NCBI RefSeq assembly: GCF_000564855.1
Contig: NZ_AYXG01000142.1
Span: forward strand, 1-35,170
DNA: 35,170 nucleotides
Origin: Actinokineospora spheciospongiae
Lineage (GTDB): Bacteria > Actinomycetota > Actinomycetes > Mycobacteriales > Pseudonocardiaceae
Direction: 5' to 3'
Below the pieces are notes generated by a model. The model was given only the letters and a program-made list of their open reading frames with translations. It had not been told where the DNA came from and ran no database searches. Position numbers and translations under genes: made by a program. Below are positions 1 through 35,170 of this stretch, piece by piece. The first letter of the stretch is position 1. Each line of letters begins with the position of its first letter.

Positions 1-1124
1 GGCCGCGGTGGTGTTCCTGAGCTGGGCGGACCTGCTGCTGCTGTTCTCACCGGCTCGTCGGCCAGGGGGACCTGCTGACCGGAGGGGCCTGCCAGCAGCC
101 CGGCGACCACGGCCGCCGCCACGGCGGCGGCGGACACGCTCGCCACCACCCCCTGGCGCACCGCCGACCCCGCCGCCGCGCCACCGGCTCCACCCGCGCC
201 TGTCGCCGCGCCGCCCGCGGCCGCCCCGGCAACCGCCGCCGCGCTGCCCGACGCCGCGTTGGCCGCCCCGGCCGCCGCCGCGGCGGCGCCGCCCGCGGCG
301 GTGAGGCCGGTCGTGGCCGAGCCGGAGAGGTAGGCGGCGACGGCCAGCGGGCCCAGGACCAGCGGGGCCACCCCGGCGCGCAGGCCACCGTTGACGTCGG
401 CCAGCTCCGCCGCCAGCGCCCGGCAGCGGTCGCACTCGTCCAGGTGCGCCTCGACCTGCGCGGTCTCCCGCTTCGCCAGGCCGCCGCGGACCCAGGTGCC
501 CAGCCGCTCGGCGGTGGCGTGGCAGTGCTCGTCGCTGGTGGAGGCCAGGTGGACCTGCAGGTACGCCTGCCGCAGGCCCTCGCGGGCGCGGTAGGCCAGC
601 GCGGAGACCCCGTTGGGCGTCAGGCCGAGGACCGGCGCCACCTGGGCCGGGGACTGGCCCTCGATCTCGGTGTGCCAGAGCACGGCCTGCCACCGCTCCG
701 GCAGCGTGCGGAACGCCCGGGCGGCGAGCGTGCGCTCCAGCCCCTCGACGGCCGTGTCGGCGAACGGCACGCTGACCGCCTCCGGGTTGACCCCGCTGGC
801 CTGGGTGACGTCGTCGACCAGGTCGACGCGGCGGTCGCGGCGGGTCTTGTCGTAGGCGGTGTGGCGCAGCGCGGTGAGCAGGTAGGCGCGGAACGCCGAG
901 TCGGGGCCGCGGCCCTGGCGCAGGGTGGCGAGGACCTTGGCGAACGCCTCGGAGACCAGGTCGTCGGCCTCGACCGACGAGCGGGCGAGCTGCCTGGCCA
1001 GGTTGCGGGCGGCACCGACGTGCCGCTCGTAGAGCGGCCCGTAGGCCGCGGTCCGCCCGTCGCGGACGGCCTCGATCAGCTCGGCATCGCTCGGGCCCTC
1101 CAGCCCGGCAGGCACGGTCGACAC
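1..1124 (-). CDS. Sigma-70/ECF-like sigma factor with C-terminal zinc finger and membrane tail (partial)
   Basis: The frame opens at a GTG at 1124 behind a strong GGGGGAGG ribosome binding site and stays open to the window edge, so the C-terminus is missing. Residues about 15-100 look like sigma region 2 (ADDLVSEAFAKVL, then YDKTRRDRRVDL), and residues about 130-195 like region 4 with a helix-turn-helix (QSPAQVAPVLGLTPNGVSAL). A zf-HC2-like anti-sigma finger follows: C201, then H227-x3-C231-x2-C234. After that comes a long Ala/Gly-rich stretch with one or two possible membrane segments (about 255-268, and a second near the window edge). The protein therefore looks like a sigma factor carrying its own ZAS-type inhibitory domain, probably membrane-tethered. 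It is divergent from the gene starting at 1261. The sigma assignment is strong; the regulatory mechanism is inference. Confidence 0.85.
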   Translation of the reverse strand, partial: MSTVPAGLEGPSDAELIEAVRDGRTAAYGPLYERHVGAARNLARQLARSSVEADDLVSEAFAKVLATLRQGRGPDSAFRAYLLTALRHTAYDKTRRDRRVDLVDDVTQASGVNPEAVSVPFADTAVEGLERTLAARAFRTLPERWQAVLWHTEIEGQSPAQVAPVLGLTPNGVSALAYRAREGLRQAYLQVHLASTSDEHCHATAERLGTWVRGGLAKRETAQVEAHLDECDRCRALAAELADVNGGLRAGVAPLVLGPLAVAAYLSGSATTGLTAAGGAAAAAAGAANAASGSAAAVAGAAAGGAATGAGGAGGAAAGSAVRQGVVASVSAAAVAAAVVAGLLAGPSGQQVPLADEPVRTAAAGPPSSGTPPR

Positions 1125-1260
1125 GGCCTCCCCCTTCGCCACCGCGGGTCAGTGTGACGGACGCGCGCGCCCGGCGGCATACGCCCACCCGATGGTGTGA
1201 TCGCGTCACGACCGGCCCACCGGCGCGTTTCCCCGTCGTCGACGGCGAGAGGACCACTCC

Positions 1261-2037
1261 ATGGTGGTGCGGGAGACCGGGATCGGGGCCGCGGACCTGC
1301 GGTCCCGCTGGCGCGCGGCCAGCCTGGCGGCGGGCTGGCGCTACCCGAGCGACTGGGCGACCGCCGAGGTCGACGCGGTCTGCCGGGCCGCCGCCGCGGG
1401 CACCGACCTGGCCGCCCCGCTGGCCGCGCTCGGTCGGGCGCGGGCGCACGGCGGCGCCTGCCTCGCGGAGACCCTCATCGACCTGGCCGCCCTGCACGCG
1501 GTGCTCACCGTGCCGGACGGCCTGGTCGCCCCGAACCCGGACGCGCTGCCGGTGGCGTTCCTGCGGCCCGCCGCGGAGGCGTGGGCCGAGGCCGCCACCC
1601 TGCCCGGCCGCACCGCCGACCCGCTGACCGGCCTGGCCACCCTCGACTACCTGCGGGTCCGGCTCGGCGAGGTCCACCGGCACGCGGGCAGGCACGGCCT
1701 GGCGCCGGACTGGATGGCGCTGCTGGTGGTGACCATCGACCTCAGCGCGGTGGTGGGCTGGTCGCGGCTGGTGGCGCAGGTGCTCGTCGCCGACGCGCTG
1801 CGGGAGGTGTTCGACGGCGGCGAGACCGTCGCCACCCTCGGCCCGTCGACCGCGGTCGTGCTCGCCCCGCGCGAGCCCGACCTGGGCGACCGCGCCATCG
1901 CGGCCTGGCGGCTGATCGCCGACCGGCTGGCCGCGGACCCGTCGCTCGTCGCCGCCCGCCTCGGGGCCCGGGTGGAGCGCCTGCCGGGGACGGAGGTCGA
2001 GGCGCTGCGCGTGCTGCGCGAGGTGGCCCGCGCCTGA
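1261..2037 (+). CDS. Degenerate GGDEF-like protein
   Basis: 258-aa soluble protein. The ATG at 1261 has a GAGAGG-type ribosome binding site. The C-terminal half begins with DPLTGL (residues 120-125), the usual entry motif of diguanylate cyclase domains, and continues with a VVTIDLS strand and ADALREVF helix in the expected order. Where the active-site GG[DE]EF should lie, the sequence reads LGPSTAVVLA (193-202), so catalytic residues are missing. The N-terminal half (1-115) is an Ala-rich helical region that I do not recognise. I infer a catalytically dead GGDEF fold, perhaps a nucleotide-binding or protein-interaction module; an unrelated actinobacterial hypothetical protein is the alternative. 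It is divergent from the sigma factor gene and could be co-regulated with it. Confidence 0.7.
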   Translation: MVVRETGIGAADLRSRWRAASLAAGWRYPSDWATAEVDAVCRAAAAGTDLAAPLAALGRARAHGGACLAETLIDLAALHAVLTVPDGLVAPNPDALPVAFLRPAAEAWAEAATLPGRTADPLTGLATLDYLRVRLGEVHRHAGRHGLAPDWMALLVVTIDLSAVVGWSRLVAQVLVADALREVFDGGETVATLGPSTAVVLAPREPDLGDRAIAAWRLIADRLAADPSLVAARLGARVERLPGTEVEALRVLREVARA

Positions 2038-2107
2038 CCGGGGACCTCACACGGGTTTCACGTGAATCCTCGGGCGCGTCGGTCGGGGATCGGGGCCGTG
2101 GTTTGCT

Positions 2108-3316
2108 GTGCGCGTGACGGAGCAGGCCGAGGGCGTCGGGGCGCCGCCACGCCCGCGCCGGGCCGCGTTGTCGGTGTTCCCCGCGCTGTGCGTGGTCGCC
2201 GGGATCGTGGGCTGGGCGCTGGGGTGGCACCTCGGGGTCGACAACGCGGTGTACCGGTCGGGCGCGGTGGCGCTGCTGCACGGCGAACCCCTCTACGACG
2301 CCATGTCGCTGAGCGCGGAGCCGTCCTGGGCGCGGCTGCCGTTCACCTACCCGCCGACGGCCGCGCTGCTGTTCATCCCGCTGGCGCTGGTGCCCACGCA
2401 GGTGGCCTGGGGCATCCTGGGGGCCATCACCGTCGCGTCCCTGACCGCGGTGGTCCGGCTGTCGATCGCCGCGCTGCCGGACCGGCCGCGGTGGATGGAC
2501 CCCGACCGGACCACGGTGGTGCTCGGGATCGCGCTGCTCGGCCTGGAACCGGTGTGGCGCACGCTGTTCCTCGGCCAGATCAACATGATCCTGATGCTCC
2601 TGGTCGTGGTGGACGTGCTGGTCCTGGGCGCGCGCGGCAACCGGTTCGGCGGGGTGCTGGTCGGCGTCGCGGCGGCGGTGAAGCTGACACCGCTGATCTT
2701 CGTGGCGCACCTGCTGGTGATCGGCCGCCGCTGGGACGCCCTGCGCGCGGTGGTCACGTTCCTGCTGCTGCAAGCGGTGATGTTCCTCTGGGTCCGGCAC
2801 GACGTGGTGGAGTTCTGGGGCACCGCGGTGCAGGACCCGCAGCGCATCGGCCCGATCTACTGGGCGGGCAACCAGTCCCTCAACGGCCTGGTCCTGCGGC
2901 TGACCGACAACGCCGACTGGTCCATGCGCGTGGTCGTCCCGATCGCCGTGGTGCTCGCGGTGCCGTGCGCGCTGTGGGTGCGCGGGCTCCGGCCGCTGCC
3001 CGCGCTGCTGGTGACGGCGTTCCTCGGGCTCCTGGTCAGCCCGGTGTCCTGGTCGCACCACTGGGTGTGGGTGGTGCCGCTGCTGGTGTTCCTGCTCTCC
3101 CGGATCGACGACCCGCGCGACCGGCGCGCCTGGTGGCCGGTCGCGGCGGTGGTCCTGGTGTTCGCGAGCTGCGTCCTGCTCGCCATGCGCAACGGCCTGG
3201 CCGTGGAGTTCGAGTGGACACCGCCGGAGTACGTGATCGGCAGCGCCTACCTGCTGGTGCCGCTGGTGGTCGGGGCGATCGCGCTGGTCAGGCGGGTCCG
3301 GGCGGCTCGCGGGTAG
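2108..3316 (+). CDS. GT87-family (DUF2029) polyprenol-phosphate-mannose-type mannosyltransferase
   Basis: 402-aa polytopic membrane protein with roughly ten hydrophobic segments. Family features are an early Asp in an outside loop after the first membrane helix (HLGVDNAVYRSG), then FTYPPTAALL, LGQINMIL, AAVKLTPLIF and SPVSWSHHWVW. These are the hallmarks of the GT-C fold GT87 proteins that use a polyprenyl-phosphate sugar donor on the periplasmic face, such as the mycobacterial PimE/Rv2181 class. The acceptor cannot be read from the sequence; lipoglycan or wall polymer mannosylation is plausible given the neighbourhood. The start is uncertain: GTG at 2108 and GTG at 2114 are both possible and neither has a clear ribosome binding site. 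It is followed 20 nt later by purK. Confidence 0.8.
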   Translation: MRVTEQAEGVGAPPRPRRAALSVFPALCVVAGIVGWALGWHLGVDNAVYRSGAVALLHGEPLYDAMSLSAEPSWARLPFTYPPTAALLFIPLALVPTQVAWGILGAITVASLTAVVRLSIAALPDRPRWMDPDRTTVVLGIALLGLEPVWRTLFLGQINMILMLLVVVDVLVLGARGNRFGGVLVGVAAAVKLTPLIFVAHLLVIGRRWDALRAVVTFLLLQAVMFLWVRHDVVEFWGTAVQDPQRIGPIYWAGNQSLNGLVLRLTDNADWSMRVVVPIAVVLAVPCALWVRGLRPLPALLVTAFLGLLVSPVSWSHHWVWVVPLLVFLLSRIDDPRDRRAWWPVAAVVLVFASCVLLAMRNGLAVEFEWTPPEYVIGSAYLLVPLVVGAIALVRRVRAARG

Positions 3317-3321
3317 CTGGG

Positions 3322-3327
3322 TAGAGT
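3322..3327 (+). promoter_or_regulatory. Probable -10 element (TAGAGT) for leaderless purK
   Basis: TAGAGT ends 9 nt before the purK GTG and there is no ribosome binding site between them. This is the usual arrangement for leaderless actinobacterial transcripts. No convincing -35 box is visible. Inference from spacing only. Confidence 0.4.
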
Positions 3328-3336
3328 CCCCTGCTC

Positions 3337-4521
3337 GTGGACCCACGCACCGGTTTCCCCGTGGTCGGGATGGTCGGCGGCGGTCAGTTGGCGCGGATGA
3401 CGCACCAGGCCGCCGTGACCCTCGGCCAGTCCCTGCACGTGCTCGCCGTCTCCGCCGACGAGCCCGCCCCGCTGGTCACGCCGAACACCACCCTCGGCCA
3501 CCACACCGACCTCGACGCCCTGCGCGGCTTCGCGGCCACGGTCGACGTGCTGACCTTCGACCACGAGCACGTCCCCACCGAGCACCTGCGCGCCCTGGTC
3601 GCCGACGGCGTCGAGGTCCGCCCCGGGCCGGACGCGCTGGTGCACGCCCAGGACAAGCTGGTGATGCGCCGCAAGCTCGCCGACCTCGACCTGCCGGTCC
3701 CCGCGTTCGTCGAGGTCACCGCCGCCGACGACCTGGTCTCCTTCGGCGACGCCCACGGCTGGCCGTGCGTGCTCAAGGCCGCCCGCGGCGGCTACGACGG
3801 CCGCGGCGTGTGGATGGTCGCCGACGCCACCGAGGCCGCCACCCTGGTCCCCGAACTCCTCGCCGCGGGCACCCCGCTGCTGGCGGAGGAGAAGGTCGAC
3901 ATGCGCCGGGAACTGGCCGCGCTGGTCGCCCGCTCCCCGTTCGGCCAGGGCGGCTGCTGGCCCCTGGTGGAGACCGTCCAGGTCGACGGGATCTGCGTCG
4001 AGGTCCTGGCACCCGCCCCGGACGTGTCCGCCGAGCAGTCCGAGGCCGCCCAGGACCTGGCGCTGCGCATCGCGAACGAACTGGGCGTCGTCGGCGTCAT
4101 GGCGGTCGAGCTGTTCGACACCCCCGGCGGCCTGGTCGTCAACGAACTCGCCATGCGCCCGCACAACTCCGGGCACTGGACCATCGAGGGCGCCCGCACC
4201 TCCCAGTTCGAACAACACCTGCGCGCCGTGCTCGACTACCCCCTGGGCGCCACCGACCCGGTGGCCCCGGCGGTGGTCATGGCCAACGTCCTCGGCGCCC
4301 CGACCGCCCCCACCATGGCCGTCGACGAGCGCCTGCACCACCTCTACGCCCGCTACCGCGACGCGAACGCCCACTTCTACGGCAAGCAGGAACGCCCCGG
4401 CCGCAAGGTCGGCCACGTCACCCTCCTCGGCGACTCCCTGCCGGAACTGCGCACCCGCGCCAAGCTCGCCGCCCACTGGCTGTCGCACGCCGAATGGCTC
4501 GACGGCCACGAGATCCACTAG
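3337..4521 (+). CDS. purK: N5-carboxyaminoimidazole ribonucleotide synthase PurK
   Basis: 394-aa ATP-grasp enzyme that converts AIR, ATP and bicarbonate to N5-CAIR in de novo purine synthesis. The N-terminal nucleotide fold reads VGMVGGGQLARM (about residues 10-21). The ATP-grasp core includes QDKLVMRRKLADLDLPVP, LKAARGGYDGRGV and the metal-binding ELAMRPHNSGHWT. Length is normal for the family. The GTG at 3337 is chosen because it lies directly downstream of a TAGAGT -10-like box. purE begins 9 nt after the stop, so the two form an operon. The purK-purE-acyl-CoA dehydrogenase order is conserved in mycobacteria. Confidence 0.97.
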   Translation: MDPRTGFPVVGMVGGGQLARMTHQAAVTLGQSLHVLAVSADEPAPLVTPNTTLGHHTDLDALRGFAATVDVLTFDHEHVPTEHLRALVADGVEVRPGPDALVHAQDKLVMRRKLADLDLPVPAFVEVTAADDLVSFGDAHGWPCVLKAARGGYDGRGVWMVADATEAATLVPELLAAGTPLLAEEKVDMRRELAALVARSPFGQGGCWPLVETVQVDGICVEVLAPAPDVSAEQSEAAQDLALRIANELGVVGVMAVELFDTPGGLVVNELAMRPHNSGHWTIEGARTSQFEQHLRAVLDYPLGATDPVAPAVVMANVLGAPTAPTMAVDERLHHLYARYRDANAHFYGKQERPGRKVGHVTLLGDSLPELRTRAKLAAHWLSHAEWLDGHEIH

Positions 4522-4530
4522 GAGCACCGG

Positions 4531-5031
4531 ATGACTGACCTGGCGCCGCGAGTCGGCCTGATCATGGGCAGCGACTCGGACTGGCCGGTCATGCGACTGG
4601 CCGCCGAAGCCCTCACCGAGTTCGGCGTCCCGCACGAGGTCAGCGTGGTCTCCGCGCACCGCACCCCGCAGCGGATGCTCGACTACGCCACCTCCGCCGC
4701 CGACCGCGGCCTGCGGGTGATCATCGCGGGGGCGGGCGGGGCCGCGCACCTGCCGGGCATGGTCGCTTCGGCCACGGTGCTGCCGGTCATCGGTGTGCCG
4801 GTGCCGCTGAAGTACCTGGACGGGATGGACTCGCTGCTGTCGATCGTGCAGATGCCCGCCGGTATCCCGGTGGCGACGGTGTCGGTGGGCGGGGCGCGCA
4901 ACGCCGGTCTGCTGGCGGTGCGCATCCTGGCGGCTGCGGACGAGGGGTTGCGGGAGCGGCTGGCGCAATTCTCCCGGGACCTGGAGGCGATGGTCCTGGA
5001 GAAGGACGCCAAGCTGCGGGCGTCGCTGTAG
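4531..5031 (+). CDS. purE: N5-CAIR mutase PurE
   Basis: 166-aa class I PurE, which isomerises N5-CAIR to CAIR in the cytosol as an octamer. GSDSDWPVM (13-21), SAHRTP (41-46) and the glycine-rich [12 protein letters not shown] (66-77) are the substrate-binding motifs; the SAHR histidine (43) is a family signature. The ATG at 4531 has an AGGAG site. Hairpins occur immediately after the stop, and a convergent gene follows. Confidence 0.97.
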
Positions 5032-5107
5032 GGCTCTTGGAGGAGCCGGGATTTCGTGGTGCCCGGTGGATCTGCTTGGTCGGAATTGCTTCCCGCCAAG
5101 CAGATCC
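5032..5107. terminator. Two hairpins between convergent purE and the 5135-5563 gene
   Basis: A small stem GGCTC/GAGCC (5032-5036, 5043-5047) follows the purE stop. A perfect 12-bp inverted repeat comes next, GGATCTGCTTGG (5068-5079) and CCAAGCAGATCC (5096-5107), with a 16-nt loop that can itself pair GGAA/TTCC. There is no long T-run, but the position between convergent genes fits a bidirectional terminator. Confidence 0.6.
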
Positions 5108-5134
5108 TTCCGATTTCGGGAGCGCACGGGTGTG

Positions 5135-5563
5135 TCAGAGCACCGACCTCAGGACAAGCCCCGCGATCTCGCCGCGTTCGCTGTCGCTGTCGCCGTAGTC
5201 GGTGTAGTCCACCTTCTGTTCGCCTGCTGCCCCGGTGTCTTCCCTCGTGGTCGGCTCGTCCCACGCCACCACCCTGGGTGCGGCGGAACTCCCGATGATG
5301 ACGCGGTGCTCCTGTGGCAACTGCGGCAAGTCCTTGACGTTGCCACTCGCCATGAGGCCCTGGTTCTCCGTCAACTCGTCAAGCGCGAACTCGAAGACTC
5401 GGACCAGCGTCCGCACAGCCTCCAACTCGATCGACAGCCGCACCCCCAAACCCGCGTGCAGGTTGCCCAAGGTCACGTCCAGGTAAGTTTCGTTGACCGA
5501 GAACTCGACCGGCCCTTCGATGATCTCCACGAGAAGTCCGGCGCTGATCGGTTTTTCTGGCAC
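5135..5563 (-). CDS. Small acidic protein of unknown function
   Basis: The chosen start is GTG 5563, preceded by AAGGAA at good spacing, giving 142 aa ([11 protein letters not shown]...). A longer frame reaches 5644 but runs into the upstream gene and lacks a ribosome binding site. The first about 70 residues alternate beta strands with a helix ([14 protein letters not shown], then [18 protein letters not shown]). The last about 70 are polar and acidic ([14 protein letters not shown]) and look disordered. I recognise no family. It starts 20 nt after the zinc-ribbon gene on the same strand, so the two are probably co-transcribed. Base composition is lower in GC than the surrounding housekeeping genes, suggesting transfer. 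Confidence 0.65.
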
Positions 5564-5583
5564 GGCATTTTCCTTAATGAGAC

Positions 5584-6268
5584 TCAGCGGTCGACGATCG
5601 TGCAATCGCCCAGTTCTCGAAGCAGCTTGGATGCGACAGTCCACCGGATCGCCGGGCTGTCGAAGGCCACAGCCTGATCGGTCGCAGGCCAGGGCAATGG
5701 TCTCCCTGCTCGATAGACCAGCCCTTGCACCCCGTACTCAGGCCAGTGCCGGACCCGCAGGGCGACGTGGCCGCGCCTCAACCGTGGGCAGGCGGACACC
5801 GACCACCGGGCACACGGCAGGCATATGGGGGGGTTCGGCCGCCACGAGGTTGTCAGGCCAGTCGGGTGAGTCTGTGATCGTGTCGCTGAGCAGCCACAAA
5901 ACGCCGTCCTCGGTCTCATCGGCAGGGCCTGCGCACACCTGGCACAGCAGTCGCCGCATGGCACGCCTCTGCCGGTGGGTGTGGATGTCGGCGAACTGCG
6001 GGGTGCCCCGTCCGGGGCAAACCGTCACCCGATCCCACAGGACGCCCTGCTTGTCCCGATCAGCCAAGATCTCGTCCCAGTAAGCGATTCCACGTCCGGG
6101 GCGCTCGATGACCCTGGGAGGTTCGGCCGTCTCCCGGGACCACGTCGCCACGTAGGGAACGGCAGGGGTGGACGGCGGCCTCATGCCTTCGTCAGTCTTG
6201 AGCCGGGTTCGCCCGACGGGCATGGTTGTCAGTGTTTGGGCGCCCGCGATCGACGGTCTTGTACCCAT
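5584..6268 (-). pseudogene. Zinc-ribbon-like protein split by a frameshift in a 7-G tract
   Basis: The gene starts with ATG at 6268 behind GGGGAGA. It reads a coherent protein through residue 147, including a first zinc knuckle C109-x2-C112 (LLCQVCAG). At the run of seven C on the coding strand (plus-strand 5827-5833) the frame then slips. As sequenced, the product continues as HMPAVCPVV and stops after 176 aa. With one C fewer it continues ICLPCARWSV with a second C-x2-C knuckle and a normal-looking C-terminus (AFDSPAIRWT...ELGDCTIVDR), giving 227 aa. From memory, proteins of this general layout accompany XRE regulators in many actinomycetes; their function is not established. Either the gene is broken or phase-variable, or the run is a sequencing error. 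The continuous 5584-6268 extent is given here. Confidence 0.75.
5827..5833. other. 7-bp G homopolymer at the frameshift site
   Basis: Seven consecutive G on the plus strand (CCCCCCC on the coding strand). Removing one base restores a 227-aa reading frame with paired C-x2-C motifs on both sides of the tract. Confidence 0.9.
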
Positions 6269-6375
6269 GAAAGTCTCCCCTGTGGTCTCGCATCGGCTGG
6301 GCGGTCACCGGCCGCCAACTTTGGTGCCGACCGGCCTCAACCGGCGGATTTGCCGACTACTGAAACGGTAGGGGC

Positions 6376-6408
6376 TGTCACTACGCGTGAGTGTCAGTAA
6401 AAGTGTCA
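6376..6408. promoter_or_regulatory. Three TGTCA repeats in the divergent promoter region
   Basis: TGTCA occurs at 6376-6380, 6392-6396 and 6404-6408, the last two within AGTGTCAGTAAAAGTGTCA. The region separates the zinc-ribbon gene (minus strand) from the XRE/TPR gene (plus strand). On the minus strand the last repeat reads TTGACA and could double as a -35 box. The arrangement suggests an operator for the adjacent XRE regulator; this is inference. Confidence 0.4.
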
Positions 6409-6471
6409 ATCTGTTCAGGTGGGCCGGCTCGGTACGCTAGACCTTGGACGTCCCCGATCGGGAAGGTCGCC

Positions 6472-7656
6472 ATGTCGGACCACAACGTCGCTCACAACAT
6501 CAAGATGGGGCGTGCCGCACGCAGGTGGACGCAGCCCCGCTTCGCCTCGCTGATCGACTTCTCCGTCTCCACGGTCAGGAAAGTCGAGCAGGGGGTCATG
6601 CCGCCGTCGCCTGGATTCATCGCCAAGGCGGCCAAGGTCCTCGAAGTCTTCCCTGAGCAACTACAGGGCATACCGTTCCTGGACACCATCAACCAGGACG
6701 GTCCGCTCGTCGGGATGGTCGACCTTCGCGCAATCCTCGCCGAGGGCAACTACGTCCGAGCGGAAGAACCCGATCCGCTACCGCAGATGGTCGCTGAACT
6801 CGACCATGTCAAAACCCTCTACCGCAATGACAGGGGCCGTCAAGCCCTGGCAGCGCTTCCCCAGCTCATCCGCAAGTTCTACGGCGCCCTGCGCGATGCT
6901 TCCACCGATACCGGGCGCGGGCGGATCTTCTCGCACCTCGCTGCCTGCTTCGTCACCGCCGAATGCCTGTGTCGCCGGTTCGGGTTCATGCACTTGGCCG
7001 CCCCCGCGCTCGACCGCCTGGAATGGGCGGCGGAGCAGGCCGACGACCCGCTCTACGCCGCCAAGGCCAAATTCCAGCGCTGCCGGATCTTGATGTACCT
7101 CGACTCGATTGACATCGGCCTCGCGCTCGCCGAGCAAGGTGTGGACCTCGTCGCGGGTGACGACGAGCCCGCCTTGGCGGTCCGTGGCTACGGGCACCTG
7201 TGCGGCGCCATCGCTGCCGCCCGGGGGCGACGACCCGACGTCGCCCGTGACCACATCACCGAGGCCCGCGAGCTCGCCACCCGTGTCGCAGGTGAGAGCG
7301 ACGCCTACGGAACCTTGTTCGGCGCCGCCAACGTCGAGATCCACGCGTGCGCCGTCGAACTCGAGGCGGGTGACCCCGGCAAGGCCGCGCTCCGGGGGAT
7401 GGCCCTCACCCTGCCCCCCACCATCGCCCCGCCACGGGCGGGCCACCACTGGCAGGACACGGCCCGGGCGTTCCTGCTGGTCGGCAACCCGGCGAAAGCG
7501 CTTGAATCCCTCGGCCGCGCCCGCCAGGCAGCCCCCCAGCAAACCCGCCTGCACCCCGGGGTCCGGGAGACCCTGCGCGGGATCGCCGTCGCCGAGCGCC
7601 GCGCGACCGACAGCCTGGCCAACTTCGCGGGCTGGGTCGGCGTGAGATCCCTCTAG
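6472..7656 (+). CDS. XRE-family transcriptional regulator with TPR-like domain
   Basis: 394 aa from the ATG at 6472, which has a GGGAAGG site; an upstream in-frame ATG-less extension to 6391 is unlikely. Residues about 5-60 form a helix-turn-helix (NIKMGRAARRWTQPRFASLIDFSVSTVRKVEQG). The rest is an all-helical repeat region of the TPR type (for example ADDPLYAAKAKFQRCRILMY and PAKALESLGRARQAAP). Such proteins act as DNA-binding regulators that sense a ligand or peptide through the TPR part. It is divergent from the zinc-ribbon gene and converges on the acyl-CoA dehydrogenase at 7653; both stop codons share the tetranucleotide CTAG. Confidence 0.85.
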   Translation: MSDHNVAHNIKMGRAARRWTQPRFASLIDFSVSTVRKVEQGVMPPSPGFIAKAAKVLEVFPEQLQGIPFLDTINQDGPLVGMVDLRAILAEGNYVRAEEPDPLPQMVAELDHVKTLYRNDRGRQALAALPQLIRKFYGALRDASTDTGRGRIFSHLAACFVTAECLCRRFGFMHLAAPALDRLEWAAEQADDPLYAAKAKFQRCRILMYLDSIDIGLALAEQGVDLVAGDDEPALAVRGYGHLCGAIAAARGRRPDVARDHITEARELATRVAGESDAYGTLFGAANVEIHACAVELEAGDPGKAALRGMALTLPPTIAPPRAGHHWQDTARAFLLVGNPAKALESLGRARQAAPQQTRLHPGVRETLRGIAVAERRATDSLANFAGWVGVRSL

Positions 7657-9371
7657 GGCTTCATCTCGTAAGCGCCCGACAGTGCGGCGACCTGTTCCCA
7701 CACGTGGTCGAAGCGGCCCTGGTCGACGTCCGGCTTGCGGATGGCGGTCAGGGCCCAGCGCTGCTGGGCGGCCGTGGAGGACGGCTTGCCGTGCAGGGCG
7801 ACGGCGTAGCCGGAGAAGTCGCGGACCAGGGTGTCGAAGACCTGGTCGATGACCTGCGTTTCCAGGCCGATCAGTTCCGCCTGTTCCAGGATGAGTTGGC
7901 CGTAGACCACCAGCGTGAACAGTTCGCCCAGGGCCAGGGCGAAGTCCAGGTCCTTCTGCTGCGCGGCCGAGGGCGGGGCGGTCGACAGCATCTGCGCCAG
8001 GCCGTCCGCCTGTTCGCTGAACACGGCCACGTTCGGCACGTGCTGGAAGGTCCGGTAGGCCTCGCGCCAGTCGTGGAAGCGGATGGTGCCCAGGCCGCGG
8101 GCGGGGCCCTGGCGGAACAGGAACTCGTCGTCCTCGGTGTCGTGGCGGGTGGGGATGTGGGGGTGGGGCTGGGGGGCGAAGAGGTACTGGGGCATGAACT
8201 TGAGGATCAGGGCGAGGTTGACCGCGACCGTGCCCTCGAGCTTGGGCAGGCCGCGGATGTCGGTGGCGGCGACCGTCAGGTAGGTGTCGGCCTCGAAGCT
8301 CTTGGCGGCGACGACCTCGGTCAGCAGGCCGACGATGCGCTCCGCCTCGGTGGTGGCCTTCATCTTGGTGACCGGGTTGAACAGCAGGTAGCGGCGGTCG
8401 TCCGGGTTGGCCGAGCGGAAGTAGTCGATGGCGCGGTCGCAGAACAGCTTGGCCGCGACCAGGCGGGCGTACGCCTCGACGAACTGGGCGCGGACGTGCG
8501 GGAACGCGGTGACGCGGTTGCCGTAGAGGACGCGGTTGTGGGCGTGGGTGATCGCCTCGTGGAAGGCGTGCTCGGCGATGCCGATGCCGCCGAAGCACAG
8601 GTTGAACTTGCCGATGTTGACCGTGTTCAGCGCGGCGTCGAACGCGGCCTGGCCGGTGTGCAGGACGTCCTCGGCGCGGACCGGGTAGTCCTCCAGGCGG
8701 AACTCCGAGACGTAGATCTGCGACGGCACCACGTTCTTGACCAGGTGGTAGGCCGGGTGCGCGCTGTCGGCGACGAAGAAGACGTAGCCGTCCGGGCCCT
8801 CGACGCCCTCGACCCGGCCGAACACCGAGACCACCCCGGCGACGTTGCCGTTGCCGATGTAGTACTTGCCGCCGGTGGCGCGGTGGCCGCCCGCGCCGTC
8901 GGGGGTGAGCACCATGTCGGTGGCGTAGATGTCGGCGCCGTGGTCCTTCTCGGACAGGCCGAACGCGCACACGCCGCCCTCGTCGAGCAGTGCGGCGGCG
9001 CGGGTGCGGGCGGCCTGGTTGGTGCTCTGCCACACCGGTCCCAGCCCCAGGATCGTGACCTGCCACGGGTACCAGTAGCTGAGCCCGTAGAAGCCCAGGA
9101 CCTCCGACAGGGCGGCGATCCGGGCGGTGTCCCACCGCTTGTCAGCCGCCCGGCCCGCCTCCGCGCGCGGGGTCAGCAGCGTCGCGAACAGTTGCTCCTC
9201 GGCGGCGAAGCGCAGGAAGTCGGCGTGGAACTCCTTGGCGTGGAACTTCTCCACCAGGGTCCGCTTGCCGCGCGCCTCGAACCAGTCGATGGTGGCGCGC
9301 AGGAGCCTGCGGGTCTCGGGGTCGAAGTGGGCCGGGTCGTAGTCGTCGGGGTTGAACAGCAGGCCGGTCAT
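7653..9371 (-). CDS. Acyl-CoA dehydrogenase family protein
   Basis: 572-aa flavoprotein, longer than the usual 380-400 aa because of extended ends. The N-terminal helical domain is followed by the middle beta domain motif AFGLSEKDHGADIYATDMVLTP and GGKYYIGNGN, then the C-terminal helical domain (IAEHAFHEAITHAHNRVLYG). I could not find the canonical YEGTN catalytic motif, so it may be an atypical or long-chain FadE, or an acyl-CoA oxidase-like member. Expected role: alpha,beta-dehydrogenation of acyl-CoA with FAD. The ATG at 9371 has GGGGAG upstream. A palindromic TTAC-N6-GTAA element lies 43-56 nt upstream of the start. It is divergent from the FadE25-type gene. Confidence 0.88.
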   Translation of the reverse strand: MTGLLFNPDDYDPAHFDPETRRLLRATIDWFEARGKRTLVEKFHAKEFHADFLRFAAEEQLFATLLTPRAEAGRAADKRWDTARIAALSEVLGFYGLSYWYPWQVTILGLGPVWQSTNQAARTRAAALLDEGGVCAFGLSEKDHGADIYATDMVLTPDGAGGHRATGGKYYIGNGNVAGVVSVFGRVEGVEGPDGYVFFVADSAHPAYHLVKNVVPSQIYVSEFRLEDYPVRAEDVLHTGQAAFDAALNTVNIGKFNLCFGGIGIAEHAFHEAITHAHNRVLYGNRVTAFPHVRAQFVEAYARLVAAKLFCDRAIDYFRSANPDDRRYLLFNPVTKMKATTEAERIVGLLTEVVAAKSFEADTYLTVAATDIRGLPKLEGTVAVNLALILKFMPQYLFAPQPHPHIPTRHDTEDDEFLFRQGPARGLGTIRFHDWREAYRTFQHVPNVAVFSEQADGLAQMLSTAPPSAAQQKDLDFALALGELFTLVVYGQLILEQAELIGLETQVIDQVFDTLVRDFSGYAVALHGKPSSTAAQQRWALTAIRKPDVDQGRFDHVWEQVAALSGAYEMKP

Positions 9372-9407
9372 GGCGGACTCCCCAGGCGACGACGACAGGT
9401 ACCAGCG

Positions 9408-9429
9408 GGTAAGTTACTAAATGGTAACC
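9408..9429. promoter_or_regulatory. Palindromic operator-like element between the two acyl-CoA dehydrogenases
   Basis: GGTAAGTTACTAAATGGTAACC contains TTAC (9414-9417) and GTAA (9424-9427) in inverted orientation plus a terminal GGTAACC. It sits in the divergent promoter region, and a related CTTAC-N5-GTAAG element lies upstream of the SDR gene. A TetR/FadR-type lipid regulator is a reasonable guess; no such regulator is adjacent. Confidence 0.4.
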
Positions 9430-9528
9430 CCTGCGCCAAGGGGCTTCCCCCGGGTGCGTGAGAACACAGGGCCGCGAAGTGAACGCGTACTAACATGGTT
9501 CGCGGGTCTCGAGACGTGGAGGTAGACA

Positions 9529-10692
9529 GTGGACGCGGGCTTCGGTCTGTACCGGCTCGGCGACGAGCACAACGCCCTGCGCGAGGCCGTTCGCGACCTC
9601 GCGGAGAAGGAGATCGCCCCGTACGCCACGGAGGTCGACGAGCAGGAGCGCTACCCCACCGAGGCGCTGGAGGCGTTGAACAAGGCGGGCTTCAACGCCC
9701 CGCACATCGCCGAGGCCTACGACGGGCAGGGTGCCGACTCGATCGCGGGCAACATCGTCATCGAGGAGATCGCGCGGGTGTGCGCGTCGTCCTCGCTGAT
9801 CCCGGCGGTCAACAAGCTCGGCACCATGAACCTGATCCTCGGCGGGTCGGAGGAGCTCAAGAAGGAGGTCCTGCCCACCATCGCCGCGGGCGGTGAGATG
9901 GCCTCCTACGCGCTGTCGGAGCGCGAGGCCGGGTCCGACACCGCCTCCATGCGCACCCGCGCCCGCCTCGACGGCGACCACTGGGTCCTCAACGGCACCA
10001 AGTGCTGGATCACCAACGCGGGCATCTCGAGCTGGTACACGGTCATGGCGGTGACGAACCCGGACGCGGCCAAGCCCGCCGACGGCATCTCCGCGTTCAT
10101 CGTGCACAAGGACGACCCCGGCTTCTCGGTCGGCCCGAAGGAGCGCAAGCTCGGCATCAAGGGCTCGCCGACCCGCGAGATCTACTTCGAGAACTGCACC
10201 ATCCCGGAGAACCGGGTCATCGGCGAGCCCGGCCAGGGCCTGCGGCTGGCGTTCCGCACCCTCGACCACACCCGGCACTCCATCGGCGCGCAGGCGCTGG
10301 GCATCGCGCAGGGCGCGCTGGACCAGACGATCACCTACGTCAAGGACCGCAAGCAGTTCGGCAAGTCCATCGGCACCTTCCAGGGCGTGCAGTTCATGCT
10401 CGCGGACATGGCCATGAAGATCGAGGCCGCCCGCCACCTCGTCTACGCCGCCGCAGCCAAGGTCGAGCGCGGCGAGCCGGATGCCTCCTTCGCCTCCTCG
10501 GCCGCGAAGACCTTCGCCTCCGACACCGCCATGGAGGTCACCACCGACGCCGTGCAGCTCTTCGGCGGCGCGGGCTACACCCGCGACTTCCCGGTGGAGC
10601 GCATGATGCGCGACGCCAAGATCACCCAGATCTACGAGGGCACGAACCAGATCCAGCGCATGGTGATGGCCCGCCAGCTCCTCAAGGGCTGA
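9529..10692 (+). CDS. fadE25: Acyl-CoA dehydrogenase, FadE25-type
   Basis: 387 aa, the standard length for short/medium-chain acyl-CoA dehydrogenases. Signature motifs are ASYALSEREAGSDTASM and CWITNAGISSWYTVMA (flavin/substrate domain), RKQFGKSIGTFQGVQF, QLFGGAGYTRDFPVERMMRDAKI and QIYEGTNQIQR, where Glu370 is the expected catalytic base. The GTG at 9529 has GGAGG six bases upstream. In Mycobacterium, fadE25 directly follows purE; here about 4.5 kb with the XRE patch and another dehydrogenase lies between them. The gene symbol is by similarity and synteny. Confidence 0.9.
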   Translation: MDAGFGLYRLGDEHNALREAVRDLAEKEIAPYATEVDEQERYPTEALEALNKAGFNAPHIAEAYDGQGADSIAGNIVIEEIARVCASSSLIPAVNKLGTMNLILGGSEELKKEVLPTIAAGGEMASYALSEREAGSDTASMRTRARLDGDHWVLNGTKCWITNAGISSWYTVMAVTNPDAAKPADGISAFIVHKDDPGFSVGPKERKLGIKGSPTREIYFENCTIPENRVIGEPGQGLRLAFRTLDHTRHSIGAQALGIAQGALDQTITYVKDRKQFGKSIGTFQGVQFMLADMAMKIEAARHLVYAAAAKVERGEPDASFASSAAKTFASDTAMEVTTDAVQLFGGAGYTRDFPVERMMRDAKITQIYEGTNQIQRMVMARQLLKG

Positions 10693-10703
10693 GTCCCGGC
10701 TCC

Positions 10704-10745
10704 GCCGAAGGCCCGGTCCCCTGGACCGGGCCTTCGGCATTTTCG
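10704..10745 (+). terminator. Rho-independent terminator after fadE25
   Basis: A perfect 16-bp stem (10704-10719 with 10723-10738) with a 3-nt loop is followed by ATTTT. It lies 12 nt after the stop codon, a very strong intrinsic terminator for this GC content. Confidence 0.9.
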
Positions 10746-10828
10746 GATCTCCCGCTGATTGCGGACCGAACCTGTCCGCAACGGGTCCTAGAGTTCTCCT
10801 CAACAGACCGAGAGCGAAGGCGAACACC

Positions 10829-11359
10829 ATGAACCTGATCCAGGACCGCACCCAGGCCGAGCCCGTCGAGAACCTCACCGGTGAGCGCGCCGACCTGCTG
10901 GAGACGCTGCGCACCCACCGCGGCTTCCTGCGGTTCACCGCCCAGGGGATCACCGACGAGCAGGCGCGGACCCGGACCGGTGCCAGCGAGCTGACGCTGG
11001 GCGGGCTGATCAAGCACGTGGCGCACACCGAGGCGGCGTGGGCGCGGTTCATCCAGGGCGGCGCGGCGGCGATGGAGAGCGTCGAGGCCGACTGGGCGGC
11101 CGAGTTCCGGATGACCGAGGGCGAGACGGTGGAGGGGCTGCTGGCCGAGTACGCCGAGATCGCCGCGGCCACCGACGCGCTGGTGGCGACGGCCGACCTG
11201 GACGTGGCGCACCCGCTGCCGGTGGCGCCGTGGTTCGAGGTGGGCAAGAGCCGGTCGGTGCGGCGGGTGCTGCTGCACATCATCGCCGAGACCGCGCAGC
11301 ACGCGGGGCACGCCGACATCGTCCGCGAGGGCCTCGACGGGCAGAAGACGATGGGCTGA
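10829..11359 (+). CDS. DinB/DUF664-family protein (mycothiol-transferase-like)
   Basis: 176 aa starting at ATG 10829 with a GAGAGCGAAGG leader. It has a four-helix-bundle pattern and the family's metal-binding histidines: GGLIKHVAHTEAAWARF near residue 60 and LLHIIAETAQHAGHADI near residue 155. DUF664 members are mostly uncharacterised; related DinB-fold proteins include mycothiol-dependent isomerases and S-transferases. The gene stands alone between a strong terminator and the molybdopterin enzyme. Confidence 0.82.
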   Translation: MNLIQDRTQAEPVENLTGERADLLETLRTHRGFLRFTAQGITDEQARTRTGASELTLGGLIKHVAHTEAAWARFIQGGAAAMESVEADWAAEFRMTEGETVEGLLAEYAEIAAATDALVATADLDVAHPLPVAPWFEVGKSRSVRRVLLHIIAETAQHAGHADIVREGLDGQKTMG

Positions 11360-11435
11360 GGACTGAGCTGAGGACTGGACTGACGATCGGGCTGAGGTTG
11401 ACGGGGGGCGGGCGCGGTGGGTGAGACTGGTCGGC

Positions 11436-13505
11436 ATGACGACGACCCGGTTCGCGACCTGCAACCTCTGCGAAGCCTGTTGCGGGCTGGAGCTGACCGT
11501 CGAGGGCGGGCGGGTCGAGGCGGTCAGGGGGGACAGCCGCGACCCGCTCTCGCGGGGGCACCTGTGCCCGAAGGCCGTCGCCCTGCCGGACGTGCACGCG
11601 GACGGCGAGCGGCTGCGGACGCCCGTCCGGCGCACCGCTGACGGGTGGGAGGCGATCTCCTGGGAGGCCGCCTTCGACCTCGTCGCCACCCGCCTCGCCG
11701 ACGTCCGCGACCGGCACGGGCGGGACGCGGTCGGGGTGTACCTGGGGAACCCGACCGTGCACAGCCTCGGCGCGCTCACCCACGGCACCGGGTTCATGGG
11801 GATGCTGCGCACCCGCAACCGCTTCTCGGCCACCTCCGTCGACCAGTTGCCGCACCACCTGGTGGCGTACCTGCTCTACGGGCACCAGTTGATGCTGCCG
11901 ATCCCGGACCTCGACCGCACCGACCACTTCCTGGTGATCGGCGGGAACCCCATGGCCTCCAACGGCAGCCTGATGACCGTGCCCGACTTCGCCAGGCGGC
12001 GGCGGGCGCTGGCCGAGCGCGGCGGCCGGATGGTCGTGGTCGACCCGAGGCGCACCGAGACCGCGAAGGTCGCCGACGAGCACCACTTCGTCCGGCCGGG
12101 CACCGATGCCGCGCTGCTGCTGGCGATGGTGCGCACGATCCTGGCCGAGGACTCGGCCGACCCGCCGTCCTACGTGGATGGCATCGACGTCGTGCGGGAT
12201 GCGGTTGAGGGGTTCACCCCGGAGTGGGCGGCGCCGATCACCGGGATCGACGCGTCGACCACCGAGCGGCTGGCGCGGGAGTTCGCCGGGGCGCGGTCGG
12301 CGGTCTGCTACGGCCGGACCGGGGTGTCCATGCAGCAGCACGGCGCGGTGTGCCAGTGGGCGATCCAGGTGCTCAACGTGCTCACCGGCAACATCGACCG
12401 GCCCGGCGGCGCGCTGGTCACCAAGCCCGCGGTCGACGTGCTCAAGATGGTCTCACCGGGGCACTTCGGCGCCTGGCGCAGCCGGGTGCGCGGCCTGCCG
12501 GAGTTCGCCGGTGAGCTGCCCGTGGCCGTGCTGGCCGAGGAGATCGAGACGCCGGGGGACAAGCAGATCAAGGCGTTCGTCGTCAACGCGGGCAACCCGG
12601 TGCTGTCCACTCCGGACGGTCCGCGGTTGGCGAGGGCGTTGGCCGGGTTGGACTTCATGGTGGCCATCGATGTGAAGGTCAATGAGACCACCCGGCACGC
12701 CGACGTGATCCTGCCGCCCACGCCGCTGCTGGAGCGCGACCACTACGACATCATCTTCAACGCGTTCGCCGTCCGCGACACCGCCCGCTTCGCCCCCGCG
12801 GTGCTCCCCAAGCCGGAAGAAGCCCGCCACGACTGGGAGATCTTCCGCGAACTCGGTCTCCGCTACCGCAAGCGCTTCAAGGGAAAGCGGTTCGACACGC
12901 TCCGCCTCCGCCTGAGCCCCAGGGTCCTGCTCGACGTCCTCCTGCGCACCGGCCCCCACCGGCTCTCGGTCCGCAAGCTGCGCAAGAACCCGAACGGCGT
13001 CGACCTCGGCCCGCTCAAGCCCTCGTTCCCGCAACGGTTGCGCACCGAGGACAAGCGGATCGACCTGGCGCCGAAGCTCGTGCTGGACGGTCTGGGGGCT
13101 GTGCGCGAGCTGCGCGCCGGGGACGGCCTGCTGCTCATCGGCCGCAGGCACCTGCGGGCCAACAACTCCTGGATGAACGACGTCGACCGCCTCACCAGGG
13201 GCAAGGCCCGCCACCACCTGCTCATGCACCCGCGCGACCTCGCCGAGCACGGGATCACCGACGGCGCCGAGGTGCGCGTGCGCTCGGCCGTGGGTGAGGT
13301 GCGGGTGCCGGTGACCTCCTCCGACGAGGTCATGCCCGGGGTGGTGAGCCTGCCGCACGGCTACCGCGCGGCCAGCGCCAACGACCTGACCGACCCCGCC
13401 GTGCTCGACGGGGTCTCCGGGAACGCCGTGCTCAACGGGGTGCCGGTCCGCGTCGAGGCGGTCGGACCGGCACCCCGGGGGGTCACTTCTTCTTCGGCCT
13501 CGTGA
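11436..13505 (+). CDS. Molybdopterin (bis-MGD) oxidoreductase, formate dehydrogenase-like
   Basis: 689 aa from ATG 11436; an in-frame GTG lies 15 nt upstream. The N-terminal 4Fe-4S motif is C9-x2-C12-x3-C16 with the fourth cysteine in HLCPKA near residue 43. Mo-pterin binding segments follow: VIGGNPMASNGSL, VVDPRRTETAKVADEHHFVRPGTDAALL and GRTGVSMQQHGAVCQW. The C-terminal molydop-binding domain includes RRHLRANNSWMND and LMHPRDLAEHGI. At the position where FDH carries Sec/Cys, the sequence reads RFSATSVDQLPHH, with no Cys or Sec, so the Mo ligand may be Ser or Asp (inference). There is no twin-arginine signal, hence probably cytosolic. The substrate is unknown. The last 23 nt overlap the convergent SDR gene. 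Confidence 0.9.
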   Translation: MTTTRFATCNLCEACCGLELTVEGGRVEAVRGDSRDPLSRGHLCPKAVALPDVHADGERLRTPVRRTADGWEAISWEAAFDLVATRLADVRDRHGRDAVGVYLGNPTVHSLGALTHGTGFMGMLRTRNRFSATSVDQLPHHLVAYLLYGHQLMLPIPDLDRTDHFLVIGGNPMASNGSLMTVPDFARRRRALAERGGRMVVVDPRRTETAKVADEHHFVRPGTDAALLLAMVRTILAEDSADPPSYVDGIDVVRDAVEGFTPEWAAPITGIDASTTERLAREFAGARSAVCYGRTGVSMQQHGAVCQWAIQVLNVLTGNIDRPGGALVTKPAVDVLKMVSPGHFGAWRSRVRGLPEFAGELPVAVLAEEIETPGDKQIKAFVVNAGNPVLSTPDGPRLARALAGLDFMVAIDVKVNETTRHADVILPPTPLLERDHYDIIFNAFAVRDTARFAPAVLPKPEEARHDWEIFRELGLRYRKRFKGKRFDTLRLRLSPRVLLDVLLRTGPHRLSVRKLRKNPNGVDLGPLKPSFPQRLRTEDKRIDLAPKLVLDGLGAVRELRAGDGLLLIGRRHLRANNSWMNDVDRLTRGKARHHLLMHPRDLAEHGITDGAEVRVRSAVGEVRVPVTSSDEVMPGVVSLPHGYRAASANDLTDPAVLDGVSGNAVLNGVPVRVEAVGPAPRGVTSSSAS

Positions 13506-14313
13506 GGGTGCGGCTGGTGCCCTTGCGCACCAGCGGCTGGTACAGCGAGCCGAGCAGGCGGGGCAGCGCGTCGAGGACGTAGGCGTCCGGGCCGATCAGG
13601 ATGCGGGCCCTGTCGCGCTTCACGCCGTTGAGGATGGTGCGCGCGGCCTTCTTCGGCGTGGTCATCGCGACCGCGTCGAGGGACTTGGAGAAGTTCTTCA
13701 TCTCCGCCGGGTCCGAGGTGCGGGCGTTGCGGGCGATGTTGGTCTTGATGCCGCCGGGGTGCACGCAGGAGACGCCGATGCCGGTCCCCTCGACCTGCAT
13801 CTCCTGGCGCAGGGCCTCGGTGAAGCCGCGGACGGCGAACTTGGCCGCGTTGTAGGCGCTCTGGGTGGGCACGCCGATGAACCCGAACACGCTGGAGACG
13901 TTGGTGATGTGCCCGCCGCCGCGGTTGACCAGGTGCGGCAGGAACGCCCGGGTGCCGTGCACGACGCCCCAGAAGTCGATGTCCATGACCCACTTGAGGT
14001 CGGCGTCGGACATCTCCCGCACGCTGCCCTTGAGCGCGACACCGGCGTTGTTGAACACCAGGTCCACGCCGCCGAAGTCGGCCACGACCCGCTCGGCGTG
14101 GGCGTAGATGGCGTCGCGGTCGGCCACGTCGAGCCGGTAGGTGCGCAGCCGGTCGCCCGCCCCCGCCTTGGTCGCGGTCTCCTTCAGGCCCACCTCGTCG
14201 ATGTCCGACGCGGCCACGGAGGCGCCTTCGGCGAGCAGGCCGAGCACCAGGTACCGGCCGATCCCGGAACCCGCGCCGGTCACCACGGCCACCTTGCCAG
14301 CGAACGACTTCAC
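13483..14313 (-). CDS. Short-chain dehydrogenase/reductase
   Basis: 276-aa classical SDR. The NAD(P) motif TGAGSGIG is at about 12-19, NNAG at about 89-92, and the catalytic Ser in ITNVSSVFG pairs with YNAAK. The C-terminus is unusually basic (RTLTRPKKK). The GTG at 14313 has GGGAGG five bases upstream. The gene could serve lipid or ketone metabolism, since it shares an upstream palindrome with the acyl-CoA dehydrogenase at 7653-9371. The specific substrate cannot be assigned. Confidence 0.92.
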   Translation of the reverse strand: MKSFAGKVAVVTGAGSGIGRYLVLGLLAEGASVAASDIDEVGLKETATKAGAGDRLRTYRLDVADRDAIYAHAERVVADFGGVDLVFNNAGVALKGSVREMSDADLKWVMDIDFWGVVHGTRAFLPHLVNRGGGHITNVSSVFGFIGVPTQSAYNAAKFAVRGFTEALRQEMQVEGTGIGVSCVHPGGIKTNIARNARTSDPAEMKNFSKSLDAVAMTTPKKAARTILNGVKRDRARILIGPDAYVLDALPRLLGSLYQPLVRKGTSRTLTRPKKK

Positions 14314-14345
14314 CGCAACCTCCCGAGTTGACTACTCCCGCGTAA

Positions 14346-14360
14346 CTTACTGGAGGTAAG
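14346..14360. promoter_or_regulatory. CTTAC-N5-GTAAG inverted repeat upstream of the SDR gene
   Basis: A perfect 5-5-5 inverted repeat centred about 40 nt before the GTG start, where a repressor would overlap a promoter. It resembles the TTAC-N6-GTAA element at 9414-9427. Confidence 0.4.
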
Positions 14361-14389
14361 GTCAGGCGGCAAGGCCACGACCGGGGGGT

Positions 14390-15067
14390 TCAGCCCAGGA
14401 CGTCGAGGGTGGTGTGCTCGGCCCTGCGGCGGTCGTCCAGCCGCGCCGGGTCGGCGCCGGTCACCTGGACCACCGAGCCGCCCGCGGCCAGCGGGGCCAG
14501 GAAGGCGCGCAGGACGCCGTCCGGAATGGTCCAGTCCGCGGTCGAAAGGGCGCGGACGCCCTGGTCGAGGCCCTGCGCCCGGGCCAGGACCTCGTCGACG
14601 GTCAGGCCCGCGAGGGCGGGGGTGGAACCGTCGACCGGGGAACCGAAGTAGTCGTCGCCGAAGAGGCGGGCCTCGCCGACGAAGTCGACCACGCCGTCCC
14701 GGGAGCCGCCGAGGTCGCGGCCCATCGGGTCGAGGGAGACGGCGGCGACCACGCCGGGGGCCGAGGCGCCGGGGGCGACGAAGGTGACCGCGGCACCGGT
14801 CGGGTCGGCGGTGACGTGCGCGCCCGCCCACCAGGCACCGAGCAGGACACCCGCCGTCTGCCAGTGCGGCGGCAACTGGACGGCCACCGGGGTGCCCGGC
14901 TCCACGTCGTGCTCCTCGACCAGCCAGTTCGCCGTCTTCGCCGCCCAGTTGGCCACCGTCGCCACCGACAGCTCCACCCGGGTCCCCGCGGCGTCGTCGT
15001 AGTGCGTGACCAGCGGTTTCGCCGAGGAGGAGCGGAGGGGGCGCAGGAGGATCTCGGTGAGGCTCAC
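14390..15067 (-). CDS. TIGR03089-family protein (truncated AMP-binding/acyl-CoA synthetase-like)
   Basis: About 225 aa from GTG 15067 (a TTG nine bases upstream is possible). It resembles only the N-terminal part of AMP-dependent acyl-CoA synthetases: ELSVATVANWAAKTANWLVEEHDVEPGTPVAVQLPPHWQ, cut into stretches typical of that fold. The AMP-binding P-loop and C-terminal lid are absent, so it cannot act as a normal adenylating enzyme. Actinobacteria carry this stand-alone fragment next to the LCP/rhamnose genes (Rv3268 in M. tuberculosis, from memory), and that synteny supports the call. Function unknown; perhaps acyl or nucleotide binding. Confidence 0.82.
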   Translation of the reverse strand: MSLTEILLRPLRSSSAKPLVTHYDDAAGTRVELSVATVANWAAKTANWLVEEHDVEPGTPVAVQLPPHWQTAGVLLGAWWAGAHVTADPTGAAVTFVAPGASAPGVVAAVSLDPMGRDLGGSRDGVVDFVGEARLFGDDYFGSPVDGSTPALAGLTVDEVLARAQGLDQGVRALSTADWTIPDGVLRAFLAPLAAGGSVVQVTGADPARLDDRRRAEHTTLDVLG

Positions 15068-15120
15068 GCCGCCCAAGCTAGTGGATCGGCCCGCGGCCGA
15101 CCCTCCCAGCCGGCCCCGGG

Positions 15121-16572
15121 TCAGTCGACGCAGGGGGCGGTCGCGGCGAGCCGGGCGGGGGCGCCGAGGTCGAGCAGCCTGCCGCCCGCCAGGTTGTCGG
15201 CGGGCAGCGAGGGCGGCGGGGGCGGTGGCGGCGGGGTGCTCGACAGGAGCCCGGCGACGTAGGCGTGCACGGCCGGGACGTCGACGGTGACGATGCTCTG
15301 GCCGCGGTCGTTGCGGGCGCCGACGCCGGTGACCGGGATGGTGGTGAACCGCACCTGCCCGCTGGCCAGCGCCTGCGCCTGGTTCACCAGGTCGAGGAAG
15401 TGCAGCCCCGGGTCCATCACCACGGTCTTCGACACCGCCTGCTCCAGCGCCGACAGCTTCGCCGAGTCGGTCAGCGTGCCGCCGGAGAGCACCTTGTTCA
15501 TCGCCGAGGCCAGGAACGTCTGCTGCCGCACGATCCGGTCCAGGTCCCCGCGCGGCAGGCCCTTGCGCTGCCGGACGAACGACACCGCGTCACCGCCGCG
15601 CACGGTCTGCTGACCCGCGCGGAAGTCGGCACCGGAGTCGGGGTCGCTGGTGGAGCGGTTCAGGCACACGTCGACGCCGTCGACGGCCTCGGTGAGCAGG
15701 TAGAACCCGTAGAGGGTCACCTCGGTGTAGTGGTCGACGCGGACGCCGGTGAGGTTCTGCACGGACTGGATCAGCGCCGTGCGGCCCGCGCTGTCGGACT
15801 CCCGCTCGACCTTGGCCCGGTCGGCCTCGCCGCCGTCGACCAGCCGCTGCGCGGTGCGCGCCTTGGTCACCCCGAACGCGCCGTTGATCTTCTCCTGGCC
15901 CGCGCCGGGCACCTCGACGTAGGTGTCGCGCGGGATGGAGATCGCGTGGCCCGCGCCGCCGCCGCGGGGCAGCCGCAGCAGGATCAGCGTGTCGGTGTTG
16001 ATCGTGTCGGTGGCCTCGGTGCGCAACTGGCGCAGGATGCGGTCCGACAGCGGCCTGCCCTGCAGGTCGGTGCGGGTGTCGCTGCCGACGACCAGGATGT
16101 CGTTGGCGCCGTCGTCCTCGGGCGGCGCGGCGGCGGAGTTCTGCGCCTCGGCGAGCGCGTCGGTGGTGGTGACGCTGTCCTGGAAGGTGTCCACCCGCAC
16201 GGTCACCAGCCCGGTCCCCGCCAGCACCGCCGCCGACACCAGCGCCACCAGCGCCCGCCCCGCCACCAGCCACCCCGACACCCGCCGCCGCTCCGCTCCC
16301 ACTGCGCCGGGCTGGACCTCGACGGGCTGGACCTGGGTCGGCTGGTCCTCGGCGGGCTGGATCTCGGCGGGCTGGTCCCCGGTCGGCTGGGTTTCGGCGG
16401 GCTGGTCCTCAATCGGCTGGTTCTCGGTCGGCTGGTTCTCAGCGGGCTGGTCCTCGGTCGGCTGGGTTTCCACCGGCTGGGTTCCAGCGGGCTGGGCTTC
16501 GGCCGGTGGGGTCTCGGCGGGCCGGGTCCCCGGGGTCTCCTCCGCCGGTCCTGGCGTCGGCCGGTCCGTCAC
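15121..16572 (-). CDS. LytR-CpsA-Psr family glycopolymer ligase with QP-repeat cytosolic tail
   Basis: 483 aa from GTG 16572, which has GGAGGAGG upstream. Residues 20-88 are a cytosolic Pro/Gln/Glu repeat of about 13 five-residue units (xxQPx). A membrane helix at about 100-123 is followed by the extracellular LCP domain. LCP signatures are DILVVGSDTRTD (158-169), LPRGGG/SIPRDTYVEV (with the phosphate-binding Arg), KINGAFG and SFVRQRKGLPRGDLDRIVRQQ. LCP enzymes transfer undecaprenyl-linked polymers to peptidoglycan; in actinobacteria with arabinogalactan this is the galactan-peptidoglycan linkage. It ends in a Pro-rich linker and CVD. It lies 105 nt downstream of a second LCP gene on the same strand, presumably its operon partner. 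Confidence 0.93.
   Translation of the reverse strand: MTDRPTPGPAEETPGTRPAETPPAEAQPAGTQPVETQPTEDQPAENQPTENQPIEDQPAETQPTGDQPAEIQPAEDQPTQVQPVEVQPGAVGAERRRVSGWLVAGRALVALVSAAVLAGTGLVTVRVDTFQDSVTTTDALAEAQNSAAAPPEDDGANDILVVGSDTRTDLQGRPLSDRILRQLRTEATDTINTDTLILLRLPRGGGAGHAISIPRDTYVEVPGAGQEKINGAFGVTKARTAQRLVDGGEADRAKVERESDSAGRTALIQSVQNLTGVRVDHYTEVTLYGFYLLTEAVDGVDVCLNRSTSDPDSGADFRAGQQTVRGGDAVSFVRQRKGLPRGDLDRIVRQQTFLASAMNKVLSGGTLTDSAKLSALEQAVSKTVVMDPGLHFLDLVNQAQALASGQVRFTTIPVTGVGARNDRGQSIVTVDVPAVHAYVAGLLSSTPPPPPPPPSLPADNLAGGRLLDLGAPARLAATAPCVD
16309..16515 (-). repeat. 15-bp tandem repeats coding the QP-rich tail of the LCP protein
   Basis: About 13 imperfect 15-nt units, on the plus strand of the form GGCTGGnnCTCGGnG, encode five-residue xxQPx units. 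The region is likely to vary in length by slippage or recombination. Confidence 0.85.
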
Positions 16573-16677
16573 GACTTCCTCCTCCACGCGGGCGTGTCCT
16601 CGTCCAGGGTGGCAGCACCCGCGGCCGGACCCGGGCGGTTCGCCGGACGAGAGCACCGATCGTGATGGACGCGGGGG

Positions 16678-18276
16678 TCAGTTCACGCAGTTGACGCTAC
16701 CCGCGTCGATCTTCGCCGGAGGAGCCGTCTCCGTGGGGGGAGTCGTACCGGGTGTCGTCTGATCGGGTGACAACCGGGCGCCGAACAGGCCCTGGTCGGT
16801 CGCCGCGGCGGTGCCGGGGGTGAAGCCGGTGCCGAGCAGCACCCGCACCCGGGCGGCGGCCAGGCCGGGGCTCTCCTCGTAGCTGACGGTGCCGCCGAGC
16901 GATCCGGCCACGGACCGGGCGTTGGCCAGCTCGCCCGGGGCGTACTGGACGACGGTGCCGGTGCGCACCGGCGCGTCGCCCACCTCCCCGGGGGTGAACC
17001 CGGCCTGGACCAGGGTGTCCAGCACGGTGCTCGCCAGGCCCCGGGTGGTCGACCCGTTGCGCACGTCGACCGTCACGTCCGGCCCGACCCCGGGCGTCCC
17101 CGGCGCGGTCGACGACGCGGTGGTGGGCGGCGTCGGCAGCTCGTCCGACGGGGACGACGGGGTGGTCGCCTCCTCGTCGGCGGTGCTGGTCAGGCTCGCC
17201 ACGAACCTGGCCACCTCGGCCGGGTCGACCTTGATCACGTCCGCGCCGCCGATCTTGGCGTCGCCCTGGTTGGGGATGGTGCGGAACTCGATGTTGCCGC
17301 TGCTGAGCCCCTGCATCTGCGCGGCGAAGGTGGACAGGTTCCAGTTCGAGGAGAGCACGACCGACTTCTGCACGGCCGCCACCAGCTCCCGCACCTTGCC
17401 CGGGTCGGTCAGCATGTCCGCCGAGAGCACCTTGTTCGCCAGCGCCCCGAGGAACACCTGCTGCCGCACGATCCGGTCGAGGTCGCCGTTGGGCAGCTCG
17501 TAGCGCTGCCGGACGAACGACAGCGCCGCCGCGCCGGAGACGGTCTGCTTGCCCGCCGGGAACCGCGCGCCGGACTTGGGCTCGTCGACGGCGTTGTTGA
17601 GGCAGACGTCCACGCCGCCGATGGCCTTGGTGACCTCGTAGAAGCTGGCCAGGTTCACCTCGGCGTAGCGGTCGATGGTGACCGCGCCGCCGACGAGCCG
17701 CTCGATCGTGGAGATCAGGTTCTTGCGGCCTGCGACGGTGGCCTGCTTGTCCAGCTCCGGGTCGGCGACGCCCTGCTCGGACAGGGTCTTGCGGGCGTCG
17801 TTGTAGGCGTAGACGAACGCGGAGTTGAGCTTGTGCTTGCCGAAGCCCTCGCCGACGTCCACCCAGGAGTCGCGCGGGAAGGAGAAGGCGATCGCCCGGC
17901 GCCCGTCCACCGGGATGTGCACCAGGATCATCGTGTCGGTGTTGCGCTCGCCCTCGGCCCGGCCGCCGTTGAGCATGGCCAGCACCTCCTTGGGCAGCGG
18001 GTTGCCGTAGGCGTCGGTGCGGCTGTCGATGCCGACCAGCAGGATGTCCACCGCGCCGTCGAGCGGCACCCGCCCGTCGCCCTCGGGCAGGGTGTCGATC
18101 ACGTCGGTGGTGACGGTGTTCGCGTCGAGGTCGCCGACACCCCACCAGCCGTACCCGGTGCCCGCCACGACCGCGGCGGAGAGCAGGGCGATCAGCGACT
18201 TGACCAGCGCGCCGCCCGCGCGCAGCCACCTCGATGGCCCAACGGACTCACCCACCGGTTGCGCACGCTCGTCCAC
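16678..18276 (-). CDS. LytR-CpsA-Psr family ligase with C-terminal LytR_C domain
   Basis: 532 aa from GTG 18276 behind GGGGAGGAG. It has a short cytosolic tail, a membrane helix at about 24-46, the LCP domain (DILLVGIDSRTDAYG 77-91, FSFPRDSWVDVG, KHKLNSAF, SFVRQRYELPNGDLDRIVRQQ), a Ser/Thr/Pro linker, then a LytR_C domain (VTVDVRNGSTTRGLASTVLDTL...). This is the two-domain architecture of the mycobacterial Lcp1/CpsA proteins that attach arabinogalactan to peptidoglycan. It is divergent from rmlB, which makes the linker rhamnose. It ends NCVN, like the CVD end of its neighbour. Confidence 0.95.
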   Translation of the reverse strand: MDERAQPVGESVGPSRWLRAGGALVKSLIALLSAAVVAGTGYGWWGVGDLDANTVTTDVIDTLPEGDGRVPLDGAVDILLVGIDSRTDAYGNPLPKEVLAMLNGGRAEGERNTDTMILVHIPVDGRRAIAFSFPRDSWVDVGEGFGKHKLNSAFVYAYNDARKTLSEQGVADPELDKQATVAGRKNLISTIERLVGGAVTIDRYAEVNLASFYEVTKAIGGVDVCLNNAVDEPKSGARFPAGKQTVSGAAALSFVRQRYELPNGDLDRIVRQQVFLGALANKVLSADMLTDPGKVRELVAAVQKSVVLSSNWNLSTFAAQMQGLSSGNIEFRTIPNQGDAKIGGADVIKVDPAEVARFVASLTSTADEEATTPSSPSDELPTPPTTASSTAPGTPGVGPDVTVDVRNGSTTRGLASTVLDTLVQAGFTPGEVGDAPVRTGTVVQYAPGELANARSVAGSLGGTVSYEESPGLAAARVRVLLGTGFTPGTAAATDQGLFGARLSPDQTTPGTTPPTETAPPAKIDAGSVNCVN

Positions 18277-18439
18277 GCACGCTCCTCCCCATCCCGTCGT
18301 CCCCCGAACAGGTTACCCAGCGAATGCTGAGAGCCAATCAAGCGTCACTCCTGCCAACACTCAGTAGTGAGCAGAGGTGACGCGGTGCGGCATGGAACAC
18401 TCGAACCCATCACGCGAACTGAGGGACGGTGGAAAGCAG

Positions 18440-19429
18440 ATGCGGGTATTGGTCACGGGCGGTGCCGGGTTCATCGGGTCGCACTACGTGCGGCAAGCCC
18501 TGGGCGGGGCGTACCCGACCCTGGCGGACGCCGAGGTCGTGGTGCTCGACAAGCTGACGTACGCGGGCAACCGGGCCAACCTCGACCCGGTCGCGGACAG
18601 TGAGCGCCTGCGCTTCGTCGAGGGCGACATCTGCGACGCCGAACTGGTCCGGCGGACGATGGCCGGGGTGGACCTAGTGGTGCACTTCGCCGCCGAATCG
18701 CACGTCGACCGCTCCATCCTGGGCGCGGCCGACTTCGTGCTGACCAACGTGCTGGGCACCCAGACCCTGCTGCAGGCCGCCGTCGACGCCGAGGTGTCGA
18801 AGTTCGTGCACGTCTCCACCGACGAGGTCTACGGCTCGATCGACGAGGGCTCGTGGCCGGAGACCCACCCGCTGGAGCCCAACTCCCCGTATTCGGCGTC
18901 GAAGGCGTCCTCGGACCTGATCGCCCGGTCGTTCTTCAAGACCCACGGGCTGCCGGTGTGCATCACCCGCTGCTCGAACAACTACGGGCCGTACCAGTTC
19001 CCGGAGAAGGTCATCCCGCTGTTCACCACGAACCTGCTGGACGGCAAGAAGATCCCGCTCTACGGCGACGGCCTCAATGTGCGCGACTGGCTGCACGTCG
19101 ACGACCACTGCCACGGCATCCAGCTCGTGGCCGACGGCGGCCGGGCGGGCGAGGTCTACAACATCGGCGGCGGCACCGAGCTGACCAACAAGGAGCTGAC
19201 CGCCCTGCTGCTGGAGGCGACCGGCACCGACGACTCGTTCATCCAGCCGGTGATCGACCGCAAGGCGCACGACCGCCGCTACTCCGTCGACATCACCAAG
19301 ATCTCCACCGAGCTGGGCTACACCCCGCGGGTGGCGTTCGCGGACGGCCTGGCGAGCACCGTGCAGTGGTTCCGCGACAACCGCGCCTGGTGGGAGCCGC
19401 TCAAGCAGCGCGCCGCCCTGGCAAGCTGA
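18440..19429 (+). CDS. rmlB: dTDP-glucose 4,6-dehydratase RmlB
   Basis: 329 aa from ATG 18440 (GGAAAG upstream; a 21-residue in-frame extension to 18377 is unlikely because the Rossmann strand begins at the chosen Met). It catalyses the second step of dTDP-L-rhamnose synthesis. Visible motifs are VTGGAGFIGSHY (4-15), the catalytic Thr-Asp-Glu in HVSTDEVYGS, YSASKASSD (Tyr-x3-Lys) and CSNNYGPYQFPEKVIPLF. rmlD follows after 4 nt, so they are co-transcribed. Confidence 0.97.
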   Translation: MRVLVTGGAGFIGSHYVRQALGGAYPTLADAEVVVLDKLTYAGNRANLDPVADSERLRFVEGDICDAELVRRTMAGVDLVVHFAAESHVDRSILGAADFVLTNVLGTQTLLQAAVDAEVSKFVHVSTDEVYGSIDEGSWPETHPLEPNSPYSASKASSDLIARSFFKTHGLPVCITRCSNNYGPYQFPEKVIPLFTTNLLDGKKIPLYGDGLNVRDWLHVDDHCHGIQLVADGGRAGEVYNIGGGTELTNKELTALLLEATGTDDSFIQPVIDRKAHDRRYSVDITKISTELGYTPRVAFADGLASTVQWFRDNRAWWEPLKQRAALAS

Positions 19430-19433
19430 TCCG

Positions 19434-20339
19434 GTGACCCTCGCACTCCTGGTACCCGGCGGGTCCGGTCAGCTCGGTCGTGAGCTGGCCGGGCTGGCAG
19501 GCCCCTCGCTCACCGTCGACGCCCCCGACTCCGCCCGGCTCGACCTCACCGACACCCGCGCGGTGGTCGCCGCCGTGGCCGCGTTCGCCGACGCGGCGAA
19601 GGCGGCCGGGGACACGCCGGTCGTGGTGAACGCCGCCGCCTACACCGCGGTGGACAAGGCCGAGTCGGACCGCGCCCGCGCGTACGCGGTGAACGCGGAC
19701 GGCCCCCGCGTGCTGGCCGCCGCGTGCTCCACCCGCAACGTGCCGCTGCTGCACGTGTCCACCGACTACGTGTTCCCCGGGGACGCGTCCGAGCCCTACG
19801 CCGAGGACGCCGAGACCGGGCCGAAGTCGGTGTACGGGGCGACGAAGCTCGCGGGCGAGCAGGCCGTGCTCGGGTCGGGCGCCCGGTCGTGGGTGGTCCG
19901 CACGGCGTGGGTGTACGGGGCGCACGGGTCCAACTTCGTCAAGACGATGGCCCGGTTGGAGTCGCAGCGCGACACGCTGTCCGTCGTCGACGACCAGCTC
20001 GGCGCCCCCACCTGGACCGGGGACCTGGCGGCGGGACTGGTCGAGCTGGCGGGCAAGGTCGCCGAGGGCAGTGGCCCCTCGGCGCGGGTGCTGCACGCGA
20101 CCGGTGCGGGCGAGGTCACCTGGTGCGGGTTCGCCAGGGCCGTGTTCGAGGAGCTGGGCGCCGACCCGGAGCGGGTCAAGGCGTGCGGGACCGCCGACTA
20201 CCCGACGCCCGCGGCCCGGCCCGCGTACTCGGTGCTGTCGGCCGGGGCGTGGAACGCGTCGCTGACGCCGCTGCGGCCGTGGCGCGAGGCGCTGCGCGCC
20301 GCCTTCGAGACCGACCGGGCCGCCTACCTGCCCGCCTGA
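19434..20339 (+). CDS. rmlD: dTDP-4-dehydrorhamnose reductase RmlD
   Basis: 301 aa from GTG 19434. The final enzyme of dTDP-L-rhamnose synthesis (NADPH-dependent). It has a GGSGQLGREL nucleotide fold, NAAAYTAVDKAE, STDYVFPGD and the catalytic YGATKLAGE. The rmlC epimerase is not in this window. A GC-rich inverted repeat follows the stop (20354-20362 with 20384-20392), perhaps an attenuator before the glycosyltransferases. Confidence 0.96.
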   Translation: MTLALLVPGGSGQLGRELAGLAGPSLTVDAPDSARLDLTDTRAVVAAVAAFADAAKAAGDTPVVVNAAAYTAVDKAESDRARAYAVNADGPRVLAAACSTRNVPLLHVSTDYVFPGDASEPYAEDAETGPKSVYGATKLAGEQAVLGSGARSWVVRTAWVYGAHGSNFVKTMARLESQRDTLSVVDDQLGAPTWTGDLAAGLVELAGKVAEGSGPSARVLHATGAGEVTWCGFARAVFEELGADPERVKACGTADYPTPAARPAYSVLSAGAWNASLTPLRPWREALRAAFETDRAAYLPA

Positions 20340-20353
20340 GCCCCCGCTGGACC

Positions 20354-20392
20354 CCGCGCCCGTGCCCGCCCGTCCGGCGGTCGCGGGCGCGG
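20354..20392 (+). terminator. Possible GC-rich hairpin after rmlD
   Basis: CCGCGCCCG (20354-20362) pairs exactly with CGGGCGCGG (20384-20392) around a 21-nt loop. There is no T-run. It lies between rmlD and a downstream gene with its own -10-like box, so partial termination is plausible. Confidence 0.4.
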
Positions 20393-20402
20393 TGCGTCGT
20401 CG

Positions 20403-20408
20403 TAGGGT
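20403..20408 (+). promoter_or_regulatory. Probable -10 element (TAGGGT) for leaderless GT2 gene
   Basis: TAGGGT ends 6 nt before the GTG at 20415, with no ribosome binding site between them, as in leaderless transcripts. Confidence 0.35.
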
Positions 20409-20414
20409 TCGCGG

Positions 20415-21299
20415 GTGCGCACGACTGTGGTGGTGGTGACCTGGCGCGGTGCCGGGCACCTGGGTGCCTGCCTCGCCGGGCTGGCCGGTCAGGACCGTCC
20501 ACACCGGACGCTGGTGGTGGACAACGCGTCGACCGACGGCAGCGGGGACATCGCCGGGCTGGCCGGGGTCGAGGTGGTCCGGCTGGAGCGCAACCTCGGG
20601 TACGCGGGTGGGATCGCGGCCGTCCTCGACCGCGTGGACACCGAGTTCGTGGCCTGGCTCAACGACGACGCCGTGCCGGACCCGGGTTGGTTGGGCCGGT
20701 TGGAGGACGCGCTGGACGCCGCTCCCGGCGCGGGGGCGGCGAGCGCGCGGCTGGTGCGGGCGGACGGGAGCACGCAGTCGGTAGGGGTGGGCGTGGACGC
20801 CCTGGGCCGCGGGTTCGACCTGACCGGCGGCCCGGTGTTCGGCTTCTGCGGCGGGGCCGCGCTGCTGCGGGTGGGCGCGCTGCGCGCGGTGGGCGGGGTC
20901 CCGGCGGACTTCTTCTGCTACTACGAGGACACCGACACGTCCTGGCGGCTGCGGTTGCACGGCTGGGACGTCGTGTCCGTGCCGGGCGCCACCGCGGTCC
21001 ACGCGCACGGTGCCACCTCGCGGCTGGGGTCGCGGGAGTTCCACCGCTGGAACGAGCGCAACCGGCTGGTCATGCTCCTGCGGTGCGCGCCGACCCGGGT
21101 CGCCCTCAAGGAGGTGGCCCGGTTCGCCGCCATCACCGCGAAGGTCGTGTTCCGGCGGCCGGAGGGGGCCAACTTCCTGCCCTCGCTGCGGGTCCGGGTG
21201 CTGGGCGAGGTGCTGCGACGAGCACCCCGGGCGCTGGCGGGACGCGCCGGGGACCGCGCGGCGCGGCGGCGGGTGTGGCGGGAGCGCGTTCCGGGGTAG
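20415..21299 (+). CDS. GT2-family glycosyltransferase, rhamnosyltransferase-like
   Basis: 294 aa. GT-A fold motifs: TVVVVTWRGAGHLGACL, LVVDNASTDGSGD, NLGYAGGIAA, the metal-binding segment WLNDDAVPDPGW, GGAALLRVGALRAVGG and FFCYYEDTDTSWRLRLHGW. This is the WbbL-like subgroup of cytosolic enzymes that add sugars, often rhamnose from the dTDP donor made just upstream, to lipid-linked intermediates. The true WbbL orthologue is probably the gene at 33836, so this may add a further residue. Acceptor unknown. The C-terminal about 50 residues are strongly basic and may contact the membrane. Confidence 0.88.
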   Translation: MRTTVVVVTWRGAGHLGACLAGLAGQDRPHRTLVVDNASTDGSGDIAGLAGVEVVRLERNLGYAGGIAAVLDRVDTEFVAWLNDDAVPDPGWLGRLEDALDAAPGAGAASARLVRADGSTQSVGVGVDALGRGFDLTGGPVFGFCGGAALLRVGALRAVGGVPADFFCYYEDTDTSWRLRLHGWDVVSVPGATAVHAHGATSRLGSREFHRWNERNRLVMLLRCAPTRVALKEVARFAAITAKVVFRRPEGANFLPSLRVRVLGEVLRRAPRALAGRAGDRAARRRVWRERVPG

Positions 21300-21411
21300 C
21301 GGTCGCCCGGTTGGTCTGGTTTGTCCGTCTCGGCCGGTTGGGCGGGGGCGGGAGACCGCTCCGGGCGGGTGATGCGGCAGGCTGTGGGCACCTACGGGCG
21401 AGGAGGCGGGC

Positions 21412-23898
21412 TTGGCTGAGGGGGCGGACGCGCTACCGGTGGTCTCGGTGGTGGTGGTCAACTACCGCGGCGCCGAGGACACGACGACCTGCGTGCGCGC
21501 GCTGCGGGCGGAACTGGACTACCCGGCCGACCGGTTGCAGGTGGTGGTGGTCGACAACGGTGGGCACGACGCCGAGCGGCTGCGCGGGCTCGACGGCGTC
21601 GACCTGGTCGTCTCCCCGGAGAACCTGGGCTTCGCGGGCGGGTGCAACCTGGGGGTCGAGCACGCCACCGGCAGCGTGCTGGCGTTCCTGAACAACGACG
21701 CCCGACCCGATCCGCAGTGGGCGCGCGCCGCCGTGCGGGTGCTGGCCGAGCAGCCGGACGTGGCCGCCGTCGCCAGCAAGGTCGTCGACTGGGACGGCAC
21801 CGGCATCGACTTCGTCGACGGCGGGCTGACCTGGTTCGGCATGGGCTACAAGCGCCACGCCGGGCAGCCGGACGACGGCTCGCACGACGCCCCGCGCGAC
21901 GTGCTGTTCGCCACCGGGTCCGCCATGTTCGTCCGCGCCGGGGCCTACCGCGAGCTGGGCGGCTTCGACGAGCGGTTCTTCATGTTCTACGAGGACGTCG
22001 ACCTGGGCTGGCGGCTGAACCTGCGCGGCTGGCGGGTGCGCTTCGAGCCGGGCTCGCTGGCCTACCACCGCCACCACGCCTCCATGTCCAAGGTGGACAC
22101 CGAGGACAACGCGCGCGAGCTGTTCCTGCTGGAGCGCAACGCGTTGCTGGCGATGTACAAGAACCTCTCCGACGCCACCCTGGCCAAGGCGCTGCCCGCC
22201 GCGCTGGCGCTGGCCGTGCGCCGCTCGACCGCGCGCGGGGACCTGGACGCCACCGCGCTGGAGATCACCCGCGACGGCCCGACCGAGCAGCGCGTGTCCC
22301 CGCCCGCGCTGGCGGGCATCCTGGCGATCGACCAGTTCGTCGAGCTGCTGCCCTCCCTCGCCGCCGCCCGCGAGGACGTGCAGGCGAGCCGGGTCCGCTC
22401 CGACGCCGACATCGTGCCGCTGATGCGCCGGGCCATGGAACCCGCCTACCCGCTGCCGCGCTACCTGGCCGCGCACGACATCCTCGTCGAGGCGTTCGGC
22501 CTGGAGGATGCGTTCGGCGCCCGCCGCAGGGTCCTGGTGATCACCGGCGACGCCATCTCCGAGCGGATGGCCGGACCGGCGATCCGCGCCTGGAACATGG
22601 CCGACGTCCTCGGCGCCGAGCACGAGGTGCGGCTGGTGACGGTCAACCCGCTGTGCGTGCCGCCGCCCGCACCGTTCCCGGTGCTCAAGTCCCGCCCGCG
22701 CGACCTCGGCGACCACGTCGACTGGGCCGACGTCGTCATCCTGCAGGGCCACGCGCTGGAGATGGTCCCCGCGCTCAAGGCCGCCGACTCCACCAAGGTC
22801 GTGGTCTGCGACATCTACGACCCGATGCACCTGGAACTGCTCGAACAGGGCAAGGACACCGTCGCCGAGCAGCGCGAACTCGACCTCATCGGCGTCACCG
22901 CCGTCCTCAACGCCCAGTTGGAGCGCGGCGACTTCTTCGTCTGCGCCTCCGAGCGGCAGCGGCACTTCTGGCTCGGGCACCTGATGGCGCTGGGCAGGCT
23001 CACCCCCGCCCTCTACGACACCGACCCCACGGTGCGGTCTTTCCTGGGCGTGGTCCCGTTCGGCCTGCCGGGCAAGCCGCCGCAGCAGTCCGCGTCCCCG
23101 ATCAAGGGCGGCCTGGTCGGCGAGTCGGACAAGGTCGTGCTCTGGGCGGGCGGGGTCTACAGCTGGTTCGACCCGCTGACCCTGGTCTCCGCGATCGGCG
23201 AGCTGGCCGGGCGCCGCGACGACGTGCGGCTGGTGTTCCTGGGCATGAAGCACCCCAACCCCGAGGTCCCGGAGATGGACATCGGCACCCAGGTGCGCAC
23301 CCTGTCCGGGCAACTCGGGCTCACCGGGCGCAACGTCTTCTTCAACGAGACCTGGGTCCCCTACGACCGCCGCCAGGACTGGCTGCTCGACGCCGACGCC
23401 GGGGTCACCACGCACTACGAGCACGTGGAGACCACCTTCGCGTTCCGCACCCGGGTCCTGGACTACCTGTGGGCCGGGCTGCCGATCGTCACCACCGACG
23501 GCGACGCCTTCGCCGACCTGGTGCGCACCGAGGGCCTGGGCGTGGTCGTGCCCGCCGAAGACGCCACCGCCCTGGCCGCCGCCCTGGAACTGGTCCTCTA
23601 CGACGCCGAGTTCGCCGCGGCCTGCCGGGAGCGCATCGCGGTCGTGGCGCAGCGGTTCACCTGGGAGAACGTCCTGGCCCCGCTCACCGCGTTCTGCCGC
23701 GACCCGCGCCCGTCCGCCGACCGGCTCCCCGGCGCGGAGCCCCTGGTCGCGCGCCCCCCGCTGGGCGCGGCGGGAACCGTGCTGCGCGACCTCGCCCTGA
23801 TCCGCGAATACCTCGACCGCGGCGGCCCGGGTGAGCTGGCCAAGCGCGCGGCCGGCCGCGTCCGCCGACTGGCCAAGGAGCGGCTGCGACGTGGCTGA
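21412..23898 (+). CDS. Bifunctional GT2-GT4 glycosyltransferase fusion
   Basis: 828 aa from TTG 21412, chosen for the GAGGAGG site. Residues about 9-260 are a GT2 domain: VSVVVVNYRGAEDT, VVVDNGG (46-52), FLNNDARPDPQW (92-103), GSAMFVRAGAYRELGGFDERFFMFYEDVDLGW (spanning 169-200). After a linker of about 110 residues, residues about 373-770 form a GT-B/GT4 domain (VLVITGDAISERMAGPAIRAW; VLWAGGVYSWFDPLTL; THYEHVETTFAFRTRVLDYLWAGLPIVT). The C-terminus is basic. Two transferases on one chain suggests successive sugar additions to one growing polymer. The next gene starts inside this one (8-nt overlap), so they are coupled. Confidence 0.9.
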   Translation: MAEGADALPVVSVVVVNYRGAEDTTTCVRALRAELDYPADRLQVVVVDNGGHDAERLRGLDGVDLVVSPENLGFAGGCNLGVEHATGSVLAFLNNDARPDPQWARAAVRVLAEQPDVAAVASKVVDWDGTGIDFVDGGLTWFGMGYKRHAGQPDDGSHDAPRDVLFATGSAMFVRAGAYRELGGFDERFFMFYEDVDLGWRLNLRGWRVRFEPGSLAYHRHHASMSKVDTEDNARELFLLERNALLAMYKNLSDATLAKALPAALALAVRRSTARGDLDATALEITRDGPTEQRVSPPALAGILAIDQFVELLPSLAAAREDVQASRVRSDADIVPLMRRAMEPAYPLPRYLAAHDILVEAFGLEDAFGARRRVLVITGDAISERMAGPAIRAWNMADVLGAEHEVRLVTVNPLCVPPPAPFPVLKSRPRDLGDHVDWADVVILQGHALEMVPALKAADSTKVVVCDIYDPMHLELLEQGKDTVAEQRELDLIGVTAVLNAQLERGDFFVCASERQRHFWLGHLMALGRLTPALYDTDPTVRSFLGVVPFGLPGKPPQQSASPIKGGLVGESDKVVLWAGGVYSWFDPLTLVSAIGELAGRRDDVRLVFLGMKHPNPEVPEMDIGTQVRTLSGQLGLTGRNVFFNETWVPYDRRQDWLLDADAGVTTHYEHVETTFAFRTRVLDYLWAGLPIVTTDGDAFADLVRTEGLGVVVPAEDATALAAALELVLYDAEFAAACRERIAVVAQRFTWENVLAPLTAFCRDPRPSADRLPGAEPLVARPPLGAAGTVLRDLALIREYLDRGGPGELAKRAAGRVRRLAKERLRRG

Positions 23899-24967
23899 CC
23901 GGCTCCGCGTGCTGATCGACGGGACGCCGCTGCTGGGCAACCGCACCGGCATCGGCCGCTACACCGCTTCGCTGGCCGAGGAACTGGCCGCCATGTCCGA
24001 TGTGGACATGCGCGCGGTGGCCTTCACCCTGCGCGGCTGGCGGCGCCTGCGGTCGGTGCTGCCGCACGGGGCCCAGGCGCGCGGCATCCCGGCCCCCGCC
24101 CGACTGCTCCGCAAGGCCTGGCTGCGCGGGCCCTTCCCCCAGGTGGAGCTGTTCGCAGGTCTGACCGACGTGGTGCACGGGACGAACTTCATCCTGCCCC
24201 CGGCCTTCCGCGCGGGCGGCGTGGTAACGGTGCACGACCTGGACTTCCTGGACCACCCGGAGCAACTGGCACCCACGGACGCGGAACTGCCCGCCCTGGT
24301 GCGCTCCTCGGTCCGCCGCGCCGGGGTGGTGCTGACCCCGTCCGCCGCGGTCGCCGCCGAGGTGGTCTCCCGGTTGGACGTGCCCGAGGAGAAGGTCGCG
24401 GTGACCCCACTGGGGGTGGACCTGGCGTGGTTCACCGCCCGACCCCCGTCGACCCCGCTCGCGGCCCGGCTGGGCCTGCCCTCGGAGTACCTGCTGTTCG
24501 TCGGCGCCGCGGGACCGCGCAAGTCGCTGGACTGGCTGGTCGCCGCGCACGCGGCCACTCCCTCGCTGCCGCCGCTGGTGCTGGCCGGAACGGGGCACAC
24601 GCCGGGACCGGGGGTGCTGACCACCGGCTACCTGTCCGAAGTGGACCTCCGGTCGGTGGTGGCCGGGGCGTCGGCACTGGTGCTGCCGTCCCGGGAGGAG
24701 GGGTTCGGGCTGCCGGTGCTGGAGGCCATGGCCTGTGATGTACCGGTGGTCTGCACGGACGTCCCCGCCCTGCGGGAGGTCTCCGGCGGCCACGCCACCC
24801 TGGTCCCCTTCGGCGACGTCGAGGCGATGGGCGCGGCGCTGACCTCGGCCCTGGAACACCCCACCTCGGCGGACACCTCGGCCGCCCGGCGCGGGTACGC
24901 GGCGGGCTACACCTGGCGGCGGTGCGCGGAGCTGACCGTGGCCGCCTACCGCCTCGCCGCGAGCTGA
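23891..24967 (+). CDS. GT4-family glycosyltransferase
   Basis: 358 aa from GTG 23891, overlapping the previous stop by 8 nt. GT-B fold: RVLIDGTPLLGNRTGIGRYT at the N-terminus, HGTNFILP and VVTVHDLDFLDHPEQ in the acceptor domain, then FVGAAGPRKSLDWL and the nucleotide-sugar EEGFGLPVLE motif with E270-x7-E278. It is related to the mannosyl/rhamnosyl GT4s at 29717 and 30912. The last about 28 codons (329-356) are duplicated in degraded form at 27536-27618, on the other side of the peptide cassette. It was probably the end of an original operon now split from the downstream GT4 genes. Confidence 0.92.
   Translation: MADRLRVLIDGTPLLGNRTGIGRYTASLAEELAAMSDVDMRAVAFTLRGWRRLRSVLPHGAQARGIPAPARLLRKAWLRGPFPQVELFAGLTDVVHGTNFILPPAFRAGGVVTVHDLDFLDHPEQLAPTDAELPALVRSSVRRAGVVLTPSAAVAAEVVSRLDVPEEKVAVTPLGVDLAWFTARPPSTPLAARLGLPSEYLLFVGAAGPRKSLDWLVAAHAATPSLPPLVLAGTGHTPGPGVLTTGYLSEVDLRSVVAGASALVLPSREEGFGLPVLEAMACDVPVVCTDVPALREVSGGHATLVPFGDVEAMGAALTSALEHPTSADTSAARRGYAAGYTWRRCAELTVAAYRLAAS
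24875..24958 (+). repeat. Left copy of an 84-bp repeat flanking the peptide cassette
   Basis: The 3' end of the GT4 gene (codons for AARRGYAAGYTWRRCAELTV). About 85% identical by eye to 27536-27618 in the same orientation. It marks the left edge of the inserted segment. Confidence 0.85.
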
Positions 24968-25003
24968 CCGACCACGATTCGACGACTGACCGCTGTTTCG
25001 CAG

Positions 25004-25038
25004 AGCGCTCCGCGTACCTGACCAGGTGCGGGAAGCGC
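25004..25038. terminator. Imperfect hairpin between convergent GT4 and GNAT genes
   Basis: AGCGCT (25004-25009) pairs with AGCGC (25034-25038), and ACCT/AGGT pairs closer to the loop, with mismatches between. It lies in the 89-bp gap between convergent stops, so a bidirectional terminator is plausible. Nothing else is visible in this gap. Confidence 0.4.
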
Positions 25039-25056
25039 CATTGCATTGTGCGAAGT

Positions 25057-25656
25057 TCAGGCGGGCGTGAAGTGCGTCCGCAGCCCGTCAGCCTGGTGGT
25101 CGATCTCGGTCACGATGTCGGCGAGGTCGGGCTGTCGCGCGGCCGGGCGGGCGAGCGACCACACGGTGATCTCGCCGGGCTTGCGCGGGTGTGGCGCTGC
25201 CCGGACCACCCGCCAACCCTGCCGCCGGTAGTAGCGCACCAGGCCGAGGTTTCCCCCCTCGCTGTCGGTGAGCACACCGCGGCGCACCCACTGCCGTCCT
25301 TGTCGGGCGGCGCGGTCGAGTGCCCAGAACGCGACGACCATGCCCACGCCGCTCCCCGCCCGCGACGGGTGGGTCACGGTGGATTGCAGGAAGATCGCCG
25401 ACGCGGCTCGTTCCTGCTCGGTCCACCCGAGCGTGGGTGTCTCATCGGCCGTGGTGACGGCGAGCAGCACCCCGTCGTCGACGAGTGCCCACACCGGCCA
25501 GTCGGGTTCGGTGACCTGGTCGGCGAGGTGCTCGGCGGAACCGACCCACCCGCGCCAGCGGCGCAGGCCCTGCTCGCGCATCCAGTCCGCTCGGGTTCGG
25601 ACGAGGTCGGCGACTTGGTCTCGGTCTCCTGCCTCGGCCGGTCGAATCACGTACAC
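25057..25656 (-). CDS. GNAT-family N-acetyltransferase, candidate RiPP-tailoring enzyme
   Basis: 199 aa from GTG 25656 with GGGAGA upstream. The GNAT fold is visible: VIRPAEAGDRDQVADLV as strand 1/helix 1, strand 4 IFLQSTVTHP (88-97), the acetyl-CoA loop RAGSGVG (99-105), and strand 5/helix 4 GGNLGLVRYYRRQGWRVV (134-151). The start lies inside the 3' end of the AsnS-like gene (10-nt overlap), so translation is coupled. Acetyltransferases accompany the albusnodin/triculamin type of lasso peptide, where a lysine of the peptide is acetylated; here the peptide offers K38 and K48. Alternatives are self-protection by acetylating the product, or an unrelated GNAT. Confidence 0.88.
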   Translation of the reverse strand: MYVIRPAEAGDRDQVADLVRTRADWMREQGLRRWRGWVGSAEHLADQVTEPDWPVWALVDDGVLLAVTTADETPTLGWTEQERAASAIFLQSTVTHPSRAGSGVGMVVAFWALDRAARQGRQWVRRGVLTDSEGGNLGLVRYYRRQGWRVVRAAPHPRKPGEITVWSLARPAARQPDLADIVTEIDHQADGLRTHFTPA

Positions 25657-27254
25657 GGTGCGCTCTCCCGTTCGCTGCTGTGAGCTGTCATCGCCCGTAG
25701 CGCCAGTTCGAGGGAGAGCACGGGGAAGACCTTCATGTCGACCTGTTCGCCCTGCTCCCACTGGCCCATCGCTGCGCGCAGCGCGTCGCCGTCGACGAAC
25801 CCGTGATCGACCGTGATCGCCTCGGCCGACAGCTCTGCGAGCAACGGCATACCGTACTCGCGGAGTCCGGCGCCCATGACGTGCCGGAAGTTCTCCCGAA
25901 GGTGTGGATACCTGGCGTCGTCGGAAAACCCGATCCGGCGGAACCTCTCGCGGCAAATGTGCTTGTCGACCCGCCACGGCACCGGGAGCTGTTCGGCGAA
26001 GCGGATCAACCGCGGCGAGCACAACGGCGACACCGGCCAGATACCCGCGTCGAGGAACTGCGGCGAGCGCAGCGCGAACCCGAGCAGGGTCGCCTCATTG
26101 ATCACCGTCGGCGGGGCGAGGTCGTCGTCGACAGCGTCGAGCTGGTCGAGAGTGCGGCGGCCGAGCCACGCGGGCAGTCGCTCGTGATCGGAGAACCGTC
26201 CGCGCACTTTGCCCACCGATGCCCACTCGTTCCCGCGCAGGCTGAGCAGCTCGTCGCCCCCATCGCCGGTGAACACCGTCCGCACACCGCGGTCACGGGC
26301 TGCGGCGAGGATGGCGCCGACCGCTTCGTGATATGGCTCGGCGCCGGGCTCGACGAACATCCTGCGGGCCCGCGCGCCATCGGGGTTGAACGGTGCGAGC
26401 GGCAGCGCGTCGACGATCAGGTCGAGAAATCCGAGGTGGCGCAGCATCTCGGCCCGGCGCCGTAGCTGCTGCTCGCCCGCCTCGCCGCCGATCGCGAGCG
26501 CGTAGGCGAGCACTTCACCATGGTGTTCCTCGGCGAGGGTGACCGCCACCGACGCCGAATCCATGCCGCCGGACAGCTCGACCGCCGATGCCCGTGGATC
26601 GAACGGGCGCGCGTACACCGCACCGGAGAGCACGCGCCGGTAGACCTCGACGACGTCGACGTCGTCGCGCACCTCGCGGGGCAAGGCGTGCTCGGCGGGT
26701 GCCGGGTAGCGCATCACGAGCCCGTTGTCGCCGTAGGTGGCGTGCGCCCGCTCGGTCAGCATGTGGACCCCCTGAAACAGGGTCTCGCGTGCGTAGCGGG
26801 TGCGTTCGGTCAGCAGGCGGGCGACCGAGCGTTCGTCGAGCGCGTCGAGGCTGAACTGCTGTCGAAGGTCGGGCAGCGACCACGATCCGCGCAGCCGTCC
26901 CCCGGCATCGGTCAGGTACAGCGGCGCCGTCCCCCACGTGCCCGACGTGATGCGAAACCCGGCGGTCGGCGTGCACTCGACGAGCACGAAGTCGAGCGGC
27001 CACGCCTTGATCTCGTCGAGCAACCGCCGATAGGTCGGGGTGTCCGTGGTCGTGAAAACCTGTGCCGGACCGAACCCCGCCACCTCGCGAGCACGTTCGC
27101 GCACGGCGACAAACGTCGAAACGCCGTCGGTGACCGCCGCGTGTTCGAGCATCGGGTGCTCGTAGGGGCGAACTGCGCTCACCCCATCCGACCAGTGTTC
27201 ACCATTCCAACGCCAGTCATTGCCGGGGCGCCTTCGTAAGCAGAGCTTGAGCAT
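25647..27254 (-). CDS. Asparagine-synthetase-like macrolactam (lasso) cyclase
   Basis: 535 aa from ATG 27254 with TTGGAG five bases upstream. The Asn-synthase domain carries the ATP pyrophosphatase loop ELSGGMDSASV (SGGMDS at 228-233), FTGDGGDELL (328-337), and the C-terminal VDKHICRERFRRIGF. The N-terminal part resembles the Ntn/glutaminase fold in outline but begins MLKLC, without the Cys2 nucleophile that glutamine-dependent AsnB needs. It therefore does not use glutamine. This is the state of lasso-peptide cyclases and beta-lactam synthetase, which adenylate a carboxylate side chain and close a ring. The 52-aa peptide lies 59 nt upstream and a GNAT is coupled downstream. Family: AsnB-like is certain; lasso cyclase is inferred from context. 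Confidence 0.85.
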   Translation of the reverse strand: MLKLCLRRRPGNDWRWNGEHWSDGVSAVRPYEHPMLEHAAVTDGVSTFVAVRERAREVAGFGPAQVFTTTDTPTYRRLLDEIKAWPLDFVLVECTPTAGFRITSGTWGTAPLYLTDAGGRLRGSWSLPDLRQQFSLDALDERSVARLLTERTRYARETLFQGVHMLTERAHATYGDNGLVMRYPAPAEHALPREVRDDVDVVEVYRRVLSGAVYARPFDPRASAVELSGGMDSASVAVTLAEEHHGEVLAYALAIGGEAGEQQLRRRAEMLRHLGFLDLIVDALPLAPFNPDGARARRMFVEPGAEPYHEAVGAILAAARDRGVRTVFTGDGGDELLSLRGNEWASVGKVRGRFSDHERLPAWLGRRTLDQLDAVDDDLAPPTVINEATLLGFALRSPQFLDAGIWPVSPLCSPRLIRFAEQLPVPWRVDKHICRERFRRIGFSDDARYPHLRENFRHVMGAGLREYGMPLLAELSAEAITVDHGFVDGDALRAAMGQWEQGEQVDMKVFPVLSLELALRAMTAHSSERESAPCT

Positions 27255-27275
27255 GAAAACTCCAAAACAGGCGTC

Positions 27276-27300
27276 GGGAGCGGGCGAACCGCCCGCCCCC
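27276..27300 (-). terminator. GC hairpin between the precursor peptide and cyclase genes (attenuator)
   Basis: An 11-bp stem (27276-27286 with 27290-27300, one G-U pair) with a 3-nt loop lies between the peptide stop and the cyclase start. In the transcript direction a TTTT follows within about 10 nt. Such partial terminators or mRNA-stabilising hairpins are common after RiPP precursor genes and raise precursor over enzyme. Inference from position. Confidence 0.6.
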
Positions 27301-27313
27301 TGAGTAGGCCGAT

Positions 27314-27472
27314 TCAGATTTCGTCGTACTTGCTGCGGGTGTCGGACGAACCGGGGATCTTGTGGTACTCCGTCGCCTGCACCGAGATCGACGCCGTGCC
27401 CTCGAACACGTTGTCGAAGGTCTCGGATTCCGTTGTCGTTCGGTCCAAGACGGCACCCGTTGTGGTCGTCAT
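27314..27472 (-). CDS. 52-aa putative RiPP (lasso-type) precursor peptide
   Basis: ATG 27472 is preceded by a strong GGAAGGAG site, stop at 27314. The N-terminal half is Thr/Glu/Asp-rich and leader-like (TTTTGAVLDRTTTESE). The C-terminal half contains ATEYHKIPGSSD, then TRSKYDEI to the end. With Thr34 at -2, the core would begin at Tyr36 and a nine-residue ring could close on Asp44, leaving the tail TRSKYDEI. A second option is Thr26 at -2, core from Ser28, ring to Glu35. Lys38 and Lys48 are possible acetylation sites. There is no Cys. The evidence that it is a gene: good ribosome binding site, codon usage, place directly before an AsnB-like cyclase on the same strand and a hairpin after it. 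The product is predicted, not known. Confidence 0.75.
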   Translation of the reverse strand: MTTTTGAVLDRTTTESETFDNVFEGTASISVQATEYHKIPGSSDTRSKYDEI

Positions 27473-27487
27473 GTCGTACTCCTTCCA

Positions 27488-27503
27488 GTGCCCAGCTGGG
27501 CAC
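27488..27503. promoter_or_regulatory. Perfect 16-bp palindrome upstream of the precursor gene
   Basis: GTGCCCAGCTGGGCAC reads identically on both strands and lies 16-31 nt upstream of the peptide ATG, just before its ribosome binding site. It is either an operator (for example for the XRE regulator at 28278) or a 5'-UTR hairpin. I saw no second copy at the other promoters in this window. Confidence 0.5.
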
Positions 27504-27535
27504 GCTTGGCGACTTCCTTGCTGCGCCCCGCCCTG

Positions 27536-27618
27536 ACCTCAGCCGCCCGGCGCGGGTACGCGGCGGGCGGCACCTGGCGGCGGTGCACCGAACTGACCGT
27601 GCCGTTTACCGGCTCGCC
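27536..27618 (+). pseudogene. Decayed duplicate of the GT4 3' end (right copy of flanking repeat)
   Basis: In the plus direction it encodes SAARRGYAAGGTWRRCTELTV, closely matching the C-terminus of the GT4 at 23891-24967 (AARRGYAAGYTWRRCAELTV). One base is lost near the end and there is no gene upstream of it. By eye identity is about 85% over 83 bp. It is the residue of a second, slightly diverged GT gene end and brackets the peptide-cyclase-GNAT operon together with 24875-24958. Confidence 0.85.
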
Positions 27619-27788
27619 TTCGAAACCCGTGAACACGCCACCCGCCCGATCCGCTGCGACGGCGTCAGCACCCGCGTTGTCATCGCACTCCCATTCGGTC
27701 CTCGTCGCAGCCGGTGTCTCCATGAGATCGTGGCCGGGTCCGATTGGGCAGATGACATTCGATGACATCGGAGAAGGAGCACGCGAGC

Positions 27789-28250
27789 GTGGTTCGATAC
27801 GTGACGGTCACCGGCACACGCTCGATCACCGGCGAGTGCGAGGCCCAGCTCCCCGACTTGTTCGACGGCTACCTGCGACCGTTCGCGGATGCGGAATCCC
27901 ATTTCCACCTCGGCGGCGCCGCCGGGATCGACACCGCCGCGCTGGAGTGGCTGGCCGCGCACACCCCAGCGTCGCTGACCGTCGTGGTGCCGTGCACCGT
28001 GGCTGACCAACCAGCAGTCGCGAATGAGGCCATCCGACGGTGGCAAGGACGAGGTCGGTTGGCAGAAGTCGTCGAGTTGGGAGCCGGGAAACTCGGCACC
28101 TCGGCATACCACGCCCGCAACCGGTGGATGGTCGACCGCAGTGGGTTCGTGATCGGTTTTCCACACGGTACCCAGCCGACAAGCGGCACCTGGTACACCG
28201 TGGATTACGCCGCCGAACAGGGGAAACCGCGACTGGTCGTGCCAGTCTGA
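27789..28250 (+). CDS. SLOG/DprA-like Rossmann-fold protein
   Basis: 153 aa from GTG 27789, chosen for the GAGAAGGAG site; ATG 27762 is an alternative but lies upstream of that site. Strand 1 YVTVTGTRSIT, the glycine motif GGAAGIDTAALEW (42-54), ARNRWMVDRSGFVIGFP (109-125), and SGTWYTVDYAAEQGKP are the order expected of SLOG proteins (the DprA/YspA/LOG superfamily), which bind nucleotides or nucleotide-derived ligands. No catalytic LOG motif PGGxGT is present: the equivalent reads TSGTW. It is followed after 27 nt by an XRE/TPR regulator, so ligand sensing or signal processing for that regulator is a reasonable hypothesis. Not a DNA-uptake DprA (too short). Confidence 0.75.
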   Translation: MVRYVTVTGTRSITGECEAQLPDLFDGYLRPFADAESHFHLGGAAGIDTAALEWLAAHTPASLTVVVPCTVADQPAVANEAIRRWQGRGRLAEVVELGAGKLGTSAYHARNRWMVDRSGFVIGFPHGTQPTSGTWYTVDYAAEQGKPRLVVPV

Positions 28251-28277
28251 CGGAAGGCGGGTGGTGTACTGGTCATC

Positions 28278-29618
28278 GTGACCACCGCCGATCGTGACAC
28301 CGGTGCCCGCCTCTTGCGCAGACTGCGCGAGAAGCGCGGCTGGTCTTGGGCAGATCTGGCGCGAGCGCTGCGGGACACCGCGCGCGGGCTCGCGGTCACG
28401 CCTCTGATGAACAGGCAGGTGACGAGCATTCAGCGCACCGTTGCCAGATGGGAAAGCCTCACCGACCGAACCAGCCCCGGCGATCGCTACCAGTTCCTCC
28501 TCGCGCACCTCTATGCCCGAACCCCATCCGGCCGCATCGTGTTGGGGCCTCGATCGGACTTCGTTGTCCTCTTGGACGCTCTCCGCCATTTCGGAACGTC
28601 GCCACAACGCGTGCGTCAACTTGTCGACCTGATCACTCAGGAGGTGAGTGGCGACAGCGGTGAGGTGTTGCTGCCTCCTTCCGCGTATTCGAGCACCGCC
28701 GTGCTCCGACGTGATCCATCGTGGCTCGATCACGAGGTGCTCGGCCTGCTGCGTGAATCGGTCACGGTGATTGACAAGCAGGTCGGATCGGTCCCGTTCG
28801 CCCGTCTCCAACTCCAGCTCGCGCCTGCCATCGAGACGTGCCGCCAGGTGTTGCGGCTCGACCACGCGAGCCCGCAGGGCGAACTGGTGTCGCTCGCCAT
28901 CGATGCTTACGCACTCGGCGGCCGGTTGGCCTTCGAAACCCGCGACGACGAGACGGCCATGGCGCTGTACGCAGACGCGACCGAGGTGGCTGGACGACTC
29001 GACGATCGAAGTCGCCGGGCTGTCGTGCGGACGAGTCACGCCATGGTGACCCTGCATGCGACCAACGACCTGGAAGCGGCCCAGAAGATCGCCCATGCCG
29101 CGACCGTTGACGCCCATCGAGGCGCCAGTTACGCGATTCGAGCCCGCGCACACGCCGTCCACGCTGAAATCTGCGCTCGCGCCAGCCAGACCGTCGATGC
29201 GGCCACCGCGCTCGAACGGGCGTGGAAGACCGTGGACAAATTGACCGTTGATGACCCCCGCGGAGGGTTCACAGCCGACCGCTTGAACGGTTTCGATGGA
29301 CTCTGCGCTCTCCACACAGGCGACGCGCGCCGTGCCCACGACCACCTCGACCGGTCTCTTGGCGCGTTGAGGAAGTCGAGAGACGCGGTCCAACGGGGCA
29401 TCGTGGGCACCGACCTGGCCCTCGCCCGACTACGCCTCGGCGATCCGGAGGCCTGCGTCGACCTCCTGCACGAGGCCGTGGAGATCACGGCGACCACCGG
29501 CGGCCGTGTTCCCGCGCAACGGATCAGGCTGGCGCGGCAAGAGCTGCGCCCATGGCGGGCGGAGGACTTCCTGGCCCAACTCGATGATCACATCCACGAC
29601 ACGCTGCTGGGTCCGTGA
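28278..29618 (+). CDS. XRE-type regulator with helical TPR-like C-terminus
   Basis: 446 aa from GTG 28278. The N-terminal helix-turn-helix spans about 10-60 (LLRRLREKRGWSWADLARAL...VTSIQRTVARWES), with an insertion before the recognition helix. The remainder is helical repeats (LVSLAIDAYALGGRLAFETRDDETAMALYADATEVAG; AHAVHAEICARASQTVDAATALERAWKTV; DLALARLRLGDPEACVDLLHEAVEI). This is the same general class as the regulator at 6472 but not close in sequence. It likely controls the SLOG gene, itself, and possibly the divergent peptide operon. Confidence 0.83.
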   Translation: MTTADRDTGARLLRRLREKRGWSWADLARALRDTARGLAVTPLMNRQVTSIQRTVARWESLTDRTSPGDRYQFLLAHLYARTPSGRIVLGPRSDFVVLLDALRHFGTSPQRVRQLVDLITQEVSGDSGEVLLPPSAYSSTAVLRRDPSWLDHEVLGLLRESVTVIDKQVGSVPFARLQLQLAPAIETCRQVLRLDHASPQGELVSLAIDAYALGGRLAFETRDDETAMALYADATEVAGRLDDRSRRAVVRTSHAMVTLHATNDLEAAQKIAHAATVDAHRGASYAIRARAHAVHAEICARASQTVDAATALERAWKTVDKLTVDDPRGGFTADRLNGFDGLCALHTGDARRAHDHLDRSLGALRKSRDAVQRGIVGTDLALARLRLGDPEACVDLLHEAVEITATTGGRVPAQRIRLARQELRPWRAEDFLAQLDDHIHDTLLGP

Positions 29619-29716
29619 CGAGTTTGGAGTTCTGATGCCCGGCCGCGCTTGTCGGGCCGGAAGTGCTCGGCGGGTCGGGTGCCCGTGGTGATCGGCTCCC
29701 GTGGGAGGCTGCCCCC

Positions 29717-30847
29717 GTGCCCGAGCTCGTCGTGCTCACCGAGCAGCTCCTCGCTCCAGTCCCCGGCGGCACCGGCCGCTACACGCGGGAGCTGGCCGCC
29801 GCGCTGGCGGCCACCGCGCCCGAGGGTTGGGTGGTGAGCGGGGTCGCGGCGCGGCACCGCAACGCCCGTGGTGCCGAGGTCGACGGGCTCGCCGGGTCCC
29901 GGATGCTGCCGCTGCCCCGCCGGGGGTTGACCCTGGCCTGGGAGTACGGGGTGCCGCTGTGGCCGGGCGGGGACGTGGTGCACGCGCCCACGCCCCTGGC
30001 GCCCGCGACGGCCCGCAGGGGCGGGGTGCTGGTGGTGACCGTCCACGACACCGTGCCGTTCACCCACGCCGAGACCCTCACCCCGCGCGGGGCGGCCTGG
30101 CACCGGGCGGTGATCAAGCGGGCCGCGCGCAAGGCCGACGCGATCGTCGTGCCGACCGACACCGTGGCCGCCGAGCTGGCCGAGCACGCCCCGGGGCCCG
30201 CGCGGGTGCACGTGGTGGGGCACGGGGTGCCGGACGTGCTGCGCACGCCGCCGTCGGCGGAGGCGGTGGCCTCGGTCGTCGCCGCGCACCGGTTGCCGGA
30301 GACCTACGTGCTCGCCGTGGGCACCGTGGAACCGCGCAAGGGGTTGGACGTGCTCATCGCCGCCATGGCCGACCCGGGGGCGCCCGACCTGCCGCTGGTG
30401 GTGGTCGGCCCGACCGGGTGGGGCGGGGTGGACCTGCGGGCGCTGGCCGCCCAGCACGGGCTGCCGCCGGGGCGGCTGCGGGTGCTGGGGCCGCTGACCG
30501 ACACCGAGCTGGCCGTGGTGCTGCACCGGGCGACGGTGCTGGCCGCGCCGAGCCGGGCCGAGGGGTTCGGGTTGCCGGTGCTGGAGGCGATGGCGGTGGG
30601 GGTGCCGGTGGTGCACTCGGACGCGCCCGCGCTGGTGGAGGTGGCGGGCGGGGCCGGGGTGGCCGCGCTGCGCGAGGACCCGGCCGACCTCGCCCGGGCG
30701 CTGACCAGCGTGGTGGATTCACCCGAACGGGCAGCGGCGATGGTGGACCGGGGGCGGACCCGCGCGGCCACGTTCACCTGGGCACACGCCGCTGAATCGG
30801 TGTGGCGGCTGCACCTGCGCCTGCTGACGGAAAAACGCGCCCGGTGA
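29717..30847 (+). CDS. GT4-family glycosyltransferase
   Basis: 376 aa from GTG 29717, which has GGGAGG eight bases upstream. GT-B fold with PGGTGRYTRELAAAL near the N-terminus, VVTVHDTVPFTHAETL, the nucleotide-sugar half AVGTVEPRKGLDVLIAAM and AEGFGLPVLEAM (E-x7-E). It belongs to the same subgroup as the enzymes at 23891 and 30912 and probably acts in the same cell-wall or lipid-linked oligosaccharide pathway. Donor unknown; dTDP-rhamnose or GDP-mannose are both plausible. Confidence 0.9.
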   Translation: MPELVVLTEQLLAPVPGGTGRYTRELAAALAATAPEGWVVSGVAARHRNARGAEVDGLAGSRMLPLPRRGLTLAWEYGVPLWPGGDVVHAPTPLAPATARRGGVLVVTVHDTVPFTHAETLTPRGAAWHRAVIKRAARKADAIVVPTDTVAAELAEHAPGPARVHVVGHGVPDVLRTPPSAEAVASVVAAHRLPETYVLAVGTVEPRKGLDVLIAAMADPGAPDLPLVVVGPTGWGGVDLRALAAQHGLPPGRLRVLGPLTDTELAVVLHRATVLAAPSRAEGFGLPVLEAMAVGVPVVHSDAPALVEVAGGAGVAALREDPADLARALTSVVDSPERAAAMVDRGRTRAATFTWAHAAESVWRLHLRLLTEKRAR

Positions 30848-30898
30848 CGGTCGGGGCAAAGTTCACGCGTTCGTGAGCACCGTCGTAACCGGCCGTCG

Positions 30899-30904
30899 TA
30901 CGCT
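30899..30904 (+). promoter_or_regulatory. Probable -10 element (TACGCT) for leaderless GT4 gene
   Basis: TACGCT ends 7 nt before GTG 30912 with no ribosome binding site in between. Confidence 0.35.
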
Positions 30905-30911
30905 GGGGCGC

Positions 30912-32057
30912 GTGTCCGACCCCCGCGTGCTCATCGACGCGACCGCCGTCCCGGCCGACCGCGGCGGGGTCGGCCGCTACGTCGACTCGCTGGTGGCCGC
31001 CCTCGACGCCGACGGCGCGACGCTCAGCGTGGTCTGCCAGCCCCGCGACGCGGGCCTCTACGCCACCCTCGCGCCGCGCGCCCGGGTCGTGCCGACCTCG
31101 GAGTCGGTCACCACCCGCACGGCCCGGCTGACCTGGGAGCAGACCACCCTGCCCCGCCTGGTGCGCAGGCTCGGCGTCGACGTCCTGCACTCCCCGCACT
31201 ACACGCTCCCGCTGGCGGGCCAGGCCGCCTCCGTGGTCACCCTGCACGACGCCACCTTCTTCACCGACCCGGCGCTGCACCACTCCATCAAGGCCCGCTT
31301 CTTCCGCGCCTGGACCCGCACCTCCCTGGTCCGGGCGAGCCTGTGCGTGGTGCCCAGCGCCGCCACCGCCACCGAGCTGGCCCGCGTCGCCGGGGCCGAC
31401 CGGGACGCGCTCGCGGTGATCCAGCACGGGGTCGACAGCGAGCGCTTCCACCCGCCGAGCCCCGACCAGGTGGCCGCCGCGCGCGCCGGGATCGGCCTCG
31501 GCGAGCAGCCGTACGTGGCGTTCCTGGGGGCGCTGGAGCCGCGCAAGAACGTGCCCGCCCTGATCCGCGGCTTCGCCGCCGCCTGCCGGGGCCGGGCGGA
31601 CCCGCCGTCGCTGGTGCTGGCCGGGCAACCGGGCTGGGACCACCAGATCGAGCGGGCGCTGGACGCGGTGCCGCACCGGGTGCGGGTGATCCGGGCCGGG
31701 TACCTGCCGTTCGACCACCTCGCCGGGTTCCTCGGCGGCGCGGCGCTGGTCGCCTACCCCAGCCTGGGGGAGGGGTTCGGGCTGCCGGTGCTGGAGGCCA
31801 TGGCCTGCGGCGCCTGCGTGCTGACCACCAGGCGGCTGTCGCTGCCGGAGGTCGGCGGTGACGCGGTGGCCTACTGCGGGGTGGGCGCGGGCGACATCGG
31901 CGCCGCGGTCGGCGACCTGCTCGACGACCCGGCGCGGCGGGCCGACCTGGCCGCGGCCGCGCAGCGGCGGGCGAAGGAGTTCACCTGGGGCCAGTGCGCC
32001 GAGGGGCACCGGGAGGCCTACGGGCGGGCGCTGACCCGGCACCGGCGCGCCCGCTGA
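30912..32057 (+). CDS. GT4-family glycosyltransferase
   Basis: 381 aa from GTG 30912; an in-frame GTG at 30873 is possible but would place the start over the promoter-like box. GT-B motifs: RVLIDATAVPADRGGVGRYVDSL, LHSPHYTLPL, VVTLHDATFFTDPALHH, FLGALEPRKNVPALI and GEGFGLPVLEAMACG (E-x7-E). In this window it is most like the protein at 23891 (same N-terminal pattern). It is likely part of the same glycan pathway. A short stem (32064-32069 with 32077-32082) follows its stop. Confidence 0.9.
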   Translation: MSDPRVLIDATAVPADRGGVGRYVDSLVAALDADGATLSVVCQPRDAGLYATLAPRARVVPTSESVTTRTARLTWEQTTLPRLVRRLGVDVLHSPHYTLPLAGQAASVVTLHDATFFTDPALHHSIKARFFRAWTRTSLVRASLCVVPSAATATELARVAGADRDALAVIQHGVDSERFHPPSPDQVAAARAGIGLGEQPYVAFLGALEPRKNVPALIRGFAAACRGRADPPSLVLAGQPGWDHQIERALDAVPHRVRVIRAGYLPFDHLAGFLGGAALVAYPSLGEGFGLPVLEAMACGACVLTTRRLSLPEVGGDAVAYCGVGAGDIGAAVGDLLDDPARRADLAAAAQRRAKEFTWGQCAEGHREAYGRALTRHRRAR

Positions 32058-32063
32058 GCTCGT

Positions 32064-32082
32064 CCGCCGAATTCCCCGGCGG
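32064..32082. terminator. Short hairpin between convergent GT4 and TetR genes
   Basis: CCGCCG/CGGCGG with a 7-nt loop in a 42-bp gap between convergent stops. Weak and without T-run. Confidence 0.35.
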
Positions 32083-32099
32083 TTCCCCGACCCCGACTG

Positions 32100-32819
32100 T
32101 CACCGCCGCGCCGGACTCGCGGTGGCCCCGGTGGGCGGCCTGGTCGTGATCCGGTCCAACCACTCGGTGAGCAGCCGCCGCTCGGCGGGGCTGAGCACGT
32201 CGAGTTCCGGCACCGCTGTGCGCAGGGCCGCTGCCGCCGCGGTCGCCCCGTCGGCGGGCAGTGCCGGTGCCTCGGTGAGGATCGCACTGAGCAGCGACCG
32301 GTACGCGACGTCGGCCAGGGCGGGGTTCCGCCGCTCGGGTGCTTCGGCGATCAGCGCGAGGACGGTGCCCGTGCCGATCGCGTGGGTCAGGTCCGCGGCG
32401 AGCTGTTCGCCGACGCGCAGCCGACCGGCCGCCGCGATGCGCCTGATCCGGGTCAGCAGGACCTCGCGCCCCGCCTCGGTGGCGCGTGAGGTCGACGTCC
32501 GGCGCGGGTCGACCGCGAGCGCGTAGACGGCGGGGTTGGCGAGGCCGAAACCGACGTGCAGGTCCCAGCCGGCGCGGAAGTCCGCCAACGGGTCGGTGCT
32601 GTGGTCGACCACCTTCCCCCGCACGTACGCGGCGTACGCGTGCTCGGCGACCGCGTCCAGCAGGCCGTCCTTGTCCCCGAACAGCCGGTAGATCGCGGGT
32701 GGCTGCAAACCGGCGGCCGTGGCGACGGCCCGCGTCGTGACCGCGTCCGGCCCGCCTGCGGTCAGGAGGTTCGTCGCGACCTCGATCAGTTGGGTCCGGT
32801 TCTGAGCTGCGGCCACCAT
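32100..32819 (-). CDS. TetR-family transcriptional regulator
   Basis: 239 aa from ATG 32819. The N-terminal helix-turn-helix reads TTRAVATAAGLQPPAIYRLFGDKDGLLDAV (about 28-57), the TetR hallmark. The C-terminal ligand domain is Ala-rich and helical, like the TetR_C family. It is divergent from an NmrA-like reductase gene with 81 bp between starts, the classic layout in which a TetR protein represses its neighbour and itself. Confidence 0.93.
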   Translation of the reverse strand: MVAAAQNRTQLIEVATNLLTAGGPDAVTTRAVATAAGLQPPAIYRLFGDKDGLLDAVAEHAYAAYVRGKVVDHSTDPLADFRAGWDLHVGFGLANPAVYALAVDPRRTSTSRATEAGREVLLTRIRRIAAAGRLRVGEQLAADLTHAIGTGTVLALIAEAPERRNPALADVAYRSLLSAILTEAPALPADGATAAAAALRTAVPELDVLSPAERRLLTEWLDRITTRPPTGATASPARR

Positions 32820-32900
32820 GGTTCCAACGATAGCGGATCTTTGCGAACGCTGTGATAACGTCGAAAGCGTAATAATGATTCCAATGGAACCGGAGAGACC
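32820..32900. promoter_or_regulatory. Divergent promoter/operator region with inverted repeats
   Basis: AT-richer than its surroundings. It contains GGTTCCA (32820-32826) and TGGAACC (32885-32891), inverted and near each start codon. A centred imperfect inverted repeat, CTTTGCGA (32839-32846) and TCGAAAG (32861-32867), is a candidate TetR operator. Confidence 0.5.
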
Positions 32901-33755
32901 ATGATCATCGTCACCGGAGCGACGGGTGCACTCGGCGGACGCGTCGTCGAGCGGCTGCTCGAACGGCTTCCCGCTGATCGGGTCGGCGTCAGCGTGCGCG
33001 AGCCCGCGAAGGCGCGGCACCTCGCCGACCGCGGCGTCCGGGTCCGCCGGGGGGACTTCGCCGAGCCCGCGACGCTGCCCGGGGCGTTCGCCGACGCCGA
33101 GCAGGTGCTGCTGGTCTCCAGCGACAGGTTCGGCGAGGAAGCGGTCCGCCTGCACCGGACCGCGATCTCGGCCGCGGCGCGGGCCGGTGTCGGGCGTGTC
33201 CTCTACACCAGCCACCAGGGGGCCGCCGCGGATTCGCTGTTCGCGGCGATGCCCGACCACGCGGCCACCGAGGAAGCCCTCGCCGAGGCGGGTGTGCCGT
33301 GGACGTCGCTGCGCAACGGCTTCTACGCGTCGACTGTGCGGCACCTGGTGGGAGGGGCCCGGGAAACCGGGCAGCTCCGCGCCCCCGAGGACGGCCCGGT
33401 GTCCTGGACCGCGCACGACGACTTGGCCGAGGCGGCGGCGATCGCGCTCACCGGGCCCGCCCGCCCCGACGGACCGACCCCGCCGCTGACCGCCGGGCAG
33501 GCGCTCGACCTCGCCGACGTCGCCGCGATCCTCTCCGAGTCCACCGGGCGCGTGATCGACCGGGTCACCGTCGGCGACGAGGACCACGTGGCCGAGCTGG
33601 TGGGGCAGGGGATGCCCGAGCCCTACGCCCGGGCCATGCTCGGGGTCTTCCGCGCATCGCGCCGCGGGGAGTTCGCGGTCGTCGACCCGGCGCTGGGGGA
33701 GTTGCTCGGGCGTCCACCGCGCAGCGTGCGGGACCTGCTCACCGCATCGTCCTGA
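32901..33755 (+). CDS. NmrA/QOR2-like NAD(P)-binding reductase
   Basis: 284 aa from ATG 32901 with CGGAG upstream. IIVTGATGALGGRVVERLL is the NAD(P) Rossmann start. The protein has the short atypical-SDR layout of NAD(P)H:quinone reductase-2 and NmrA-like proteins, without a Tyr-x3-Lys catalytic pair: LYTSHQG and SLRNGFYAS occupy that area. Under control of the divergent TetR gene it may act in redox or xenobiotic response, but the substrate is not known. Confidence 0.88.
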   Translation: MIIVTGATGALGGRVVERLLERLPADRVGVSVREPAKARHLADRGVRVRRGDFAEPATLPGAFADAEQVLLVSSDRFGEEAVRLHRTAISAAARAGVGRVLYTSHQGAAADSLFAAMPDHAATEEALAEAGVPWTSLRNGFYASTVRHLVGGARETGQLRAPEDGPVSWTAHDDLAEAAAIALTGPARPDGPTPPLTAGQALDLADVAAILSESTGRVIDRVTVGDEDHVAELVGQGMPEPYARAMLGVFRASRRGEFAVVDPALGELLGRPPRSVRDLLTASS

Positions 33756-33835
33756 TCACCCGGCCCACCCGCTCGCACCCGGCGCGAACGGGCTTTCCGA
33801 ACCCGGCCGGAGGCGGTCGGGCACAATGTCGTGCC

Positions 33836-34690
33836 GTGACCGACGCCTATGGTGACGAGCTGGCCGTGGTGACCGTGACGTACTCCCCGGGGGAGACCCT
33901 GGAGCGGTTCATCACCACCCTGTCCGAAGCGACGACCCGCCCGGTGCGGGTGGTCCTGGCCGACAACGGCTCCACCGACGGCGCGCCGGAGGCCGCCGCG
34001 GCAGCCCACGAACACGTGTCCCTCGTGCCCACCGGGGGCAACCTCGGGTACGGGTCGGGGGCCAACCGCGGCGTCGCCGAGCTGGGGCGGGAGTACGGGT
34101 GGGTCGTGGTGGCCAACCCCGACCTGGAGTGGGGCCCCGGCTCACTCGACACCCTGCTGGAGGCCACCGAGCGGTGGCCGCGAGCGGGCGCCTTCGGGCC
34201 GCTGATCACCGAGCGCAGCGGGGTGGTGTACCCGTCGGCCAGGGAGGTCCCCTCACTGGGCAAGGGGATCGGGCACGGGGTCCTGGGCAAGCTGTGGCCC
34301 GCGAACCCGTGGACCCGGGCCTACCAGCAGTCCGCCGCCGACATCTCCGAGCGGGTCGCCGGGTGGCTGTCCGGGTCCTGCCTGCTGCTGCGCCGCGCGG
34401 CGTTCGACTCCGTCGACGGGTTCGACCCCCGGTACTTCATGTACTTCGAGGACGTCGACCTGGGCGAGCGGCTGGGCCGGGCCGGGTGGCAGAACGTCTA
34501 CGTGCCCTCGGCGCGGGTCATGCACATCCAGGGCGTGTCAACGGCTAAGGCCTCTTCCGCGATGCTGGCCGCGCACCACGACTCGGCCTACCGGTACATC
34601 TCCGACCGGCACCAGGGTGCGCAGTGGGCGCCGGTGCGGGCCGCGGTGAAGGCGGGCCTGTCGGTGCGGTTGAAGCTCCAGTCCCGCTGA
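33836..34690 (+). CDS. wbbL: N-acetylglucosaminyl-diphosphodecaprenol L-rhamnosyltransferase WbbL
   Basis: 284 aa from GTG 33836, which lies 8 nt after a CACAAT box. GT2 enzyme with VVTVTYSPGETLERF, LADNGSTDG (41-49), PTGGNLGYGSGANR, VVANPDLEWGPGS (91-103), GAFGPLI, VYPSAREVPSL, WPANPWTRAY, VAGWLSGSCLLLRR and RYFMYFEDVDLGERLGRAGW. These follow the mycobacterial WbbL (Rv3265c) pattern closely. It transfers rhamnose from dTDP-rhamnose to decaprenyl-PP-GlcNAc, forming the linker of arabinogalactan. It uses the product of rmlB/rmlD; the polymer is later attached by LCP enzymes encoded upstream. Confidence 0.92.
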   Translation: MTDAYGDELAVVTVTYSPGETLERFITTLSEATTRPVRVVLADNGSTDGAPEAAAAAHEHVSLVPTGGNLGYGSGANRGVAELGREYGWVVVANPDLEWGPGSLDTLLEATERWPRAGAFGPLITERSGVVYPSAREVPSLGKGIGHGVLGKLWPANPWTRAYQQSAADISERVAGWLSGSCLLLRRAAFDSVDGFDPRYFMYFEDVDLGERLGRAGWQNVYVPSARVMHIQGVSTAKASSAMLAAHHDSAYRYISDRHQGAQWAPVRAAVKAGLSVRLKLQSR

Positions 34691-34967
34691 GGCTGATCTT
34701 CGCGGTACCGCTGTCGAGATCGATGCCCAGCGGCGGGGCGCCCTGGGCGTCCTCCTCGCGCATCATCGAGATCGAGTCGCGGTGGTCGAGTTCCACCCGC
34801 TTGCTGCCGTAGAAGACCGCGGTGAACTCGTCGACGTAGGTGGCGGTGACCGGGGTGCCGGTGGTTTTCCCCTTGCGCTGGCGCCACAGCTCGGAGGCGC
34901 CTGCGGCGAGCATGAGCAGGGTGGTGCCGGGGATGCTCCAGGCCAGTGCGGTCTCGATGAAGCCCAC
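34545..34967 (-). CDS. DUF6191-like small membrane protein with antisense tail
   Basis: 140 aa from GTG 34967; no clear ribosome binding site, so the start is uncertain. A hydrophobic segment at about 6-26 (TALAWSIPGTTLLMLAAG) is followed by DEFTAVFYGSKRVELDHRDS and EEDAQGAPPLGIDLDSGTAKISL, which resembles the actinobacterial DUF6191 proteins (single-pass, unknown function). From residue 93 onward the frame runs antisense through the last 146 nt of wbbL and is Pro/Ala/Arg-rich, unlike a conserved end. The family part is supported; the tail may result from loss of the original stop. Confidence 0.6.
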   Translation of the reverse strand: MGFIETALAWSIPGTTLLMLAAGASELWRQRKGKTTGTPVTATYVDEFTAVFYGSKRVELDHRDSISMMREEDAQGAPPLGIDLDSGTAKISLSGTGASTAPTGPPSPRPAPAPTAHPGAGRRCTGRPSRGARPASRKRP

Positions 34968-35056
34968 GGAGGGGGAACGGTGGTGGGGCGCGTGCGGTTC
35001 CCGCCGCCGGGGTGCTCCTCGAAGCCGGATTTTGCTGCGATGCCTGGTTCTGCTTC

Positions 35057-35170
35057 AAGCCCGGTCTTGCCGTGGGGTGCCCGGCTGGGTGGCTGTGCTC
35101 GGCTTGGCCGTGTCCTGCAAAGCCCGGTCGTTTGTCGTGGGTGCCCGGCTGGGTGGATGTGTTTGGCCGG
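35057..35170. repeat. Imperfect tandem direct repeat, about 50 bp, noncoding
   Basis: AAGCCCGGTC...GTGCCCGGCTGGGTGG...TTGGCCG occurs at 35057-35110 and again at 35120-35169. No open reading frame of interest crosses it. The second copy reaches the window edge, so further copies may follow. Confidence 0.7.

What the first reader, a model, noticed from the sequence alone, without database searches (positions are those of the whole stretch)
25057..27472. Compact peptide / AsnB-like cyclase / GNAT operon: candidate non-canonical acetylated lasso peptide system
Seen: three minus-strand genes, a 52-aa peptide with a strong ribosome binding site, an Asn-synthetase-like enzyme lacking the glutaminase Cys2, and a GNAT overlapping it by 10 nt. 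There is no RRE protein, no transglutaminase-like leader peptidase and no transporter nearby. Known: lasso cyclases are AsnB homologues. Albusnodin needs an acetyltransferase, and triculamin-type clusters, as I recall, lack the usual B proteins. Inference: a small member or sister group of that class, with a precursor sequence I do not recognise.
Basis: partly seen in the sequence, partly recalled or inferred. Interest (0 to 1): 0.88.

Follow-up and report, generated by a model that had tools for sequence, protein, structure and literature searches.

The report
Peptide-cyclase pair, likely new RiPP type
This small operon encodes a short peptide and an enzyme that probably ties a lysine of that peptide to an aspartate six residues later, and the same pair is found in other actinobacteria and in proteobacteria although I found no name for it.

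Summary
The three genes are real and placed as described. They belong to a gene family: a short peptide just upstream of an AsnB-like enzyme. Of 81 examined loci with a full-length enzyme, 73 have an upstream small ORF with Lys and Asp six residues apart; control windows have this in 26 of 1704. With ORFs picked by start codon, ribosome site and position alone, 48 of 52 distinct peptides show it. The enzyme branches apart from asparagine synthetases and lasso-type cyclases, lacks Cys2, and models with the fold of beta-lactam synthetase and AsnB. A lasso leader-peptidase gene lies beside it in none of 18 carrier genomes tested and is absent from 8 of them. Of 93 loci, 25 have a GNAT, 39 a methyltransferase, none both. 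Best explanation: an ATP-dependent macrolactam synthetase joins the Asp side chain to the invariant Lys, most likely through the lysine side chain. Rival: an unusual lasso peptide starting with that Lys. The chemistry is inferred, not shown.

The parts
27314..27472 (-). Precursor peptide gene, 52 aa; the start may be further in, since the nearest homologues are 36-41 aa
   Evidence: homologues in L036-L041 by tblastn, ORFs
27479..27486 (-). Ribosome binding site GGAAGGAG
   Evidence: read from the sequence
27359..27361 (-). Codon of the invariant Lys38
   Evidence: position by counting; KIPGSSD starts at residue 38; Lys six residues before Asp in 48 of 52 distinct peptides
27341..27343 (-). 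Codon of the invariant Asp44
   Evidence: as for Lys38
25647..27254 (-). AsnB-like enzyme, 535 aa, proposed ATP-dependent macrolactam synthetase
26556..26573 (-). SGGMDS ATP-pyrophosphatase loop of the enzyme (residues 228-233)
   Evidence: S228, G230, D232 and S233 invariant in 24 of 24 rows (A1) and 30 of 30 (A2); G229 in 24 of 24 and 29 of 30
25057..25656 (-). GNAT acetyltransferase, 199 aa, overlaps the enzyme gene by 10 nt
27762..29618 (+). Divergent pair: SLOG/DprA-like protein (27762-28250) and helix-turn-helix protein (28278-29618), possible regulator; link to the cassette not shown
   Evidence: weak Pfam matches, all below cut-off
24875..24940 (.). First copy of a 66-nt direct repeat, inside the 3' end of the glycosyltransferase ORF 23831-24967
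   Evidence: ORF
27536..27601 (.). Second copy (91% identical), just upstream of the peptide gene; the two copies bracket the cassette

Best explanation
The operon makes a ribosomally synthesised, post-translationally modified peptide. The N-terminal part of the 52-aa peptide is a leader that the enzyme recognises. The AsnB-like enzyme adenylates the side-chain carboxyl of Asp44 with ATP, as asparagine synthetase does with free aspartate. Lacking glutaminase Cys2, it supplies no ammonia, and the amine of Lys38 in the same peptide attacks instead. The product is a Lys38-Asp44 macrolactam, most likely side chain to side chain, so no leader peptidase is needed for ring closure. Accessory genes are interchangeable: an acetyltransferase here, a methyltransferase or an ABC transporter elsewhere; they would finish, cap or export the product. 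Shown: gene order, conservation, the Lys-Asp constraint, the separate enzyme clade, the predicted fold. Inferred: that the peptide is the substrate, that the bond forms, which amine is used, and what the GNAT acetylates.
Against: No product, mass or assay exists. Three of six distinct window-type GNAT precursors (L037, L038, L040) contain only the invariant Lys, so if its side chain is in the ring the GNAT must acetylate something else; a lasso with Lys1 would leave that side chain free. Distance 7 in three proteobacterial peptides shows that the 7-residue spacing is not universal. One locus with an enzyme match counted as full-length (L095) showed no peptide. The counts are over related sequences, partly from the same genomes, and the GNAT/methyltransferase pattern follows the tree, so they are not independent events. 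pN/pS for the window against L036 is 0.83 on 8 differences, uninformative. The AsnB-type catalytic lysine (recalled, E. coli Lys449) aligns with residue 453, which is Lys in 10 of 11 proteobacterial rows of A2 but Arg, Pro or Thr in all 19 actinobacterial ones. The tree tool warned of long branches meeting.
Confidence: 0.6

Rival explanations
1. A non-canonical lasso or branched-cyclic peptide. An unlinked protease cuts before the invariant Lys, whose alpha-amine is joined to Asp at position 7, giving a 7-residue ring; the GNAT then acetylates the free lysine side chain.
For: Lys1-Asp7 would fit a 7-residue lasso ring (ring sizes 7-9 recalled). Three of six distinct window-type GNAT precursors have no other Lys. 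The best NCBIfam match of the enzyme is a lasso-type cyclase model, though far below cut-off.
Against: No strict reason for Lys at position 1 if the alpha-amine reacts, yet Lys is nearly invariant. No leader peptidase beside the cassette in 18 genomes and none at all in 8 of them. Multi-core precursor L094. Enzyme outside the lasso-type clades. No conserved Thr two residues before the Lys.
Confidence: 0.22
2. The enzyme activates Asp44 but the acceptor is not the invariant Lys: it amidates or conjugates the peptide with ammonia or another amine, and Lys serves recognition.
Against: No Cys2 (0 of 24 rows), so no glutaminase. The fixed Lys-Asp distance in 48 of 52 peptides is hard to explain by recognition alone.
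Confidence: 0.1
3. The canonical acetylated lasso reading of the first reader (albusnodin or triculamin type).
For: AsnB-like enzyme, small peptide and GNAT together.
Against: Fails the family cut-off (47 of 300 bits); B1 and B2 absent here but present in the lariocidin and albusnodin clusters (passages); GNAT replaced by methyltransferase in relatives.
Confidence: 0.04
4. The peptide is a regulatory or accidental ORF and the enzyme acts on a small molecule.
For: No protein-level data.
Against: Conserved coding sequence across bacterial phyla with a strict motif.
Confidence: 0.04

Closest known systems
Lasso peptide cyclases (NF033561 albusnodin/ikarugamycin family; LrcC, AlbC)
   Same: AsnB-type enzyme, small precursor gene in the cluster, GNAT in some clusters
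   Different: Separate clade; no B1/B2; invariant Lys as first ring residue; no conserved Thr before it; methyltransferase alternative
Graspetides (for example microviridins)
   Same: Would share a Lys-to-Asp/Glu side-chain amide (recalled; side-chain macrolactams in an abstract seen in the listing) and multi-core precursors (abstract start in the listing)
   Different: Graspetides use ATP-grasp ligases (recalled); here an AsnB-type enzyme of another fold, with Asp and not Glu at distance 6
Beta-lactam synthetase and carbapenam synthetase
   Same: Beta-lactam synthetase is the best Foldseek match; intramolecular amide formation by an AsnB fold (recalled)
   Different: Substrates are small molecules (recalled); 14-19% identity in the Foldseek rows; recalled catalytic lysine position not kept in actinobacterial members
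Asparagine synthetase B
   Same: Fold and ATP loop; activates the Asp beta-carboxyl (established)
   Different: No Cys2; separate clade; 38.7 bits on TIGR01536 against cut-off 267

Membership tests
Lasso peptide | Cyclase belongs to the lasso C-protein clade | tested here: not met
   Own clade, support 100, in two quick trees. The 19 lasso-type rows were picked by NF033561: 8 over its cut-off, 10 with PF13471 within about 2 kb, the other 9 not tested for that. One search adds 3 proteobacterial ones beside PF13471. Long branches.
Lasso peptide | Leader peptidase B2 (PF13471) in the cluster | tested here: not met
   In this genome only on contig C138; beside the cassette in none of 18 carrier genomes and absent from 8
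Lasso peptide | RRE/PqqD-type B1 in the cluster | tested here: not met
   PF05402 in this genome only on C138 and C207; a divergent RRE could be missed; relatives not tested
Lasso peptide | Penultimate leader Thr before the core (recalled; abstract) | tested here: not met
   If the core began at the Lys: position two before it is Tyr 11, Ala 11, Leu 6, Thr 3 of 48
Lasso peptide | Ring of 7-9 residues closed on Asp/Glu (recalled) | tested here: inconclusive
   Lys-Asp at distance 6 fits a 7-residue ring but also a side-chain bridge
Lasso peptide | Threaded topology | not testable with these tools
   Needs NMR or mass spectrometry
Albusnodin/ikarugamycin macrolactam cyclase NF033561 | Score over 300 bits | tested here: not met
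   47.1 bits; of four relatives three score 31.8, 32.7 and 42.4 bits and one has no match at E 0.01
Lariocidin cluster (grouped with triculamin) | B1, B2, C, ABC transporter, GNAT | tested here: not met
   Gene content from passages of PMC11451635; here only C-like and GNAT genes, transporter absence by eye
Graspetide | ATP-grasp ligase | tested here: not met
   No ATP-grasp family among Pfam matches of the three cassette proteins; rest of the genome not searched
Graspetide | Side-chain to side-chain amide or ester | not testable with these tools
   Proposed, not shown
Asparagine synthetase | Glutaminase Cys2 and clade | tested here: not met
   0 of 24 rows of A1 have Cys2; separate clade
RiPP in general | Conserved short precursor gene beside a modifying enzyme | tested here: met
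   73 of 81 loci against 26 of 1704 control windows
RiPP in general | Modified peptide product | not testable with these tools
   No product data

The most novel reading that the evidence does not exclude
A new RiPP class, spread over Actinomycetota and Proteobacteria and present on legume-symbiosis plasmids, in which a third clade of AsnB-type enzymes makes a Lys-Asp side-chain macrolactam (K-x5-D, often KxxGxxD) without leader removal. It would be a fold-unrelated counterpart of graspetide chemistry, with interchangeable acetylation, methylation or export modules.
Probability: 0.5. Interest if true: 0.9.

Novelty: new variant of a known kind. Interest (0 to 1): 0.77.

Why it matters
It would show that the AsnB fold was used more than once to close peptide rings, and that side-chain lactams are not the preserve of ATP-grasp enzymes. 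A search that requires PF13471 beside Asn_synthase would miss these loci, and neither NCBIfam nor Pfam gave a meaningful match to the precursors that I scanned (ten, nine), so a large set of peptides would become findable with one motif. The pair is only two genes, so the central prediction (-18 Da, dependent on Lys and Asp) can be tested by ordinary E. coli co-expression. Copies beside the acyl-homoserine-lactone synthase gene, and in strain 3841 next to nifHDK, on Rhizobium symbiosis plasmids raise the question of a quorum-regulated peptide in the legume partnership.

Tried and rejected
PDB phmmer with the enzyme gave one meaningless match and with the GNAT three weak ones. NCBIfam scan of ten precursors gave one chance-level match and Pfam scan of nine gave none. 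PADLOC gave nothing for the three cassette proteins and only a weak ShosA match (E 5e-4) for the SLOG-like neighbour, so a defence reading was not pursued. I looked for conserved neighbours in 16 proteobacterial loci and found none in more than 3 besides the enzyme. I tested whether the cassette is an insertion next to the glycosyltransferase gene: that gene is in all 16 genomes of the genus searched, the own one included, but the next window glycosyltransferase was not found beside it in the 15 others within the roughly 1.5 kb held, so an empty site could not be shown. Literature: ten searches of the held open-access library; none of the listed titles or abstract starts describes this family. 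Subscription papers, including those on triculamin, albusnodin and triculamin-like lassos, were not read (one not held). Papers were seen as passages only: PMC11451635, PMC13352647, PMC7794033, PMC5977203, PMC13133039, PMC5852556, PMC9266682; the word asparagine does not occur in the main text of PMC7794033, PMC5977203, PMC13133039 or PMC5852556. The VIA list holds no lasso cyclase, which says nothing. Canonical lasso as a full reading was rejected for the reasons in the membership test.
Full report
What is there. On the minus strand of the window lie, in order, a 52-codon ORF (27472-27314), a 535-codon AsnB-like ORF (27254-25647) and a 199-codon GNAT-like ORF (25656-25057), which overlaps the second by 10 nt. 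The peptide reads MTTTTGAVLDRTTTESETFDNVFEGTASISVQATEYHKIPGSSDTRSKYDEI. The enzyme has Leu and not Cys as second residue. It scores 54.4 bits on Asn_synthase (cut-off 21) but stays far below the cut-offs of the specific NCBIfam models: 47.1 of 300 for NF033561 (albusnodin/ikarugamycin cyclase), 38.7 of 267 for asparagine synthase, 23.1 of 525 for NF033535.

Relatives. Searching 390 genomes of the family gave a match at E <= 1e-20 in 29, the own genome included. The 47 lie in Saccharothrix, Streptomyces, Frankia, Longimycelium, Amycolatopsis, Actinomadura, Marinitenerispora, Pseudonocardia and others, and in proteobacteria such as Luteibacter, Dyella, Rhodanobacter, Acidovorax, Bradyrhizobium, Sphingomonas and Gluconacetobacter. 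In 394 genomes of the class, 11 have a match at E <= 1e-30, the own one included. In PLSDB plasmids 54 records match, 34 of them Rhizobium and 13 Bradyrhizobium; in the 30 rows listed, annotated genes under the match are mostly named asparagine synthase-related or asparagine synthase C-terminal domain proteins. In five of the six regions that I opened the peptide gene is annotated as a hypothetical protein; in the sixth, Mesorhizobium, it is not annotated.

The peptide is conserved. tblastn with the window peptide finds it upstream of the enzyme in six further genomes (L036-L041; E 2.8e-16 to 2e-4). In a wider scan of 93 loci, 91 had enough upstream sequence. Of these, 73 of 81 with a full-length enzyme had an upstream small ORF containing Lys-x5-Asp, and 3 of 10 with a partial enzyme. 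Random windows in the same loci, on both strands, gave 26 of 1704. At least seven pairs of loci come from the same contig reached by two tools (equal contig lengths), so the independent number is smaller. That scan looked for the motif, so I repeated the choice using only start codon, ribosome site, length and position: 71 loci, 52 distinct peptides by their last 25 residues. Of these 52, 48 have Lys and Asp at distance 6; the next best distance in 3-10 has 16, Arg-Asp at 6 has 2 and Lys-Glu at 6 has none. Three of the four misses have distance 7 (L098, L099, L109); in L104 the wrong ORF was picked. In a hand-made set of 39 peptides, 25 of 25 actinobacterial and 11 of 14 proteobacterial ones have distance 6, against a shuffled mean of 8.2 and maximum of 16 in 2000. 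The common form is K-x-x-G-x-x-D; Gly at the fourth place in 33 of 48. pN/pS is 0.35 over 21 pairs of Amycolatopsis peptides, 0 for L039/L040 (3 synonymous differences), 0.37 and 0.48 for two more distant pairs, and 0.83 for window/L036 with only 8 differences.

Multi-core precursor. In a betaproteobacterial MAG (L094) the ORF directly upstream is a 318-residue protein with 14 KxxGxxD units (KIAGARD, KAPGARD or KPSGTTD), each followed by a basic stretch. Acidovorax L097 has two K-x5-D units. Internal Lys residues in repeats are easier to link by the side chain than by an alpha-amine, which would need a cut before each Lys.

Leader machinery. PF13471, the lasso leader peptidase, occurs once in the window's genome, on contig C138, next to a PqqD domain and a lasso-type cyclase, a separate lasso-like cluster. 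Of 18 carrier genomes that I tested (of the 29), 8 have no PF13471 match at E 0.001; seven of these are at least 98% complete. In the other 10 every match lies on another contig or at least about 290 kb from the cassette. Of 12 proteobacterial carriers 5 have none and 6 have one over the cut-off; their distance to the cassette was not worked out for each.

Partners. Among 93 loci, 25 have a GNAT homologue (E 1e-4) and 39 a SAM methyltransferase (E 1e-10) in the flank held, none both, and 29 neither; some loci are repeats of one genome, and flank lengths differ. In Streptomyces, Actinomadura and Marinitenerispora the GNAT gene faces the other way, so the link outlives rearrangement. Peptides of methyltransferase loci end in GDxC (17 of 17 distinct), those of GNAT loci do not (0 of 13); this follows the tree and is not 30 independent events. 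Two Streptomyces plasmids have an ABC transporter gene downstream instead (annotation; Pfam for one). What the GNAT acetylates is open: three of six distinct window-type precursors have only the invariant Lys.

How it probably works. Asparagine synthetase activates the beta-carboxyl of Asp with ATP and lets ammonia attack (established). An enzyme of that fold without a glutaminase, paired with a peptide in which one Asp and one Lys are fixed at distance 6, most simply joins those two. The invariance of Lys speaks for its side chain as nucleophile, since an alpha-amine would not demand Lys; the multi-core precursor and the missing peptidase point the same way. The single-Lys GNAT precursors speak for the other reading, a lasso with Lys1. 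I put 0.6 on the side-chain reading and 0.22 on the lasso reading.

Comparison with the known. Lasso clusters carry C, B1 and B2 (or a fused B); lariocidin, which PMC11451635 groups with triculamin, has LrcB1B2C, an ABC transporter and a GNAT (passages), and albusnodin has albA, albB, albC and albT with acetylation on Lys10 (passages of PMC9266682). This family keeps only the C-like function, in a different clade. Graspetides make the same kind of bond with ATP-grasp enzymes (recalled; abstract start in the listing). None of the titles or abstract starts listed by ten literature searches describes this family. I therefore call it a new variant of a known kind, with a fair chance of being a new RiPP class.

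Noticed in passing
L238 (Rhizobium johnstonii 3841 pRL10) 10820-13041 and 14107 on; L239: On two Rhizobium symbiosis plasmids the peptide (..IKGGKPGDMDKLDV) and enzyme genes follow an acyl-homoserine-lactone synthase gene (rhiI by its place beside the rhi genes); in 3841 nifHDK follow. Three papers on these systems do not hold the word asparagine.
   Followed up: partly
L094 rel. -1120 to -163 of the enzyme (Betaproteobacteria MAG JAEUMY010000024.1): 318-aa multi-core precursor with 14 KxxGxxD units; Hint-like and zinc-ribbon-like proteins upstream, recognised by eye only.
   Followed up: partly
window 24875-24940 and 27536-27601: 66-nt direct repeat, 91% identical: part of the 3' end of a glycosyltransferase gene is duplicated just upstream of the peptide gene, so the two copies bracket the cassette. 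May mark how it was inserted.
   Followed up: partly
L241 (Xanthomonas sacchari plasmid) and L102 (Rhodanobacter): S9 prolyl-oligopeptidase genes close to the peptide-enzyme pair: L241 by annotation and Pfam, L102 by eye only. Lasso isopeptidases are of this family (recalled).
   Followed up: no
G000:C138:79369-81403: A separate lasso-like cluster in the same genome: cyclase match, PqqD and PF13471 together.
   Followed up: no
P0001 residues 431 and 453 in A2: At 431 Lys in all 19 actinobacterial and Arg in all 11 proteobacterial rows; at 453 Lys in 10 of 11 proteobacterial rows and none of the 19 actinobacterial rows; perhaps a moved catalytic lysine.
   Followed up: no
L039, L040, L044, L049, L052, L053 and window 28278-29618: Genes that look like helix-turn-helix regulators lie divergent to the peptide gene (clusters, two of them read by eye; window protein weak Pfam match).
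   Followed up: no
L061, L062, L063, L064, L065: Loci with broken or partial enzyme genes; of the four with enough upstream sequence three lack a peptide hit and L062 has one. L061 keeps a GNAT match over residues 2-185.
   Followed up: partly
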